DNA of 64,000 nt from Sphaerisporangium fuscum (GCF_018531465.1 NZ_JAHDTF010000042.1:1-64000), one strand, 5' to 3'. Shown: positions 1-64,000, counted from the first letter of the stretch. Notes: generated by a model not told the origin, from the letters alone. Numbers and translations are program-made.

Positions 1-1
1 C

Positions 2-112
2 TACAAGGTCATCCGCGAGTTACAACTGCTACTCGCGACCTGGACCGGCGCATGCCCCACCTGCCATCAAAGACTGAAACCGTCACGCCGCAACCGCCAT
101 CGACCGACCTAA
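2..112 (+). CDS. C-terminal end of an unknown protein, possibly a transposase (5' end outside window)
   Basis: An open frame entering from the left edge ends at TAA 110-112 and encodes about 36 residues. It contains a CPTC pair (TGACPTCHQRL) and a very basic tail (KPSRRNRHRPT). Such short basic tails are common in actinobacterial transposases. The next gene, jetA, lacks its 5' end and resumes only about 10 bases after this stop, so a mobile-element end at this point would explain the truncation. The family cannot be named from so short a piece. It could also be the tail of an ordinary zinc-binding protein. Confidence 0.4.
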   Translation, partial: YKVIRELQLLLATWTGACPTCHQRLKPSRRNRHRPT

Positions 113-119
113 CAAAGCA

Positions 120-1076
120 CTACTAGTTCGACGTGGGCGGCTGGCTGACGCCTATCGCGCTGCAGAGATGGCGTTGCGCCGCACGGTGCAGTACGCCGAG
201 TACATCCGTACGCGCCTGGAGGGAATGCGCCGCGACGTCCGCTCGGTGAACTGGGTCCGTGACGTGCAGAGGACGCAGACGGAAGCGCTGGAGCACATCG
301 AGGACCGCATCAACGCCGAGAGCACCATCAAGGACAACTTGGTCCGAATGATGGATAACAGCACCGAGGACGCCACCCCGGCTCAAGCCGCCGAACTGAT
401 CGCGATTCTCGATGAGTGTCTGCGTAGGCACGCGGCACTGCAAGCGAACCTGCAGGAAGTCGGCGAACGGTTCCGCGCCGAACAAGAACGGCAAACCTTC
501 GTGCCGTCCCCAAGCCGGTCCTACGTCGACCTCGAGCACCAACTCCTGGAGCCGCTCTTGGAGCTGCCGATACGGCTGGCCCTGCCCCTGTTGGAGGGAT
601 TCACTACGGCGGCGGTGCCGCCGCGCCGACCTGCGATCGTCTACCTTCCCGATTTGATCACCGGCTTGATGACGCTGCCGGCGGAGCAAGATGGTGAGGA
701 CGGCTTGATCGTTGAGCCAGAGTTCGGCGATGCCGAAGACGTCTCGGCGTTCTCTGACGAGCAGTACGCAGCCGTCGAATCGCTGCTGGCGTCGGCCGAT
801 GCCGATGGCGTCCGCCTATCCGAGCTCCTGAAGGCGGCGCGCCGGCTTATTGCCGCGAAGGCCGGTCGAGAGGAGCTCGATCACTTGCTGGCGCTGCACG
901 TGCTGGGGCTGTTCGGTGCGCCACGCTACGACCCCGAGCATCACACGATGCTGGCCGCACTGGCTGACGACAGTGAGCTGGACGACGAGGTGTTCGCCGG
1001 GAACGACCTGCTGGTGGTACATGGTCCGGCGTCCACTCCCCCACCGATCAAGAACCGTCCGAACGGGGCCGTATGA
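120..1076 (+). pseudogene. jetA: Wadjet protein JetA, 5'-truncated
   Basis: First gene of a jetABCD-type SMC plasmid-defence operon. JetA is the kleisin (MukF-like) subunit that bridges the JetC ATPase heads. The frame is open from position 78 with no credible ribosome binding site. Recognisable protein begins at LVRRGRLADAYRAA near 120-165, and a first ATG occurs only at 168. About 310 residues remain, whereas JetA proteins are usually near 500, so the N-terminal winged-helix/dimerisation part appears lost. The remainder is predicted helical (residues about 20-110) with an acidic C-terminal part. The stop overlaps the jetB start as ATGA. A functional protein from ATG 168 is possible but would lack the N-domain. 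The JetA assignment rests mainly on operon position and the downstream partners. Confidence 0.7.
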
Positions 1077-1897
1077 GCGACTTCGAGGATATAGCCGCAG
1101 TGAGCAGGCTGCTCGCATTCGGATTCCAGCCCGGGCTGACGCCCCGGCGCAACGCCGAATATGCCGCGCTGGTGAGTCGTTACCGCACCGATCCGGCGTT
1201 CGCACGGCTGCTACATGCCGCTGCGCGAGGCTTTGACCTGACCGTCATCGCGGTCGGCCCTCGGGCCGGGCTCGTGCTCGGGGCGACGGCCGAAACGCAG
1301 TTCGCAGTCAGCATCGCCGACCACATCCGGCAACCCGCCGACCGGCCGATCGCGGCTCTGGCCCACCTGGCCATAGCCGCGCTCGCCTACTACCGGCCCG
1401 AAGATCTAGACGATGAATCCCATGTCGGCCGGGTCACGGTCCGCCATGTCGACGAGATGGTCGAGCAGGCTGCCAAGGAGTTGGAGCGCCGCGCGGCAGA
1501 AGCCGACGAGGACGACGGGGTTCCGGTCGACCATCCGGATCTGGTCCAGCTGTGGCGCTATTACCAGCGACGCAACCCAGTGGCTCCCACCGGGGACGCC
1601 CGGGCCCACTCCAAGAGCAGGCACGCGATCATCAAGCGGGTCGCCGAGTACCTAGCGGACAACGGCATGCTGCGGCGCGCAGGCAACGAGAACGGCGGCA
1701 CCTACACCACCACGGCCCGATATCAAATCCAGGTGCGAGAAATGGCCGGGCAACAGATGCTCGGCGAGTTGGCCGCGCTCGGGGTTACGGTGGGGCCGGA
1801 CAGTAAGCCCGCGTTCAGCAGCCCGGATACCGAATCTGCCGATGCGGCCGACACCGTAGTGTCCCCCGCCCCTGCACCAGATGAGCCAGGAGCCTGA
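1073..1897 (+). CDS. jetB: Wadjet protein JetB (MukE-like, DUF4194-type)
   Basis: A 274-residue protein translationally coupled to jetA (ATGA at 1073-1076) and overlapping jetC by 17 bases. Its size and place between the kleisin-like gene and the large coiled-coil ATPase gene match JetB/MksE, a tandem winged-helix protein that binds the JetA kleisin and DNA. An acidic segment (EADEDDGVPVDHPDL) precedes a basic helical region (ARAHSKSRHAIIKRVAEYL) that may be the second winged helix. The C-terminal 40 residues are low-complexity and rich in Ala, Asp and Pro. No catalytic motif is seen or expected. Identity rests on context more than on motifs. Confidence 0.75.
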   Translation: MSDFEDIAAVSRLLAFGFQPGLTPRRNAEYAALVSRYRTDPAFARLLHAAARGFDLTVIAVGPRAGLVLGATAETQFAVSIADHIRQPADRPIAALAHLAIAALAYYRPEDLDDESHVGRVTVRHVDEMVEQAAKELERRAAEADEDDGVPVDHPDLVQLWRYYQRRNPVAPTGDARAHSKSRHAIIKRVAEYLADNGMLRRAGNENGGTYTTTARYQIQVREMAGQQMLGELAALGVTVGPDSKPAFSSPDTESADAADTVVSPAPAPDEPGA

Positions 1898-4800
1898 TGC
1901 AGCGATGTATGAGCTAAACCGCGTCCGCCTATACAACATCGGTCCCACCGGAGCCCGCTATGACGACGTCCTGCTTGACTTGTCCGATGGAGGCCCGCGT
2001 ATCCCGGCCAGCACCCTGATCCCGTCGGCCGGCCAGTTGTTCCGGCGTCCGGCTCTGGCGACGCTACTGGTGTTGGAGAATGGCGGCGGAAAGTCCGTGT
2101 TCATTCGGATGCTGCTGTCCACGGTGCTTCCTGACCGACAGTCCCGCAAAGGCCGTGAAGCGTTGCGCGCATATGTGGTCTCCGCGGCGGCCCCATCACA
2201 TGTGGCCTTGGAATGGGTCAATGTCCGCACCGGTGAAACGCTGGTGACCGGCCACGTACTGTCCCCCGCGGCGGAAGGCAAGATCGACCGGCTGTTCTAC
2301 TCCCTTAACCCCAACGGGGTCACGACCCTGGCCACGCTGCCGTTCGCCGAGGGCCGTCGGCGGCTGCCGATGAACGCCTTCCACGACGCGCTCAAGCGAC
2401 TGGACGCTGCCGACAAGTCGCTGCACGTGGAGATCGAGAAACGGCAAGGCGAGTGGGAGAACCACCTACGCCGACTCGGCCTGGAGCCGGACCTGTTCGC
2501 GGTCCAGCAAGCGATGAACGTCGACGAGGGCGACGCGGCCGAGGCGTTCAAGACCACCACCGGTCGGCAGTTCGTCGAGTGGTTGCTCAGTAAGACCCTG
2601 GACGCCGAGAACTTCACCGAGCTGGGCAACGCCTTCGGCGCCTACGCCAAGAACATCGGGCGACGCGAACAACTACTGCTTGACCGCGACTTCTCCACCG
2701 CCACGGCGGCAGCCGCCCAGCGCCTCGCCTCCCGGCACACCGAACAGGTTGCGGCGGCCAAGGCCGCCCAAACAACCGTGGCAACCTTGGCGCAGCTTGC
2801 GGCTGAGGTGCAGGAATCTGTCCAGCGTTCGGAGGACGTGCTGCGCACGCACCGCGAGGACCTGGAGACCACGAAGACGAACGCTGCAGGACGGCAACAG
2901 ATTCGCGATGAGGCAGACCTGGTCCACAAGGAAATACGGCGCAGAACTCTGGTCCTTCGCTACGACGAAGCGCGTGCCGACGCCAAGAAGATCGAGAAGC
3001 AGCTTGTCAGAGGACGCCTGGAGCTGGCCGCCTGGACGCTCGTCCCCAAGCTGCTGAAAGCCGCCGCCGCGCACGAGAAGTACCAGGTCGCCAGCGAATT
3101 GCTGGATGCCGCCGAACAAGCTGCGGGAGCTGCCCGGCTACGTCGCGATCAGGCAGGGGCTCGATTCGCCGGCGCCCTTCACAGTGCTGAGCAGCGTTGC
3201 ACAACACAGGCAGACGATCTCGCCCGCAACAGCGCGAAGGACAAGTCGAATGCGGCCGAGGTCGAACGCCGTGCTGGGGAGGATGAACGGCAAGCCACCT
3301 CGAAAACCGTCCGTGCCGAGCTGCTGGCCAAGCAGGTCGAGGACGTGGACTACCGCGTGGAGGTGGCGCGGGAACAAGACCTCATTGAGGAAGGCGAATC
3401 CGTCTTCGAAGCCGACGCGCGATTGCGCAATAAGGCCGAGGAAAGCAAGATCAAGGCAACGCGAGAACGTGAGGCCGACAAACAACTCAAGCTGGAGGTC
3501 CGCCGACTCCATGAGGCCGCGAACCAGTTGATCGAACCCGAGGTGAAGGCCCGGCAGGCAGCCGAGGCTGCGATACGGGCGGTCGAGGACATGGAAGCCG
3601 CCGCACGAACGCTTGCCGCAGGGACACTGTTGCGCGAACTCGCCGAACTCGACCGCGACGAGGAAGTCCCTGGCAGCGACCCAGCCCTGTGGTTGGAGGC
3701 GAACGCACCCGCGCTGCGCGACCTGGCCACCGCAGCGCAGGGATCAGCTGAGGACCGACTGGACGCGCTGACCTCCGACAACCGGGCGGATCAGCGACTG
3801 ATCGAAGCACTCGCCGTCGAGGATGAAGCGCTCATGCCGCCGCGCCAGGCGCTTGAGGACCTGTTGGAGCTGCTGGCAGACCACGAGGTCACAGCGACCG
3901 CAGGCTGGCGGGCACTGGAACAGCTGGTGAACCCCCGCCTCCACGCCGAGGCCATCCAGGCCCACCCCGCGCTGGTCGACGGGATCGTAGTGGCCGACCA
4001 GATCGCCTTGGAGAAGGCGCGGGCGGTACTGGCTGAGGCGCGTCTGCTGCCATCGGCAGCGGTGCTCGTCGCCACCGCCGAGTCGCTGGAGGGAGACCCC
4101 GAAGAATCGGGGATCGGGTTCGTCGTGGAGCCGACGCCCGCCCTGCACGATCCGAAGGCTGCTGCCGAGCTGCGGGAACAAGCCGAGGAACGCATCGAAG
4201 GCCGCAGCCATGCTCTTCGCGAACTCGCCGAACGCCGGACAGCGGCCTTCCAACTGGGCTATCAGCTCGACAACTGGCTTGTCGAGCACCCGGCAGGCAA
4301 CGCCGAGCAGCTGCGCTCTGTGGCGGAAACGGCCTCGGCCGCCGCGGCCGAGGCCAAGTCCGTACTCGATACCACCCGCGACGCGCACACGCAGGCCGTT
4401 GATGCCCTCGACGAGCATGCCATTGTGGTCGCGGATGCCGAAGAGGCCGCCGCTGCCGATATGCGCATCGCGGAGTCCTTCGGTCGGCTCGCGGTAGACG
4501 TCGCCGAGGCCGACAAGAATCGTCTCGAGATCGGCAAGCTCGAAGCGGAAGCAGAAGGGCATCGCGCGGTAGCCCAAGAGCTCCGAGAAGAAGCCGAGCG
4601 GCTGCGCAACCAAGCCACCGAATACGCGGTGCAAGCCGAGTCGCTCCGCCGTGACGCCGCCTCGTACGCCGAGCGACTCAAGAAGGTCATCTATGGGAAT
4701 CAGCCGCTCAGCCTCGACGCGGATGAAGCCGACGTGGCCGCGCTGGAGATTTCCTATGAGGAAGCCGCAGATGGCTTCCGCGCCGTAGAAGTCGGCGAGG

Positions 4801-6401
4801 ACCTACGGCGGCGCGTCAATGACGCGCAGAAGGAAGCGTCGGATCTCGACGCGGAACTACTCGACGAACCGGCCGACATCGTGGCCCGGGCCAAGGCGCT
4901 AGTAACCTCCCCGGAGGCTGGAAGCTCCGAGTCCCTCGAGGCCACGAAGCGCCGACTTGACCGCGCCGTGAAGACACTGGAGGTCGAGCACGGCAGACTG
5001 ACTGAGCGGATCGGCCGCCTGAAAGCGGAAGCATCCTCAGCCACCCAGCGAAACGGGATGCCGTGGACCAGCCTGGATGCCGACTGGACGCCATCGAACC
5101 CCTCCGAAGGCGTGATGCTCACCGAACGGGCAATCGCCGCGCTGACCGACGCTGAGGCCCTTCTCAAGGCAGCTTCTGAGTCGAAACAGACTGCCGAGCG
5201 CAAGCTCCACAACGCCGAAGCTGCGGCCCGGGACATGACGGTCGTCCACCGCGGCCTTGCCTCCGCAGTCCGCAAGCTGGAGCTTCCGTCCGATTCCGGA
5301 CCATTCGCCGGAACCGCCGACGAAGCGCAGCAGGCTGCCGATAAGGCGACTGAGGCGCACGGCAAGGCGTCCGACCAACTGCACGAAGCGAACCAGGCCG
5401 TGGAGGAGGCCGTCATCACCTTCCGCGAAATGGCCAACCAGAACCGGTTCGGCAAGCTCAAGGCGCCGATTTACAAGCAGCTCACCGAGATCGACAAAGC
5501 GTCGCTGATCAAGCGTGCCGACCAGTGGGCGGTCCAGCTGACAGGGCGGGCCGCGAGCCTGACCACCGACCTGGAGAGCTCTGAGCGTCACCGGAAACTC
5601 CTGATCGACCAGCTTAAGCACCACGCCGGCGAGGCACTGGCCCTCCTGGAGAAGGCCGAGCGCCTTTCCCGGCTCCCCGAAGGGGCGGGGGTGTGGGCCG
5701 GTCGTAGGATCTTGAAAATTGGCTTCGCCAAGCCGGAGTCGCAGGTCTTGGCAGTGCGGATCGCCGAGGTGCTGGACGAGCATGCTCGCACTCAGCCGAA
5801 CCTGCCCGGCCGGGACCTCGTGCTGCGCTGTGTGGGGGCTGCGGTACCGCGTGACTTCAAGGTGGAGATCCTCAAACCGGACTCCGCAGGCCGCGCCGAA
5901 TACGCGTCCATCAGTGAAATGAGCAAAGTGTTCTCCGGCGGCCAGGAGCTCACTGGCGCGATCATGCTGTACTGCACACTGGCCGCACTGCGCAGCAGCA
6001 CACGGACCGGAGCCCGCAGCAGCACCCGCTTGGGTGGGATGCTGATCCTGGACAACCCGATCGGCAAGGCCAGCGCCGACTACCTGCTGAGCCTGCAGAT
6101 GAACATGGCCGCCGCGCTCGGCGTCCAGCTGATCTACACCACCGGGAACATGGAAGACCGGGTGCTGGCCACGTTCCCGCTGTGCATCCGGCTGCGAAAC
6201 GATGCCGATCAGCGCACCGGGATACGGCATCTGCACATCACCGATCGCGTCCTCGGCGAGACAGTGCCGGACGAGGACGGTGTTACCGGCCGAGTCTTTG
6301 CCGCGCGGTTGCTGGTGAAGCCGCGCGAGCTTGATGCCATGCCCGATGCCAGCGCAAAGGTGCAGCAGGAAAGCTACGACGAGATGGATGACGACCGGTG
6401 A
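1881..6401 (+). CDS. jetC: Wadjet protein JetC, SMC/MukB-like coiled-coil ATPase
   Basis: A 1506-residue SMC-family ATPase, the DNA loop-extruding motor of Wadjet systems, which recognise small circular DNA such as plasmids. The Walker A loop ENGGGKS lies at residues 66-72. A very long helical, Ala/Glu-rich coiled coil runs from about 270 to 1280, broken near the middle (about 590-760) where a hinge is expected. The signature FSGGQ is at about 1351 and Walker B LILD at 1388-1391. The residue after the Walker B Asp is Asn (LDNPIGKAS) rather than the usual catalytic Glu. The ATG at 1881 lies inside the jetB 3' end, and the stop overlaps jetD as GTGA. The gene looks complete. Confidence 0.9.
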   Translation: MSQEPDAAMYELNRVRLYNIGPTGARYDDVLLDLSDGGPRIPASTLIPSAGQLFRRPALATLLVLENGGGKSVFIRMLLSTVLPDRQSRKGREALRAYVVSAAAPSHVALEWVNVRTGETLVTGHVLSPAAEGKIDRLFYSLNPNGVTTLATLPFAEGRRRLPMNAFHDALKRLDAADKSLHVEIEKRQGEWENHLRRLGLEPDLFAVQQAMNVDEGDAAEAFKTTTGRQFVEWLLSKTLDAENFTELGNAFGAYAKNIGRREQLLLDRDFSTATAAAAQRLASRHTEQVAAAKAAQTTVATLAQLAAEVQESVQRSEDVLRTHREDLETTKTNAAGRQQIRDEADLVHKEIRRRTLVLRYDEARADAKKIEKQLVRGRLELAAWTLVPKLLKAAAAHEKYQVASELLDAAEQAAGAARLRRDQAGARFAGALHSAEQRCTTQADDLARNSAKDKSNAAEVERRAGEDERQATSKTVRAELLAKQVEDVDYRVEVAREQDLIEEGESVFEADARLRNKAEESKIKATREREADKQLKLEVRRLHEAANQLIEPEVKARQAAEAAIRAVEDMEAAARTLAAGTLLRELAELDRDEEVPGSDPALWLEANAPALRDLATAAQGSAEDRLDALTSDNRADQRLIEALAVEDEALMPPRQALEDLLELLADHEVTATAGWRALEQLVNPRLHAEAIQAHPALVDGIVVADQIALEKARAVLAEARLLPSAAVLVATAESLEGDPEESGIGFVVEPTPALHDPKAAAELREQAEERIEGRSHALRELAERRTAAFQLGYQLDNWLVEHPAGNAEQLRSVAETASAAAAEAKSVLDTTRDAHTQAVDALDEHAIVVADAEEAAAADMRIAESFGRLAVDVAEADKNRLEIGKLEAEAEGHRAVAQELREEAERLRNQATEYAVQAESLRRDAASYAERLKKVIYGNQPLSLDADEADVAALEISYEEAADGFRAVEVGEDLRRRVNDAQKEASDLDAELLDEPADIVARAKALVTSPEAGSSESLEATKRRLDRAVKTLEVEHGRLTERIGRLKAEASSATQRNGMPWTSLDADWTPSNPSEGVMLTERAIAALTDAEALLKAASESKQTAERKLHNAEAAARDMTVVHRGLASAVRKLELPSDSGPFAGTADEAQQAADKATEAHGKASDQLHEANQAVEEAVITFREMANQNRFGKLKAPIYKQLTEIDKASLIKRADQWAVQLTGRAASLTTDLESSERHRKLLIDQLKHHAGEALALLEKAERLSRLPEGAGVWAGRRILKIGFAKPESQVLAVRIAEVLDEHARTQPNLPGRDLVLRCVGAAVPRDFKVEILKPDSAGRAEYASISEMSKVFSGGQELTGAIMLYCTLAALRSSTRTGARSSTRLGGMLILDNPIGKASADYLLSLQMNMAAALGVQLIYTTGNMEDRVLATFPLCIRLRNDADQRTGIRHLHITDRVLGETVPDEDGVTGRVFAARLLVKPRELDAMPDASAKVQQESYDEMDDDR

Positions 6402-7486
6402 GCGACAGCCGCGGTGACGAGGAGGCCGACCGACTACCGCTGTCGGAATCGGCGGCATGCCTATCAGCGATCCTGAACTCGGCGGCGGAACGCCGCGTCG
6501 AGCAGGCCGCGATCCTCGCGGCTTTCGTCCAGGCATGCCCGGGGACAGCCGGGACGTCGCAAGGCCGCCCCGTTCTATCCGCGCTCCTCGATGAACTCGC
6601 CGACCATCACCTGGTAGAGCTGCCACGCGGTCGTGCCGGGTGGGACAACGCACAGCCACCGCTGCCCCGCTGGCTCCGTCTGCCCCTGCCGCCGAAGCCG
6701 GAGACCCGATCTATGCGCGCAACGGCGCCTGTCGTTTGGCGTCGCGAGCTGTCCTGGGCGGGGGCAGACCAACTGACTGCTACGCAGATCGAGATCCTCA
6801 AGACGATCAATCGATGGCTGCGCGACACCGACAGGGATGACATCCGGCGGACTGTCGTACCCATGCGCGAACGCTCCTTAGAGATCTTCGGTGATGAGAA
6901 GCGCCTTGACGCGCTCGCGACCACCACCTTGTTCGCGCCCGGCCGCCTCACCCTGGCCACACTGTTCGCAGAGCGGATCCCCGCGCCACTGGCCTACGAA
7001 CGCGTCGGCGACGGCGGCATCGTCCTAGTGATCGAGAACAGCGACACCTTCGAAACCATCAGAGCACTACTGGCTGGCAACGGCGGGCAAATTGGGTACG
7101 TGGCATTCGGCGGCGGCCACGCCTTCGAGGCGTCCGTCGCCCGTATCAGGAGGCTGGTCGGCGTGACGGACATCGCCTACTACGGCGATCTTGACGATGC
7201 CGGGCTGACCATCCCGCAGCGGGCCAACGTGTCCGCTGCAGCGTTGGGACTCCCGCCGGTCCGTCCCGCCGCCAACCTTTACCGGCTTCTTGTCCGGCAA
7301 AACGTCCGAGGGCCAGCCCCGAAACGGGTCGATCCGCTCGTCGCCGAACGCCGTGTCTCTTGGCTGCCCACCACCGTCCGCCGTCAGGCGGCTGACATCC
7401 TTGTCACAGGGGATCGGCTGCCGCAGGAAGCCACTGGAACAGTGCTGCTACAACGTGATGATTCGTGGCGTAGAGATCTGCGATAG
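6398..7486 (+). CDS. jetD: Wadjet nuclease subunit JetD (Toprim, DUF2220-type)
   Basis: A 362-residue protein starting at GTG 6398 inside the jetC stop. JetD is the Toprim nuclease that cleaves plasmid DNA after JetABC extrusion. The C-terminal half shows the Toprim signature: VIENSDTF with Glu about 213, a central GGGHAF, and YYGDLDDAGL with Asp 264 and Asp 266. The metal-binding acidic residues therefore appear intact. The N-terminal third is a predicted helical/winged-helix region. It is the last gene of the operon, and about 475 bases without a convincing gene follow. Toprim topoisomerases are excluded by size and operon context. Confidence 0.9.
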   Translation: MSDSRGDEEADRLPLSESAACLSAILNSAAERRVEQAAILAAFVQACPGTAGTSQGRPVLSALLDELADHHLVELPRGRAGWDNAQPPLPRWLRLPLPPKPETRSMRATAPVVWRRELSWAGADQLTATQIEILKTINRWLRDTDRDDIRRTVVPMRERSLEIFGDEKRLDALATTTLFAPGRLTLATLFAERIPAPLAYERVGDGGIVLVIENSDTFETIRALLAGNGGQIGYVAFGGGHAFEASVARIRRLVGVTDIAYYGDLDDAGLTIPQRANVSAAALGLPPVRPAANLYRLLVRQNVRGPAPKRVDPLVAERRVSWLPTTVRRQAADILVTGDRLPQEATGTVLLQRDDSWRRDLR

Positions 7487-7961
7487 GCATATGTAGGTCG
7501 TTGGCCATGGTGCATCGTCTCTGGCCCGGGACACGATTCCCTTTAGCCGCGGAGTAGGCGCGCGAACGTGAGGATCGGGGATCTCCGGATCCCACGCCTG
7601 CTTGCTGCGACGCAAGGATGTTTCCTTTCCCACCCTCAGCACAGAGTTTCATGTCCGTTTGTCACCTCTGTCCAGTTCGGCAGGAGAGGACCGGGTGCTG
7701 CGGAGCATCATCACCACACACTATGCGCCTCGTGTTCACACTGAAGCACGGCGGACTTGCCGCGCCACTACCTGACGGGCAGGCGGCCGGGTGCGCCAGA
7801 GGGCCTGTTCTAATGGCCAAAGAGGTGCAAGCTCATGGCGCTGTTTGAGCACACGGCTCCATATGCAACATTCGCCTCACCGCCGCGACAGGACCAAGCG
7901 CCAGCAGCCCCGAGCCGTTGGCGGCAGAGCTCGTCGGGTGATCACGGCTCCGTCAGGAACT
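7487..7961. other. 475-bp stretch without a convincing gene
   Basis: No reading frame here has a ribosome binding site together with recognisable protein. Base composition is mixed and less GC-rich than most of the window. The segment separates the Wadjet operon from the MerR/hydrolase operon and could hold the right junction of an acquired island, but no tRNA, integrase remnant or matching direct repeat was found. Confidence 0.5.
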
Positions 7962-8693
7962 CTAGGGTGAGCCTTGGAGCGAGGGCGGGGTGGAAGCCGA
8001 CAGTTGGAGGATGCGTCGCCAGGCCGGGGAGGACGCCATGGAGCGGGAGAACATCAAGCTCACCGTTTCGGCGGCGACGACGTCGCCCTGAGACCTGCCT
8101 GGGTCCCAGGCCGCCACATCGGCCGCGAGCGCGGGCAGGCGAGGATCGCCGGGATCCCAGTCGATGGCCTCGTCCAGGGCTCGGTAGATCCGGAGGAACT
8201 CGGGGTCGTCGAGAGCGGCGTTCTTCGCGGCGACGAATTCGGGGATCGACTCCGGGGACAGGGCCGCGACGATGATCCATACGTCACGTTCGACGCGTAT
8301 CATCTGTTCGCTGAAGCCCAGGGCGCGTTGCCGGTCGAGGATCTGGGCCACCTCGTCCGATACGAACAGCCGGTCGCCCGCTGTCAGGTCGGCGATGCGC
8401 CGGCGGTGCCGGTTGAGCTCGCGCGCCTTCTTCGCCAGCGCCTTGTCGATGTCGGCGACGGCCTTGGCGAACTCCTCGGGCTCCGCGCTGAGCAACTCGT
8501 CGATGCGGGCCAGGGGCACCCCGGCGTCGGCCAGGGTCTTGATCCGGATCAGGTCCACCACGGCCTGGGCGGTGTAGCGCCGGTAGCCAGAGCCGTCGCG
8601 CTCAGGCTCGGCCAGTAGGCCGCGCTCATGGTAGTGGCGGACGGCGCGGACCGTCACGCCCGCATGCGCGGCGAGCTGGCCGATCGTGAGCAT
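7962..8693 (-). CDS. MerR-family transcriptional regulator
   Basis: A 243-residue one-component regulator. The N-terminal MerR helix-turn-helix (MLTIGQLAAHAGVTVRAVRHY, then GLLAEPERDGSGYRRY) is followed by a dimerisation helix and a C-terminal effector domain of about 150 residues without the Cys residues of metal sensors. The ATG at 8693 is preferred over an upstream frame start because AAAGGGG lies just before it. It lies 11 bases downstream of the alpha/beta hydrolase gene and is presumably co-transcribed with it. The palindromic promoter upstream of the hydrolase is the likely autoregulatory site. The inducer is unknown. Confidence 0.85.
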   Translation of the reverse strand: MLTIGQLAAHAGVTVRAVRHYHERGLLAEPERDGSGYRRYTAQAVVDLIRIKTLADAGVPLARIDELLSAEPEEFAKAVADIDKALAKKARELNRHRRRIADLTAGDRLFVSDEVAQILDRQRALGFSEQMIRVERDVWIIVAALSPESIPEFVAAKNAALDDPEFLRIYRALDEAIDWDPGDPRLPALAADVAAWDPGRSQGDVVAAETVSLMFSRSMASSPAWRRILQLSASTPPSLQGSP

Positions 8694-8704
8694 CGGCACC
8701 CCTT

Positions 8705-9592
8705 TCACGACACGCGCCGCCACAGGTCGTCGATGGCCCGCAAGACGGCGTCCGGAGCATCGATGTGAATCGTACTGTGGCGCGCATCAGGCAAAACGCG
8801 CGTTTGGCCGTCCTGCACCGAAGCGCCGAGAGCCTGGTAGAGACGGGTCTTGCCCTCGGTCATCTCGCGCAGCGCCTGCTTGGACATGAGGAACTTCAGG
8901 CTGGTGTCGATGCCGAGCGCGGCGAGTGCGATCAGCGGCTTGTCCGGAACCTGGCCCGCCGCCTTGAGCTCGTCGCGAAGCTCGGGCATGTTGCTGCGCT
9001 CCTCCGCGCCCGCTCGCTGCGACTCGACGCTGGTGTGCTTGGCCAGGAGCGCCTGCCTGATCTCTCCCGGCCACGTGGCGAACATCTTCTTGTACAGGCC
9101 ACGTGAGAGGAAGGCGACGAGGCGGAGCATCAGGTCGCCCGGCACTGGTTGCGGCTTGAGATGCGTCTTCGCCCCGATCATGTGGATGTCCCATTCCTCG
9201 TAGAAGGCGTCGAGATACACCACTCCCGCCACCTCCTCGGGGAACAGCTGGATGAAGCGCCGGGCGTATGCACCGCCGAGCGAGTGCGGCACGAGCACGT
9301 ACGGGGCGGGCACGCCCGCGGCCCGCAGCAGCTCGCGCAGCTCGGTGGCGACCTCGGCGGCGGTGCGCGGCAGCTCGGCCGGGTCGCTCCAGCCGGTGCC
9401 CGCGCGATCGTAGAGGACGGAGGTGGTGAACTCGGCGACGCGCTCGTGCAGATTCAGATAGTCGAGTCCGACGGCGCTGGCTCCGGGCAGGAACACCACG
9501 GCGGGACCGCCGCTGCCCGACCGGTGGAGGAAGAGACGGCGACCCTGGACTTCGTAGTGGCGGCCCACGGGGGGGTTGGGTGAAGTAGTCAT
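8705..9592 (-). CDS. Alpha/beta hydrolase
   Basis: A 295-residue cytoplasmic alpha/beta-hydrolase-fold enzyme. The oxyanion region is VVFLPGASAVG. The nucleophile elbow is PHSLGGAYA (Ser in H-S-L-G-G), with an acidic residue candidate in VVYLDAF and the catalytic His in DARHSTIH. A cap region (about residues 140-225) lies between the nucleophile and the end of the protein. It is the first gene of a two-gene operon with the MerR regulator, a common layout in which the regulator senses a compound related to the substrate. Substrate and pathway cannot be inferred. Confidence 0.85.
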   Translation of the reverse strand: MTTSPNPPVGRHYEVQGRRLFLHRSGSGGPAVVFLPGASAVGLDYLNLHERVAEFTTSVLYDRAGTGWSDPAELPRTAAEVATELRELLRAAGVPAPYVLVPHSLGGAYARRFIQLFPEEVAGVVYLDAFYEEWDIHMIGAKTHLKPQPVPGDLMLRLVAFLSRGLYKKMFATWPGEIRQALLAKHTSVESQRAGAEERSNMPELRDELKAAGQVPDKPLIALAALGIDTSLKFLMSKQALREMTEGKTRLYQALGASVQDGQTRVLPDARHSTIHIDAPDAVLRAIDDLWRRVS

Positions 9593-9610
9593 GCCTCGAT
9601 GGTGCGACCC

Positions 9611-9630
9611 TGACGCTGCGTCAATGTCAA
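9611..9630 (-). promoter_or_regulatory. Palindromic MerR-type promoter of the hydrolase-merR operon
   Basis: On the minus strand a -35-like TTGACA (plus 9625-9630) is followed by a perfect 13-base palindrome, TGACGC-T-GCGTCA on the plus strand at 9611-9623, about 20 bases upstream of the hydrolase start. MerR regulators bind palindromes lying in the spacer just after the -35 box, so this is a good candidate autoregulatory site. The -10 is not clear. Confidence 0.55.
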
Positions 9631-9745
9631 GCCCTGCTGTTCGCCCAGGTCAGGCGGCAGATCATCGGCCGCCCTCGCATCACGTGGACACAACGGACGA
9701 ACCCGCAGCGCTCGCCGGCGCGCACCGAAGGCCCTCGGGCGGACA

Positions 9746-10198
9746 TCATGCTCCCAGGTCGAGGCGAGCGAGTTCGGTACGGCTGGTGACACCGAGTTTG
9801 GGGAAGGCGCGGTACAGGTGATGGCCGACGGCCTTGGGGCTCAGGAACAGCTGGGCGGCGATCTCCTTGTTCGTCGCTCCAGCCGCCGCCAGCCGGACCA
9901 CCTGCGTCTCTTGGGCGGTGAGCTGGGCGGCCAGGGCCGAGGCAGCGGTGGCGGGGACGGCGCGTTCGCCCGCGGCGCGCAGTTCGGCGCGGGCTCGGCC
10001 GGCCCACAGAGACGCGCCGAGCTGCTCGAACAGGTCCACCGCCCGGCGCAGGGGGGCGCGGGCCTCGTGCTTCTTGCGCTGGACGCGGCGTAGCCACTCG
10101 CCGTGGAGGAGTTCGGCGCGGGCCTGCCCGAACGGGCGGTCGGTGGCCCGCGCCACGGCCTCGAAGAGCTCTGCCGCCTCGACGTCCGGGGCGAGCCC
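9746..10198 (-). pseudogene. C-terminal remnant of a LuxR-family (LAL-type) regulator
   Basis: The reading frame runs from about 10198 (GLAPDVEAAELFEAVARAT...) to a stop at 9746. It encodes the end of the helical repeat region, then a complete LuxR/GerE helix-turn-helix (LTAQETQVVRLAAAGATNKEIAAQL, LSPKAVGHHLYRAFPKLGV). LAL-type regulators are near 900 residues, with an N-terminal AAA ATPase domain that is absent here. An in-frame TGA stands just upstream of the first recognisable residue. A GTG at 10156 could start a 136-residue protein, but no good ribosome binding site is seen. Most likely a deletion remnant. Confidence 0.75.
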
Positions 10199-10451
10199 AC
10201 CAGACGATCGACCTCACATGAATCCAGTGCGCCGATCGTGGTTGATCTTGGCGGCTGATGGGTGGTACAGGTGGGTCGGTGCGATTCCAAGGTGCGGCGG
10301 TGACAGCCCGCCGGTCCCGCTGATCGCGGCGGGACGACTCGGTGTGATTCCGGGCCACGCGGTGAGCCCCCGCCACCTCTCGGGCCCTGCTTGCGGCCCC
10401 TGATTCTTCATGCGGTGAGGACCGTCCTCCCGCTGTGAGAGGTGGTGTCGG

Positions 10452-10922
10452 ATGTTCACCGGGCACATCCATGAAGTCGGCATGGTGGTGGCCGTCGACC
10501 AGACTGGTATCGCGGTCAGAACGCCCAAGGTCGCCGCGAGCGCGCCAGGTTCGGTCTGCCTGAACGGCGTCAGGCTGATGGTCGCCCAACTCGAGCACGA
10601 GACGGGCGTGCTGCAAGCCAGACTTACGGGCGAGACCCGCCGCAGATCGACGCTCGATCGGCTCCGGCCCGGTGCGTGGGTCAATGTGGAGACGCCGTTG
10701 GCGCTGGGCGACCCGCTGGGCCGTCAGCAGCCTCGTCCTGCATTACGTGGCCGACTACCCGGGGCTGGTGCGGCGCGTCGCGCACTGGCTGCGGCCGGGT
10801 GGACGCTCTGCGGGCTGGAAGTGTTCGGTGTTCAGGACGGGCGCAGGTCGCTCGTCGCGACAGGCCAGCAGACGCTGATATGCGTGAAGGAAAGATCCGA
10901 ACAGCCGGAGGAACGCCGCTGA
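10452..10922 (+). pseudogene. Chimeric gene debris: riboflavin synthase N-terminal domain joined to methyltransferase and other fragments
   Basis: The frame starts at ATG 10452 with MFTGHIHEVG and encodes the first lumazine-binding domain of riboflavin synthase alpha subunit (about 90 residues, including SVCLNGVRL and WVNVETPLALGDPLG). A complete enzyme has two such domains and about 200 residues. After about 10725 the frame reads nonsense, but another frame over 10720-10800 reads SSLVLHYVADYPGLVRRVAHW followed by LRPGG, typical of a class I SAM methyltransferase. The last part of the first frame (DGRRSLVATGQQTLICV) resembles the end of a hotdog thioesterase, which is weaker. It is best read as fused gene fragments, not a working enzyme. 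Confidence 0.7.
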
Positions 10923-11005
10923 GGTCGGTGGCGCGAGACGCCTCGCGGCCCGCCCAGCAGGAACCGCTCGCGCACTATGTCATGCCATCGAGAGCATAAC
11001 GCCAT

Positions 11006-11045
11006 AGCAATATTTATCTTGGACAAGATAGCTCCTGAGCCATAG
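11006..11045 (+). promoter_or_regulatory. LysR-type operator/promoter element upstream of the NTF2-like gene
   Basis: It contains the perfect inverted repeat TATCTTG-GA-CAAGATA at 11015-11030, about 65 bases upstream of the 11095 gene. A 40-base stretch here matches 13703-13742 upstream of the LysR gene at 29 of 40 positions (21 of 28 in the right part). The shared element suggests that this LysR protein controls both its own gene and the NTF2/FAD-reductase pair. Confidence 0.6.
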
Positions 11046-11094
11046 TTTCGGAGGTGCGAGAAGCCAGGATTGCACCGCGAACGGAAGGGGCGGG

Positions 11095-11541
11095 ATGGCG
11101 ATGTCCACGCAGCGCGAGGTAGATGAAGCCGAGATCCGGCAGCTGGTCGACAAGATCGTCGAGGGGGTCCAGGGCAAGGATCTCGAAGGTCTGAGGCGCC
11201 TTTACGCGACGGACATCGTGTCCTTCGACATCGAGCCGCCCCTCCAGCATGTGGGGGTCGAGGCGAAGCTCGCGAACTGGGCGCCGGTGTTCACGTTCTT
11301 CGACCGCGTGAGGTACGAGGTTCGCGACCTGACGCTCACCGTGGGAGATGACATGGCGTTCGGGCACGCCTTCGCGCGTCTCAGCGGCACGCTGAAGAAC
11401 GGGACGGCGACGAGCGGTATGTGGGCCAGGGTCACGTACTGCCTCCAGAAGATCGACGGCACGTGGTCGATCGCGCACGACCAGGTCTCGGTGCCGCTCG
11501 ACGTCGCCAGCGGCAAGGGAGTCGTCGACCTCGAGCCCTGA
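11095..11541 (+). CDS. NTF2-like/SnoaL-fold protein (YybH type)
   Basis: A 148-residue single-domain protein with the cone-shaped NTF2/SnoaL fold. The N-terminal helices (EIRQLVDKIVEGVQGKDLEGL) lead to the family core LRRLYATDIVSFDI, and the end of the barrel is WARVTYCLQKIDGTWSIAHDQVS. Members are small-molecule isomerases, hydrolases or binding proteins, and no function can be assigned. It is followed after 23 bases by a FAD-dependent reductase, so the pair is probably an operon. The ATG follows a GGAAGGGG-like ribosome binding site. The LysR-type palindrome upstream suggests induction. Confidence 0.8.
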   Translation: MAMSTQREVDEAEIRQLVDKIVEGVQGKDLEGLRRLYATDIVSFDIEPPLQHVGVEAKLANWAPVFTFFDRVRYEVRDLTLTVGDDMAFGHAFARLSGTLKNGTATSGMWARVTYCLQKIDGTWSIAHDQVSVPLDVASGKGVVDLEP

Positions 11542-11564
11542 TCCCCGAGCTTAGGAGGATCGCC

Positions 11565-12809
11565 ATGAGCGCCGATCCCGGCATCGTCGTCATCGGAGCG
11601 AGTCTCGCCGGAGCGAAGGCCGCCGAGGCCCTGCGCCTGGACCATGGCTACGACGGGCCCATCACCCTCGTCGGTGACGAACCCCACCTGCCGTACCAGC
11701 GCCCCGCCCTGTCCAAGGGCTACCTCCTGGGCACCACCGAGGCCGGCGAACTCGACGTCCTGGAGCCGCGGTTCTACGCCGACCAGGACGTCACCCTCGC
11801 ACTCGGATCGCCCGCCATCGCCCTCGACCTGGACGCCCGGCGGGTACGGCTGGCCGGCGGCGCCGAGTTCCCCTTCACCCAGGTGCTGATCGCCACCGGC
11901 GCCCGCCCGCGCCGCCTCCAGGTGCCGGGCGCCGACCTCGACGGCGCCCGCTACCTGCGCGACCGCGACGACGGCGAACACCTGGCCACGGCCCTGCGCA
12001 CGGCCACCGACGTCGTCGTCATCGGCGCCGGCTGGCTCGGCTCCGAACTCGCGGCCGCCAGCCGTACCCTCGGCAACCACACCACCGTCATCGACCCGCT
12101 GCCCACGCCGCTCTACCACGTGCTGGGCGACCAGATCGGCGACCTCATCGCCCGCCGCCACCACGACCACGGTGTGAACCTGCTCCTCGGCGACGGCGTC
12201 GAGGCCATCCTCGGAACACACTCGGTCGAAGCCATCCAGACCATCACCGGACGGACGATCCCCGCCGACCTCGTCATCGTCGCCGTCGGCGCCACCCCCA
12301 ACACCGAACTCGCCCGGACGGCCGGGCTGCGCGTCGACGGCGGCGTCCTCACCGATGAGCACCTGCGCACCTCGCACCCGGCCGCCGTCGCCGCCGGTGA
12401 CGTCGCCCGCCACCAGCACCCGCGCTACCTGAACCCCGTACGGATCGAGCACTGGGACAACGCCGTCACCCACGGCACCGCCGCCGCGGCCTCCCTTGTC
12501 GGCAAGCCCACGACCATCGACCACGTCCCGTACTTCTTCTCCACCCAGTACGGCTCCACCCTCGAATACCTGGGGCTCCCCACCACCTGGGACCGCATCG
12601 TCACCCGTGGCGAACCCGGCACGCCCGGATTCACCGCCTTCTGGCTCCACCGCGGCATCCCCGTGGCCGCCCTGACCATCGACAACCCGGGTGCCGCCGA
12701 ACACCTGCGCACCCTCATCGCCACCGCCTACCCCGCCGACCCGGGACGACTCGCCGACCCCGGCACACCCGTGCCGGACCTCAGCGCTTCTCCTGTGGTT
12801 CGCCGGTGA
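11565..12809 (+). CDS. FAD-dependent ferredoxin reductase-like oxidoreductase
   Basis: A 414-residue flavoprotein of the rhodocoxin/putidaredoxin reductase type. An N-terminal FAD-binding GASLAG motif (residues about 10-15) is followed by YQRPALSKGYL, a family hallmark. The central NAD(P)H-binding motif is VVVIGAGWLGSELA, and the second FAD motif is AAGDVARHQHPR. These enzymes pass electrons from NAD(P)H to a ferredoxin or Rieske partner, but no ferredoxin, P450 or dioxygenase gene is adjacent. The ATG at 11565 follows GGAGGA. Its 3' end overlaps the convergent LysR gene by 29 bases. Confidence 0.88.
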   Translation: MSADPGIVVIGASLAGAKAAEALRLDHGYDGPITLVGDEPHLPYQRPALSKGYLLGTTEAGELDVLEPRFYADQDVTLALGSPAIALDLDARRVRLAGGAEFPFTQVLIATGARPRRLQVPGADLDGARYLRDRDDGEHLATALRTATDVVVIGAGWLGSELAAASRTLGNHTTVIDPLPTPLYHVLGDQIGDLIARRHHDHGVNLLLGDGVEAILGTHSVEAIQTITGRTIPADLVIVAVGATPNTELARTAGLRVDGGVLTDEHLRTSHPAAVAAGDVARHQHPRYLNPVRIEHWDNAVTHGTAAAASLVGKPTTIDHVPYFFSTQYGSTLEYLGLPTTWDRIVTRGEPGTPGFTAFWLHRGIPVAALTIDNPGAAEHLRTLIATAYPADPGRLADPGTPVPDLSASPVVRR

Positions 12810-13677
12810 TCCAGTTCCAGTTGGCGATCGTGGTGCGCATCAGGCGGGCGGCGGTGGACAGGTGGCTGCCGGTCCCCCAGTAGAGAGTGACCACTCGCCG
12901 GCAGTCAGGGCTGTCGACGGGCACCCAGGCGGCGGGGACCCGCGTGGCGCTGTTCCGGGCGAAGGCGGGGACGAGACCGACGCCGAGCCCCGAGCTGATC
13001 AGGGCCGCGATGGCGCTGAGCTCATCGACCTCGCAGACGATCTTCGGGGTGAGGCCGCGTGCGGCGAAGAGCCGGTCCAGGAGCCGCCGCTGCCAGTGCC
13101 CTCTGCCGGCGCTGACGAAGGGCTGATCGGCGAGCTCCTCGACGCTCACCGAGGTGCGGCCCGCCAGCGGATGGCCGAGCGGCGTGGCCAGCCCCACCGC
13201 CTCGTCGAGCAGCTCCACCGACTCCAGGCCCTCCGCGGGGATCGGCTGCGAGGCGACGCACAGATCGACGTCTTGAGAGCGCAGCCGGCGGGCCATGTCC
13301 TCGGCCGGCGCCCAGCGGAGCTCGACCTCGACGGCGGGGTGGGCGCGCTTGTAGGCCGCCAGCGGCCCGGTGAGCGTGAGGAAGGTCTCCGACGCCAGGC
13401 GCACGCTGCCCACCCCGTTGCCGGCGGCCTCTTCGACGGCTCGCCGCCCCGCGTCGAGTTCGCCCAGTGCGCGCTCGACGTGATCGCGGAAGATCCTGCC
13501 CGTGTCGTTCAGCCGGAGCCGGCCGCTCCGGTCGAACAGCGGCGTCCCCAGCTCGCTCTCCAGGCGGGCGATGGTACGGCTCAGCGACGGCTGGGCGACG
13601 CGAAGCTCCTCGGCCGCGCCACTGAGGTGTTCCAGCCGCGCCACCACCAGGAACTGCCTGAGCGAGTTCAGCTCCAT
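12781..13677 (-). CDS. LysR-family transcriptional regulator
   Basis: A 298-residue LysR regulator. The N-terminal winged HTH is typical (MELNSLRQFLVVARLEHLSG, then AAEELRVAQPSLSRTIARLE, LESELGTPLFDRSGR), followed by a periplasmic-binding-like effector domain (about 90-298). The ATG at 13677 is chosen because the LysR family starts exactly there; upstream in-frame codons are unlike the family. It is convergent with the FAD reductase, and its promoter region carries the element shared with the NTF2-like gene. The inducer is unknown. Confidence 0.88.
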   Translation of the reverse strand: MELNSLRQFLVVARLEHLSGAAEELRVAQPSLSRTIARLESELGTPLFDRSGRLRLNDTGRIFRDHVERALGELDAGRRAVEEAAGNGVGSVRLASETFLTLTGPLAAYKRAHPAVEVELRWAPAEDMARRLRSQDVDLCVASQPIPAEGLESVELLDEAVGLATPLGHPLAGRTSVSVEELADQPFVSAGRGHWQRRLLDRLFAARGLTPKIVCEVDELSAIAALISSGLGVGLVPAFARNSATRVPAAWVPVDSPDCRRVVTLYWGTGSHLSTAARLMRTTIANWNWITGEPQEKR

Positions 13678-13702
13678 CACGCCTCCAGGTTCATAGCATC
13701 GA

Positions 13703-13742
13703 AGCGATATCAACCTTAGACGAGATAACTCGCAAGCCATGG
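13703..13742 (-). promoter_or_regulatory. LysR-type element upstream of the lysR gene, copy of 11006-11045
   Basis: It lies 26 bases upstream of the LysR start and contains TATC and GATA half-sites (13708-13711 and 13724-13727). On the plus strand it aligns with 11006-11045 without gaps at 29 of 40 bases. Probably the autoregulatory site of the neighbouring LysR protein. Confidence 0.5.
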
Positions 13743-13760
13743 GACGGGCCGCAGTGCCGT

Positions 13761-14690
13761 TCAGGGGCGGGAGATGGCGACGGTCGTGTACGGCGTGTCC
13801 GGGGTCTGCTCGGTGGTGAAGCGGGCGTTGGGGAGGTACAGGCGGGACCTGAAGGCGGCCACGGTCGCCGGTACGTCGAACCGGGGGCTGCTCACCCGCC
13901 GTACGACACGGCCGTCGGTCCCCGCCGCGTTCAGCCGCAGGACGGCCACGGCGTCGAGCCGGTTCTGCACCGCGAACAACGTCCGGCCGCGCAGCAACAG
14001 GCCGTCGCCTTCCCGCAGCGACTCGCCGTGCAGGTTCACCCGGCGGGTCCTGCCGGACCAGGTGACGCGGAACAGGGTGCCGGTGTTCGACTGCACGACG
14101 ATCAGGCCCCGGCCGTCCGGAGTCGGCGTGATGCCGTTGGCGTTGAAACCCGCGTGGTACACCAGGTCCCCCGTGAGCGGGATCCGCCGCGCGGCGGCGG
14201 GCAGCCGTCCGCCGCGCAGCGGCAGCTTGTAGAGCACCGGGTTGGTGGAGTCGGTGAACCAGGCGGCGCCGCGGGTGAGGATGACGTCGTTGACGAACGC
14301 CGGGCCGGTGGCCAGCCGGTAGGAGGCCAGCACCCGGCCGGTGCGGGTGTCGACGACGCGTGCGTCACCGCCCGTGCCGCCCGCCACGAACAGCCGGCCA
14401 CGTGAGTCGATCTTCATGCCGAGGGACGGTGTGCCGGGCCCGCGGCTGAAGATCGCGCCGCGTCCGGTGCGGAGGTCCGCGCGGTAGATGGAACCGTCGG
14501 CCATGGAACTGATGAAGGCGGACCCGCCGGGCCCGATGGCGATGCCCTCGGGCCGGAAGCCGTCGGGCAACGAGATCGTCGTCGGGAATCTCCCGGCCCG
14601 CTGGTCCGATGTCGCCCCGGCGGTGCCGTCCATGCTGACGGCCAGTGTGAGTGCGGCGAGAGCCGTACCAAGGCCCCTGATCATTCGCAT
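13761..14690 (-). CDS. Secreted SMP-30/gluconolactonase-like beta-propeller protein
   Basis: A 309-residue exported protein with a signal peptide (MRMIRGLGTALAALTLAVS, likely cleaved after GTAGA). The rest forms repeated propeller blades, for example GFRPEGIAIGPGGSAFISSM, GMKIDSRGRLFVAGG, FVNDVILTRGAAWFTDS and FNANGITPTPDGRGLIVV. Acidic and Asn residues in the loops are typical of the calcium site of SMP-30/strictosidine-synthase-like propellers. Relatives in actinomycetes are often annotated as 'superoxide dismutase', which the sequence does not support. The substrate is unknown. The gene follows the NmrA gene at a 78-base distance on the same strand. Confidence 0.8.
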   Translation of the reverse strand: MRMIRGLGTALAALTLAVSMDGTAGATSDQRAGRFPTTISLPDGFRPEGIAIGPGGSAFISSMADGSIYRADLRTGRGAIFSRGPGTPSLGMKIDSRGRLFVAGGTGGDARVVDTRTGRVLASYRLATGPAFVNDVILTRGAAWFTDSTNPVLYKLPLRGGRLPAAARRIPLTGDLVYHAGFNANGITPTPDGRGLIVVQSNTGTLFRVTWSGRTRRVNLHGESLREGDGLLLRGRTLFAVQNRLDAVAVLRLNAAGTDGRVVRRVSSPRFDVPATVAAFRSRLYLPNARFTTEQTPDTPYTTVAISRP

Positions 14691-14768
14691 CGTCCGATGC
14701 CCTTTCCAGCTCTGTGCGGGTCTTGCCGAGTGCCGCCGGCGGCGGCGTGCGGAAGAAGACCGGCGGGG

Positions 14769-15653
14769 TCAGTCCCCGTCGGCCGGGGTGAACGCCGCCG
14801 CGTGGTCGCGGGCGAAGTCGGCGACGTCGCGGGGCGGACGGCCGAGGAGGTCGGCGACCGTGCCGGTGGTGAAGTCCCCCCAGCCGGAGGCGTACGCCCG
14901 CGCGTACTCCTCGAGCATGTCGACGATCCATCGCGGAACGCCGTGGCCGAGCAGTGCCTTGCGCTTGACGTCGTCTCCGACCGGCAGGTAGGTGATGGGC
15001 CTGCCGAGAGCGAGGCTCAGCCGGTCGGCGACGTCGTCGAACGTCAGCGAGCGCGGGCCGGTGAGGGTGTACGTCCGGCCGTGGTGGCGGTCGGGGTCGT
15101 CGAGGAGCACGCGGGCGGCGCACTCGGCGATGTCACGTGCGTCGATCATGCCGATCCGCGCCGTGGCCATGTTCAGCGAGAACGTGCCGCCGGTGGAGAT
15201 GTCGCCCGCCTCGTTCAGCAGGTTCTGCATGAACCAGTGGGGACGCAGGATGGTCCAGCGCATGCCGCACCGTTCGGTCTCCCGGTCGGACAGCGCGTGC
15301 AGCCTGCCGCTGCGGGTGGGGGCGTCGTGTGCCGCGCCGACGACGGACAACCGCACGACGCGCTCCGCGCCGGCCTGGCGTGCGGCCCACAGGATGTTCA
15401 TGTTGTGCTCCGGTGCGCGCGGGCCGTTCGGGGTGAGCAGCCACACGTCCTGCACGCCCTCGAAGGCGGGCGGCAGCGAGCGGGCGTCGTCGAGGTCGCC
15501 GACGACGACCTCGGCGCCCTGCACGCGCGGGCCGTCCGCTCCGGACTCTTCACGGACGAGAGCACGAAGGTCCACATCGGCCCCTGCCAGCGCTTCGATC
15601 AGTGCGGTGGACACGGTTCCGGTGGCTCCGGTGATCAGTACGGTGCGTCGCAC
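14769..15653 (-). CDS. NmrA/SDR-family NAD(P)-binding protein
   Basis: A 294-residue atypical short-chain dehydrogenase. The N-terminal dinucleotide motif is LITGATGTVSTALIEAL. A VVVGDLDDARSL segment binds the adenine part, and the family motif TILRPHWFMQNLLNE follows. No Tyr-x-x-x-Lys catalytic pair is evident, consistent with the NmrA group of redox sensors or quinone/NADPH reductases. It lies 12 bases downstream of the MFS gene on the same strand, so it is probably co-expressed with the exporter under the divergent LysR. Confidence 0.87.
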   Translation of the reverse strand: MRRTVLITGATGTVSTALIEALAGADVDLRALVREESGADGPRVQGAEVVVGDLDDARSLPPAFEGVQDVWLLTPNGPRAPEHNMNILWAARQAGAERVVRLSVVGAAHDAPTRSGRLHALSDRETERCGMRWTILRPHWFMQNLLNEAGDISTGGTFSLNMATARIGMIDARDIAECAARVLLDDPDRHHGRTYTLTGPRSLTFDDVADRLSLALGRPITYLPVGDDVKRKALLGHGVPRWIVDMLEEYARAYASGWGDFTTGTVADLLGRPPRDVADFARDHAAAFTPADGD

Positions 15654-15665
15654 GCTCGTTCTCCT

Positions 15666-16937
15666 TCAGAGGTGTCGGTTGGCCGAGGCGATCGGTGTCG
15701 TGTCAGGGGCGTGGTGGACCGAGGTCGCCGGGGGTTCGCCTGCCGCCCGGCCGGTGGTGACGCGCTCCAGGACCCAGAGCACGACGGTCCCGGCCGCGAA
15801 GGCGCCGCCGAGGACGCACACGCCGGTCCAGCCGGTGTGCGCCCAGACCACGGAAGCCAGCGCGGACCCCACCGCGCCGCCGACGAAAAGGGAGGTCATG
15901 AAGGCGGAGTTGATCCGGTTGCGGGCCTCGGGCCGCAGCGCGTAGAGGACGTTCTGGCTGCTGTTGAGCACCGCCTGATGCGCCAGGTCCAGCACGATCA
16001 CACCGGCGAGCAGCCAGACCAGCGAGCGTGCCCCTGCGGCGATCGCCGGCCAGGACGCCACCAGCAGGACCGCCCCGGTGCCGGTCACACGCTGGACGTG
16101 GCCGCGGTCGGCCAGCCGTCCCGCCACCGTGGCGGTCAGCGCGCCCACGGCGCCGACCAGCCCGAACAGGCCGATGGCCGACTCCGACCAGCCGTACGGC
16201 GGCCGCACCAGCAGGAAGGTCAGCGCCGTCCACAGCGCGCTGAACGAGGCGAAGCTGGAGGCGGTGATACCGGCCCGCCACCGCAGCAACGGTTCGTACC
16301 GGAACATCGCGACCGTCGAGCGCAGCAGGTCAGGGTAGGACCGGCGTCCGCCGTCTCCGCCGAGCCGGGGCAGGAAGGTGCGCAGCAGCACCGCCATCAG
16401 CGCCATCAGGACCGCGTTCGCCCAGTAGACCGTCCGCCACCCGCCCAGCTCGGACAGGGCTCCGGAGGCGGTACGGGCCAGCAACAGGCCGAGCATCAGC
16501 CCGGTCATCACCGTGCCGACCACCCGGCCGCGCTCGGCCGGGTCCGCCAGCGTCGCCGCGAACGGCACCACGACCTGTGCTCCCACCGAGGTCAGCGCGG
16601 TCAGGGCCGTACCGGTCAAGAGCACCGTGCCGTTGGGGGCGGTGGCCGACACCAGCAGGAACACCGCGGTCGCCGCGTAGAGCGACACGGCGAGCCGCCG
16701 CCGTTCCATCAGGTCGCCGAGCGGCACCAGCAGGATCAGCCCCAGCGCGTACCCGGCCTGTGCGGCCGTCACCAGCAGCGCCGCCGTCGATGGCCCGATC
16801 CCCAGTTCCCGGCCGACCAAGTCGAGCAGCGGCTGCGCGAAGTAGTTGCCCGCGACGGCCGAGCCGGTCGCCACCGACATGAGCAGGAGCAGCCCGCGCG
16901 ACAGGCGGCCGTCCGTGTGAGGTCTCATCCCCGTCAT
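15666..16937 (-). CDS. MFS transporter (drug/metabolite exporter type)
   Basis: A 423-residue integral membrane protein with about 12 hydrophobic segments. The motif A loop GDLMERRRLAVSLYA lies between TM2 and TM3, and a second GRLADRGHV lies between TM8 and TM9. The strong hydrophobic repeats and short loops fit the drug:H+ antiporter-1 group. It is divergent from a LysR regulator with an 80-base shared promoter region containing a perfect LysR-type palindrome, so it is probably induced by the compound it exports. The substrate is not predictable. The product of the nearby NRPS is one candidate, though that enzyme has its own MFS domain. Confidence 0.9.
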   Translation of the reverse strand: MTGMRPHTDGRLSRGLLLLMSVATGSAVAGNYFAQPLLDLVGRELGIGPSTAALLVTAAQAGYALGLILLVPLGDLMERRRLAVSLYAATAVFLLVSATAPNGTVLLTGTALTALTSVGAQVVVPFAATLADPAERGRVVGTVMTGLMLGLLLARTASGALSELGGWRTVYWANAVLMALMAVLLRTFLPRLGGDGGRRSYPDLLRSTVAMFRYEPLLRWRAGITASSFASFSALWTALTFLLVRPPYGWSESAIGLFGLVGAVGALTATVAGRLADRGHVQRVTGTGAVLLVASWPAIAAGARSLVWLLAGVIVLDLAHQAVLNSSQNVLYALRPEARNRINSAFMTSLFVGGAVGSALASVVWAHTGWTGVCVLGGAFAAGTVVLWVLERVTTGRAAGEPPATSVHHAPDTTPIASANRHL

Positions 16938-16996
16938 GCCCCCAGCCTCGGGGACACCGGATCAATGAGTCCAACGCATGTTTGTCATCGACATCG

Positions 16997-17011
16997 ATCG
17001 TGTAACACGAT
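16997..17011 (+). promoter_or_regulatory. LysR-type operator between MFS and lysR genes
   Basis: A perfect 15-base palindrome (ATCGTGT-A-ACACGAT) with the T-N11-A form of LysR boxes. It lies 6 bases before the LysR start and 59 bases before the divergent MFS start. Binding here would repress lysR and allow activation of the exporter operon. Confidence 0.65.
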
Positions 17012-17017
17012 TGATCC

Positions 17018-17929
17018 ATGGAGCTTCAGCAAATGCGCTACGTCGTCGCCGTCGCGGAGACGAGCAACTTCACCCGGGCCGCCGAGCAGTGCCTGGTCGT
17101 CCAGTCCGCGCTGAGCCACCAGATCGCGCGTCTGGAACGTGAGCTGGGCGCCAAGCTGTTCGACCGCACCAGCCGCCGCGTCCGGCTGACCTCCGCCGGC
17201 GAGGCGTTCCTCCCCGCGGCCCGCCAGGCTCTCGACGCCGCCGAACGCGCCCAGGCCGAGGTGGCGGCCGCCGTCGGCGAGATCCGCGGCCGGCTCGCCA
17301 TCGGCGCCATCCCGACCGTCGCGGCGGTCGACCTGCCGGCCGCGCTGAAACGGTTCCACCTGCGGCACCGGCAGGTACGGATCAGCCTCCGCTCGGGCGC
17401 GAGCGAGGAGCTGATCGAACGGGTGCGGCAGGGCACCCTGGACGCCGCCTTCCTGGGACTTCCCCTGGACGCACGCCCCAAGGGCGTCCGCGGCCGCGAA
17501 CTGGCGCGCGGCGACCTCGTCGCCGTGGTGGCGCCCGATCACCCGCTGGCGGCCAAGGACCACGCGAACCTGCACGAGCTTTCGGACGAACCGTTCGTCG
17601 ACTTCCCTCCGGGCAGCGCCGCGCGGGCCCAGTCGGACGAGGCGTTCGCGGCGGCCGGAGCCCGGCGCGACGTCGCCTTCGAGGTGACGACCGTGGACTT
17701 CATGGCCCGCCTGATCCGCCAGGGCCTCGGCATCGGGATGCTGCCCGCCGCCTTCGTGTCCGAACTCCCCGACCTGCGCGTCCTCCGGCTCGGCGACGCT
17801 CCCGCCCGCATGGAGTACCTCGTCTGGAGCCGCTTCCCGCTGTCCCCTGCCGCCGCGGCGTTCCTGTCCGCCCTCGGCGTCCCGGCGGCGGGGTCCTCCC
17901 CCCAGCTTGGGCAGGACCACGCCGAGTAG
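17018..17929 (+). CDS. LysR-family transcriptional regulator
   Basis: A 303-residue LysR protein. The HTH (MELQQMRYVVAVAETSNFTR, AAEQCLVVQSALSHQIARLE, LERELGAKLFDRTSRRVRLT) is canonical, followed by a substrate-binding effector domain with RLAIGAIPTVAAVDLPAAL at its first strand. It is divergent from the MFS-NmrA-propeller set and probably controls it through the palindrome at 16997-17011. The last about 15 residues are Ala/Pro-rich and probably disordered. It ends 66 bases before the convergent NRPS stop. Confidence 0.9.
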   Translation: MELQQMRYVVAVAETSNFTRAAEQCLVVQSALSHQIARLERELGAKLFDRTSRRVRLTSAGEAFLPAARQALDAAERAQAEVAAAVGEIRGRLAIGAIPTVAAVDLPAALKRFHLRHRQVRISLRSGASEELIERVRQGTLDAAFLGLPLDARPKGVRGRELARGDLVAVVAPDHPLAAKDHANLHELSDEPFVDFPPGSAARAQSDEAFAAAGARRDVAFEVTTVDFMARLIRQGLGIGMLPAAFVSELPDLRVLRLGDAPARMEYLVWSRFPLSPAAAAFLSALGVPAAGSSPQLGQDHAE

Positions 17930-17995
17930 GCGGTCGGTCGTCAGGTATCCGGCGTGGCGGGGGTCGTGCGAGCGGCCCCCGGCTCGGCCGGCCTG

Positions 17996-20900
17996 TCAGG
18001 CGTGGGTGCGGGTCAGCTCCTTGTCGGCCTCCTCCTGCAGGCTGTCGAGGTCGTCGGCGATCTCGGCGCCCACCAGCGCGTCCGGCAGGTCGTCCTCCAT
18101 CCGCCGCAGCGGCCGGAACCACAGCCCGAGGGCGCCCCACACCACCAGCAGCAGGCCGGTGACCGCGAGCAGCAGTCCTACGCCGCGACCGGGACCGACC
18201 CCCACGATGTCGCCGAGGACCGTGCCGTCCAGCGCCCCGCCCGGGTCCAGCAGCGGGCCGAACAGGGCGGCCAGCGGCGGCGCGGTGAGGAAGGCCAGCG
18301 GCGTCATGGACACCGCCATCATCTGGTTGGTCGCCAGCACCCTGCCCTGCAGCTCCAGGCCCACCTTGCGCTGGATCATCGACAGCCAGTGGGCGTTGAG
18401 CATGCTGAGGAACAGCCACGACAGCAGGCCGCCCACGGCGGCGAGGACGACCGACGGGCGCAGCCCGATCAGCGTGATGCCGAGTCCGAAGCCGCTGACG
18501 AAACCGACCATGCCGATCGCCCGCCGTTCGGTGCCTCCCCAGAGCATCATGACCAGCGCGCCGAGCACCGCTCCGAGGCCCTGCGCCGCGGTGACCGTAC
18601 CGACGGCCGCCGCGTCGCCGAAGGACAGCACGGCCGGCACGGTCACGGCCAGGGCCAGCATGCCGAGGTAGTTCTCCACCATGAAGAACCCGATCATGAT
18701 CATCAGTGGGCGCCGCCGCAGGAGGAAGCGCCAGCCGCCGGCCAGGGCCTTCCCGAAGCCCTCCTCCAGGCGGTGGAACATCCGGTCGGGGAAGCGCACC
18801 ATCAGCAGCGTGGACAGGCCGAAGACGAACGTGACGACGTCCACCGCCACCACGCCGTGCAGCCCGATCATCGTGATCAGCGCCGCCCCGGCGATCGGCG
18901 CGATCAGCATGCCGAGGCCGGTGCCGAGATTGGCCACGGCGTTGGCCTGCATGAGGTACGGCTTGGGTACGAGCTGTGCCACCGCCGCGAGGTACGCGGG
19001 CCGGTGGAAGGCCGTCACCAGCGACAGCAGGCCGGACACGACGCCCACCTGCCAGATCTCCAGCCGCCCCACCGCCAGCAGCACCACCAGCGCGGCGGTC
19101 GCCACGGCCGACACGGCGTCGCAGGCCAACATGACCAGCCGGCGGTCCACCCGGTCGGCGACGGTGCCGCCGACGGGCGAGGCGAGCAGCGACGGCAGGG
19201 TGGCCAGCATCGAGACCAGCGCGTAGTCCGACACCCGCCCGCTCTTCTGGTAGGCCCACACACCGAGGGCGAACGCGGTCAGCGCGCTGCCCAGCAGCGA
19301 CATCGTCTGCCCGGCCGCGACGGTGTAGAAGCGGCGCAGGTCGCGGCGGGCGGCCTCACCGACCACCTCCACGTCGGCGACCGGCTCCGGCACCCGGCCC
19401 GCCGCCCAGTCGCCCAGATGGGCGTCGATCAGCTCGGCCAGCCGCGTGGCCTGGTGCTTGAGGAAGTAGTGACCCGCACGGGGGATCGTGGCGAGCGCCA
19501 CCCGTTCGGCGAACGCGCCCCACTCGCGGTAACGCTCCTGGTAGAGCTCGGTGGTGCGGTCCCGTTCACCGATCACGCACAGCACCGGCGCCGCCAGCCG
19601 GCGTTCGCCGCCGCTCGCCAGCGCGCCGCTGAACCACGCGTGAGACTGCTCCACGTCGTGCTTCAGCGCGCGCAACATGATCGTGGTGTCGCCCATGTCC
19701 TCCTCAAGCCCGCCCAGGGTGCGCAGGAAGTCACGCGTGGCGCGGTCGGAGGTCCACTTGCTCGCCGGGAACATCTTGTTCCACCAGGCGGAGACACGGC
19801 CGGGCAGCCGGGCGTCGGGGAAGCTGCCGCCGACGAACAGCCCGGCCACGGGCACACCCGACTCCTCCAGCCGGAGCGCCAGCTCGGTCGCCGCGGCCGT
19901 GCCGACGCAGTGTCCGTAGACCGCGACGGGTCCGGTGGTCAGCGCCGAGAGCTCCTCCACGACGCGATCGGCCAGCTCGGGCAGGGTGAGCATTCCCTCC
20001 TCGGGCCGGGCGGGGTCGTGACCGGGCAGCTCGACGGCCAGCACCGCCGTCCCGGGCCGGCGGGCCGCGAGCTCGGTGGCCAGCGGCCCGTACGCGGCCG
20101 CCGACCCGCCGCCGTACGGCACGCACAGGACGGTACGGGTCGCCACGGCGGGGCCCGCCAGCCGGTGCAGCAGGCCGGGCTCGGCCGTGTCGCCGGAGTC
20201 CAGGTGGGCGGCCAGCTCGCGGATCGTCGGCCGGGTGAACAGATCGATCACCCGCAGCGCCGGGTCGATCTTCTTGACGGCGCGCACCGCGGTGAACGAG
20301 TCGCCGCCGAGGGCGAAGAAGTCGTCGTCGACGCCGAGGTCGTCGGTGCCGAGCATCTCCGCCCAGACCTCGGCGACGCGCAGCTCGGTCGGCGTGCTCG
20401 GAGGAACGCGGCCGGCGGCCGCCGCCACCTCCGGCGCGGGCAGCGCGGCCCGGTCGACCTTGCCGATCGGGGTGAGCGGCAGCTTGTCGAGGACGACGAT
20501 CGCCGACGGCACCATGTAGTCGGGCAGCCGCTCCCGCAGGCCCGCCCGCACGGCCGCGACGTCGACGGTGCCGGGCGCGACCCAGGCGGCCAGCCGCCGC
20601 GCGTGACCGTCGCCGGTGGGCAGCACCACCGCCTCCAGCACGCCCGGCTGGTCGTGCAACGCGGCCTTGACCTCGCCCAGCTCGACCCGGAACCCACGGA
20701 TCTTGACCTGGTCGTCGATCCGGCCGAGGAACTCGAACCTGCCCTCCGCGTCGAGCCGCACCCGGTCGCCGGTGCGGTAACACCGGATGGTGCCGGTGAC
20801 CGGGTCGGGCACGAAGCGCTCGGCCGTCAGGTCGGGGCGGCCGAGGTAGCCGCGCGACACGCTGGGGCCGCCCACCCAGAGCTCTCCCGGTACCCCCGGG

Positions 20901-23320
20901 GGCAGCGGCCGCCCGGCCGGGTCGACCACGTACAGGTCGATGTTCGCCACCGGTCGGCCCAGTGGGACGACGGCGGAACCCGTGGGCGTGCCGGGCACGG
21001 TGAAGGTCAGCACCGCCACGGTGGTCTCCGTCGGGCCGCAGTGGTTCTGCAGCTCGAGGTCCGGCCGGACGGCTCTGATGCGGGCGGCGAGATCCCAGGA
21101 GGTCGCCTCGCCCGCGAGGATGAGCAGCTTCGCCGGGAGCATGGCGGCCAGATCGCCGTGCGCCGACAGCAGCTCCAGATGGCTCGGCACCATCTTCAGC
21201 ACGTCGAGCGGGTGGGCCGCGAGGTAGGCGGCGAACGCGCCCGGGTCGGTGGCGGTGTCCTGGTCCAGCAGGTGCACGGTGGCGCCGCTGAAGATCCCGC
21301 CGAGCAGGGAGGTCAGCACCAGGTCGGACGCCGTGGTCGAGACGACGCCGAACGAGGCGTGCCCGTCGCCGACGCGCTCGAACACCGCGTGCAGGTAGTG
21401 CACGATGTTCCGGTGCTCCACCGCGGTGCCCTTCGGCCGCCCGGTCGACCCCGAGGTGAACAGCACGTAGGCCAGGTGCTCCGGGGCGACGGCCACGCCG
21501 GGGGAGGTCTGCGGCAGGTCCTGGGCCAGCACGTCCTCCAGGACCAGCGCGCCGGGCAGCCGCGCCGCGTGCGCCCGTTCGGCCAGCGCCAGGCGGGCGC
21601 CGCACGACATCATGTACGCCAGCCGGTCGGCCGGATAGGCAGGGTCGATGGGCATGTACGCGGCGCCCGCCTTCAGCACGCCGAGGATCGCGGGGATGAG
21701 CGGCGGGTGCCGCTCGACGAGGACGCCCACGACGTCGTCGGCCCCGATCCCTTCGGCGATCAGCCGGTGGGCGATCCGGTTGGCCTGCCGCTCGACCTCG
21801 GCGTACGTCAGCGAGCCCAGGGGGCCGGCGACCGCGACCGCGTCGGGTGTGCGCGCCGCCCAGTCCTCGAACCACGCGTGCAGTGGTCTGGTCAGGTCGT
21901 ATTCGCGACGCGGGCCCGAGGCCGCCGGGCCGGTGACCGGCTCCAGCGGCACCGCCGCCGCGGGGGCGTCCAGATCGGCGAGCATGCCCTCCAGCAGCGA
22001 CACGTACCAGCCGGCCAGCCTCCGTGCCGTGCCTTCGTCGAACAGGTCGGCGCGGTAGGCCAGCGTCCCTTCGTAGCCGTCGCCGGCGTTGGTCAGCGCC
22101 AGGCTGAGGTCGTGCTTCACGCTCCTCGCCGGCGGCTCGAAGACCTCTGTCTCCACACCGGGGAAGTACGGCGGCTGCGGGCGGCTGTCCACGACGTTGA
22201 GCAGCGCCTGGAAGACCGGTGTGGTGGCGAGGCTCCGCTCCGGGTGCAGCAGTTCCACCACCCGCTCGAACTGGACCTCCCGGTGCGCGAACGCGTCGAG
22301 CGCGGCGTCGCGCACCCGGGAGATCAGCTCGCGGCCCGTCGGCCCGCCCGACCGGTCGCCTCGCATGACCAGGGTGTTGACGAAGCAGCCGAGCATCGTC
22401 TCGGTGTCGGGGTGCAGCCGGCCGGCCTCCGGGACGCCCACCGGCACGTCCTCGGTGCCGGACACCCGGCCGAGCACCTCCTGCAGGGCCGCCAGCAGCA
22501 CCATGAACGGCGTACCGCCGGCCTCGGCGGCGGCCGCCCGTACCTTGGCGGTGAGCTCGGGGCCGAGCCGGACGGGGACCTCCCCGCCCACCCAGTCGGC
22601 GACGGAGGGCCGGGGGCGGTCGGTGGGCAGGTCGAGCACCGGTTCCAGGCCCGCCAGCCGGTCGGTCCACCAGCCGACGTCGCCTTCGGGCTGCTCGGCG
22701 AGCCACTGCGCGTAGTCCCCGTACTGCACGCGGGGCTCGGCGGGACGCTCGCCCAGGCCGAGCCCGGCGCTGTAGAGGGCCGCCAGCTCGGCCAGCGCGA
22801 GACCCCGGGACCAGGCGTCGAAGGCGATGTGGTGCACGGTCAGCAGCAGCACGTGCTCGTCGTCGTCCAGGCGGTACAGCACCGCCCGGGCCGGGGGCTC
22901 GGCGTCCAGCGCGAACGGCCGGTAGGCCTCCTGCTCCAGCCGCTCGGCGAGCAGTTCACGGTCGGTGATGTCCTCCACGGTCACCGGCACCTGTTCGGCC
23001 CCGACCACGGACGTGGCGTCCTGGTCGACCAGCGTGCGCAGCACCTCGTGCCGCTCCATCAGCTCGCGGACGGCGGCCAGCAGCGCTGCGGTGTCCAGCG
23101 GGCCGCGCAGCCGGACGGCCGTCGGGACGTTGTAGGCGCCCCGGTGCTCCGGCGTCGCGAACTGGGACAGGAACCACAGCCGTGCCTGTGGCGGCGTCAG
23201 CGGCGCGGGAGAGTCCGCGGCTCTGACGGGAATGCCGGGCACGGCGCGGGTCGCGGTACGGCGGGCGGCGGCCAGCCGCGACGCCAGCCGGTCCTGAAGG
23301 CTCTGCCGCACCTCGGTCAT
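17996..23320 (-). CDS. NRPS termination module fused to an MFS exporter (C-A-T-TE-MFS)
   Basis: A 1774-residue megasynthase. The condensation domain (about 40-460) has VHHIAFDAWS. The adenylation domain (about 470-980) has TSGSTGRPKG and the Lys of PIGKVDR. The carrier domain has LGGDSF with the phosphopantetheine Ser near 1005. The thioesterase (about 1085-1330) has nucleophile elbow GHCVG, that is Cys in place of Ser, with GERD and AGHYF as Asp and His. A full MFS domain (about 1345-1740) follows. Read by hand, the specificity code is D-L-T-K-I-A-H-V-A-K, close to known Asp/Asn codes. It lies 43 bases after the other NRPS gene and adds the third residue. The MFS part probably exports the product. 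Confidence 0.92.
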   Translation of the reverse strand: MTEVRQSLQDRLASRLAAARRTATRAVPGIPVRAADSPAPLTPPQARLWFLSQFATPEHRGAYNVPTAVRLRGPLDTAALLAAVRELMERHEVLRTLVDQDATSVVGAEQVPVTVEDITDRELLAERLEQEAYRPFALDAEPPARAVLYRLDDDEHVLLLTVHHIAFDAWSRGLALAELAALYSAGLGLGERPAEPRVQYGDYAQWLAEQPEGDVGWWTDRLAGLEPVLDLPTDRPRPSVADWVGGEVPVRLGPELTAKVRAAAAEAGGTPFMVLLAALQEVLGRVSGTEDVPVGVPEAGRLHPDTETMLGCFVNTLVMRGDRSGGPTGRELISRVRDAALDAFAHREVQFERVVELLHPERSLATTPVFQALLNVVDSRPQPPYFPGVETEVFEPPARSVKHDLSLALTNAGDGYEGTLAYRADLFDEGTARRLAGWYVSLLEGMLADLDAPAAAVPLEPVTGPAASGPRREYDLTRPLHAWFEDWAARTPDAVAVAGPLGSLTYAEVERQANRIAHRLIAEGIGADDVVGVLVERHPPLIPAILGVLKAGAAYMPIDPAYPADRLAYMMSCGARLALAERAHAARLPGALVLEDVLAQDLPQTSPGVAVAPEHLAYVLFTSGSTGRPKGTAVEHRNIVHYLHAVFERVGDGHASFGVVSTTASDLVLTSLLGGIFSGATVHLLDQDTATDPGAFAAYLAAHPLDVLKMVPSHLELLSAHGDLAAMLPAKLLILAGEATSWDLAARIRAVRPDLELQNHCGPTETTVAVLTFTVPGTPTGSAVVPLGRPVANIDLYVVDPAGRPLPPGVPGELWVGGPSVSRGYLGRPDLTAERFVPDPVTGTIRCYRTGDRVRLDAEGRFEFLGRIDDQVKIRGFRVELGEVKAALHDQPGVLEAVVLPTGDGHARRLAAWVAPGTVDVAAVRAGLRERLPDYMVPSAIVVLDKLPLTPIGKVDRAALPAPEVAAAAGRVPPSTPTELRVAEVWAEMLGTDDLGVDDDFFALGGDSFTAVRAVKKIDPALRVIDLFTRPTIRELAAHLDSGDTAEPGLLHRLAGPAVATRTVLCVPYGGGSAAAYGPLATELAARRPGTAVLAVELPGHDPARPEEGMLTLPELADRVVEELSALTTGPVAVYGHCVGTAAATELALRLEESGVPVAGLFVGGSFPDARLPGRVSAWWNKMFPASKWTSDRATRDFLRTLGGLEEDMGDTTIMLRALKHDVEQSHAWFSGALASGGERRLAAPVLCVIGERDRTTELYQERYREWGAFAERVALATIPRAGHYFLKHQATRLAELIDAHLGDWAAGRVPEPVADVEVVGEAARRDLRRFYTVAAGQTMSLLGSALTAFALGVWAYQKSGRVSDYALVSMLATLPSLLASPVGGTVADRVDRRLVMLACDAVSAVATAALVVLLAVGRLEIWQVGVVSGLLSLVTAFHRPAYLAAVAQLVPKPYLMQANAVANLGTGLGMLIAPIAGAALITMIGLHGVVAVDVVTFVFGLSTLLMVRFPDRMFHRLEEGFGKALAGGWRFLLRRRPLMIMIGFFMVENYLGMLALAVTVPAVLSFGDAAAVGTVTAAQGLGAVLGALVMMLWGGTERRAIGMVGFVSGFGLGITLIGLRPSVVLAAVGGLLSWLFLSMLNAHWLSMIQRKVGLELQGRVLATNQMMAVSMTPLAFLTAPPLAALFGPLLDPGGALDGTVLGDIVGVGPGRGVGLLLAVTGLLLVVWGALGLWFRPLRRMEDDLPDALVGAEIADDLDSLQEEADKELTRTHA

Positions 23321-23363
23321 CGGGTCACTCGCTTTCTCGCGGGAGCCGTCACGATGTCGTGTC

Positions 23364-26300
23364 TCATTCGGCCGCCTCCAGCTCGGCGAGCAGCAGCGCT
23401 TCGACGGCCGCGGCGAACCCGGAGAGCACCGGTCGCTCGAACAGCAGCCGCACCGGCACCTCCAGGGCCAGCGCCTCCCTGAGCCGTCCGATGACGAGCA
23501 TCGCCGCCAGTGAGTGGCCGCCGATCGCGAAGAAGTCGTCGTCCGCGCTCACCACCTCCAAGCCGAGCACGGCCTGCCAGATGTCGGCGACCAGCAACTC
23601 GGCGTCGCCGCTCGGCGGGACGAGGGCGCGGGTGACGGCGTGGTCGGGTTTGGGCAGCGCGCCCCTGTCCACCTTGCCGGAGGAGGTCGTGGGCAGCGTC
23701 TCCAGTGCCACCCACTGACGGGGGACCATGTAGTCGGGCAACCGCTCGCGCAGCACGGCCTCCAGCTCGGCGGTGTCGGGCGCCGCGCCGACGAGGTAGC
23801 CGACGAGGTGCTCCTCGTGCACGGCGACCACCGCGTCGGGCACGTGCTCGCGCAGCACCACCTCGATCTCGCCCAGCTCGATCCGGTGCCCACGCACCTT
23901 CACCTGGTGGTCGCGGCGTCCGAGGAAGTGGAGCGTCCCGTCGGGGCGCCAGCACGCCAGGTCACCGGTGCGGTAGCGGCGCTCGCCCGGGGCGAAGGGG
24001 TCGCCGGCGAACGCGCCGGTGCGCAGGCCGCGGTAGCCCCTGGCCACGCCCACACCGCCGATCCACAGCTCACCGGGCACGCCGGGCGGGACGAGACGGC
24101 CCGACTGGTCGAGCACGTACGCTCGTTCCCCGGGCAGCGGGCCGCCGATCGGCACGCTGTCCCCGACGGGCGCGACGATCCTGACCATGGTGGAGTAGAT
24201 GGTCGTCTCGGTCGGGCCGTAGGAGTTCCACAACTCGCCCACTCTGGTCAGCAGGTCGACTGCCAGCGCCGGGTCGAGGACCTCGCCGATGCTGACCACG
24301 CGGACCCGGTCGCCGCCCGCCCAGCCGGCGGCAACCAGCATGCGCAGGGTGGTGGGGGTGGCGGTGAGCAGAGTGACTCCCGAGCCGTCGATGCGCCGGG
24401 CCACGGCGTGCCCGTCGACCGCCGAGTCGCGGTCGAGCAGTTCGAGGCGGAGCCCGTTGCACAGGCTCACCCACAGGTCGAAGCCGAAGACGTCGAACGA
24501 GAACGGCGTCAGGCCGAGCATGACGTCGTCGTCCCGGACGCCGGGCATGACCCGAATGGCCGCCACGAACGCCACCAGGTTGGCGTGGGTCACCTCCACG
24601 CCCTTGGGCCGTCCGGTGGAACCGGAGGTGTAGAGCACGTACGCCAGACCGTCGGGCGGGACGTCCTCGTCGGGCGGGGACGCCGGGTCGAGAGCGGTCA
24701 CGTCGAGCACGGTGGCGCCGCTGGATTCGGCGAGGCCTCGCGCGACCGGCACGGTCTCCCCGGCCGCGAGCACGACCGTCGCGCCGGAGTCGGTGAGCTG
24801 GTGCCGCAGCCGTTCGGCCGGGTGGTTCGGCTCCAGCGGCACATAGGCCGCCCCCGCCCTGGCCACGCCGAGGAGCGCGGCGGGCAGGTACCTGTCCCGC
24901 GGCAGGCAGACGCCCACGACGTGGCCGCCCTCAGGAGCCGGGTACGGCGCGAGGGCCGTACGCAGCGCGGCGGCGACGCGGGCCGACGTCTCCGCCAGCT
25001 CGGCGTAGGTCAGCCGCCCCTCCCCGTCGGCCACCGCGACCCGGTCGGGGACGCGTCGGACCTGTTCGAGGATCTCGTGCACCACCGTGGCGCCGGCTCC
25101 GGGAAGCGGCTCGCCGTTTCCCCAGGTCAGCAGAGTGGCACGTTCCTTCGCGGTCACCAGTTCGAGCGCCGAGATCGGCCGGTCCGGATCGCCGGCCACG
25201 GCCTCCAGCAGCCGCAGGAACCGGTCGGCGAAGGACTCGGCGTCCTGCCTGGCGAAATGGTCGACGTCGTACTCGAGCTGGATCTCCATGCCGTCGACCG
25301 TGGTGTTCACGAACAGGGTGTACGGCGCCTGCGCCCCGCCGCCGCTCACCTCGCCGAGCAGTTCCACGGTGAGGTTGCCGCGTTCCAACCGCACGGGCAG
25401 CGCCGGCGGCTGGTACGACAGCACGACCGGGGTGAGCATCGTGCCGCGCGGGCGCTGGACGCCGGAGACGGCCAGGCGCTCCTCGGCGGTCAGGCCGATG
25501 TGGTCGAGCGAGCGGGCCGTGGCCGCCGCCGACCGGGTGACGGCGCTCCGTACCGGCAGGTCGCCGTCGAGGCGAAGCCGTACGGGGAGCACGTCGACGA
25601 GCGGGCCGACCAGGGCCTCCAGCTCGGGATGGGCCCTGTCGGCGACGGCCGCGCCGAGCAGCACGTCAGGCCGGTCGGTCTGCGCGGCCACGAGCAGGCC
25701 GAGGACGGTGAAGTACACCGCGAACGGCGTCGTGCCGGTCGTCGCGGCCAGCTCCGCGATCTTCTCCGCCGTCCGGGGCGGCACCTCGCGCACCAGCCGT
25801 TCGCCGAGGAAGCGGCTCGGGCCGCTCCGCGCGCGGCCCGACAGGTCGTACGGCGGCACCGCCCCCGCCAGTTCCTCCGCCCAGAACGCGCGCAGCCGTT
25901 CGGTCCTCGCCGCGTCGGCGGCGAGCTCCCGTTCCATCAGCGCCACGTCGCCGACCTGGACGGGCTGCTCGGCGACGGCGCCGGTCAGCGCCGTCATCAG
26001 CGTGGCGGTGGACCAGCCGTCGTAGGCGGTGTGGTCGGCGACGACGAGCAGGTCGGCGGTCCGTTCGTCGTGCCAGAGCAGGGCCGCGCGCAGCAGCGGG
26101 ACGTCGGTGGTCACGTCGAAGCCGTGGACGGCGAGCCGTTCGGCCAGGCCGTCGGCGTAGCGGTGCTCCTCCAGCGGGACCGGCGCGGGCGGCCGTACCT
26201 CGGCCACCGGCTCGCCGTCCTCGCCGGTGACGATGACCGAGCGCAGCACCTCGTGCTCACGGACCAGCGCGTCCAGCGCGGCCCTGACGGGCTCGGCCGA

Positions 26301-28205
26301 GTCGAGGCCGGTGAGGCGCAGGCGGACGGCGATCGTCGTGGCGTTCCCGCTGCGGCCGACCTGACGCAGCAGCCACATCCCGTACTGGGCGGAGGTCAGG
26401 GGATAGCGGTCCCTGCCGGGGTGGCGGACCGGAGGGTGCGGTGCGGGGACGGTGTCAGCGGCCGCCACGAGCGGGGCGAGCTCCGCGATCGTGGGGCGGC
26501 CGAGGAACGTGGTGAGCGCGACCCGGACGCCGAACTCCCGCTCGATCAGCGCGCAGATCCGCGCCGCGGCCAGCGAGTGGCCGCCGAGGTCGGTGAAGTG
26601 GTGACCGACGCCGACCCGCTCGACGCCGAGCACCGAGCCGATGATCTCGGCGAGCCGCCGTTCGGTGTCGTCGCGCGGCGGGACGTAGGCGCCGGCCTCG
26701 TGGGTGAACTCCAGCGCGGGCAGCGCGGCCCGGTCGGCCTTGCCCGTGGGGCCGAGGGGGATGTGCTCCATCAGCGCGATCCTGGACGGCACCATGTAGT
26801 CGGGCAGCCGCTCGCGCATCCACTGGCGAAGGCCCGCCTCGCTCGGCGCCTGTCCCGGGGACGGTTCCACGTAGGCGACCAGCCGCCGTACACCGCGGGC
26901 GTCGTCCCGGCTCAGCACGACCGCGTGGTTGACATCCGGGTGCCGGGTGAGCATGCCCTGCACCTCGCCCAGCTCGACCCGGAATCCCGCCACCTTGACC
27001 TGGTCGTCGTCGCGGCCCGCGTAGTGGTGGACACCGTTCTCGCGGCGGACGAGGTCTCCGGTGCGGTAGTGCCGCACGCCCTCGTCGTCGGTCACGAACC
27101 GCTCGGCGGTCAGCTCCGGGCGGTTAAGGTACCCGCGGCCGACCAGCGCTCCCGCCACCCACAGCTCGCCGACCTCGCCGTCGGGGAGCGCCCGTCCCTC
27201 GGCGTCGCGCACGCTGAGCACGCAGCCGGCGTAGGCGGAGCCGATCGAGGGCTCGTCCGTCCCCTCGCGGGGCACGTCGGACGATGTGCAGGTCACCGTG
27301 CATTCCGTGGGGCCGTACACATTGACGACCCGGCGGACGCCGGGGTTGGCGTACATGCGGTCGGCCAGTGCCCTGGTCAGCGGCTCGCCACCGGTGAACA
27401 CCGTGCGAACCCCGCCGGGGAGCGGCTCACCGAGCAGCGCGACCATCGCGGAAGGCGCGCCGTACACCGTCGTCACCTCGTCGCGCGCCGGGAGCGTGTG
27501 CAGCGCCAGCAGGTTGTCGGCCACGATGACGGTCCCGCCGCAGAGCAGCGGGAGGAACATCTGCGACACCGAGGGATCGAAGCACACCGAAGTGGCGAAC
27601 AGCATGCCTCCGAGTTCGTCGGGGTACAGCGAGGCCTCGTGGCGCAGCAGCGCCATGACGTTACGGTGCTCGATCACCACGCCCTTGGGGCGTCCGGTCG
27701 AACCGGAGGTGTACATCACGTAGGCGGGATCCGCCGGCGTGCCGGGTGCCGCGGCCTCCTGTTGGCCTGGTGCGGCGGCCCCCGAAGTGCCGGCGCCGAT
27801 CGACTCGATCAGCAGAGCCTGGGCGCCGCTCGCCCGCAGCACCGCCTCCTGCCTGCGGGCCACCGGCCGCGAAGTGATCAGGTGGGCCATGTCCGCGTCG
27901 GCGGCGATGAACTCCAGCCGGTCGGCGGGGTACGCCGGGTCGAGGGGCACGTACGCCGCGCCGGCCTTCCACACGCCGAGCAGGGCCGCGATCAGGAATT
28001 CGTCCCGGTCCAGGCACACGCCCACGAAGTCGCCCCGGCCCGCGCCGCGGGCACGTAGTTCACCGGCGATCCGTTCCGCGCACGCGTCGAGGTCCGCGTA
28101 GGTCACGCGGGTCGTGCCGGCCACCACGGCGGTGCGGTCAGGGGTACGCCGCACCTGCTCCGCGAATGCCTCATGGACTAAATCGGTTTCGAGGATGCCG
28201 CCCAT
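23364..28205 (-). CDS. NRPS with two modules (A-T-C-A-T)
   Basis: A 1613-residue initiating NRPS. A1 (about 1-500, TSGSTGRPKG near 168) and T1 (LGGHSL near 538) form a loading module without a C domain. C2 (about 600-1010) has DHTAYDGWS, in which the first His of the usual HH is Asp but the catalytic His is kept. A2 (about 1040-1510, TSGSTGRPKG near 1193) and T2 (IGGHSL near 1561) follow. Hand-read codes are D-P-S-Y-F-G-V-V-T-K for A1 and D-V-F-T-V-I-S-I-Y-K for A2; neither matches a substrate code I know. There is no epimerase or MbtH gene. The ATG at 28205 follows GGGGGG. With the downstream gene this gives three modules, hence a tripeptide. Confidence 0.93.
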   Translation of the reverse strand: MGGILETDLVHEAFAEQVRRTPDRTAVVAGTTRVTYADLDACAERIAGELRARGAGRGDFVGVCLDRDEFLIAALLGVWKAGAAYVPLDPAYPADRLEFIAADADMAHLITSRPVARRQEAVLRASGAQALLIESIGAGTSGAAAPGQQEAAAPGTPADPAYVMYTSGSTGRPKGVVIEHRNVMALLRHEASLYPDELGGMLFATSVCFDPSVSQMFLPLLCGGTVIVADNLLALHTLPARDEVTTVYGAPSAMVALLGEPLPGGVRTVFTGGEPLTRALADRMYANPGVRRVVNVYGPTECTVTCTSSDVPREGTDEPSIGSAYAGCVLSVRDAEGRALPDGEVGELWVAGALVGRGYLNRPELTAERFVTDDEGVRHYRTGDLVRRENGVHHYAGRDDDQVKVAGFRVELGEVQGMLTRHPDVNHAVVLSRDDARGVRRLVAYVEPSPGQAPSEAGLRQWMRERLPDYMVPSRIALMEHIPLGPTGKADRAALPALEFTHEAGAYVPPRDDTERRLAEIIGSVLGVERVGVGHHFTDLGGHSLAAARICALIEREFGVRVALTTFLGRPTIAELAPLVAAADTVPAPHPPVRHPGRDRYPLTSAQYGMWLLRQVGRSGNATTIAVRLRLTGLDSAEPVRAALDALVREHEVLRSVIVTGEDGEPVAEVRPPAPVPLEEHRYADGLAERLAVHGFDVTTDVPLLRAALLWHDERTADLLVVADHTAYDGWSTATLMTALTGAVAEQPVQVGDVALMERELAADAARTERLRAFWAEELAGAVPPYDLSGRARSGPSRFLGERLVREVPPRTAEKIAELAATTGTTPFAVYFTVLGLLVAAQTDRPDVLLGAAVADRAHPELEALVGPLVDVLPVRLRLDGDLPVRSAVTRSAAATARSLDHIGLTAEERLAVSGVQRPRGTMLTPVVLSYQPPALPVRLERGNLTVELLGEVSGGGAQAPYTLFVNTTVDGMEIQLEYDVDHFARQDAESFADRFLRLLEAVAGDPDRPISALELVTAKERATLLTWGNGEPLPGAGATVVHEILEQVRRVPDRVAVADGEGRLTYAELAETSARVAAALRTALAPYPAPEGGHVVGVCLPRDRYLPAALLGVARAGAAYVPLEPNHPAERLRHQLTDSGATVVLAAGETVPVARGLAESSGATVLDVTALDPASPPDEDVPPDGLAYVLYTSGSTGRPKGVEVTHANLVAFVAAIRVMPGVRDDDVMLGLTPFSFDVFGFDLWVSLCNGLRLELLDRDSAVDGHAVARRIDGSGVTLLTATPTTLRMLVAAGWAGGDRVRVVSIGEVLDPALAVDLLTRVGELWNSYGPTETTIYSTMVRIVAPVGDSVPIGGPLPGERAYVLDQSGRLVPPGVPGELWIGGVGVARGYRGLRTGAFAGDPFAPGERRYRTGDLACWRPDGTLHFLGRRDHQVKVRGHRIELGEIEVVLREHVPDAVVAVHEEHLVGYLVGAAPDTAELEAVLRERLPDYMVPRQWVALETLPTTSSGKVDRGALPKPDHAVTRALVPPSGDAELLVADIWQAVLGLEVVSADDDFFAIGGHSLAAMLVIGRLREALALEVPVRLLFERPVLSGFAAAVEALLLAELEAAE

Positions 28206-28510
28206 AAAGGATCCCCCCAGTCAGGTCCTGTCAGTCGCGGCAAGGCTCGCATGATCGTGTGACGAGACGGGAATTATGTGGGGTTCCGTTATCATAACGA
28301 TCAACATGACGGTAAGTAAGGATGAATGACCGTATCGTGGTCTTCCTTCCCTCGTCTCCGGCGCCGCCGGTGATGCTCTTCGTCAGCACCCGCCACTGAG
28401 ACTCCCCACGTCTCACCCGGTCCCACATCGTCGCTGGTCGACAGCCGGGAGCCGTGCGACCGCAGATCACCGGGGGGCTTGACGAGCAGTGAAGAAACTG
28501 TAAATGTTCT
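28206..28510. other. Intergenic region upstream of the NRPS operon
   Basis: About 300 bases between the divergent NRPS and lectin genes. The first part (28260-28340) is much more AT-rich than its surroundings and holds a palindrome at 28287-28299. The rest has no gene-like frame. It must contain the NRPS promoter and the promoter served by the LacI-type palindrome at 28516. Confidence 0.6.
28287..28299 (-). promoter_or_regulatory. Palindrome in the NRPS promoter region
   Basis: A perfect 13-base palindrome, CGTTAT-C-ATAACG, 82 bases upstream of the NRPS start in an AT-rich patch. It is a plausible operator for control of the NRPS genes. No pathway-specific regulator gene adjoins it. Confidence 0.4.
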
Positions 28511-28515
28511 TTGCA

Positions 28516-28527
28516 GAGAGCGCTCTC
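28516..28527 (+). promoter_or_regulatory. LacI-type operator (GAGAGCGCTCTC)
   Basis: A perfect 12-base palindrome with the central GCGC of LacI/CebR-type sites, which in actinomycetes control polysaccharide-degradation genes (the CebR site is TGGGAGCGCTCCCA). It stands just before a truncated secreted lectin gene. No lacI-family gene is in the window, so the regulator must lie elsewhere. Confidence 0.6.
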
Positions 28528-28546
28528 ACGCCTCATCGACCCCCCA

Positions 28547-28894
28547 TTGAGAATCGCCGTGAGACTCATCGCACTGACCGGCGCCGCGGTGTTCGCCGTC
28601 GCGCTCAACAACACCAACGCGCAACGCTGGACGTTCACCGGCGGCACGCTGCGCAGCCAGAACAACAAGTGCATGGACGTCGCCTGGGGATCGCGCGACA
28701 ACGGCGCGGTGATCCAGATCGCGAACTGCAGCGGCAACCCCGCCCAGCAGTTCGTCCTGAGCGGCGCGGGCGACCTGGTCAATCCCCAGTCCAACAAGTG
28801 CGTCGACATCAAGGACTGGAACGGCAACGACGGCGCCGCGCTGATCCAGTACGAGTGCCACGGCGGCGCCAACCAGAAGTGGCACCGCGGCTGA
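28547..28894 (+). pseudogene. Signal peptide fused to part of a ricin-type lectin domain (deleted glycosidase)
   Basis: An open frame from TTG 28547 or GTG 28559 encodes a short signal-like segment (VRLIALTGAAVFAVAL) joined directly to NNTNAQRWTFTGGTLRSQ, the middle of a ricin B-type (CBM13) beta-trefoil. The two remaining repeats (KCMDVAWGSRDNGAVIQI, KCVDIKDWNGNDGAALIQYE) are intact with QxW motifs. The first repeat starts mid-way, and no catalytic domain is present. It looks like a secreted glycoside hydrolase that lost its catalytic region by in-frame deletion, keeping its promoter, signal peptide and lectin end. It could still be expressed as a small carbohydrate-binding protein. Confidence 0.7.
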
Positions 28895-28914
28895 TCCGCA
28901 CCCGCCCGTGCCTC

Positions 28915-28943
28915 TGCCGCCCGTCCGGCACGGCCGGGCGGCA
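28915..28943 (+). terminator. Stem-loop after the lectin remnant
   Basis: Inverted repeat TGCCGCCCG / CGGGCGGCA, 9-bp stem with an 11-base loop that can itself pair, 20 bases after the stop codon. There is no U-tract, as usual in actinomycetes. Confidence 0.5.
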
Positions 28944-28958
28944 CCACCGCAGTCCCCT

Positions 28959-28990
28959 TACGCCGGGCGGAGAGCCGTCCGCCCGGCGTA
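28959..28990 (+). terminator. 13-bp stem-loop 22 bases before the GH64 start
   Basis: Perfect inverted repeat TACGCCGGGCGGA / TCCGCCCGGCGTA with a 6-base loop. It may terminate the lectin transcript or act as a leader hairpin for the beta-glucanase gene whose ATG is 22 bases downstream. Confidence 0.6.
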
Positions 28991-29011
28991 CAGGCCCAGA
29001 GGAGTCGAGGT

Positions 29012-31015
29012 ATGCGCCTCTTGTCCCGACGATGGCGGCCGGCTCTGGTCGCCGCCCTGCTACTCGCCCAGGCGGTCGTCCTCACGACCGGTCAGCAGGC
29101 GGCCGGCGCCGCCGTCTCGCAACTGCCGTTCACCGTCACCAACAACTCCGGCCGCGGCGACGCGACCTACATCTACGTCACCGCCCGCACCCCCGCCGGC
29201 CAGCAGGGATACGTGGACGCCTCCGGCACCTGGCGCGCGTGGAGCTACCCGCCGTCGATCCCCAACGGCCCCGTCCCGGCCCCCGACGTCTCGATCCCCG
29301 GGCCGGGAAACGGTGCGCGCAAGACCATCACCTTGCCGCCGAACCTGGTCGGCGGCCGCGTCTACGTGTCGATGGGGTCCAAACTGCAGTTCTTCCTGAC
29401 GACGAACGGCCTCGTCGAGCCGGCGCCCTGGGTCGCCAGCGACCCGAACGCCAACGTGCTCTACGACTGGACGGAGTTCGCCCGGCAGAGCAACGGCGGC
29501 ACCGGCATCTTCATCAACTCCACGACGGTCGACATGTTCGGCATCCCGCTGACGGTCAGCGTCACCGACACCTCCAACAACACCCAGACGCAGGGCATCA
29601 CCGGCAACCGCACCGGCATCCTGAACGCCTTCGGCGCACTGGGGTCGCCCTGGTCGGGCCTGACCACGACACGCTCCTCCGACGGCCTCCCGCTGCGGGT
29701 GCTCGCGCCCCCGCACGGCATCGAGAGGGGCTCGTTCTCCTCGACCTACCTCGACTCCTACATCGGCGACGTGTGGTCGTACTACGCCACTCACCCGTTG
29801 ACCGTGCAGACGTCACTGGGCACCTTCACCGGCACGAACTGGACCTTCAGGGGAACCTCCGGCAACGTGATCGGCACGATCCCGAAGCCGACGACCCGTG
29901 AGGTCTTCGCCTGTTCCGGTGCGATGCAACCGCCGAACCAGCCCGACCAGGCCGCGATCCTCGCGGTCGGCGCGCGCGTGTGCGCCGGGCTGAACCGGGC
30001 CACACTGTCGACGGCGAGCCGGGTCATGTACGACACCCAGCCGACGACGGACCCGACGAAGTTCTACGGGCAGTCCGCCTCGAACCTCTACAGCAAGACC
30101 ATCCACGCCAACTCGCTGAACGGCCTGGCGTACGGCTTCCCGTACGACGACGTCGGCAACTTCGGCCCGACGATCGACCAGCCCGACCCGTCGTCCGCCG
30201 GCATGACCATCGGCGGCTTCGGCACGGGCGGCGGCGGCACCGTAAGCGGCCAGCCGATCACCGGCCCAGGAGGCAAGTGCGTGGACGTCGCGGGCGACGA
30301 CACCGGCGGCAACGGCGCGCCGGTGCAACTGTGGGACTGCCAGTCGTACGCCGTCGACCAGCACTACACGATGGTCGGGAACACGCTGCGCACCTTCAAC
30401 GGCGGCAAGTGCCTCGACGTCGTGGACAGCGGCACGGCGAACGGGTCGAAGGTGCAGATCTGGGACTGCTCCGGCACCGGGAACCAGCAGTGGGTGCTGC
30501 AGTCCGACGGCTCCATCAAGAACACCGGATCCGGCCGGTGCCTCGACTCCCCCGGTGGCGCCACCGGCAACGGCACGCGGCTCCAGATCTACGACTGCAA
30601 CGGCAGCGCCGCCCAGCGCTGGACGTTCCCCGGCGGGGCGAACATCGCCGGCCCCGGCGGCAAGTGCGTCGACGTCGACGGCGACGACACCGGCGGCAAC
30701 ACCACGGCCGTGCAACTGTGGGACTGCCAGTCGTACGCGAAGGACCAGTTCTGGACCTGGAACGGCCAGACGCTGCGCACCCTCGGCCGCTGCCTCGACG
30801 TGAAGGACGGCGCCACCGGCAACGGGGCCGTGCTGCAGCTGTACGACTGCAACACCACGGGCGCACAGAACTGGGTGCAGCTGTCCAGCGGTTCCATCCA
30901 GAACCCGCAGTCCGGCCGCTGCATCGACGCCCCCGGCGGCAACACCACCAACGGCACCCGCCTACAGCTCTACGACTGCAACAACACCGCGGCCCAGCAC
31001 TTCACCGTCCAGTGA
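29012..31015 (+). CDS. Secreted GH64 beta-1,3-glucanase with two ricin-type lectin domains
   Basis: A 667-residue exported enzyme. A signal peptide (about 1-34, ending QQAAGA-AV) precedes a GH64 catalytic domain (about 38-405; laminaripentaose-producing beta-1,3-glucanases). LYDWTEFARQ with Glu near 155 and STTVDMFGIPLT with Asp near 174 are the candidate catalytic acids. After a Gly-rich linker (GGFGTGGGGTVSG) come two beta-trefoil CBM13 domains (about 415-540 and 545-667), each with three repeats carrying QxW/QLWDC motifs. The enzyme would attack fungal cell-wall or storage beta-glucan. A GAGGAG ribosome binding site precedes the ATG. The lectin remnant upstream is a related domain. Confidence 0.93.
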   Translation: MRLLSRRWRPALVAALLLAQAVVLTTGQQAAGAAVSQLPFTVTNNSGRGDATYIYVTARTPAGQQGYVDASGTWRAWSYPPSIPNGPVPAPDVSIPGPGNGARKTITLPPNLVGGRVYVSMGSKLQFFLTTNGLVEPAPWVASDPNANVLYDWTEFARQSNGGTGIFINSTTVDMFGIPLTVSVTDTSNNTQTQGITGNRTGILNAFGALGSPWSGLTTTRSSDGLPLRVLAPPHGIERGSFSSTYLDSYIGDVWSYYATHPLTVQTSLGTFTGTNWTFRGTSGNVIGTIPKPTTREVFACSGAMQPPNQPDQAAILAVGARVCAGLNRATLSTASRVMYDTQPTTDPTKFYGQSASNLYSKTIHANSLNGLAYGFPYDDVGNFGPTIDQPDPSSAGMTIGGFGTGGGGTVSGQPITGPGGKCVDVAGDDTGGNGAPVQLWDCQSYAVDQHYTMVGNTLRTFNGGKCLDVVDSGTANGSKVQIWDCSGTGNQQWVLQSDGSIKNTGSGRCLDSPGGATGNGTRLQIYDCNGSAAQRWTFPGGANIAGPGGKCVDVDGDDTGGNTTAVQLWDCQSYAKDQFWTWNGQTLRTLGRCLDVKDGATGNGAVLQLYDCNTTGAQNWVQLSSGSIQNPQSGRCIDAPGGNTTNGTRLQLYDCNNTAAQHFTVQ

Positions 31016-31022
31016 CCTCCGG

Positions 31023-31053
31023 CCCCGGCTCCGGCGCACCACCGGAGCCGGGG
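31023..31053 (+). terminator. Terminator of the GH64 gene
   Basis: Perfect 12-bp inverted repeat CCCCGGCTCCGG / CCGGAGCCGGGG with a 7-base loop, 7 bases after the GH64 stop codon. Confidence 0.75.
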
Positions 31054-31098
31054 TGCCAGGTGCAGGTCGGTTTGATCGTTTTCGTCTACAGTGAGACC

Positions 31099-31605
31099 GT
31101 GTGGTACGCGCTCATCCTCGCGGCGCTGCTCGTCGCCGTCGCGGCCGTCGCGGTGGTCGCCGCCCGGCGCAGGTTCGTCGTCGTCCAGGTGAGCGGATTG
31201 AGCATGTGGCCGACGTACCGTCCGGGTGACCGGGTGCTGGTCCGCCGCACCGCCGGGAGCGAGGTGCGGCGCGGTCACGTGGTGGTGTTCGAGTCGGCCG
31301 GCCGCTCGGAGTGGAGCTCCGGTCCACTGCCCCCACCCGCCGCGGGGGCCTGGACCATCAAGCGGGTGGCCGCCCTGGCGGGCGACCCTGTGCCGGACGA
31401 CGTGGTGCGGGCGGTGGCGGCGCAGCCGGGTGCGATCGTTCCCGAGGGTGCGCTCGTGGTCCTGGGAGACGGCGCCGAGTCCAGCGCCGACTCCCGCATG
31501 TGGGGCTACCTACCGGCCGACCGCGTACTCGGCGTCGCCGTACGCAGACTGTCACCCGGTCCCTCGTCCCCCGACTCCGAGCCATCGGCGTTCCCGGTCC
31601 CGTAG
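31099..31605 (+). CDS. S26-family signal peptidase (peptide-maturation candidate)
   Basis: A 168-residue membrane-anchored serine protease of the signal peptidase I family. One N-terminal TM segment (VWYALILAALLVAVAAVAVV) is followed by the catalytic Ser box VSGLSMWPTYRPGD, the Lys box WTIKRVAALAGDPVP and the C-terminal box VVLGDGAESSADSRMWG, so the Ser/Lys dyad is intact. The GTG at 31099 lies 6 bases after a -10-like TACAGT (31087-31092), so the mRNA may be leaderless. It converges on, and overlaps by 100 bases, an ABC exporter gene next to a small Cys-rich peptide gene whose leader ends in an A-x-A site. It is therefore the likely leader-removing protease. A housekeeping role is less likely given its small size and setting. 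Confidence 0.88.
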   Translation: MWYALILAALLVAVAAVAVVAARRRFVVVQVSGLSMWPTYRPGDRVLVRRTAGSEVRRGHVVVFESAGRSEWSSGPLPPPAAGAWTIKRVAALAGDPVPDDVVRAVAAQPGAIVPEGALVVLGDGAESSADSRMWGYLPADRVLGVAVRRLSPGPSSPDSEPSAFPVP

Positions 31606-33425
31606 CCGTCGGCGTCGCCGGTCCCGTAGCCGTCGGCGTCGCCGGTCTCGTAGCCGCTGGCCTGCAGGATGAACAGGCGGGCGTACTCGCCGCCCGTCGC
31701 CATGAGCTCGTCGTGGGTGCCGCGCTCGGTGATCCGGCCGTCGCTCAGCACCACGATGAGGTCGGCGTCCCGCACGGTGCCGAGCCGGTGCGAGATCAGC
31801 ACGCTCGTCCGGTCACCGCGGTAGCGCCGCAGGCCGGTGTGCACCTCGTGCTCCGCCTCGGCGTCCAGGCCCGAGCTGGGCTCGTCCAGGATGAGCAGGT
31901 CCTGGCGCCGGCGCATGTACGCGCGGGCCAGGGCCAGGCGCTGCCACTGCCCGCCGGACAGACTGACCCCTGCCTGGCCGCCACGATCGCCGAAGATACG
32001 GCTGAGCATGGTGTCGTACCCGCGCGGCAGAGCGGCGATCGCGTCGTGGACGCCCGCCTGGCGGGCCGAGTCGTGGACGTGGTCACGGTCACCGGCGGCG
32101 GTCAGGTCGCCCAGCATGATGTTCTCGGCGGCGGTGAGGTCGTAGTCCATGTGGTCCTGGAACACCGCGCCGATCCGCCGGCGCAGGTCGTCCGGGCTCG
32201 CGTCGCGCAGATCCACTCCGTCCCAGGTGATCCGCCCCCGCACCGGGTCGTACAGCCTCAACAGCAGCTTGACCAGCGTGCTCTTGCCCGCGCCGTTCAC
32301 CCCGACGAGGGCGACCGTGCCGCCGGACGGGATGAACAGGTTCACCCCGCGCAGGATCCAGGGGTGCTCCTCGCTGTAGCGGAACCACACGTCGCGCAGT
32401 TCGATCCCCTCGCGCAGCGCGGGCAGCGCGGTGGGCACGGCCGGAAGGGGCAGGTCGGGCTCGGACTCGACCACCGCCGTGTAGTGGCCGAACATCAGCA
32501 GCGCGTTGTGGGAGTCCGCCCACTGGCTGACGATCGTGGTCATGGCCGCCTGCACTCCGGCGACGGCCGCGACGAACACCGTCACGTCGCCCACGGTGAT
32601 GCCTCCGGAGGCGGCGCTCAGGATGGCCCACAGCAGGCCTCCGGCCGCCACGGCGCTCCCGACCAGCGCCATCACACCCTGGCTGCGCAACGTGCGACGA
32701 TCGACGTCCCTTTCGGTGAGGTTGATCCCGCGCACCTCGTCGAGCATCCGCGTCCGCAGGAAGTCGCCCAGACCGAACAGCCGCACCTCCTTGGCCGCCT
32801 CCGGCCGGGTGAGGAGCTCGCCGTAGAACACCTGGCGGCGCATGGCGGGGGTCATCTCCCACATCACCTCGGCCCGCCGGCGACTGAGCACGAGCTGGAT
32901 GCGTACCGACGGCAGCGCGGCGACGACGATGACGGCCACCATGAGCGGGTTGACGGCGAACAGCGTGGCGACGAAACCCGACAGGGTGATGAGCGCCTGG
33001 CCGATCGCCAGCGCGCCGACGACCAGCCGATCGGGTGCGTTGTGGCTCGACTCGTACGCCAGCTGGAGGGTGTCGTGGAAGGCCGGGTTCTCGAAGCGGC
33101 TGAGCCCCGGGTGGCGGTTGACGGCCCGGAACAGCCGGTCGTAGATGAGCAGCCGCAGTGACCTGCGCAGTTGCCCCTCCACGTACACCGACACGTGCGG
33201 CAGCACGATGGCGGCCAGGCCGGCGAGCGCGAGGCCACCGCCCAGCGGCAGCAGGGCGACCAGCCCGCCGCCCCTGGCCAGCGCGTCGAGGACCAGCTTC
33301 GTCAGCCAGGCGGTCGCGACCGGCGCCACGCCGGTGAGGACGCCGAGGACGGCCGAGCCGACGGTCGCCGCCGGGTGCGCCTTCCAGGCGAGGGCCGCGA
33401 CGACCTGGACACGCCTGAGCAACAT
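31506..33425 (-). CDS. ABC exporter (fused membrane and ATPase domains)
   Basis: A 639-residue half-transporter acting as a homodimer. The N-terminal membrane domain (about 1-310) is followed by an ATPase domain with Walker A VGVNGAGKST, signature SLSGGQWQRLALARAY, Walker B LLILDEPSSGLD and H-loop ISHRLGTV. There is no C39 peptidase domain, so any leader must be removed by another protease; the S26 peptidase converging on it is the candidate. The last about 45 residues are a Gly/Asp-rich repeat (GDADGYGTG) encoded by 24-bp tandem repeats. The neighbouring small peptide gene 160 bases upstream is the presumed substrate. Confidence 0.9.
   Translation of the reverse strand: MLLRRVQVVAALAWKAHPAATVGSAVLGVLTGVAPVATAWLTKLVLDALARGGGLVALLPLGGGLALAGLAAIVLPHVSVYVEGQLRRSLRLLIYDRLFRAVNRHPGLSRFENPAFHDTLQLAYESSHNAPDRLVVGALAIGQALITLSGFVATLFAVNPLMVAVIVVAALPSVRIQLVLSRRRAEVMWEMTPAMRRQVFYGELLTRPEAAKEVRLFGLGDFLRTRMLDEVRGINLTERDVDRRTLRSQGVMALVGSAVAAGGLLWAILSAASGGITVGDVTVFVAAVAGVQAAMTTIVSQWADSHNALLMFGHYTAVVESEPDLPLPAVPTALPALREGIELRDVWFRYSEEHPWILRGVNLFIPSGGTVALVGVNGAGKSTLVKLLLRLYDPVRGRITWDGVDLRDASPDDLRRRIGAVFQDHMDYDLTAAENIMLGDLTAAGDRDHVHDSARQAGVHDAIAALPRGYDTMLSRIFGDRGGQAGVSLSGGQWQRLALARAYMRRRQDLLILDEPSSGLDAEAEHEVHTGLRRYRGDRTSVLISHRLGTVRDADLIVVLSDGRITERGTHDELMATGGEYARLFILQASGYETGDADGYGTGDADGYGTGNADGSESGDEGPGDSLRTATPSTRSAGR
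31581..31652. repeat. Three 24-bp tandem repeats at the overlapping 3' ends of two genes
   Basis: Units at 31581-31604, 31605-31628 and 31629-31652 (core gccgtcggcgtcgccggt) differ at only a few bases. They encode the Gly/Asp-rich tail of the ABC exporter on the minus strand, and the first unit also encodes the last residues of the S26 peptidase on the plus strand. Repeat number could vary by slippage without breaking the exporter frame. Confidence 0.85.
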
Positions 33426-33510
33426 CGGCGTCCCTTACGGTTCAGCGGTACGAGGTGCGAACGGCCGCGCGAGAGGCACGGGCGAGGGGGATCCCTCCGG
33501 AGAAGATGAA

Positions 33511-33541
33511 CGGCACGGCACCGTCCCGCGGCGCCGTGCCG
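33511..33541 (-). terminator. Stem-loop between the peptide gene and the ABC exporter gene
   Basis: Perfect 9-bp inverted repeat CGGCACGGC / GCCGTGCCG with a 13-base loop, 45 bases after the peptide stop. In peptide operons such a partial terminator keeps the precursor mRNA more abundant than the exporter mRNA. Confidence 0.55.
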
Positions 33542-33585
33542 CTCCGTCGTCAGCGGTGCCAGGGCTCATACCTGGCCGCTCACCA

Positions 33586-33732
33586 TCAGTAGTGGCAGTA
33601 CGTCTTGCCGGCGTAGACGCAGCACGTCATGCGGCGGAGAGTGTCCCACCAGCAGGCCTCGGCCTTGGCGGTGGTGGTGGGCAGAAGCTTGTCGAGCAGA
33701 CGGTCGCTCATCTTGTTGAGAGCACGGAGCAT
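33586..33732 (-). CDS. Small Cys-rich exported peptide precursor (48 residues)
   Basis: ATG 33730-33732 is preceded at 8 bases by a near-perfect AAAGGAGG site (33741-33748), far stronger than most sites here, which marks this as a real gene. The first 26 residues form an amphipathic leader (MLRALNKMSDRLLDKLLP) ending TTTAKAEA, with an A-E-A signal-peptidase-like site. The predicted 22-residue core starts CWWDTLRRMTCC, has four Cys (27, 37, 38, 46) and many aromatics, and ends YCHY. Beside it are an ABC exporter, an S26 peptidase and a divergent regulator. No lanthipeptide, YcaO or radical SAM enzyme is near, so the core may only be disulfide-bonded. It could be a bacteriocin or signalling peptide; the activity is unknown. 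Confidence 0.85.
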   Translation of the reverse strand: MLRALNKMSDRLLDKLLPTTTAKAEACWWDTLRRMTCCVYAGKTYCHY

Positions 33733-33872
33733 GGGGGGATCCTCCTTTGTCGCGGACCTCGGCGGCGAATATCGGCGGTACCGAAAGGGCGATATGTGTG
33801 ATCACCGCCACCGACAGCAGGACAATAACCACTGAAGATCAAGTGACGTAAGCATGCGGGACTGGCATCAAA

Positions 33873-33888
33873 CTGCACGACCGTGCAG
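33873..33888. promoter_or_regulatory. Inverted repeat in the peptide/regulator divergent promoter region
   Basis: CTGCACG-AC-CGTGCAG, 7-bp perfect arms, lies in the 216-base region between the divergent peptide and LuxR-type regulator genes (76 bases before the regulator start). It is a good candidate binding site for that regulator. Confidence 0.5.
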
Positions 33889-33948
33889 CTTAGTGTCATT
33901 TCGGGCAATTCACCCGTTTCTGCCATATTTGCCATACTCGGAGCCCAC

Positions 33949-34878
33949 ATGAGCCTCAGCAGTCTCGGTCTGACCGCACTCGATGAAACCGTTTACCGCG
34001 CTCTGCTGAGCGGCGGCGAGGCGACCGCGGGCGACCCGGACAGCGTCAGGGCGGCACTGGAACGGCTCGTGGCACTGGAACTCGTGCAGTTCGATGCGGA
34101 CGGCCGACCCGTCGCCGTCGAACCGGAGATCGGGATCAGCCGCCTGATCAGACGGCGCCTGCTGGAGACGAGCGCGGAGCAGCGCCGCATCGCCGCCGCC
34201 TGGGAGACGCTCCACATGCTGAACGCGCGGCGCCGCGAACCCGACCGCGTTGTCGTCATCGAAAGAATCGACGGCGCCGACCAGGTCGACGAACGGATCT
34301 GGTCCCTGGCACGCGACGCGCAGGAAGTGCTGACCGTGCACTCCGACCAGCGGCGACCGCGCACGGACATGCTGCCCACCTACCTCCAGCGGCTCGGCGA
34401 GGGCGTGCGATGGCGCACCATCGTCTCCCGGAAGAGCCTGCTGGACCTGGAACTCCTGGAGTACAGCATCACCCTGCACCGGGCCGGCGACCACCATCGC
34501 CTCGTCGACGACGCCGGGCAGCAGATGGTCATCGTGGACCGCTCGGTGGCCTTCGTCCCCACCGTGCCGGGCGAGGGCTACTGCAGCGTCCTGATGATCT
34601 CCCAGGCGGGCGCCGTCGCCACAATGGTGAACCTGTTCGAGCGGGTGTGGGCCCACGCGGTGGACCTCGAACCCCAGCCCGCCCCCGTCACCCTCGCCCC
34701 CAGGGAACGCCAGGTGCTACACCTACTGTCCAGCGCCGACAAGGACGAGATCGCAGCCCGAGAACTCGGCATAAGCCTACGAACCTACCGCCGCCACGTA
34801 GCCGACCTCCTCGACCGCCTAGGCGCGGCGAACCGCTTCCAGGCCGCCCTCCTCGCCAAGCAACAGGGCTGGATCTGA
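33949..34878 (+). CDS. LuxR-type regulator with N-terminal TrmB-like winged helix
   Basis: A 309-residue regulator. The N-terminal segment (LGLTALDETVYRALLSGG, about 4-85) looks like a TrmB-type winged helix, and a middle ligand/phospholipase-D-like segment follows (about 95-235). The C-terminal LuxR/GerE HTH is clear: LAPRERQVLHLLSSADKDEI, AARELGISLRTYRRHVADLL. Regulators of this build commonly stand beside small-peptide biosynthesis loci in actinomycetes. It is divergent from the Cys-rich peptide gene and probably controls it. The ATG at 33949 fits the family better than an upstream in-frame ATG at 33883, which lies within the promoter region. Confidence 0.85.
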   Translation: MSLSSLGLTALDETVYRALLSGGEATAGDPDSVRAALERLVALELVQFDADGRPVAVEPEIGISRLIRRRLLETSAEQRRIAAAWETLHMLNARRREPDRVVVIERIDGADQVDERIWSLARDAQEVLTVHSDQRRPRTDMLPTYLQRLGEGVRWRTIVSRKSLLDLELLEYSITLHRAGDHHRLVDDAGQQMVIVDRSVAFVPTVPGEGYCSVLMISQAGAVATMVNLFERVWAHAVDLEPQPAPVTLAPRERQVLHLLSSADKDEIAARELGISLRTYRRHVADLLDRLGAANRFQAALLAKQQGWI

Positions 34879-34984
34879 AGAAACCTTCTCCCCCTCGGCA
34901 CCATGCTGCCGCCGTGTCGGCGAATCACCGCCATTTCGATGCGCGGCGGGGTGGTCCACGATGATCGCCGGCCGGTCAACCGAC

Positions 34985-36061
34985 CTACGGTTCGTCGAGG
35001 ACTATGTCGCACGTCGCCTGGGGCGCGACGAAAGCGCACAACTGTGCGGCCTCGGTCAGCAGGGCGTCGCGATCCGTACGCCCCAACTTGGTGAACGGCT
35101 GGATGCGCAGCGTTCGATCCCGGATCTGCCAGGTGCCCTGCCACATGCCATCGACCAGGAAGGTACCGGCGGTCGCGCCGTTGCCCGGCGGGAGCGGCAC
35201 GGAGCGGTTGCCGGGGATCACTCGGGTGCGGTCCTTGTGTGACAGCAGCAGATTGTCGTATTCGGGCAGGAACCGGGGTGGGGCGGGCATGTCCTCAGAA
35301 GGCCGGGGCGCGTCGGGGAGGTCATAAAGCGTCTGCCGCTCCTCTCCGCGGAACGCCCGCAATGGCAGCCGCTCCACCACCTCGCGCAGGCGGGTCAGCC
35401 CGGACCACAACTGGATGTCCGCGACACTCGCCGGACCGAACGCGCCGAGATAGCGCAGTACCAGCTCATCGACCGGCACCGAACGCAGCGGCGCGCCCAG
35501 CCAGCTCTCCACAGGTGTCCATGCGGCGGGGCCGTTCTCGCCCCAGATGCCCCGCGGCGGCACCTGGCACAGCGCGATGTGATGCGTCGCCGCGTAGGCC
35601 AGCGCGCTCGGATCGGCGTCCGGCCGGCGTTCCACGAGCAGCTCGCCGAGCTCACCGCGGGTGCGCGGCTGCTCCTCCAGCAGCCGCTTCGCCTGCCTGA
35701 GCAGCGCATCCCGGTCCACTCCGTCGATACCGCGGCGAAAGTGCGCGCGGAACCCGGCGGCATGCAGCGGATAGAACAGCGCGCGCCAGCCCAGGCAGTC
35801 GCGTGCGCTGACGAGATGCACGGTGTTGCGCATCAGGTGCAGCCGTACCACCTGACGTTGCTCGGTCAGCGCCGACAGCTCGTCCGCCGTGAAGTCTTGA
35901 AGGCGGGCCCACAATCCCACGTACGGGGCGAGCGGCGCCTGGGACTGCATCCCGCCCAGGTGCTCGATCGCGTCGATCGCCCGTGCCGGCGCTCGTTCCA
36001 GAAGGTACTGGCGAGCCAGCGTGGCCCGGTTGAGACGACGCCGGCTCAGTACATCGGTCAC
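34985..36061 (-). CDS. AlkZ-like winged-helix DNA-binding protein (HTH_42 family)
   Basis: A 358-residue protein of the AlkZ/AlkX family, built of winged-helix domains, some members of which are DNA glycosylases for interstrand crosslinks or bulky alkylated bases. The N-terminal GGMQSQAP carries the Q-x-Q motif that AlkZ enzymes need for activity. The family also shows [29 protein letters not shown] and the late [15 protein letters not shown], all present. It starts at GTG 36061 within the stop of the epoxide hydrolase gene, so it is translationally coupled to it. That pairing suggests a shared role in coping with electrophilic epoxides or alkylating agents, but this is inference. Confidence 0.82.
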
Positions 36062-37182
36062 CGCAGTGGCCCGAAGAAGGCCTGCAGGTCCGCCGCCAGC
36101 AGGGCCGGGGCCTCCATCGCGGGGAAGTGCTTGCCGCGCTGGAACTCGCTCCAGTGCGCGTCAGCCGGCGCGGGGACCAGCTTGCGCACCGTCTCGTCAC
36201 TGCCGAAGACCGCGAAGCCCTGCGGTACGGCGGGCGGCGCGCCCCAGTCGGACGAGTGCGCCTGCTCGTACAGGGTGTGCGCGGCGGTGGCGCCGGAGCC
36301 GGTGAACCAGTACAGGCTGACCGTGGTGAGAAGCTGGTCGCGGTCGACCGGCAGGTCGGTCCACTCGTGGACCTTCTCGGCGATCCAGGCGAGCTGCAGC
36401 AGCGGTGAGTCGACCAGGCCGTAACCGATGGTCTGCGGACGGCTGTTCTGGATCGCCAGGTAGCCGGAACCTTCCTTGCTGAACGCGTCCATCCGGCTGA
36501 GGATCAGCTTGTCGACCGGGTCGTTCTCGTCGAGCCGGCCGGCCATCCCCGGGATGAAGGTGGCGACGTTCGCGGCGGTCAGCGGATCGGTCACGACGTG
36601 TACGCCGATGACATGCGTGCCGTCGAGGCCGGCGACCATGCCCGACACGCCGGCGCCGACGTCACCGCCGTGGACGCCGTACCGCTCGTAGCCGAGCCGG
36701 CCCATCAGCTCGACCCAGGCGCGTGCGGTGCGGCCCATCGCCCAACCGGTCGCGCTCAGCGGGGTGGAGAAGGCATAGCCGGGCAGCGACGGCGCGACGA
36801 CATGGAAGGCCTGGCCCGCGGCAGGGTCGACCAGCGGCTCGATCAGGTGCAGGAACTCGGCGACGGAGCTCGGGAAGCCGTGGGTGATCAGCAGCGGCTT
36901 GGCATCGGGATGGTCGGACTCGATGTGCAGGAAGTGGATGCGCTGGCCGTCGATCTCGGTGGTGAACTGTGGGTACCGGTTGAGCCGTGCCTCTTGGGCA
37001 CGCCAGTCGTACTGCGTGCGCCAGTACTCGGCGAGCTCCTTCAGGTAGCCCAGGGGTACGCCGCGGGTCCACTCCGCGCCGGGCATCTCGCCGGGCCAGC
37101 GGGCGTTGGCGAGCCGGTCGTGCAGGTAGTCGACGTCGGGCTGGGGGATGTCGATGCGGAAGGGCTGGATGCCGTCGCTCAC
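36058..37182 (-). CDS. Epoxide hydrolase (EHN-type alpha/beta hydrolase)
   Basis: A 374-residue enzyme of the microsomal/juvenile-hormone epoxide hydrolase type. The N-terminal EHN domain ([33 protein letters not shown]) precedes the alpha/beta core. The core shows oxyanion motif HGFPSS, nucleophile Asp in HGGDVGAG and catalytic His in [10 protein letters not shown]. The GTG at 37182 is preferred because AAGGAG stands 7 bases before it; a longer ATG frame begins 63 bases upstream without such a site. It is the first gene of a two-gene operon with the AlkZ-like gene, divergent from a WYL regulator with an 8-bp inverted repeat between. Confidence 0.88.
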
Positions 37183-37255
37183 CGCGCTTCTCCTTGTCAA
37201 CGGGGCCGGTACGGCCGGACGTGCGATGGGAGCTCTTGTGCTCACGCGGAGAAGA

Positions 37256-37287
37256 CTAGGAACATTAACGGAAAGGATCGTTCCTAG
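37256..37287. promoter_or_regulatory. Operator between the epoxide hydrolase and WYL regulator genes
   Basis: Perfect 8-bp inverted repeat CTAGGAAC ... GTTCCTAG with a 16-base AT-richer spacer, 20 bases upstream of the WYL regulator start and 73 upstream of the epoxide hydrolase start. Probable binding site of the regulator for both directions. Confidence 0.6.
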
Positions 37288-37307
37288 ATTGTCGTCGGGA
37301 TCGAAGA

Positions 37308-38282
37308 ATGCTGGAAACTTCGGCGCGGCTGCTGCGCCTGCTGTCCCTGTTGCAGGCCCGGCGCGACTGGACCAGCACCGAGCTCGCCACTCGGCTCGGC
37401 GTCACCACCCGCACCATCCGCAATGACATCGGCCGGTTGCGCGCGCTCGGCTATCCGGTCGATGCGCGGCCGGGTGTGGCCGGCGGGTACCGGCTCGGCT
37501 CGGAGGGTGCCCTGCCGCCGCTGCTGCTGGATGACGATGAGGCGGTGGCGGTCGCGATCGGCTTGCGTACCGCCGCCAGCGGCTCGATCGCGGGGATCGA
37601 AGAGACCTCCATGCGCGCGCTGGCAAAGCTGCAGCAGGTGCTTCCCTCGCGGCTGCGCCGCCGGGTGAGCGCCTTCCAGACGTACGCGCTGCCGATGCCG
37701 TCACGCGGCTCGCAGGTGGATCCCGACGTACTGACCGTGATCGCGAGTGCGTGCCGGGACCATGAGCGGCTCCGTTTCGACTACCGGGCGCATTCCGGGA
37801 CGGCCAGCCGGCGCTCGGTGGAGCCGTACCGCCTGGTGAACGACCGGCGGCGCTGGTACCTGGTGGCCTGGGACGTGGACCGGGACGACTGGCGTACCTT
37901 CCGGGTCGACCGGATCGAGCCGCGGACGCCGACAGGGCCGCGCTTCACGCCGCGTGCGCTGCCGCCCGACCCGGAGATCATGGCGCAGGTGGCACGCGGA
38001 GTCGGCGAGGCGACCTGGCGGTACCGAGCCCGGGTGATCGTGGACGCGCCCGCGTCATACGTGCGGGGTCGGCTGCCGATCCCGGTGGAGGTGCAACCCC
38101 TGGGCGAGGAACGGTGTGCGTTCGAGCCGGGCTCGGACCATCCGGAGATGCTCGCCCTCTATCTGGGCATGCTGGACGCGGACTTCACGATCGTCGACTC
38201 GCCGGAACTGGTGGACGCGCTACGCGCACTGACGAGGCGCTATCAACGCGCGATCGACACCAGCCAGAAGACATCCGGCTGA
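37308..38282 (+). CDS. WYL-domain transcriptional regulator (YafY type)
   Basis: A 324-residue regulator. The N-terminal winged HTH ([34 protein letters not shown]) is followed by a WYL domain (about 135-215; [16 protein letters not shown], then WRTFRVDRI) and a WCX extension. WYL proteins sense nucleic acids or small ligands and often control stress or defence genes. It is divergent from the epoxide hydrolase/AlkZ-like operon, with the inverted repeat at 37256-37287 in between, so a role in inducing that operon after chemical damage is plausible. Confidence 0.88.
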
Positions 38283-38596
38283 CCAGTACGGCAGTCCGAG
38301 GTGCTCGGGCCTGACGGCCGGGGCGCCGAGTCGGCTTGGGACGAGCAACGTCATCAGCATGAGTCGGAGCAATTGTCAAGACCTTTGGATAGGACCACAG
38401 CCTTGTCAGCGAGGCGGGTTAGGGTGGGCGGCGCCCGCTCGGGTTCCGGCCCGCAGTGTCTGCCATCAGCGGCCTGGGGCAAAGGGGGGTGGCTGGACGG
38501 TCCCTCTGGTACGCCTCAGGGAGCGGAGCAGACGCCCGATCCCACCCCCCTCCACCCTCCTCGGCGCGCCGCCCGGCGCACCGCTCGGACGCGTGC
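38283..38596. other. 314-bp stretch without a gene, beside an IS256 relic
   Basis: No convincing coding frame. The part near 38371-38400 is locally AT-richer. The stretch probably includes the former outer end of the IS256-type element whose transposase remnant begins at 38597, but no terminal inverted repeat pair could be identified. Confidence 0.4.
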
Positions 38597-39002
38597 TCAT
38601 GCCGCCAGTTCCTCGCGCTCGACCAGGACGCCGTTCTCGAACCTGGCACCGGATCGGACCAGGGCGACGAGATGGGCGCCGGTGATCGCGCGCCAGCGGG
38701 CCTGAGCGGACTCAACGAGCTTGAACGCAGCAGCGCTGGGGCCGAGCGGCGGGGAACACCTCGGCTCGGTGGACTCCCGCAGCCCCTCCGCGAGCGCAGT
38801 GAGCTCCTTGGTGCCGTCCAGGCGGACTCCGAGCAGCACCAGCACGCAGGAGTGGGCCTGTCCGAGCCGGACCTTGGGGTGCACGCCGTCGGCCCATACA
38901 TAGACGAAGTCGCGGTCCGACAGGTCGCGCCGCTGGAAGGCGGCGTGGTCGTCCTGCCACTGCCTGGTCAGCCTCGTCACCGTGGCCGGCGACAGCCCGG
39001 GG
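38597..39002 (-). pseudogene. IS256-family transposase relic with internal deletion
   Basis: On the minus strand the frame reads GLSPATVTRLTRQWQDDHAA, then DFVYVWADGVHPKVRLGQ and LGVRLDGTKELTALAEGLRE. These are the catalytic-core start of actinobacterial IS256 (mutator) transposases. The sequence then jumps to AAFKLVESAQARWRAITGAH and ends FENGVLVEREELAA, the normal C-terminus. Both the N-terminal part and some 200 residues of the core are missing, so it cannot be active. It abuts the stop codon of the anti-sigma-like gene at 39003. Confidence 0.88.
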
Positions 39003-40070
39003 TCAGCCGCGGGCGGGGCCGGTCGGCTTGGGGGCGGGGACGAGCGGGGGCAGGTTGTCGGTCCACTCGGAGGTGAGGACGGTGGTCGTGCCCTCCTTGA
39101 AGATCTTGCCGTCCTTGCCGCTGCGGTAGCTCGAGCCCAGGACCAGCGAGGAATCGGGGTCGATGATGACCTTCATGTCCACGCCGAGATCGGAGATCTC
39201 CAGGCCTTCACCGGGGCGGTTCAGGCTGTCGTTCGCAGGGCCGGTGCTCTTGACGATGGGCATCGTGGCCAGTGCCCGGTAGGCCGCGGCTCGGACCTCG
39301 GGCGGGGCGGGCAGCTCGCCCAGCAGGGTGGTCAGGGAACTCGCGGCGAACCAGTCACGCGCGGTGGGGTCCACATCGCCGTCGCCGTTGTCGATCTTGT
39401 CGAAGATCCACGCCTTCAACTCCTCCGGATCGGTGGGCAACTGCTGGATCTGGGCGAAGGTGACCTGGTTGTCGGCCAGGAGGAACGACTTGCGTCCCTT
39501 GACCTTGTAGACGCTGTCGCCTGCCTCGGAGGCCACCCATGCCTGCCCGTCTCGCCCGACCCAGGTCTCATTCAAGCGCTTGGGGAACGTCCGCTTGCCG
39601 CCGCGCCCGCTGTACTCGCTCTTCAGATGCCAGTAGGTCCCCGAGTCGGACCTGGTCTGCGCGGTGGTGGCGGCGGCCAGCAGGATCTGCTGGGTGGACA
39701 TGGGGGCCGACGCCACCGGCGGGCTCTGGTGCGGGCGGACGAGTGCCGGAGAACCGGTGGTGGTGGTGATGACGACGACGGCCGCTGCCGCGGTCGCCGC
39801 GGTCGCCAGGCCAAGCCAGGCGAGGTTCCAGCGCCTCGGCCGCGCCGGAGAGGCACCGGGCGTCCACGAACCGCTCCGCGTCCGAGAAGCGCCCGGCATC
39901 CCAGAAGCGACCCGCGTCCCGGATGCGCTCTGCCTCCGAAGAACGTTCTGCGGCGAAGAAGCGCTCATCGTCCGAGAAGCGTTCTGGAGCCGGCGACGGC
40001 CCTCGTGTACGACGGCGTCGGAAGGGTCCGGCTTGGACAGCATCTTGCTGATCATCTCCAGGTCGTTCAT
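39003..40070 (-). CDS. CU044_5270-family membrane protein, probable anti-sigma partner
   Basis: A 355-residue protein with a cytoplasmic N-terminus of about 90 residues (MNDLEMISKMLSKPDPSDAV) and one TM segment (WLGLATAATAAAAVVVIT, about 100-118). The extracytoplasmic domain includes RDWFAASSLTTLLGELPAP, PEVRAAAYRALATMPIV and LVLGSSYRS. This build and its overlap with an upstream ECF sigma gene (ATGA at 40067-40070) match CU044_5270-family proteins that pair with ECF sigma factors in actinomycetes. No zinc-finger anti-sigma motif is present. Residues about 45-85 contain imperfect repeats (S-A-S-G-T-R-V-A-S-G-type). Its exact role in restraining the sigma factor is inferred. Confidence 0.8.
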   Translation of the reverse strand: MNDLEMISKMLSKPDPSDAVVHEGRRRLQNASRTMSASSPQNVLRRQSASGTRVASGMPGASRTRSGSWTPGASPARPRRWNLAWLGLATAATAAAAVVVITTTTGSPALVRPHQSPPVASAPMSTQQILLAAATTAQTRSDSGTYWHLKSEYSGRGGKRTFPKRLNETWVGRDGQAWVASEAGDSVYKVKGRKSFLLADNQVTFAQIQQLPTDPEELKAWIFDKIDNGDGDVDPTARDWFAASSLTTLLGELPAPPEVRAAAYRALATMPIVKSTGPANDSLNRPGEGLEISDLGVDMKVIIDPDSSLVLGSSYRSGKDGKIFKEGTTTVLTSEWTDNLPPLVPAPKPTGPARG

Positions 40071-40627
40071 CGTTCGAGGTCCTCCAGTGCGGTGCGGAGC
40101 TTCTTGCGGGCGCGGCTCAGGCGGGAGCCGACGGTGCCGTACGAGATCTGCAGGCTCTGTGCGATCTCCTCGTGGCTGAGCTGGCTGAGTGCCATCAGCA
40201 ACAGCACGTCCCGCTCGCCTCGGGTCAGCTTCATCAGCGCCTTCGCCAGCTGAGGCTGCAGTCGTCGGGCGCTGACCGCGCTGACGACCCGGCTCTCGTG
40301 GCTGTCGGTGGCCGGCTCGGCGCCGGCGCGGACCAGGGCGCGGTAGTGCCGGGCCTCCTGCCTGCGGTGCTTCGACACGAGGTTGGTGGCGATGCCGAAG
40401 AGCCACGGCCGCAGGCCGCCGCGCTCGGGGTCGAACTTGTCCCTGCCGTGGAACGCGATGAGGAAGGTCTCGGCGGCCAGGTCGTCGGCGGCCTGTACGT
40501 CCAGTCGTCCGGCGATGTAGCGGTAGATGTCCCGGAAGTGCCGGTCGTAGATGGCCGAGAACAGGGCCGGATCGCGGGCCAGCTGGGCGTCCGTGAGGTC
40601 CTCGGCCGCGCCCAGTTCCGCGGTCAC
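40067..40627 (-). CDS. ECF RNA polymerase sigma factor
   Basis: A 186-residue group IV sigma factor. Region 2 is FSAIYDRHFRDIYRYIAGRL with DDLAAETFLIAFHGRDKFD, and region 4 is LTRGERDVLLLMALSQLSHE with SYGTVGSRLSRARKKLR. The GTG at 40627 follows GGAG at 8 bases; an ATG 84 bases upstream would add a low-complexity tail unlike the family. It is coupled by ATGA to the CU044_5270-family gene, its likely regulator. The signal sensed is unknown. Confidence 0.9.
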   Translation of the reverse strand: MTAELGAAEDLTDAQLARDPALFSAIYDRHFRDIYRYIAGRLDVQAADDLAAETFLIAFHGRDKFDPERGGLRPWLFGIATNLVSKHRRQEARHYRALVRAGAEPATDSHESRVVSAVSARRLQPQLAKALMKLTRGERDVLLLMALSQLSHEEIAQSLQISYGTVGSRLSRARKKLRTALEDLER

Positions 40628-40809
40628 GTCTTCGTCTCCGTCATGCGGGCACCTCTCGGTCTCGGTCGGTTCTCGCCTGCACTTGTCCGAACCGGCCGAT
40701 CGCTTTCCCACACGATTCCTTACCGGGCCTGGGCGACCCCCTGCAAGCGTGCAGAACCTTCACAAGCGGACCCCCGTAATCTGCACACCGCCTCAGTAGC
40801 TTCCCGGCC

Positions 40810-41514
40810 ATGACCGATTTCACGGACTGGCTGCGCGACTTCGAGGGGGCGGCGCTGCTGCGGCGGACGTGGGGGGATCCGGACTGGGGGCAGGGCGCGC
40901 GGCTGGCGCCCGAGCTGGTGAGGAGTCTGCAGCGGTTCCAGGTGGGTGAGGACGGCGACGGGCGCAGCCTGGTGGGCAAGGCCGACCGGGCGGGTGACCT
41001 CGGGTACGCGGAGGCGGTCCGGCTGTTCGTCGCGGAGGAACAGGAGCATGCCCGTCTGCTGCGGCGCCTGCTGGAGGCGGCCGGCGAGACGACGATCCCG
41101 GGGCACTGGAGTGATGCCGTCTTCGTCCGCCTGCGGCGGCTCCTCGGTCTGCGGACGGAGTTGATGGTCCTGATGCTCGCCGAGGTCGTCGCGTTGAGCT
41201 ACTACCGGGCCGTGCGCGACGGCGTACCCGACCTCCTCGCCGCGGAGGTGGCGGGCCGGATACTCGCCGACGAGCTGCGTCACGTGCCGTTCCACTGTGA
41301 CCGCCTGCACGGGTCCTTTCGTACGTCTTCGCACCTGTCCCGCAGGACGGCCGAGGCCGTGTGGTGGCTGCTGCTGGCGGGCGTGCTGGCCGTGGTCGTC
41401 CTCGACCACGGCCAGGCCCTGCTCGGCCTCGGGGTGTCCCGGATCGTCTTCGTCTGTCAGGTCGTGGCGGACTTCCGCGCCGTCGTCGGGGAGGTCATGT
41501 CGCCTGACCGCTGA
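40810..41514 (+). CDS. Ferritin-like diiron protein with hydrophobic tail
   Basis: A 234-residue helical protein. Helices carry ferritin-like metal ligands: VAEEQEHARLLRRLLE (E-x-x-H near residues 77-80), MLAEVVALSYYRAV and ILADELRHVPFHCD (D-E-L-R-H). The C-terminal part has one or two hydrophobic segments (AVWWLLLAGVLAVVVLD, LGVSRIVFVCQVVADF) that could anchor it in the membrane. It may be a diiron oxidase or desaturase-like enzyme; the substrate is unknown. It stands alone, divergent from the ECF sigma gene, and its 3' end overlaps the convergent amidase gene by 20 bases. Confidence 0.72.
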   Translation: MTDFTDWLRDFEGAALLRRTWGDPDWGQGARLAPELVRSLQRFQVGEDGDGRSLVGKADRAGDLGYAEAVRLFVAEEQEHARLLRRLLEAAGETTIPGHWSDAVFVRLRRLLGLRTELMVLMLAEVVALSYYRAVRDGVPDLLAAEVAGRILADELRHVPFHCDRLHGSFRTSSHLSRRTAEAVWWLLLAGVLAVVVLDHGQALLGLGVSRIVFVCQVVADFRAVVGEVMSPDR

Positions 41515-42691
41515 CGGAGAACCGGGGAGTGCGGTCCTTCCACGGCAGGGCCCGTTCGAGCTGGGCGGCGATCCGGAAGAGCAGGTCTTCACGACCGTAG
41601 GAGGCGACGATCTGCACGCCGATCGGCAGGCCGCCGTCGCCTGTGCCCAGGGGCAGGCTGATCGCGGGCTGGCCGGAGATGTTGAACACCATCGTGAACG
41701 GGCCGTAGTCGAAGATCGACTCCAGCCAGCTCGTCAGGGTGTGGGCGGGATCGTCGTACCGCAGGGTGCCGTGCGGCGCCGGGAGCCGGCCCAGGGTCGG
41801 GGTGACGAGCAGGTCGTACTCGGTGACGAGGTGCCCCATCCGCTCCAGGGCCCGGCCGGCCTCCACCGCCGCCGCGGCCACCTCGCCGTCAACCACCGCA
41901 CCCGACCACGCCTCGGTGGTCAGGGCCACGCGCAGACGGCCGGGGTCGGCTCCCGGCTCGTCGGCGTACCGGCCGCGAGGGGGCGGCGCGGTGTACTTGT
42001 CGCCGACACCGGGACCCTGGACGGCGTCCAGCAGGTGGGCGGCGTCGCGGACGGTGCGGGTGAGCGCGAACTCGCAGGCCATGCCGAGCATCGCCTCCCC
42101 CTGGTCGGGTCCGCACGGTACGCGGCCCCGGCTCGGCTTGAGTCCGACGAGCCCGCAGCAGGCGGCCGGGATCCGTATGGATCCGGCCCCGTCGCTGCCG
42201 TGTGCGAGAGGTACGGCACCGGCGGCCACCAGGGCGGCGGCGCCGCCGCTCGAACCGCCCACTCCCCGCTCCAGGTCCCACGGGTTGCGGGTCGGCCCGT
42301 GTTCGACGGACTCGGTGGAGAAGCTGATCGTCAGCTCCGGCACGGTGGTCAGGCCCAGGGTCACCAGGCCGGCGGCGCGGAAGCGCGCCATCAGGTCGCT
42401 GTCGTGCGGGGGGACGATGCCGGGCAGGCTGCGGCTCCCGAGGAAGAACGGGACGTCCTTCGCCACCGGCCCATGGTCCTTGATCAGGAAGGGCGCTCCG
42501 GTGAACGGGCCGTCGCTCGCGTGGTCGAGCGCCGGGGAGAACACCGGCAACGCCAGGCCGTTCACCTGCGCGTTCGCCACGGCCAGGGCCCGCCGGGCCA
42601 CGGCCTCGACCTCGGCGGCGGTGACCTCACCCGCCTTGATCAGGTCACGGAGCCCGACGGCGTCGTACTGGGTGTACTCGTGGAGGTGCAT
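41495..42691 (-). CDS. Amidase-signature enzyme, apparently shortened by internal deletion
   Basis: A 398-residue amidase-signature protein. The Ser-cisSer-Lys triad is visible: Lys in FLIKDHG, cis-Ser and nucleophile Ser in VGGSSGGAAAL and GSDGAGSIRIPA. Typical members have 450-500 residues. Here LERMGHLV, which normally ends a helix in the middle of the fold, is followed at once by TEYDLLVTPTLGRLPAPHG, normally about 80-100 residues further on. An in-frame deletion has apparently removed the substrate-lid region. Activity is therefore doubtful. There is no operon partner. Confidence 0.85.
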   Translation of the reverse strand: MHLHEYTQYDAVGLRDLIKAGEVTAAEVEAVARRALAVANAQVNGLALPVFSPALDHASDGPFTGAPFLIKDHGPVAKDVPFFLGSRSLPGIVPPHDSDLMARFRAAGLVTLGLTTVPELTISFSTESVEHGPTRNPWDLERGVGGSSGGAAALVAAGAVPLAHGSDGAGSIRIPAACCGLVGLKPSRGRVPCGPDQGEAMLGMACEFALTRTVRDAAHLLDAVQGPGVGDKYTAPPPRGRYADEPGADPGRLRVALTTEAWSGAVVDGEVAAAAVEAGRALERMGHLVTEYDLLVTPTLGRLPAPHGTLRYDDPAHTLTSWLESIFDYGPFTMVFNISGQPAISLPLGTGDGGLPIGVQIVASYGREDLLFRIAAQLERALPWKDRTPRFSVSGQAT

Positions 42692-42959
42692 GTCGAGAGT
42701 CCTTTTCCCGGCGCCGGAGATTCGACGACGCCGTCACGTCGATCACTGTCGGATTCGTCCAGAAAGGTGGACAGCCTGAACGAGGGCGATGGACCGGGCC
42801 GCCGGCCTCGGCGACCATCCCCTGCTGGTGATCGACGTGTCACTACGCTCGCGACATGGGTCCCATGCTGACGGCAGCCGCCCCCACCGTCGAATGAATT
42901 ACCGTCCGGACAGGGCATCGGGCCGAGAATGGGATCTCGACCGCGGAGAGGTGGGACAG

Positions 42960-43346
42960 GTGACCGAAGATCTTGCCGGCGCGCTGCGGGAGGCCGAGCG
43001 GCGGCTGCAGGCGGCGCAGCTCGCCGGGGACGCCGACACGCTCGACGAACTGCTCGACGACCGCCTCATCTTCACGGGCGGACCGGACGGCGCCCGGTAC
43101 ACCAAGCAGGACGATCTCGAGATCCAGCGATCACGCAGGCAGGTGCTCTCGAAGGTCGAGGAAGAGGACCTGGTCGTCCTCGTGGAAGGGCGTTCCGGCG
43201 TGACCTGGTTCCTCGGCACGCTGGAGGGCACCTTCGACGGCACGCCGTTCAGCGCCCGCCTGAACTTCACCCGGACCTGGGTCCACAGTCCCGGTTCCGG
43301 CTGGCGGGTGGTCGCCGCCCATGCCAGCCCCGCTCCGTCCGGCTGA
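42960..43346 (+). CDS. DUF4440/SnoaL-like (NTF2-fold) protein
   Basis: A 128-residue NTF2-fold protein. It starts at GTG 42960 after a GGAGAGG-type site and shows the family helix LREAERRLQAAQLAGDADTL, followed by DELLDDRLIFTGGPDGARYT (the usual position of the DUF4440 core) and the C-terminal strand TRTWVHSPGSGWRVVAAHAS. Such proteins are small ligand-binding or enzymatic units of unknown role. It is unlinked to a clear operon; the next gene has its own promoter. Confidence 0.8.
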   Translation: MTEDLAGALREAERRLQAAQLAGDADTLDELLDDRLIFTGGPDGARYTKQDDLEIQRSRRQVLSKVEEEDLVVLVEGRSGVTWFLGTLEGTFDGTPFSARLNFTRTWVHSPGSGWRVVAAHASPAPSG

Positions 43347-43390
43347 CCCGACGGCCCGGATCACGGGTGGGTTGCGGAAGTCTTCCGGCG

Positions 43391-43434
43391 TTGCCGATGC
43401 CGGGAACCGGCCCCTATAACCGTTTGGAACGGTT
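43391..43434 (+). promoter_or_regulatory. Promoter overlapped by a TetR-type operator
   Basis: A -35 TTGCCG (43391-43396) and -10 TATAAC (43415-43420) are spaced by 18 bases. Across and just after the -10 lies the perfect inverted repeat AACCGTT-TGG-AACGGTT (43418-43434), 16 bases before the 43451 gene. The layout fits repression of the membrane protein gene. No TetR gene adjoins. Confidence 0.65.
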
Positions 43435-43450
43435 GAACGTTAGGGGTGGG

Positions 43451-43933
43451 ATGAGGGGACGGCGGTTCGGCCGTGCGATCGGCGTGACGGTCGCCGCGGC
43501 GCTGGTGGCCGGGGTGGCCGGCGGAGCCGGGGCTCGCCTGCTGATGCGGGGAGTCGCGCTCGCCATGGGGGCGGACGGCCAGATGTCCCTGGCAGGGACA
43601 CTGGGGATCTTCCTCGTCTTCGTGGTGCTCGCCGTACCGGCCGCCGCGACCGCGACCGCCCGCCCGATGATCATGCGTGGGGGCCGATGGGTCACGGCGG
43701 GTCTGGAGGGCTGGGCGGCGGCCCGCACCGGCCTGAGCGACGCGCAGGCCGTCCTGCTGGCCGACGAGGGACGGCTGCCGCTTCTGGCCCTGCTGACCGT
43801 GGCCTTCGCCGCTCTCGTGGTGGCGTACGGCCGGCTCGCCCAGCACGTCATGCGCCGCCTCATGAGAGGTCCTGACGCTTCGACCGGCCCGGCTTCCGCA
43901 TCGCCCGCCCAGGCGGCCGTCACCACGGAGTGA
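43451..43933 (+). CDS. Small membrane protein of unknown function
   Basis: A 160-residue protein with about three predicted TM segments (AIGVTVAAALVAGVAGGAGA, LAGTLGIFLVFVVLAVPAAA, LLALLTVAFAALVVAYGRLA). A conserved-looking cytoplasmic loop (ARPMIMRGGRWVTAGLEGWA) lies between TM2 and TM3, and the tail is low-complexity. I do not recognise the family. It has its own well-placed promoter with an operator, so it is probably induced under a specific condition. It is convergent with the ECF41 sigma gene, directly abutting it (stop codons adjacent at 43933/43934). Confidence 0.7.
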   Translation: MRGRRFGRAIGVTVAAALVAGVAGGAGARLLMRGVALAMGADGQMSLAGTLGIFLVFVVLAVPAAATATARPMIMRGGRWVTAGLEGWAAARTGLSDAQAVLLADEGRLPLLALLTVAFAALVVAYGRLAQHVMRRLMRGPDASTGPASASPAQAAVTTE

Positions 43934-44857
43934 TCACTCCGAGAGCCGGCGCGCCTGTCGTACTTCACGGTCGATCGCCCAGGCGTCCGCCACCGGGCCC
44001 AGGTGTCCGAGCTTGTCGGGGTTGATCACCAGGCGGATCGCCTGGATCCGCCCGTCGAGGACATCGAGCGCCAGGGTGTGGAGCACCTTGCCGTCCCGGT
44101 CGCGGACGATCGCGCCCGGCTGGCCGTTCAGCTCGTTCGGCTCGACCGTCATGTCGAACCGGGCCATCAGGGGGAAGACGGAGGCGAGCAGCCGGGCCAC
44201 GTTCTCCGCACCCATGACGGCCCTGGCCAGCTGCGGGGCCTTGCCGCCGCCGTCGCCGACCATCGACACGTCGGCGGCGAGCATCTCCCGCAGGCCGGCG
44301 ACGTCGCCTTCGCGAAGGGCGTCGAAGAACCGCGACGCCAGTTCCTCCCGCTCTTTGCGGTCCGCTTCGAAGCGGGGCCGGCCTGCGGCCATGTGACGGC
44401 GCGCCCGTACGACGAGCTGCCGGCACGCCGCCTCCGAACGTCCCACCGCCGCCGCGACCTCGGGAAAGCCGAAGTCGAACACCTCCCGCAGGACGAAGAC
44501 CGCGCGCTCGAGCGGGCTGAGCCGTTCCAGCAGGAGCAGGGCCGCCATCGACAGGGAGTCGGCCAGCTCCGCCGAACGCTCCGGATCCTCGTAAGGGTCG
44601 GCGAGAAGCGGCTCGGGGAGCCACGGCCCGACGTACTCCTCCCGCCGGACACGGGCCGAGCGCAGCACGTCGATCGAGATCCGGGTCACCGTGGCCGACA
44701 GGAAGGCCTTGACCGACCTGGGTTGCGTCGGGGAGGCCTCGTAGCGCAGCCAGGCCTCCTGGACCGCGTCCTCGGCCTCGCTCACGCCGCCCAGTATCCG
44801 GTAGGCGATCGAGAACAGCAGCGGCCGCAGCTGCTGGAATTCCTCGGTCCTGGTCAC
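43934..44857 (-). CDS. sigJ: ECF41-type sigma factor (SigJ-like) with C-terminal SnoaL domain
   Basis: A 307-residue RNA polymerase sigma factor. Region 2 begins FQQLRPLLFSIAYRILGGVS, with EAEDAVQEAWLRYEA, and region 4 is SPLERAVFVLREVFDFGFPE with GRSEAACRQLVVRARRHM. A SnoaL-like domain (about 180-295) follows, with the DGGGK and INPDK motifs that mark ECF41 proteins; there it tunes sigma activity without a separate anti-sigma factor. The GTG at 44857 follows GGGGGAG. ECF41 genes usually neighbour an oxidoreductase or carboxymuconolactone decarboxylase target, but none is adjacent here. Confidence 0.9.
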   Translation of the reverse strand: MTRTEEFQQLRPLLFSIAYRILGGVSEAEDAVQEAWLRYEASPTQPRSVKAFLSATVTRISIDVLRSARVRREEYVGPWLPEPLLADPYEDPERSAELADSLSMAALLLLERLSPLERAVFVLREVFDFGFPEVAAAVGRSEAACRQLVVRARRHMAAGRPRFEADRKEREELASRFFDALREGDVAGLREMLAADVSMVGDGGGKAPQLARAVMGAENVARLLASVFPLMARFDMTVEPNELNGQPGAIVRDRDGKVLHTLALDVLDGRIQAIRLVINPDKLGHLGPVADAWAIDREVRQARRLSE

Positions 44858-44992
44858 GTCGACTCCCCCTTGAACCCCTGATCCTCTCAGCCCCATACGA
44901 CGTGACACCGGCCGCGCCTGTGACATGTCCGGGAACCCGGGCTCCGGAAAAGGGACGTGTCGAGATCCGTTCGGTCTGCTAGCGTTTCCGGC

Positions 44993-45043
44993 ATGAAGCG
45001 CGCTGCTGTGACGACGACGCCGGAGAGTGTCCCGGCGCGCTGA
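44993..45043 (+). CDS. Threonine-rich leader peptide of the ThrRS attenuator (16 residues)
   Basis: The frame reads MKRAAVTTTPESVPAR followed by TGA. Three consecutive ACG Thr codons (45011-45019) stand in the middle. A -10-like TAGCGT at 44980-44985 would place the transcription start at about 44992, so the leader mRNA may be leaderless. A perfect 15-bp terminator-like hairpin begins 13 bases after the stop, and the threonyl-tRNA synthetase gene follows. Ribosome stalling at the Thr codons when charged tRNA-Thr is scarce would relieve termination. Confidence 0.7.
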   Translation: MKRAAVTTTPESVPAR

Positions 45044-45055
45044 CAGACGACTTGA

Positions 45056-45089
45056 TCGAAGCCCCGGGGCGAGTGCCCCGGGGCTTCGA
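45056..45089 (+). terminator. Attenuator hairpin before the threonyl-tRNA synthetase gene
   Basis: A perfect 15-bp inverted repeat (TCGAAGCCCCGGGGC / GCCCCGGGGCTTCGA) around the 4-base loop GAGT, 13 bases after the leader peptide and 39 bases before the synthetase ATG. The very stable stem is without a U-tract, as usual in this phylum. The competing antiterminator pairing was not resolved by eye. Confidence 0.75.
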
Positions 45090-45128
45090 CGTTCGGTCAC
45101 TCGCCTCGCCGTCCGCGAGGAGACCGCG

Positions 45129-46361
45129 ATGCATGATCACCGTAAGCTCGGCCGCGAGCTGGGCCTGTTCGACACCGACCCGCTGATCGGCGCCGGGCTG
45201 CCGTACTGGCTGCCGGACGGGGCCGTGGTGCGGCACACCCTGGAGGAGTACATCCGCGACGCCGAGCGGCGGGCGGGGTACCGGCACGTGTACTCGCCCG
45301 TGCTGGGCAAACGCGAGCTGTACGAGATCTCGGGGCACTGGTCGCACTACAGCGACGACATGTTCCCGCCGATGGACCTCGGGGGTGAGCAGGTCGTCCT
45401 GCGGCCCAGCCTGTGCCCCCACCACGCGTTGATCTACCGCTCCCGCTCGCACAGCTATCGGGAACTGCCCCTGCGGATCGCCGAGCTCGGCGGCATGTAC
45501 CGCTCCGAGCTCTCGGGGGTCCTCGGCGGGCTGACCCGTGTACGGGCGATCCAGCTGAACGACGCGCACATCTTCTGCACCCTGGACCAGGTGGCCGACG
45601 AGGCGGGCGCGGCGCTGGAGATGATCCGGCGGGCGTACGAGGCTCTGGGCATCCGGGCCGCCCGTTACCGGCTCTCGCTCCCCGGGCCGGGCGGGAAGTA
45701 CGTCGCCGCCCCGGAGATGTGGCGGCGGGCGGCGGCCCTGCTGACCGAGGTGCTCGACCGCTCCGGCCTGGCGTACGAGGCCGGCGAGGGGGAGGCGGCG
45801 TTCTACGGCCCGAAGATCGACGTGCAGATCGCCGACACCGCGGGACGTGAGTCCACCCTGTCCACCGTCCAGGTCGACTTCCACCAGCCGGAGCAGTTCG
45901 ATCTGCACTACATCGGTGCGGACGGCGCGAAACATCGGCCGGTCATGGTGCACCGCAGCATCATCGGCAGCGTGGAGAGGGCCGTCGCGCACCTCATCGA
46001 GCTGCACGGCGGCGCCTTCCCCGCCTGGCTGGCTCCCACCCAGCTGGTGGTGCTGCCCGTCTCCGAGGCCGAGATGCCGGACGCCGTGCGGCTTGTGGCC
46101 AGGTGTGCGGATCTGGGGCTGCGCGCGGAGATCTCGGGCCCGGAACAGGGCAGCCTCGGCGCCCGCGTCCGGGCCGCCCGGCTCGTCCCGTACCAGGCGG
46201 TGATCGGCGCGAAGGAGGCGGCGGGCGGCCAGGTCGGCCTGCGGCTGCGGGACGGGCACCGGCTGGAGGCGCGGCCGGCCGAGGAGGTGCTGGCGCGCAT
46301 CGGCTCGGCCGTCGCCTCCCGGAGCCTGGATCTGTGGGACGCCGTCGACCAACTCCTGTAG
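45129..46361 (+). CDS. thrS: Threonyl-tRNA synthetase lacking TGS and editing domains
   Basis: A 410-residue class II aminoacyl-tRNA synthetase. It holds only the ThrRS catalytic core and C-terminal anticodon-binding domain (from about residue 300); the N-terminal TGS and N2 editing domains (some 240 residues in the usual enzyme) are absent. The zinc ligands are all present at correct spacing: Cys 96 (PSLCPHH), His 147 (NDAHIF) and His 275 (MVHRS). Motif-type segments ELGGMYRSE, FYGPKIDVQI and STVQVDFHQPEQFDL are intact. The ATG follows GAGGAG at 6 bases. A Thr leader peptide and hairpin upstream imply induction when threonyl-tRNA is low. It is probably a second ThrRS, perhaps giving resistance to a ThrRS inhibitor; that role is inferred. 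Confidence 0.92.
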   Translation: MHDHRKLGRELGLFDTDPLIGAGLPYWLPDGAVVRHTLEEYIRDAERRAGYRHVYSPVLGKRELYEISGHWSHYSDDMFPPMDLGGEQVVLRPSLCPHHALIYRSRSHSYRELPLRIAELGGMYRSELSGVLGGLTRVRAIQLNDAHIFCTLDQVADEAGAALEMIRRAYEALGIRAARYRLSLPGPGGKYVAAPEMWRRAAALLTEVLDRSGLAYEAGEGEAAFYGPKIDVQIADTAGRESTLSTVQVDFHQPEQFDLHYIGADGAKHRPVMVHRSIIGSVERAVAHLIELHGGAFPAWLAPTQLVVLPVSEAEMPDAVRLVARCADLGLRAEISGPEQGSLGARVRAARLVPYQAVIGAKEAAGGQVGLRLRDGHRLEARPAEEVLARIGSAVASRSLDLWDAVDQLL

Positions 46362-46372
46362 GAACTCGCCGG

Positions 46373-47227
46373 CTAGGCGGCTTCGGTGTCGGCGCGCAGA
46401 GTGCTGGGTTTGTTGGTGATGACGCCGTCCACGCCGTAGGAGATCAGGCGGCGCATGACGTGGGGGTCGTTCACCGTCCAGGTGTAGACGTCCATGTGAT
46501 TGTGGTGCACGCTCCGGACGTACCGGGGCGTCACCTCCCCGTACGGCGGGATGATCAGGTTGGCGTAGCGTGCCAGCTTGGGGAGTCGCGTGGCCTTGGG
46601 CGTGCCGATGAGGCCGGTGGGGACGGCGGGCATGAGGCGGTGGAACCTGCGAATCGACTTCCAGTCGAACGACTGCACGATCACGCGGCCCGGACGCAGC
46701 CAGGAGGGGCTGCGCCGCAGCTCACGGGCGATGCGTGCCTCGATTCCGGGGTAGAGGCGGGGCAACTTGATCTCCAGGAGCAGCCCGAGGCCTCTTCCGC
46801 GCATCGTGCTCAGCAGGTGCCGGAGCGTGGGCACGCGCTCTCCCCGGTACCGGGAGGAGAACCACGAGCCGGCGTCCAGCTTGCGGATCTCGGCCAGGGT
46901 GAAGTCCCGCACCCTCCAGGGGGCTCGACGGGGGAAGACCTTCTCGACGTCGGTGGTCCGGGTGAGGGTCGGGTCGTGGATGACGATCAGCTGGTGGTCC
47001 TTCGTCTCCTGGACGTCGAACTCGATCATGTCGGCGTGCTGGCGGGACGCCAGGGTGAAGGCGGCGATGGTGTTCTCGGGCGCGTGCGCCGACGCGCCGC
47101 GGTGCGCGACGTACATGATCGCGGCTTTGGCGGCGGCGCCCGGGACGGAAGCGGGTGCGGCGGCCGGAACCGCCGCGGTCAGAGTCGTCAGAGTGGTCGT
47201 GGTGATGAGGCCGAGTCGTCGCAACAT
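46373..47227 (-). CDS. Secreted glycerophosphodiester phosphodiesterase
   Basis: A 284-residue exported enzyme of the GDPD family, which hydrolyses glycerophosphodiesters to an alcohol and glycerol-3-phosphate. A Thr/Ala-rich signal peptide (MLRRLGLITTTTLTTLTAAV, cleaved near 30) is followed by the TIM-barrel hallmarks: YVAHRGASAHAPENTIAAF, IEFDVQETKDHQLIVIHDPT, LLLEIKLP and the C-terminal VYTWTVNDPHVMRRLISYGV. Catalytic His, Glu and Asp are present. It is convergent with the ThrRS gene, separated by 11 bases. Confidence 0.92.
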   Translation of the reverse strand: MLRRLGLITTTTLTTLTAAVPAAAPASVPGAAAKAAIMYVAHRGASAHAPENTIAAFTLASRQHADMIEFDVQETKDHQLIVIHDPTLTRTTDVEKVFPRRAPWRVRDFTLAEIRKLDAGSWFSSRYRGERVPTLRHLLSTMRGRGLGLLLEIKLPRLYPGIEARIARELRRSPSWLRPGRVIVQSFDWKSIRRFHRLMPAVPTGLIGTPKATRLPKLARYANLIIPPYGEVTPRYVRSVHHNHMDVYTWTVNDPHVMRRLISYGVDGVITNKPSTLRADTEAA

Positions 47228-47399
47228 GGGTCTCCCCGGGTCTGACGGTGCCTTACGCCCTCAATCTGACACGGGGTGACAACCAAGAGTTGATGGTTGA
47301 GTAACCGCTGGATGCCGCATGGATGAGCATTTGCCGCATGACTGTACATATCAACCTGTCCAGGTACGGCCACCGGGTTTCCCGAGGCGCCTCTGGAGG

Positions 47400-47424
47400 G
47401 CGGCGTGACGGCCCGTCACGCCGC
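47400..47424 (-). terminator. Terminator after the flavin monooxygenase gene
   Basis: Perfect 11-bp inverted repeat GCGGCGTGACG / CGTCACGCCGC with a 3-base loop, about 40 bases beyond the stop of the minus-strand monooxygenase gene. Confidence 0.65.
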
Positions 47425-47462
47425 TTGGTTGATCAGCAGAGGAGCGGCCTCCCCGGATGGCC

Positions 47463-49046
47463 TTACTCTGCTCTGCCCTTTTGAAGGACGGCGGTGACCT
47501 GCCGGAGGTAGTCGTCCACCTGCTCGGGCCGTTCCGTCACGATGCCCAGGTAGCCGTCCGGGCGGACCAGGACGAGCAGTCCGGCGGTCGCGTCGAATCC
47601 GTAGAGCCGATCCACCTGCCCGCTGTGGTCGACGACGGCGTCGGCCCCCGCCGCCTCCCCTGGGCGCCTGATCAGGTGCACGTGGACCGAAGGGCCGTAT
47701 CGCTCAGCGGATCCGGCATCCGTCGGGATGCCGCCCGCGCCGAGGATGAGCAGCGTGAAATGCACGCCCCGGAACAGGTCGAACAGCCGTACGCGACGGC
47801 CGGTCGTGTCCTGGCACCAGGCGTCCGGCGCGCGGTCCCCCGCCCGCAGACCGCTCGGGGTGGCGCGGCCCTGATCCGCCAGCGGGCCCGCGTGGTAGTT
47901 GAGCCGGAGTTGGAAGATGTCCGGCTCGCCGCCCCGCTCGTCCCCGGATGGCGAGCGGAAGTTCCCGCGATGCAGGCGGGTCGACACGCCCAGCACGTCC
48001 GCGGCGACCGGCAGCCGTTCCGCCTCATACGTGTCGAGCAACGCCTCCGGGGCGCCGGACAGGACGCCGGCGAGCTTCCAGCCGAGGTTGTAGGCGTCCT
48101 GGACGCTGGTGTTCAGGCCCTGCCCGCTCGCGGAGGAATGCACGTGCGCGGCGTCGCCGGCCAGGAACACCCGGCCCACCCGGTACCGGTCCACCATCCG
48201 GACGTTGATCCGGTAGAGCGAGATCCAGTTCAGGTCGCGCAGCACGATGTCGGTGCGGCCGGACCGTTCCTCCAGCAGCTTCCGCACCGACTCCAGCGTC
48301 AGTTCCGGCACGCTGCCGGCGTCCACGGAGGCGACGAACTGGTAGAGGTCGGTGCCGGGCATCGACCACAGGGAGAAACGCCGGGTGAGGTCGCCGCCGC
48401 TGGTCAGGATGTGGCAGTGATCGCCCTCCAGGCCATCGGCCCTGACGTCGCCGATCAGAGTGCGCTCGCTCTCGAAGGTCTCCCCCTCGAAGCCCACACC
48501 GAGCGTCTTGCGGACGAGGCTGCGACCTCCGTCCGCGCCGACCAGGTATCCGGCCCGCACCTGCTCGGCGCCTCCGTCACCAACCAGGGTCACGGTCACC
48601 CCGTCATCGTCCTGGCTGAATCCGGTCACCTCGGTGCCCAGGTCGACACGACCGCCGAGCTCGACGAACCGGTCGTGCAGAATGCGGTCGGTCCGCCACT
48701 GCGGGAGCAGCCATGTGCCGGGGTAGGGGACACCGGTCCCGGAGGCGACCGGCCGGATGCCCAGCAGGTCGGTGACCGTGCGGGTCCACCGCACCTCGCT
48801 GCCCGAGTAGAGGCGGAAGGCCGGGAACGGAGCTCCCTGGGCCAGCACCGCGTCGATCACACCGAGATCGTCGAACACCTCCAGGGTGCGGGGTTGAAGG
48901 CCCTTCGCGCGGGACCCGGCGAACAGCCGGTCCGCCCGGTCCACGATCCGGCAGTCGATCTTCCGGCGGGCCAGTTCACAGGCCAGCGTGAGCCCGGTCG
49001 GCCCGGCTCCGGCGATCAGCACCGGCACGTCCGCCTTTTCGTTCAT
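47463..49046 (-). CDS. FAD-dependent aromatic monooxygenase (PHBH type)
   Basis: A 527-residue class A flavin monooxygenase. The FAD-binding motif LIAGAGPTGLTLA lies at about residues 10-22, the GADGGRS motif near 174 and the second FAD motif VFLAGDAAHVHSSASGQGLN near 297. A C-terminal thioredoxin-like domain (about 400-527) is typical of the group that includes rifampicin monooxygenase and polyketide hydroxylases. It hydroxylates an aromatic substrate with NAD(P)H and O2; an antibiotic-inactivating role is possible but unproven. Its start overlaps the stop of the upstream TetR gene (ATGA), so the two form an operon. Confidence 0.9.
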   Translation of the reverse strand: MNEKADVPVLIAGAGPTGLTLACELARRKIDCRIVDRADRLFAGSRAKGLQPRTLEVFDDLGVIDAVLAQGAPFPAFRLYSGSEVRWTRTVTDLLGIRPVASGTGVPYPGTWLLPQWRTDRILHDRFVELGGRVDLGTEVTGFSQDDDGVTVTLVGDGGAEQVRAGYLVGADGGRSLVRKTLGVGFEGETFESERTLIGDVRADGLEGDHCHILTSGGDLTRRFSLWSMPGTDLYQFVASVDAGSVPELTLESVRKLLEERSGRTDIVLRDLNWISLYRINVRMVDRYRVGRVFLAGDAAHVHSSASGQGLNTSVQDAYNLGWKLAGVLSGAPEALLDTYEAERLPVAADVLGVSTRLHRGNFRSPSGDERGGEPDIFQLRLNYHAGPLADQGRATPSGLRAGDRAPDAWCQDTTGRRVRLFDLFRGVHFTLLILGAGGIPTDAGSAERYGPSVHVHLIRRPGEAAGADAVVDHSGQVDRLYGFDATAGLLVLVRPDGYLGIVTERPEQVDDYLRQVTAVLQKGRAE

Positions 49047-49624
49047 CGGTCTCCTTGGGCGGGGAAGGTTCGGGTCAGCAGGGGCACGAGCAGGTCGTCC
49101 ACCAGGTCGGCCAGGAAGTCGTGGTCGAGCGGCCGGCCGAGGATCGTCCGGCGCATGATCTGGCCCTCGGCCACCTCGTGGGCCCGCTCGGACGAGGTGC
49201 CCTCGGGGACCTCACCGCGGGCCACGGCCCGCTCCACGATGGTCAGGAACGGTCCGAGGTCTTCGTCCGCCACGTGTTGCCGCAGGGCCTCGGCCAGTTC
49301 GGCGTCGATCCGCATCGCGTGGATCAGCCCGGTCATCATGGTCACGTAGCGGTCGTCGAGCCGCGCGCACATCATGGTCAACGCGGCCAGCAGATCGCCG
49401 CGCAGGGTGCCGGTGTCCGGGACGTCGACGACGAGCTCGGCGTCGTGCGCGTCCAGAGCGGCCTTGACGAGTTCCGCTTTCCCCCGCCATCGGCGGTAGA
49501 TGGTCGCCTTGCTGGCATGCGCCCGCTGGGCGACCAGGTCCATGGTCAGCGCCGGGTAGCCGATCTCCCCCAGCACCTCGATCGTCGCCGCCAGGATCGC
49601 CTGCTCCCGGGCAATGCCTCTCAT
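49043..49624 (-). CDS. TetR-family transcriptional regulator
   Basis: A 193-residue TetR regulator. The HTH is clear (AREQAILAATIEVLGEIGYP, LTMDLVAQRAHASKATIYRR, WRGKAELVKAAL), followed by a C-terminal ligand domain of the TetR_C_16 kind (LRGDLLAALTMMCARLDDRY). The ATG at 49624 matches the family start; an upstream in-frame start would overlap the promoter region. It is coupled to the monooxygenase gene and divergent from an alpha/beta hydrolase gene, and a palindrome lies between them. It probably represses the monooxygenase until a substrate-like ligand binds. Confidence 0.9.
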   Translation of the reverse strand: MRGIAREQAILAATIEVLGEIGYPALTMDLVAQRAHASKATIYRRWRGKAELVKAALDAHDAELVVDVPDTGTLRGDLLAALTMMCARLDDRYVTMMTGLIHAMRIDAELAEALRQHVADEDLGPFLTIVERAVARGEVPEGTSSERAHEVAEGQIMRRTILGRPLDHDFLADLVDDLLVPLLTRTFPAQGDR

Positions 49625-49647
49625 CACATCGACCTCAAGTGAACGAA

Positions 49648-49657
49648 ACGGTACCGT
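49648..49657. promoter_or_regulatory. Palindrome between tetR and the alpha/beta hydrolase gene
   Basis: The perfect 10-base palindrome ACGGTACCGT, flanked by AAGTG on the left and CACTT on the right (not exactly co-centred), lies 24 bases upstream of tetR. It is a likely core of the TetR operator. Confidence 0.5.
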
Positions 49658-49727
49658 ACACTTCCCAGCGTAAGCCGGACCGGACAGCGGGCGGCAACGG
49701 CGTCTGGTTTCACGAGGGGCAAGGCGA

Positions 49728-50588
49728 ATGAGCGGCAAGACGGCGATCGAGTGGCATGACGGTGCGGTGACGTCGGGAGGCGGGACGACGATCGCGTTTC
49801 TCAGCCACGGGCACGGGCCCGGGCTGGTGGTGATCCCCGGGAACAACCGGCGCGCCCACCATTACGGGGCCCTGGCACAGAGGCTGTCGGATACGTACAC
49901 GGTGCACGTGATCGAGCGGCGGGGACGCGGCCGGAGTGGACCGCAGGGCCCGGGCTACGGTGTCGAGGCCGAGGTCGACGACGCTATCGCCGTCATGGAG
50001 CGCACGGGCTCACACCTGGTCTTCGGGCACAGCTACGGCGGCCTGGTCGCCCTGCACCTCGGGCTGCGGAAGAAGGTGGCCGCGCTGATGGTGTACGAGC
50101 CGGGCGTGAGCATCGAAGGATCGTTCGACGCCCGCTGGCTGCCGTCTTTCACCCGCTCACTACAGGAGGGCAGGCACACCTCGGCAATGGCGACCTTCCT
50201 CAAGGGCACCCGCCTGGCCCCCATCGGAGACGCGCCGGCGCCGGTCTTCCGCGCGCTGGCGTTCCTGCTGCTCCACGGGGGCGAGGGCCGTGACACGCGG
50301 GCCATGATGGCGACGACGCCGAGGGAAATCGGGGAGATCGCCCGCCTGGACTCCGACGGCACCAGGTACGCGGGCGTCGCGTCCCCCACGCTGCTGATGG
50401 GCGGCGAGAAGTCGCCCGCCTACCTGACCGGCGTGCTCCCCCGCCTGGCAGGAGTGATACCCGACGCCCGGCACCTGATCCTGCCTGGGCTGGACCACAA
50501 CGCCCCCGACCTGAACGCGCCCGACGTGGTCGCCGGGCAGATGCGCGCCTTCATCCAGGGGCGGCTCGCCGAGGAGCGCCCCCGGTAG
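49728..50588 (+). CDS. Alpha/beta hydrolase
   Basis: A 286-residue alpha/beta-hydrolase-fold enzyme. The oxyanion segment is LVVIPGNNRRAHHYGAL, the strand-turn IERRGRGRSGPQ is typical, and the nucleophile elbow is FGHSYGGLVAL. A late acidic residue in LLMGGEKS and the His of GLDHNAPDL are candidates for the rest of the triad. It is divergent from the tetR-monooxygenase operon across about 100 bases and may share its control. The substrate is unknown. Confidence 0.85.
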   Translation: MSGKTAIEWHDGAVTSGGGTTIAFLSHGHGPGLVVIPGNNRRAHHYGALAQRLSDTYTVHVIERRGRGRSGPQGPGYGVEAEVDDAIAVMERTGSHLVFGHSYGGLVALHLGLRKKVAALMVYEPGVSIEGSFDARWLPSFTRSLQEGRHTSAMATFLKGTRLAPIGDAPAPVFRALAFLLLHGGEGRDTRAMMATTPREIGEIARLDSDGTRYAGVASPTLLMGGEKSPAYLTGVLPRLAGVIPDARHLILPGLDHNAPDLNAPDVVAGQMRAFIQGRLAEERPR

Positions 50589-50845
50589 CGAGGACGACCC
50601 GTCGTACCACCGGGACGGCTGGGGCGGGGCCCCGGCGACAGGGCGACACCGAGGCCCCGCGGAGCCGGCGCCACTATCGGTGGCCTTTTCGATCTCGTGA
50701 CGGCGGGCCGACGGGGTCGGAAACGGTGATCGAAATTACGGTAAAGAGCCTGGACCCGTCCCTGAGAGCTCCGGGAAAGCGCAGCCTATCCCCCTTATCC
50801 GATGACCATGGCGGACGAGAAGCGCGGCGATAGGGACCGGATAGC
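50589..50845. other. Intergenic region upstream of the small secreted peptide gene
   Basis: No coding frame is convincing. It includes an imperfect inverted repeat (GCGGGGCC / GGCCCCGC around 50622-50661) just after the hydrolase stop, which may be its terminator, and the promoter of the peptide gene. Confidence 0.5.
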
Positions 50846-50906
50846 GACCCCTAATACCTTCGATATTGCAGCAAGGGAAACGCCGCCGCCAGCAAGCCGA
50901 GGGGTC
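50846..50906 (+). promoter_or_regulatory. 5' leader that can hide the ribosome binding site of the small peptide gene
   Basis: GACCCCT (50846-50852) is perfectly complementary to AGGGGTC (50900-50906), and the latter contains the GAGGGG ribosome binding site (50899-50904) of the gene starting at 50914. The enclosed 47 bases could fold further. Pairing would block translation, as in thermosensors or ligand-sensing leaders. No known riboswitch class was recognised. Confidence 0.4.
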
Positions 50907-50913
50907 AGCCGAA

Positions 50914-51111
50914 ATGAAGAAAATCATGAAGACCACCGCCGCCCGGATCGCATTCGTCACGATCGTCGCCGCCGGTGGCTGTGCTTCTCTCACCACGCTG
51001 GCCGCGGCCGCGACCACCGGTTCCACGCCTGCTGACACGGTGGTCACCCCGGTGACGACGCCGACCCCGACCCCGCCCCCCACCACCGACGGCGGAACGC
51101 CATGGGGATGA
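50914..51111 (+). CDS. Small secreted Thr/Pro-rich peptide
   Basis: A 65-residue product with a signal peptide (MKKIMKTTAARIAFVTIVAA) followed by GGCASLTTLAAAATTG and a Thr/Pro-rich tail (TPVTTPTPTPPPTTDGG) ending PWG. Cleavage could occur after LAAAA; a lipobox at Cys 23 is possible but atypical. The ATG at 50914 is preferred over an in-frame ATG 48 bases upstream because GAGGGG is at 9 bases and the signal peptide starts there. The family is unknown. The secreted tail resembles cell-wall-spanning linkers. Confidence 0.65.
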   Translation: MKKIMKTTAARIAFVTIVAAGGCASLTTLAAAATTGSTPADTVVTPVTTPTPTPPPTTDGGTPWG

Positions 51112-51162
51112 GCATTCCCTGACGTCCGACGCGGCCGGAGCCGAGAGCTCCGGTCGCGCTCA

Positions 51163-51221
51163 CGCGTTTCCGTCCCGCCATGAATCCCTGACCCCGATCG
51201 TGAATCCGGGACGGAAACGCG
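51163..51221. repeat. Perfect 15-bp inverted repeat
   Basis: CGCGTTTCCGTCCCG (51163-51177) and CGGGACGGAAACGCG (51207-51221) are exact inverses separated by 29 bases. It lies about 50 bases beyond the small peptide gene and 72 before the convergent phosphoesterase stop. It could be a bidirectional terminator, though the loop is long, or the ends of a tiny mobile or regulatory element. Confidence 0.8.
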
Positions 51222-51292
51222 CGGACCGTATATGGCATCCACATGAATAACCGTGGCATTTCCCTGAAATCATTCTCCGAGAAAGGCGTCCG

Positions 51293-51775
51293 TCAGGTGA
51301 CCGGGACGATCTCGGCGCTGAGGAGCCGGCCTTCTTCGATACGCAGGAGACCGATGGTGCCGTGGGGCTGGCGGCGGCGGTCGGTCGGCGAGCCGGGGTT
51401 GAAGATGCGCAGGCCGTCCTCGTAGTGGTCGAGCGGGATGTGCGAGTGGCCGAAGACCACGAGGTCCGCCGCCGGGAAGCGCCGGCGCATACGCGCCCAC
51501 CGCCCCGCGGCCGCGCCGCTGTCGTGGATCATCGCGACCTTCAGCCCCGCGACGTCCAGCTCCAGGGTTTCGGGGGCGTCGACGTCGGGGCCGTCGTTGT
51601 TGCCCTTGACCGCGTGGACCGGCGCGTACGCGGCCAGTTCGTCGAGCACGGTGGCGACACAGACGTCACCGGCGTGCAGGATGAGGTCGGCTCCGCGCAG
51701 GTGTTCGGCCACCCGCGGCGGGCACGACTTCCATCGCCGCGGGGCATGGGTGTCCGAGAGCACCACCACGTTCAC
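51293..51775 (-). CDS. Metallophosphoesterase (YfcE/MJ0936 type)
   Basis: A 160-residue single-domain calcineurin-like phosphoesterase. All metal-binding motifs are present: VLSDTHA, LHAGDVC, VKGNNDG, MIHDSG and FGHSHIPLDHY. Enzymes of this size are cytoplasmic phosphodiesterases acting on artificial or cyclic phosphodiesters; the physiological substrate is unclear. It stands alone between the small peptide gene and the GntR regulator gene. Confidence 0.92.
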   Translation of the reverse strand: MNVVVLSDTHAPRRWKSCPPRVAEHLRGADLILHAGDVCVATVLDELAAYAPVHAVKGNNDGPDVDAPETLELDVAGLKVAMIHDSGAAAGRWARMRRRFPAADLVVFGHSHIPLDHYEDGLRIFNPGSPTDRRRQPHGTIGLLRIEEGRLLSAEIVPVT

Positions 51776-51812
51776 CGTTCCAGCATGGCACGCACGGACG
51801 GCGAATCGCCTG

Positions 51813-52499
51813 CTAGAGGTGGGCCTGGACGAGTTGGCGCTCGGCGTCGGCGAGGTAGGCGGCCAGGAGGCGCTCGGCCCCGTCGGCGTCGCCGGCCTCG
51901 AGGAGCTTGAGGATGTCGCGGTTGCGGCCGATGTAGGGCTCGTGGAAGGCGCGCGGGTTGTTCATCGCGAGGAAGCTGAGGCGCAGCTCGGCGAGGAGCC
52001 GGCCCATCATCTCGTCGAGCCGGGAGCTGCCGGCGAGTTCGACGATGGCGTGGTGGAAGCGCATGTTGGCGGTGCCGACCTCGGGCCAGCGGCGCTCGGC
52101 GGCCGCGCGCTCGGCGGCCTGGACGGCCTCGCGCAGCACCGCGAGGGCCTCGGCGGAGGGCGGGGCCGCCGTGCGGATCGCGGCGCACTCGACCAGGCGC
52201 CGCACGCGGTAGAGGTCGACGACGTCGTCGGCGGTGAGGCGGCGGACGAACACGCCGCGGTTGAGCTCGTGGACCAGCAGCCGCTCGTGGGACAGCAGGC
52301 GGAAGGCCTCCCGCAGGGTGTTGCGCGAGACGCCGAGCGCCTCGCCGATCGACTCCTCCGACAGCCGGGTGCCGGGCGTGAACATGCCCTCGGTGATGTG
52401 GTCGCGCAGGATGGCGGCGACCCGCTCGGCGGTGCTGGTGCGGCCCAGCAGGACGCGGTCTCGCACCAGGCGCTCGGCCGCCTCTTCGGCACCGCCCAT
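51813..52499 (-). CDS. GntR-family (FCD) transcriptional regulator
   Basis: A 228-residue FadR-subfamily regulator. The N-terminal winged HTH (VAAILRDHITEGMFTPGTRL, SEESIGEALGVSRNTLREAF) is followed by an all-helical FCD domain (about 95-220) with metal-binding-type residues in MRFHHAIVELAGSSRL. It is divergent from the pxpABC operon across 232 bases and probably controls oxoproline use. A half-palindrome GTT-G-AAC near 52564-52576 is a weak candidate operator. Confidence 0.88.
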   Translation of the reverse strand: MGGAEEAAERLVRDRVLLGRTSTAERVAAILRDHITEGMFTPGTRLSEESIGEALGVSRNTLREAFRLLSHERLLVHELNRGVFVRRLTADDVVDLYRVRRLVECAAIRTAAPPSAEALAVLREAVQAAERAAAERRWPEVGTANMRFHHAIVELAGSSRLDEMMGRLLAELRLSFLAMNNPRAFHEPYIGRNRDILKLLEAGDADGAERLLAAYLADAERQLVQAHL

Positions 52500-52731
52500 G
52501 TCGACCGCCAGCCCTTCTGGAACCCCGAGTTCGCGAAGAATCTTACCACGAGCCTATTGTCTGATTGTTGAACGAAACTTATGTTGAAAGACGTCGGCCC
52601 GATCCGGTCGTACGGGCTCGCCGTCGTGGCGCTGTCGGGGCTGCCGGAGACCCGGGCCCGGCGGCTGTCCTGAGACGGCCGGAACCACACTGCGAGACTG
52701 GAATCGAAGACATCGGACACCGGAGCTCACC

Positions 52732-53541
52732 GTGCCTCGCCTGATCAGAACGATCGACCTCAACTCCGACCTCGGGGAGGGGTTCGGCCGCTGGGAGCTG
52801 GGTGACGACGAGGCGTTGCTGTCGATCGTCACCAGCGCCAACGTGGCCTGCGGATTCCACGCGGGCGACCCGTCGACCATGCGCCGGACGTGCGAGACGG
52901 CGGCCGCGCGCGGCGTGGCGATCGGCGCGCAGGTGAGCTACCACGACCTCGCGGGGTTCGGGCGGCGCTTCATCGACGTGCCGCCCGGACAGCTCGCCGA
53001 CGAGATCGTCTACCAGATCGGCGCCCTGGACGCCTTCGCCCGCATGGCGGGCAGCAAGGTCTCCTACGTCAAGCCGCACGGCGCCCTCTACAACGCCATC
53101 GTGCACCACGAGGCGCAGGCGGGCGCCGTGGTGGCGGCGGTGCGGGCGTACGACCCCTCGCTGCCGGTCCTCGGTCTGCCCGGCTCGCAGTGGCTGCGCC
53201 AGGCCGAACTGGCCGGGCTCGCCCCGATCGCCGAGTGCTTCGCCGACCGGGCCTACACCCCGGCCGGCAGCCTCGTGCCGCGCGGTCGTCCCGGCGCGGT
53301 CCTGCACGATCCCGACCTGGTGGCCGAGCGCTGCGTGCGGATGGCGCGGGGGGAGCCGATCGAGGCCGTCGACGGCACACCGCTGCTGGTCCGGGCCGCG
53401 TCGATCTGCGTGCACGGCGACAGCCCGAACGCCGTCGAGATGGCCCGCAAGGTACGGGCCGCCCTCGTCGCCGAGGGCATCGAGATCACGCCGTTCGCCG
53501 GGAGGGCCGGCGCCGGCGAGCCGGAAGGGACGCGACCGTGA
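52732..53541 (+). CDS. pxpA: 5-oxoprolinase subunit A (LamB/YcsF)
   Basis: A 269-residue PxpA, which together with PxpBC cleaves 5-oxoproline (pyroglutamate) to glutamate with ATP. Family motifs are clear: [14 protein letters not shown] at the N-terminus, [37 protein letters not shown] and [12 protein letters not shown]. The GTG start at 52732 precedes the family N-terminus closely. The stop overlaps the pxpB start (GTGA). The order pxpA-pxpB-pxpC and the divergent GntR gene fit an inducible oxoproline catabolic operon. Confidence 0.95.
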
Positions 53542-54158
53542 ACCCCGGTTTCCGCAGGTGCGGCGACGGGGCGGTCCTGGTCGAGCTGGCCGGCTCAGAG
53601 GAGGTCCTCGCCCTGTACCAGGCGTTCGCCCCCGGCCCGCCGGAGGGCGTCACCGACGTGGTCCCGGCGGCCCGCACGCTGCTGATCCGGTTCGAGCCGC
53701 CCGCCCGGCCCGACACGGTGGAGGCCGCCGTCCTCCGGGCCCGCCCCGGCGGGGGAACACGGCGGGCGGCCGGTGAGGTCGTCGTCCCGGTCGTGTACGA
53801 CGGCGCCGATCTGACCGACGTCGCGTCGCTGGTCGGGCTGTCGGAACGGGAGGTGGTCGAGGCGCACACCGGCACGCCGTGGACGGTGGCGTTCTCGGGG
53901 TTCGCGCCCGGTTTCGGCTACCTGGTGGGCGGCGATCCCCGGCTGGTCGTCCCCCGCCGCCGCGAGTCCCGTGTGCGGGTGCCGGCCGGGTCGGTGGCGC
54001 TGGCCGCCGGGTACAGCGCGGTGTACCCCGGCGAGTCGCCCGGAGGGTGGCAGCTCATCGGCCGCACCGAGCTGACCGTGTGGGACGTCGCCGCCGACCC
54101 GCCCGCGCTGCTGCTCCCCGGCACGCTCGTGCGATTCCGGGAGGCGCAGGGTGGGTGA
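53538..54158 (+). CDS. pxpB: 5-oxoprolinase subunit B (KipI-like)
   Basis: A 206-residue PxpB/allophanate-hydrolase subunit 1-like protein. It shows [13 protein letters not shown], a central [15 protein letters not shown], and the family block [18 protein letters not shown] followed by [20 protein letters not shown] and [19 protein letters not shown]. The GTG at 53538 lies within the pxpA stop. It overlaps pxpC by 8 bases. It acts with PxpC in activating oxoproline. Confidence 0.94.
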
Positions 54159-55041
54159 GGCGGTGCGGCACCTGGAGGTGCTCGCGACCGGGCCGATGGC
54201 GACCGTCCAGGACCTCGGGCGTCCGGGGCTGGCCCACCTCGGCGTGGGCCGCTCCGGCGCGGCCGACCGGGGCGCGCTGCGGCTGGCCAACCGGCTGCTG
54301 GCCAATCCCGAGGACGCGGCCGCCCTGGAGATCACCCTGGGCGGGCTGAAGGTGCGCGCGCACGGCGACCTGCTCGTCGCCCTGGCCGGCGCGCCGTGCC
54401 CGGCCACGGTGACCGACGTCGCCGGGCGGGCGCGGGCGATCGGCCACCAGGCCCTCGAACGGCTGCCCGACGGCGCGACGCTGCGGCTCGGGGTGCCGAG
54501 ACGCGGCCTGCGCACGTACCTGGCGGTGCGGGGCGGGCTGGACGTCCCCGAGGTGCTCGGCTCGCGGGCCACCGACATCATGGCCGGGCTCGGCCCGGGG
54601 CGGCCCGAACCGGGGCAGCTGCTGCCCGTCGGGCCGCCGCCCACGGTGTTCCCGCTGGTCGACCTCGCGCCGGTGCCCGAACTCCGCCCCGCCGAACCCG
54701 TCCTGACGATCATGCCCGGCCCGCGTGACGACTGGTTCACGCCGGAGGCGCTGCGGGTGCTGTGCGCCGAGCCGTACGAGGTCACCGCCGACAGCAACCG
54801 GGTCGGGATGCGGCTGCGCGGGCCCCGGCTCGAACGGGCGCGGGACGGCGAGCTGCCACCCGAGGGCATGGTGCCGGGCGCCCTCCAGGTGCCGCCGTCC
54901 GGCCAGCCCACCCTCTTCCTCGCCGACCACCCGGTCACCGGCGGCTACCCGGTGATCGCCGTGGTGTGCGAGGCGGACGTCGACCGGGCCGCCCAGGTAC
55001 GTCCCGGGCAGCGGATCCGCTTCCGGCCCCGCACCGCATGA
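54151..55041 (+). CDS. pxpC: 5-oxoprolinase subunit C (KipA-like)
   Basis: A 296-residue PxpC of the biotin-dependent carboxyltransferase-like family. Family motifs are [70 protein letters not shown] and the C-terminal [20 protein letters not shown]. It starts at GTG 54151 inside pxpB and is followed after 34 bases by a D-glutamate cyclase-like gene. Confidence 0.94.
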
Positions 55042-55075
55042 AGGCCTGACCCCCACTACGGAAGGAAGCCCAGCG

Positions 55076-55870
55076 ATGTCGCAGACCATGGTCGATCCGG
55101 CCCGCCTGACCCCCCAGCAGGCCCGCGCGCTCTTCCGCGGAGGGCTGGTCACCCCCACCTCCGGCTGGTCGCCGGGCTGGGCCCAGGCCAACCTCCTCGC
55201 CCTGCCCAAGGAGCAGGCGTACGACTTCCTGCTGTTCGCCCAGCGGAACCCGCGCCCGTGCCCGGTGCTGGACGTCACCGAGGCCGGCGAGGTCAGTGCC
55301 TCGATCTTCGAGGGTGACCTCCGCACCGACCTTCCGGCCTACCGGGTGTACGAGAACGGCGAGCCCGTCGCGGAGGTGACGGACGTGCTGTCGTACTGGC
55401 GGGACGACCTGGTCTGCTTCCTCATCGGCTGCAGCTTCACCTTCGAGGCGGCGCTGCTGGAGGCGGGGGTGCCCGTGCGGCACATCGAGAGCGGGACCAA
55501 CGTGCCGATGTACCGCACGAACCTGCCCTGCCGTCCGGCCGGGGAGCTGTCCGGGCCCGTCGTGGTGTCGATGCGGCCCGTGCCCGCCGAGCTGGTGGCG
55601 ACGGCGGTGCGCGTCACCTCCCGCTACCCGGCGGTGCACGGCGCCCCGATCCACGTCGGCGACCCGGGCGCGATCGGGATCGCCGACCTCGACCGGCCCG
55701 ACTTCGGCGACCCGGTCGAGGTCCGCCCGGGAGAGCTCCCGGTCTTCTGGGCCTGCGGCGTGACGCCGCAGGCCGCCGTGATGCGCTCGCGCCCGCCGTT
55801 CGCCATCGGCCACGCTCCCGGCCACATGGCGATCACCGACGCCCGCGACAGCGCCTATCTCGTGCCTTAG
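55076..55870 (+). CDS. D-glutamate cyclase-like protein (DUF1445 putative hydro-lyase)
   Basis: A 264-residue member of the DUF1445/UPF0317 family, related to the domain of mammalian DGLUCY that interconverts D-glutamate and 5-oxo-D-proline. Conserved blocks are [74 protein letters not shown] and [12 protein letters not shown] with [11 protein letters not shown] near the end. Placed 34 bases after pxpC, it could supply or recycle 5-oxoproline for the PxpABC enzyme. GGAAGG is the ribosome binding site. Its end overlaps the convergent GDSL hydrolase gene by 4 bases. Confidence 0.85.
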
Positions 55871-56703
55871 AGGACTGAAGACCAGCCGAAGCCGGCCGCC
55901 CAGGTCACGTCGGCGAGCACTTTCTGCCCGCTGGTGTTGGGGTGGAAGTAGTCCCAGGTGCTGACCTGGGAGAGCGCGAACGGGTAGGCGAAGACGGCGC
56001 CGCCGTCGTACGTGCAGGTGGCGTGCTCCGCGCACACCTTGGCCAGCACGGCGTTGAAGTCGGCCACCCGCTGGCGTACCCGGTCGCGCCGCTGGACGTC
56101 GGCGGTGGCGGTCGAGGTGGGGTTGGCGAGCATCGACTGGCAGACGCTGAGGAGCGACCAGGTGGAGCGGGCGGAGGAGCTGTCCTTGCCGACCTGCCAC
56201 AGCCGCTTGATGTCGGGGATGCTGGAGACGAAGATCGCGGCGCTGGGCAGGCCGGTGGTGAGCGTCTGGACGGCGGCGCGGAACCTGGACTCGAAGTCGG
56301 CGACCGAGGTCATGCCGGACTCCGACGACGTGCAGGCGTCGTTGGCGCCGATCAGGATGGTGACGTAGTCGACTCCCTGGGAGACGGCCTGCTGCGCCTG
56401 GCCGGCCATGTCGGCGACCTTGGCCCCGGACTTGGCGTCGTTGTAGGCGACGAGGGAGGGGTTGACGGCGAGGAGGCGACGGTAGTGGCTGTAGACGGTG
56501 GAGTAGCTGCCGGTGGACCACGACCGGGACGGGCAGTCGACGTAGAACCCGCAGGCGTTGAACCCGCGGGTGATGGAGTCGCCCATCGAGGCCATGGAGT
56601 CGGGGACGGGCGGGGCGGCGGCGTCCGCGACGGCGGGGACGGCCGGGGCGAGCGCGAACGCGACTGCTGTGAGGAGGACGAGGGTGCGGCGGCGGATGTC
56701 CAA
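55867..56703 (-). CDS. Secreted SGNH/GDSL hydrolase
   Basis: A 278-residue exported lipase/esterase. A signal peptide ([20 protein letters not shown], to about VADA) is followed by block [13 protein letters not shown] with nucleophile Ser, block II Gly in NDAKSGAKV, block [11 protein letters not shown] and block V WDYFHPN with catalytic Asp and His. Six Cys residues in the mature part probably form three disulfides. It resembles secreted streptomycete SGNH lipases. It is convergent with the pxp operon and divergent from the FhuF-like gene. Confidence 0.92.
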
Positions 56704-56852
56704 GCTGGTCTCCTGGGGCTCTCCCCCGAGTCGGCTGGTTGCTCAGAATGTCGGCCCGCTTTGCCGCTTTGACAAGGTCCCATTACACGGTAGTGACCCG
56801 CCGGTAACATCCCGGGCGCGTTTACGCTGGAGCACGCGGAAGGGAGGCGCGC

Positions 56853-57635
56853 ATGAGGGCGGATCCGGAGCTGGTCGGACGGGCGCTGGCCGAGGTGTCG
56901 GCGGTGGGGCCGTACTTCGAGCTCCGCACGGACCCTGGCGTCGAGGACGACCTCACGTGGCGGCCGCTCGGCGAGCTGTCCACCGACACGGACGCGCTGC
57001 GGGCCAAGATCGCCGACCACGGGCGGCGGCTCGGCACCCGGGAGAACCGGGTGGCGGCGTCGATCCTGTTCCAGGGGCTGGCGGCCCGGTTGTGGTCCCC
57101 GGTGGTGGCGACGGTCGCCGCCCACGGGCTGCTCCCGGTCGGCGCCTCGGCGCACCTGCGCTGGCGGCCGGTCCCCACCGGCCCGCTCCCCCTGTGGGCG
57201 TCCCGGACGGCGGGCTGGGAGCTCCTGCCGGACCCCGCCGACCGTGCCGAGCGGGTCTACCGCGCCGTGGTACCCGAGTTGCTGGAGCCCCTGGTGGCCG
57301 CCGTCCAGGGCATCACCAAGATCTCGGCCGCGCTGCTGTGGGGCAACGCCGCCTCCGCCCTGGCCGGGACGCTCCGCACGCTGCCGCCCGCGCGTCCCGA
57401 CCTCGGCCCCGCCGCGGCGCGCCTGGTCCGGGACGTGCTGCGCGTCGGCCTGCTGGCGGGAACGGGCGAACCGGCGGAGCCCGCGCCGGGCGAGCATTTC
57501 TTCGTCCGGACCAGTTGCTGCCTGTACTACCGCGTCCCTGGTGGCGGCATGTGCGACGACTGCGCCCTGCTCGATCCGGAGATCCGACGGGCGCAGTGGG
57601 CGCGGACCGTCCGAGCGGCGGGAGGGGCCCGATGA
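56853..57635 (+). CDS. FhuF-like (2Fe-2S) ferric-siderophore reductase
   Basis: A 260-residue protein with the C-terminal FhuF signature SCCLYYRVPGGGMCDDCAL. This is the Cys-Cys-x(10)-Cys-x2-Cys ligand set for a 2Fe-2S cluster; the upstream region is helical with RENRVAASILFQGLAARLW. FhuF proteins reduce Fe(III) in siderophores in the cytoplasm. It overlaps the next gene, a metal/substrate-binding protein without signal peptide, by 4 bases (ATGA), suggesting a joint role in iron or corrinoid handling. No siderophore transporter permease is nearby. Confidence 0.85.
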   Translation: MRADPELVGRALAEVSAVGPYFELRTDPGVEDDLTWRPLGELSTDTDALRAKIADHGRRLGTRENRVAASILFQGLAARLWSPVVATVAAHGLLPVGASAHLRWRPVPTGPLPLWASRTAGWELLPDPADRAERVYRAVVPELLEPLVAAVQGITKISAALLWGNAASALAGTLRTLPPARPDLGPAAARLVRDVLRVGLLAGTGEPAEPAPGEHFFVRTSCCLYYRVPGGGMCDDCALLDPEIRRAQWARTVRAAGGAR

Positions 57636-58414
57636 AGCGTGACCTCGTCGACGACCTCGGGCTGCCGGTGAGCGTCCCCGGTGAGGTACGGCGGGTGGTG
57701 TCGCTGGTGCCGTCCCTCACCGAGTCGGTCGCGGCCACGGCCCCCGGCCTGCTGGCCGGAGCGACCGCCTGGTGCTCGCACCCGGAGGACCTCGACGTGG
57801 CGCGGGTGCGCGGCACCAAGAACCCCGACGTCGACGCCATCGTCGCGCTCTCCCCCGATCTGGTGCTCGCCAACGAGGAGGAGAACCGCGTGATCGACCT
57901 CGACGCGCTGCGGGCGGCCGGCGTACCGGTCTGGGTCACCGTCGTGCGCACGCTGGACGACGCGTTCACGTCCCTGCGCCGGATGCTGGTCACCGCGATG
58001 GGCCTGCCGGAGCCGCCGTGGCTGCGTGCGGCCGTACGCGCGTGGGACGCCGACCTCGCCGGCCAGACCCGCCGCGCCGTCGTCCCGGTGTGGCGCAAGC
58101 CGTGGATGGTGGTGGGGCGCGACACCTTCGCCGGCGACCTGCTGCTGCGGCTGGGCGTGCAGAACATCTACGCCGGCCACCCGGAGCGGTACCCGAAGAT
58201 CCCCCTGCCCGAGCTGCTCGCGGCGCGCCCCGACCTGGTGGTGCTGCCCGACGAGCCGTACCGCTTCACCGCCGACGACGGCCCCGGCTTCTTCCCGGGC
58301 GTGCCGGCCGCGCTCGTCAGCGGCCGGCATCTCACCTGGTACGGCCCCTCGCTCGCCGAGGCGCCCGCGGTGCTGGCGCGCGCTCTCGGAATGGCTCACC
58401 CTGCGGGCGGCTGA
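57632..58414 (+). CDS. Cytoplasmic helical-backbone metal receptor (BtuF/FepB-like, no signal peptide)
   Basis: A 260-residue protein with the class III substrate-binding fold seen in BtuF and siderophore receptors: RRVVSLVPSLTESVAA, RVRGTKNPDVDAIVALSPDL, VLANEEENRVIDLDALRAAG and LPELLAARPDLVVLPDEPY. It begins MKRDLVDDLGLPVSV with no signal peptide or lipobox, so it should stay in the cytoplasm. The ATG at 57632 follows GGAGGGG and overlaps the FhuF-like stop. Pairing with a reductase suggests an intracellular ligand carrier or chaperone. The ligand is unknown. Confidence 0.85.
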   Translation: MKRDLVDDLGLPVSVPGEVRRVVSLVPSLTESVAATAPGLLAGATAWCSHPEDLDVARVRGTKNPDVDAIVALSPDLVLANEEENRVIDLDALRAAGVPVWVTVVRTLDDAFTSLRRMLVTAMGLPEPPWLRAAVRAWDADLAGQTRRAVVPVWRKPWMVVGRDTFAGDLLLRLGVQNIYAGHPERYPKIPLPELLAARPDLVVLPDEPYRFTADDGPGFFPGVPAALVSGRHLTWYGPSLAEAPAVLARALGMAHPAGG

Positions 58415-58433
58415 CCTGAACTAGTCTGGCTCG

Positions 58434-59159
58434 ATGGAGGGCGTGGCGGAGATCGGGAGCCTCGCCGGCCAAGGCTGGGGGCAGGTCGGGTGTCTCGTCC
58501 TGGCCTTCGTGCTGTCCGCCGTGATCGGCATGGAGCGGGAGATCCGCCAGAAGAGCGCGGGGCTGCGCACGCACACGCTCGTCGGCTTCGCCTCGGCCCT
58601 GTTCATGCTGGTGTCGAAGTACGGCTTCTGGGACGTCCTGGGCAACGACATCCGCCTCGACCCGTCCCGCGTGGCGGCCCAGGTGGTGTCGGGCATCGGG
58701 TTCATCGGCGCGGGGCTGATCTTCACGCGGCGGGAGACGGTGCGCGGGCTGACCACGGCGGCGACGGTGTGGCTCACCGCCGCCGTCGGCATGGCGGCGG
58801 GCGCCGGGTTGTGGCTGCTCGCCCTCGTCGTGACCCTGGGGCATTTCGTGACGGCGTACGCCCTCACGCCGCTGGAGAGCCTGCTGCCGACGTCCAGACG
58901 CATCCCCACCCGCCTGCACCTCAGCTACCTCGACCGTCGGGGCGTGCTGCGGCTGGTGCTGGCGGAATGCACGTCGCGGGGGTTCAGCGTCAGCGAGCTG
59001 TCGGTCGACCAGCGGGCGGAGCGCCGGGACCCGGCCACGGTCTCGCTGTGGCTGAGCGTTCAGGGCACCGGCTCGGTCTCGCAGCTCAGCGCCGCGCTCA
59101 CCGAGATCGACGGGGTGCTGGGCGTGCTGGTCGAGGACATCGACTCCAAGATCGCTTAA
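58434..59159 (+). CDS. MgtC/SapB-family membrane protein
   Basis: A 241-residue membrane protein. The MgtC domain (about 1-145) has about four or five TM helices and the family blocks VLSAVIGMEREIRQKSAGLR, THTLVGFASALFMLVSKYGF, GIGFIGAGLIF and VRGLTTAATVWLTAAVGMAA. The C-terminal cytoplasmic part (about 165-241) is ACT-like. MgtC proteins limit ATP synthase or phosphate uptake under stress in pathogens; a role here is unknown. It lies 19 bases after the metal receptor gene, perhaps in the same operon. Confidence 0.92.
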   Translation: MEGVAEIGSLAGQGWGQVGCLVLAFVLSAVIGMEREIRQKSAGLRTHTLVGFASALFMLVSKYGFWDVLGNDIRLDPSRVAAQVVSGIGFIGAGLIFTRRETVRGLTTAATVWLTAAVGMAAGAGLWLLALVVTLGHFVTAYALTPLESLLPTSRRIPTRLHLSYLDRRGVLRLVLAECTSRGFSVSELSVDQRAERRDPATVSLWLSVQGTGSVSQLSAALTEIDGVLGVLVEDIDSKIA

Positions 59160-59256
59160 CGGGTTGTACGGGTCTTGGATCTTTCTTATATGGGTCGGCC
59201 GGAATCTGTACGGCACGGCACTCCAGTGAACCGAGTGCCTGTCTACAGGAGGACTA

Positions 59257-60702
59257 ATGACGGTTCCCCCACCACGGCGGTCCCACCGCCTGGCCGTGGC
59301 GCTCGCCGGTCTGCTGGCCACCCCGGTTGCCCTGCTCGGTCAGCCGGCGCACGCCGATCCGGCCAAGCCCCTGGCGGACGCCTTCAGCGCGGCCTCCGCG
59401 GCGTACCAGGTGCCACGTGACCTGCTCGTCGCGCTCGCCTACTCCGAGACCCACCTCGACGGGCACGGCGGCAAGCCGAGCGCCAGCGGCGGGTACGGCG
59501 TGATGCACCTGGTCAGCAACCCCAGCAACCACACCTTGGAACAGGCCGCGTCACTGACCTCCAAGCCGTTGTCGGCCCTGAAGTCGGACACCGCGGCGAA
59601 CATCGCGGGCGGCGCGGCGGTGCTGCGCGCCGAGGCCGACGATCTGGGCCTGAGCGCGTCCGCCCGCAAGGACCTCGGCAAGTGGTACACGGCCGTGGCG
59701 AAGTACGGCGGCGCGTCCGACCCGGGCGCGGCGCGGCTCTACGCCGACACGGTCTACGACCTGCTGGGATCGGGCGTGCGGGCCGAGGTGAAGGGCGGCG
59801 AGACCGTCACCGTGAAGCCGCAGGAGGTGCGGCCGGACCGCGGCGAGTACGCCGACGCGCCCGACCTGAACGCCCCCAAGCTGGCCGCGGCGGCGGACTA
59901 CCCCAGCGCGCACTGGGTGCCGGCGAGCACGAGCAACTATCGTGTCGGCAGCCGGGGCGCCGGCACGATCGACCGCATCGTCATCCACGTCATGCAGGGC
60001 TCGTACGCCGGCACGATCTCGTGGTTCCAGAACCCCAGCGCCAAGGTGTCGGCGCACTACCTGGTGCGCTCGTCCGACGGTGACATCACGCAGATGGTCC
60101 ACGACAAGGACGTGGCGTACCACGCCACCGTGTACAACGACCGGGCGATCGGGATCGAGCACGAGGGGTACATCAGCGACGCCTCGTGGTTCACCGACGC
60201 GATGTACCGCTCGTCGGCGGCGCTGACCCGCTACATCGCCGACAAGTACGGCATCCCGAAGGACCGCACCCACATCATCGGCCACGTCGAGGTGCCGACC
60301 TCCGACCACACCGACCCCGGTCCGTACTGGAACTGGACCAAGTACATGCAGTACGTGACGGGGAGCAGCGGCGGCGGCAACCCGTACACGCCCGAGCAGG
60401 TCTGCGGGAGCGGTTACAGCGTGATCGACTCGGCCGCCCTCGGCAGCTCCGGCACGGTGTACCTGCTGTACAACTCCTCCACCGGGTACAACTGCGTGAC
60501 CACGCTCAAGAGCACCTCTCTCGGGACGGCGACCGCCACCTCCGCCTACCTCGAGGTCGCGGGGTCGACGCGGATCACCGACTCCGGCAACTTCACCTAC
60601 TACGCCGGGCCGGTACGGGCCTCCGCCGCCGACAAGTGCATCAAGTGGGGCGGGAAGGCCGGCTCGTCCACCTACGACAGCCCGCTCGAACACTGCGGCT
60701 GA
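59257..60702 (+). CDS. Secreted three-part cell-wall amidase (LT-like, Amidase_2, SapA-like)
   Basis: A 481-residue exported protein. After a signal peptide (to about AHA, residue 33) comes a lysozyme/transglycosylase-like segment (YQVPRDLLVALAYSETHLDG, about 45-170). The Amidase_2 (N-acetylmuramoyl-L-alanine amidase) domain (about 215-365) follows, with zinc ligands in IVIHVMQGS, AIGIEHEG and HTDPGPYWNW, and the region HIIGHVEVPT. A C-terminal domain (about 385-481; CGSGYSVIDSAALGSSGTVY ... DKCIKWGG) resembles spore-associated protein A. It would cleave peptidoglycan stem peptides during growth or sporulation. An AGGAGG site precedes the ATG. Confidence 0.9.
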   Translation: MTVPPPRRSHRLAVALAGLLATPVALLGQPAHADPAKPLADAFSAASAAYQVPRDLLVALAYSETHLDGHGGKPSASGGYGVMHLVSNPSNHTLEQAASLTSKPLSALKSDTAANIAGGAAVLRAEADDLGLSASARKDLGKWYTAVAKYGGASDPGAARLYADTVYDLLGSGVRAEVKGGETVTVKPQEVRPDRGEYADAPDLNAPKLAAAADYPSAHWVPASTSNYRVGSRGAGTIDRIVIHVMQGSYAGTISWFQNPSAKVSAHYLVRSSDGDITQMVHDKDVAYHATVYNDRAIGIEHEGYISDASWFTDAMYRSSAALTRYIADKYGIPKDRTHIIGHVEVPTSDHTDPGPYWNWTKYMQYVTGSSGGGNPYTPEQVCGSGYSVIDSAALGSSGTVYLLYNSSTGYNCVTTLKSTSLGTATATSAYLEVAGSTRITDSGNFTYYAGPVRASAADKCIKWGGKAGSSTYDSPLEHCG

Positions 60703-60711
60703 TCTTCTCGG

Positions 60712-60739
60712 ATGCCCCCGTTCCTCGGAACGGGGGCAT
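60712..60739 (+). terminator. Intrinsic terminator of the cell-wall amidase gene
   Basis: 12-bp perfect stem ATGCCCCCGTTC / GAACGGGGGCAT with the stable CTCG loop, followed by TCTGCTTTT. One of the few hairpins here with a U-rich tail. Confidence 0.9.
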
Positions 60740-60850
60740 TCTGCTTTTCGGGCCCGCCCAGGTCGGGGCCGTGATGCCGTGAGTCCCGATTTTTGGGCCC
60801 CTGCGGCCCCTTGACGTCACCGACCGGTGGGTGGTCCGATCTCTATTTGA

Positions 60851-60865
60851 TAGGAAGCCTTCCTA
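60851..60865 (+). promoter_or_regulatory. CsnR-like operator upstream of the chitosanase gene
   Basis: The perfect palindrome TAGGAAG-C-CTTCCTA lies about 100 bases before the GTG start of a GH75 chitosanase. It closely resembles the TTAGGAAA/TTTCCTAA palindromes described for the ROK-family repressor CsnR of actinobacterial chitosanase genes. The regulator gene is not in this window. Confidence 0.7.
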
Positions 60866-60967
60866 ACCAAATCCAGCGCGCGAACCGTGGCATCCGCAGA
60901 GATCGGCCGCGCCCGGTGCCCGGCTCTCGGGGGTGCCGAGCGTCCGGGGCGGCAGAAAGGCTGATTC

Positions 60968-62734
60968 GTGCACCCCCACCTGCCGGCGCTCCGGCGCCCC
61001 GCCCACACGGCCCTCGTCCTGCTCGCCCTCCTCCTCGCCCAGGCCCTCGTGGGCGCCGCCGCCTACGCGGCCACCGCCCGCTACGAGGCCGAGACCGCGA
61101 CCATCTCCCAGGGAGCGGTGGCCACCAACCACACCGGTTACTCCGGCACCGGCTTCGTCGACGGCACCAACGTCGCGGGCAGCTACCTGGAATGGACGGT
61201 GAACGCCCCGGCGGCGGGCAGCGCCACGCTGAGCATCCGCTACGCCAACGGCACCACGGCCGACCGTCCGGCCGACGTCTCGGTCAACGGCGCCGTCGTC
61301 GCGGCGGCCCACACCTTCGGCGGCACGGGTAGCTGGGACACCTGGACCACCGCCACCGTGACCGCCAACCTCAACGCCGGGGACAACACCGTCCGCGTCA
61401 CGGCGACCTCCGCCAACGGCAACCCCAACCTCGACTACATCGAGGCCACGGTCACCGACACCTCCTCCACCGCCTACGAGGCGGAGAACGCGACGCTGTC
61501 GCAGGCCGCCGTCGCGACCAACCACACCGGCTACACCGGCACCGGCTTCGTCGACTACACCAACGTCGCCGGCGGGTACATCGAGTGGACCGTCAACGCC
61601 GCCACCGCGGGCAGCACGACCCTCGTCCTCCGGTACGCCAACGGCACCGCGGCCAACCGGCCCATGGACATCGCGGTCAACGGCGCCGTCGTCTCCGCCG
61701 GGCGCGCCTTCAACCCGACCGCCAACTGGGACACCTGGGCCGACAGCACGCTCACCGCGACGCTGAGGGCCGGCATCAACACCGTCCGGGCCACCGCGAC
61801 CGGAGCGGACGGCGGCCCGAACGTCGACAAGCTCACCGTCGGCGTCGCGGGCGGCACCGACACCCAGGCGCCGACCGTGCCCGCGAACCTGCGCGTCACC
61901 GCGACCACCAGCAGCAGCATCTCCCTGGCCTGGGACGCCTCTACCGACAACGTCGGCGTGACCGGCTACAAGGTCTACGAGGGCTCGACCGCGGTCGCGA
62001 TCCCCGGCGAGAACGCCGCGACCATCACCGGCCTGGCCGCCTCCAGCAGCCACACCTACACCGTCACCGCCGTCGACGCGGCGGGCAACGAGTCAGCGCG
62101 CAGCGCCTCCGTCACCGGCACCGCCACCGGCGGCGGCAGTGGTGGCGTGACCGCCGACCAGCTCCTGGCCAAGGTGACCACCTGCAGCCAGATCTCCAAC
62201 GGCAAGTACAAGACCGACAGCGACGTCAGCACGGCCACCGTGCCGGTGTGCAACAAGAACGGCGCGGTGTTCTGGAAGGCCGACATGGACATCGACTGCG
62301 ACGGCGTCCGCACCACCCAGTGCAACGAGAACACCGACTGCTGCTTCCAGGCCGACACCTTCTGCCACACCACCACCGACACCCCGCTCAACGCGGCACA
62401 GCTGCCGTACGTCGTCGTGCCGAGCACGAGCGGCATCTGGAACTACACCACCAAGGGGATCGGCTGCGGCACGGTCGTGGCGGTGATCTACAACGGGAAG
62501 GTCGAATATGCCGTGATGGGAGACACCGGGCCCAGCGGCATCATCGGTGAGGCGTCCTACAAGACGGCCTCCGACCTCGGCATCAACCCCGACCCGAGCA
62601 ACGGCGGCACCGACACCGGTGTCACCTACATCGTCTTCACCGGGTCCGGCACCAAGGTCTCCACCATCCAGAACCACTCCCAGGCCGTCACCCTGGGCCG
62701 GCAACTCGCCCAGCAGTTCGTGAACAACAACTGA
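60968..62734 (+). CDS. Secreted GH75 chitosanase with two CBM35 modules and a fibronectin III domain
   Basis: A 588-residue exported enzyme. A signal peptide (to about AAYA, residue 33) leads to two CBM35-type carbohydrate-binding modules (about 36-160 and 165-295), each with YEAE at its start, a TNHTGYxGTGFVDxTNVAG block and WDTW. An FnIII domain (about 300-390; APTVPANLRVTATTSSSISL) and a Gly/Ser linker follow. The GH75 catalytic domain (about 397-588) has VFWKADMDIDCDG, YAVMGDTGPSGIIGEASY with the probable catalytic Asp and Glu, and six or more Cys. It should hydrolyse chitosan. The GTG start and upstream CsnR-like box are noted separately. Confidence 0.93.
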   Translation: MHPHLPALRRPAHTALVLLALLLAQALVGAAAYAATARYEAETATISQGAVATNHTGYSGTGFVDGTNVAGSYLEWTVNAPAAGSATLSIRYANGTTADRPADVSVNGAVVAAAHTFGGTGSWDTWTTATVTANLNAGDNTVRVTATSANGNPNLDYIEATVTDTSSTAYEAENATLSQAAVATNHTGYTGTGFVDYTNVAGGYIEWTVNAATAGSTTLVLRYANGTAANRPMDIAVNGAVVSAGRAFNPTANWDTWADSTLTATLRAGINTVRATATGADGGPNVDKLTVGVAGGTDTQAPTVPANLRVTATTSSSISLAWDASTDNVGVTGYKVYEGSTAVAIPGENAATITGLAASSSHTYTVTAVDAAGNESARSASVTGTATGGGSGGVTADQLLAKVTTCSQISNGKYKTDSDVSTATVPVCNKNGAVFWKADMDIDCDGVRTTQCNENTDCCFQADTFCHTTTDTPLNAAQLPYVVVPSTSGIWNYTTKGIGCGTVVAVIYNGKVEYAVMGDTGPSGIIGEASYKTASDLGINPDPSNGGTDTGVTYIVFTGSGTKVSTIQNHSQAVTLGRQLAQQFVNNN

Positions 62735-62741
62735 TGACCAT

Positions 62742-62776
62742 CCCACGCAGGGGTGCGGGCCGCGCCCCTGCGTGGG
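62742..62776 (+). terminator. Terminator of the chitosanase gene
   Basis: Perfect 12-bp stem CCCACGCAGGGG / CCCCTGCGTGGG with an 11-base loop, 7 bases after the stop codon. Confidence 0.8.
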
Positions 62777-62859
62777 CCGCGTTGATTCAGGTCAAAAGCC
62801 ATGAATCATGGCCAGAACCGGAATAGGGTTCTCGGCGACCGATCACGCGAGGAGTGGCT

Positions 62860-63066
62860 ATGAACGAGTACGCGGTGACCTTCGACCTGGTCGACGCCGA
62901 CAAGGACGGGCTCATCTCGGCCGGGGAACTGCTGCGGCTGATGGAGGTGCTCGGGCAGCCGGTGACCAGCGAGGCCGCCGAGGCCGCGGTCCGCAGGCTC
63001 GACCTCGACGGCGACGGCCGCATCTCCCTGGAGGAGTTCTCCCACTACCTGAGCTCCACCCGCTAG
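62860..63066 (+). CDS. Two-EF-hand calcium-binding protein (CalD type)
   Basis: A 68-residue calmodulin-like protein. The two EF-hand loops are DADKDGLISAGE (about residues 12-23) and DLDGDGRISLEE (about 48-59), each with all calcium-ligand positions filled. Small EF-hand proteins of this kind are common in streptomycetes and act as calcium sensors or buffers. The ATG at 62860 is preferred to the GTG 6 bases upstream because GAGGAG is at the right distance. Confidence 0.92.
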   Translation: MNEYAVTFDLVDADKDGLISAGELLRLMEVLGQPVTSEAAEAAVRRLDLDGDGRISLEEFSHYLSSTR

Positions 63067-63154
63067 TTCGCCGGCCACGACCGGCGTCCGGTCCGAAGCT
63101 ACTAACCCTCCGTCTAATACGTCACAATTGGACGAACCCGACGGGAGGGTCGCC

Positions 63155-64000
63155 GTGTCTATCGCATCGGACAACGAGCTCTGGGCCGCCTTACCGAGCG
63201 GCGTGGCCGCCCTTCTCCGCCCCGCGGCCGGCGACCTGGCCGACCAGATGATCGTCGAGATCCAGCAGCGGGTCCCCGAGTACGCCCGGCCCTCCGACGA
63301 GATCTACATCAAGGTGCTGCGCCTCGCCGTGGACGAGGCGCTCCACCGGTTCCTCGAACGCATCGAACGCCCCCGCGACCCCTGGGACCCCGAGGTGTTC
63401 CGCGCCATCGGCCGGGGCGAGGCCGCCGAGGGCCGCGACCTCGAACCCTTCCAGACCGCCATGCGCCTCGGCGCCCGCGTCGCCTGGCACCGCCTCACCG
63501 AGCAGGCCGAACGCCTCGGCCTGGACCCGAGGACGCTGTACGACCTCGGGGAGGCGATCTTCGTCTTCCTCGACCAGCTCGCCGACGCGGCCACCGAGGG
63601 GTTCAACGAGGCCCGCGCCAGGACGGCGGGCGAGATCGAACGCCGTCGTCACCGCCTGCTCGACCTGCTGCTGTCGCGGCCCCCCGCCTCACCGGAGGCC
63701 GTCGCCGACGCCGCCCGGGCCGCCGGCTGGCGCCTGCCGAAGACCGTGGCGGGTGTGGCGCTGCAGGAGCGCTGCGGGTACCGTGCGCCGTCCCTGGCCC
63801 CGGACGTGCTGGTCGGCCTGGACCGCAGGAACCCCTGCCTGATCGTCCCGGACCCGGCGGGGCCGGGCCAGGCGCAGATGCTCGAAAACGGGCTGCGCGG
63901 GTGGCGGGCGGCCATCGGGCCGGCCGTGCCGCTGCCGCAGGCGGCGACGTCCCTGAGATGGGCGAGCGAGGCCCTGGAGCTGGCGGGACGCGGCGTACTG
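63155..64000 (+). CDS. PucR/CdaR-like transcriptional regulator, N-terminal part (cut by window end)
   Basis: An open frame of 282 codons from GTG 63155 to the window edge, after GGGAGGG. The N-terminal helical domain (LWAALPSGVAALLRPAAGDL, IYIKVLRLAVDEALHRFLER, FRAIGRGEAAEGRDLEPFQT) resembles the RsbRD-like sensory domain of actinobacterial PucR-type regulators. A GGDEF-like middle region follows (WRLPKTVAGVALQERCGY). The expected C-terminal PucR HTH lies outside the window. The target is unknown. Confidence 0.8.
   Translation, partial: MSIASDNELWAALPSGVAALLRPAAGDLADQMIVEIQQRVPEYARPSDEIYIKVLRLAVDEALHRFLERIERPRDPWDPEVFRAIGRGEAAEGRDLEPFQTAMRLGARVAWHRLTEQAERLGLDPRTLYDLGEAIFVFLDQLADAATEGFNEARARTAGEIERRRHRLLDLLLSRPPASPEAVADAARAAGWRLPKTVAGVALQERCGYRAPSLAPDVLVGLDRRNPCLIVPDPAGPGQAQMLENGLRGWRAAIGPAVPLPQAATSLRWASEALELAGRGVL

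Follow-up and report, generated by a model that had tools for sequence, protein, structure and literature searches.

The cassette extends from approximately position 31072 to 34878 of a 64,000-nucleotide stretch of Sphaerisporangium fuscum DNA (NZ_JAHDTF010000042.1; the whole stretch is called the window here). It consists of four genes, for a precursor peptide, an exporter, a signal peptidase and a regulator, and all four are present at the coordinates where a first, sequence-only reading had placed them. The neighbouring genes in the window encode a GH64 glucanase, an AlkZ-like glycosylase and an epoxide hydrolase. The features of the locus are as follows.

33586–33732, minus strand: precursor peptide gene, 48 amino acids, conserved family; leader MLRALNKMSDRLLDKLLPTTTAKA followed by product EACWWDTLRRMTCCVYAGKTYCHY, the predicted cut lying between the two
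33661–33732, minus strand: precursor leader, residues 1–24; amphipathic, non-Sec; D10, P18 and A24 invariant
33589–33660, minus strand: precursor core, residues 25–48; Cys27, Cys37, Cys38 and Cys46 invariant in the four-Cys clade
33741–33748, minus strand: ribosome-binding site of the precursor gene, AAAGGAGG
31506–33425, minus strand: ABC exporter, a half transporter of the TMD-NBD type lacking a C39 domain; Walker A, Walker B and signature motifs present
31099–31605, plus strand: stand-alone S26 signal peptidase, GTG start; one N-terminal transmembrane segment, Ser35/Lys88 dyad
33949–34878, plus strand: LuxR-type (GerE) regulator, divergent from the precursor gene; window's clade only
33422–33447, minus strand: deletion scar, comprising the mauE end, intergenic bases and the tlpA start codon; 26 of 26 nucleotides identical to locus L042
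33426–33585, minus strand: spacer between the precursor and exporter genes, alignable with that of loci L040 and L041, where mauE/tlpA relics lie
33873–33888, no strand assigned: palindrome CTGCACGACCGTGCAG between the precursor and regulator genes, largely retained in six loci; candidate operator

The ribosome-binding site that had been noted ahead of the small gene is indeed there, and a GGAGG-like site is retained among its relatives. Pfam assigns ABC_tran and, weakly, ABC_membrane to the exporter. It finds no C39 peptidase, in line with the earlier claim that the exporter lacks a leader-peptidase domain. The exporter is 65–88% identical across the sister cassettes of the four-Cys clade. 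The small protein encoded at 31099–31605 is assigned to Peptidase_S26 and shows the features of a signal peptidase I: a membrane anchor, a GxSMxPT serine box and a KR lysine box. Its gene overlaps the 3' end of the exporter gene, and Ser35 and Lys88 are retained in 34 of 34 aligned homologues, so that the earlier description as a stand-alone S26 enzyme with an intact Ser/Lys dyad stands.

The regulator had been read as LuxR/TrmB. The LuxR half is supported by a GerE match above the Pfam cut-off, and the TrmB half is not (15.2 bits against a cut-off of 25.6). Among the loci compared, this regulator type is restricted to the window's own clade. We chose ATG 33949 as its start because the homologue alignment begins there; a longer version from GTG 33883 was set aside. 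The palindrome is possibly an operator.

The precursor peptide

When the 48-residue ORF was searched by tblastn against 343 genomes of the family, homologues appeared in other genera with E values down to 5.6e-23 and 77% identity, beside the same cassette genes. On this comparative evidence, 33586–33732 is a genuine conserved gene, beyond chance. Lack of conservation alongside the exporter and peptidase had been named beforehand as one refutation of the system; the three were found together in dozens of actinobacterial genomes. The four cysteines and the aromatic residues listed for the ORF are also as described. A single-sequence precursor scan of the genome contigs, which is seeded only by short exact stretches, gave no match.

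The leader is the fixed part of the molecule. In an alignment of 29 rows, D10, P18, A24 and two core cysteines are invariant, and R11, L13 and A22 are nearly so. Precursors of the family end their leaders in P-x(3)-A-x-A, and their cores vary. The window precursor has D10, P18 and A22-x-A24 followed by an even-Cys core, and it scores 72.4 bits against a family profile that includes the window sequence itself. Purifying selection is visible on the leader, with pN/pS values of 0.33 in the window's group, 0.19 in one sister group and 0.18 in another. The core is freer in the same three groups (0.80, 0.62 and 1.61). This contrast was not seen in two other groups of near relatives.

The leader was expected to be amphipathic and to end in A-E-A. 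The first part is borne out by a hydrophobic moment of 0.65, reached by 1.1% of shuffles; the second is not, the conserved motif being A22-x-A24. The maximum 19-residue hydropathy is 0.1, and the leader thus has no Sec-type hydrophobic core. Since the leader end A22-x-A24 is conserved and many relatives have P, V or T at position 26, the cut is most likely placed after A22-K-A24, which would release EACWWDTLRRMTCCVYAGKTYCHY, a product of 24 residues. For the same reason, A24-E25-A26 was rejected as the cut site. The 22-residue product proposed earlier, with a mass of about 2.75 kDa, is therefore probably two residues too short; the computed monoisotopic mass of the 24-residue product with two disulfides is 2954.22 Da.

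An A-x-A could be recognised in 112 distinct precursors, and the number of core cysteines is even (4, 6, 8, 10 or 12) in 109 of these and odd in three. The binomial probability of this parity is 9e-29 if kinship is ignored, and kinship inflates the figure. The combination of a fixed leader, a changing core and even cysteines is that of disulfide-bonded secreted peptides, and we infer from it that the four core cysteines are paired as two disulfides. More than one precursor gene occurs in 16 of 97 loci, and one locus (L074) has seven.

Neither Pfam nor NCBIfam holds a family for any precursor tested. An AlphaFold model built from 19 sequences shows a leader helix at residues 5–16 with low confidence and a core of three short strands (pLDDT about 80); overall confidence is low, with a pTM of 0.35. 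No PDB entry matched this model at E ≤ 0.001, and searching the PDB with the precursor, both by sequence and by fold, turned up chance-level matches only. Among the Pfam and NCBIfam results, one defensin match was sub-threshold (0.0058) and was not trusted.

The cassette family across actinobacteria

Around the best tblastn matches to the precursor, 20 regions were fetched. An exporter is present in 19 of these and S26 in nearly all, within approximately 3 kb of the precursor, which is also the arrangement in the window; no recognisable exporter was found in the remaining region, L047. The cassette recurs, with cores that diverge much further, in most of a second set of 20 regions fetched around weak precursor matches. 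The peptidase gene lies downstream on the same strand, downstream and convergent, or upstream, and it stays with the cassette.

Starting from the exporter gives the same picture. A search with an alignment of exporter membrane domains, over genomes taken one per species, brought up 80 named loci, in Nonomuraea, Actinomadura, Microtetraspora, Streptosporangium, Sphaerisporangium, Streptomyces, Micromonospora, Amycolatopsis, Lentzea, Nocardiopsis and other genera. In the 72 loci with enough flanking sequence, a family precursor lies within 2.5 kb of the exporter in 62. The same 72 loci have S26 in 62 cases, a TlpA-like redoxin in 63 and MauE in 51. Over all loci, 128 matches to the precursor profile fall within 2.5 kb of an exporter, against two in approximately 1 Mb of DNA flanking these regions. 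A profile match at E ≤ 0.001 occurs in 155 of 347 genomes at the level of the order. When genomes were drawn evenly over the class, 19 of 395 matched at E ≤ 1e-5, all of them from the window's family or one further genus.

Genes for BTAD/SARP regulators adjoin part of the sister cassettes, as verified with Pfam in two examples. Examination of the cassette neighbours revealed no constant immunity gene; a bacteriocin would predict one, and its lack counts against that role. No dehydratase, cyclase, radical SAM enzyme or comparable modifying enzyme recurs beside the cassette in 107 loci, which sets the window cassette apart from enzyme-modified RiPPs, whether lanthipeptides or others. The earlier statement that no RiPP-modifying enzyme is present holds for such classical enzymes and needs qualifying in one respect: the ancestral cassette carried a MauE/TlpA maturation pair.

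The MauE/TlpA pair and the origin of the window copy

Most sister cassettes encode this thiol-disulfide pair (in one of them, Pfam gives MauE PF07291 at 3e-22 and AhpC-TSA at 1e-7), with C-x-x-C kept in TlpA and C-x-C in MauE. The window copy has neither gene. Fragments of mauE and tlpA are visible in the gap between precursor and exporter of the Nonomuraea relatives L040 and L041, and relics also occur in L056. In the window, 26 nucleotides running from the end of mauE through the tlpA start codon are identical to L042, and this former tlpA start codon is now the exporter's own ATG at 33425. From the gap aligned to the L040/L041 relics and the match to L042, we conclude that a deletion removed the MauE/TlpA pair and left the exporter with the start site of tlpA.

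Loss of TlpA appears to have happened at about six or seven separate places among the four-Cys loci. In the exporter tree, the window groups with Nonomuraea-type loci (a set of six rows, support 99), and nine changes of TlpA state are needed over the whole tree. Counted by hand from the tree, the places are L059, L092, L056, L055, the window with L040 and L041, L048/50/51, and L046. TlpA is missing from 11 of 24 four-Cys loci and from one of 66 loci with more cysteines, a comparison whose test is inflated by kinship. The repeated loss suggests that the simple members can mature without the pair or with one shared in trans. The latter is possible for the window copy, since the same genome has further TlpA/MauE copies, with weaker precursor relatives, on C11, C12 and C23.

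The cassette itself seems to have come from elsewhere. Its DNA similarity to L040 and L041 spans 31072–34878, while the left flank (28612–31036) and the right flank (34973–38280) instead match two Sphaerisporangium congeners. It is thus most likely an acquired island of Nonomuraea affinity in Sphaerisporangium-type DNA. A close four-Cys precursor occurs only in this genome among 11 of the genus. This rarity, together with the lost redox pair and its scar, would fit a copy that is decaying and yields no working peptide. We consider decay improbable, because the remaining frames are all intact with their catalytic residues retained, the leader is under constraint, near relatives without the pair also have intact genes, and the exporter took over the tlpA start site in what is apparently a working fusion.

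The link to redox proteins and the richness in cysteine could also point to a metal- or redox-active ligand, a peptide whose cysteines would bind a metal or relay thiol chemistry with MauE/TlpA. This is very unlikely: four-Cys members repeatedly dropped the pair and kept precursor, exporter and S26, the cysteine spacing is inconstant between subfamilies, and the even parity fits disulfides.

Proposed maturation, possible roles and known systems

We read the locus as a reduced member of an actinobacterial family of disulfide-peptide cassettes, for which a route of ABC export, S26 cleavage and disulfide formation is quite probable. The ribosome would make the 48-residue precursor, and the ABC exporter would recognise it by its amphipathic, non-Sec leader and take it across the membrane. 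S26, which is anchored there, would then cut after A22-K-A24 to give EACWWDTLRRMTCCVYAGKTYCHY, whose four cysteines would pair extracellularly into two disulfides. The MauE membrane protein and the TlpA/MauD-like thioredoxin of most sister cassettes may make or proofread these bonds; in the window copy, oxidation would be spontaneous or rely in trans on the other genomic copies. The conserved co-occurrence of the genes strongly supports the earlier model of an exported Cys-rich peptide trimmed by a dedicated S26; what changes is the cut site and the recognition of a redox pair in the ancestral cassette.

As to function, the conserved leader with fast-changing cores, the multiple precursors and the BTAD/SARP-type activators nearby favour a secreted, bacteriocin-like antagonist, which we judge to be an evenly balanced proposition. 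The same route could deliver a signal (pheromone) for the producer or its kin; the divergent LuxR-type regulator would then make peptide output depend on a cue from development or density. Signalling is favoured by the several types of regulator gene adjoining the cassettes, by the conserved palindrome in the shared promoter region and by the finding of no constant immunity gene. It is still rather unlikely, since no receptor gene was found to be constant, clades differ in their type of regulator, and cores differ among species and within tandem arrays, such as the seven in L074, beyond what a species signal would lead one to expect.

Unmodified (class II) bacteriocins likewise have a small precursor, an ABC exporter, in their case one that contains a peptidase, and a leader removed on export, and several contain disulfides. 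Unlike these, the window system has neither a double-glycine (GG/GA) leader end nor a C39 domain, and cleavage at an A-x-A motif is assigned to a separate S26 enzyme. Sublancin and other glycocins are disulfide-bonded RiPPs with dedicated thiol oxidoreductases, and the sister cassettes similarly pair thiol-disulfide proteins with a Cys-rich precursor and an ABC exporter; they differ in having no recurrent glycosyltransferase, nor any other modifying enzyme that recurs, and in using MauE/TlpA rather than Bdb- or thioredoxin-type partners. A MauE-family protein beside a MauD/TlpA-like thioredoxin also recalls the accessory genes mauE and mauD of methylamine dehydrogenase, but here no neighbour resembling its structural genes recurs, and the partner is a small Cys-rich peptide.

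The nearest published description is that of decRiPPter (2020), which listed three candidate Streptomyces families with mauE, one of them with mauD, reported no product, and proposed a disulfide role for precursors with at least eight cysteines (PMC7794033). Judged by description only, these are likely the same family as the present one: both combine a Cys-rich precursor with a nearby mauE (and mauD in one case) in actinobacteria (PMC7794033), and several of our sister cassettes have both a mauE homologue and a precursor with at least eight cysteines. The window has neither, with four cysteines and no mauE or mauD, and the passages concerned mention no S26 peptidase, leader motif or peptide product (PMC7794033). 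In the open-access literature we found no name or experimental study for the family and no other text linking MauE to Cys-rich precursors. The term "undescribed" was therefore nearly right, given the lack of a name and of a Pfam or NCBIfam family, with the reservation that MauE/MauD-linked candidates had been flagged computationally in 2020 (PMC7794033).

On balance, we lean towards a distinct, uncharacterised and widespread actinobacterial class of disulfide-rich peptides, with an amphipathic, non-Sec A-x-A leader, a peptidase-free ABC exporter, a dedicated S26 and MauE/TlpA, in which the four-Cys branch, the window's own, shed the pair about six or seven times. If so, the fixed leader is a simple search handle for the family, a handful of genes suffices for testing how the peptide is exported, trimmed and folded, and the recurrent loss of the redox pair in four-Cys members offers a natural experiment on when disulfide-rich peptides need a dedicated oxidase. 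An untapped peptide family would then lie, annotated as hypothetical, in many genomes of Nonomuraea, Actinomadura, Streptosporangium, Micromonospora and Streptomyces. On a plasmid of S. clavuligerus, two such precursors are RefSeq hypothetical proteins beside MauE/DoxX, ABC and S26 genes.

Borders and origin of the cassette

DNA comparison revealed abrupt similarity borders at both ends of the cassette (window 31072–34878). The DNA within these borders is Nonomuraea-like (81–88%), whereas the flanking DNA is like that of two Sphaerisporangium congeners. The sharp edges, together with this difference between inside and outside, suggest that the cassette was acquired horizontally and recently. 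The same genome holds other family cassettes on contigs C12 (L201), C23 (L202), and C11 (L203). The C12 cassette comprises precursor, MauE, TlpA, and S26 genes, and no family exporter was found near it.

Putative operator and neighboring regulators

Window 33873–33888: palindrome CTGCACGACCGTGCAG, within the promoter region shared by the divergent precursor and regulator genes
L060 7539–9479: BTAD/SARP-type regulator beside a family cassette
L068 13335–14180: BTAD/SARP-type regulator beside a family cassette

Comparison across loci showed that six largely retain the palindrome, a possible operator for the LuxR-type regulator. BTAD/SARP-type regulators adjoin cassettes repeatedly (L060, L068, and about a third of the sister loci); the assignment was confirmed with Pfam for two examples.

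Precursor genes in other genomes

L065 9772–10162: family precursor pair
L063 9733–10123: family precursor pair

No family exporter was found within 10 kb of either pair, and both are perhaps orphans relying on service in trans. At L074 (8579–14465), one exporter cassette is surrounded by seven family precursor genes, the cores of which all differ from one another.
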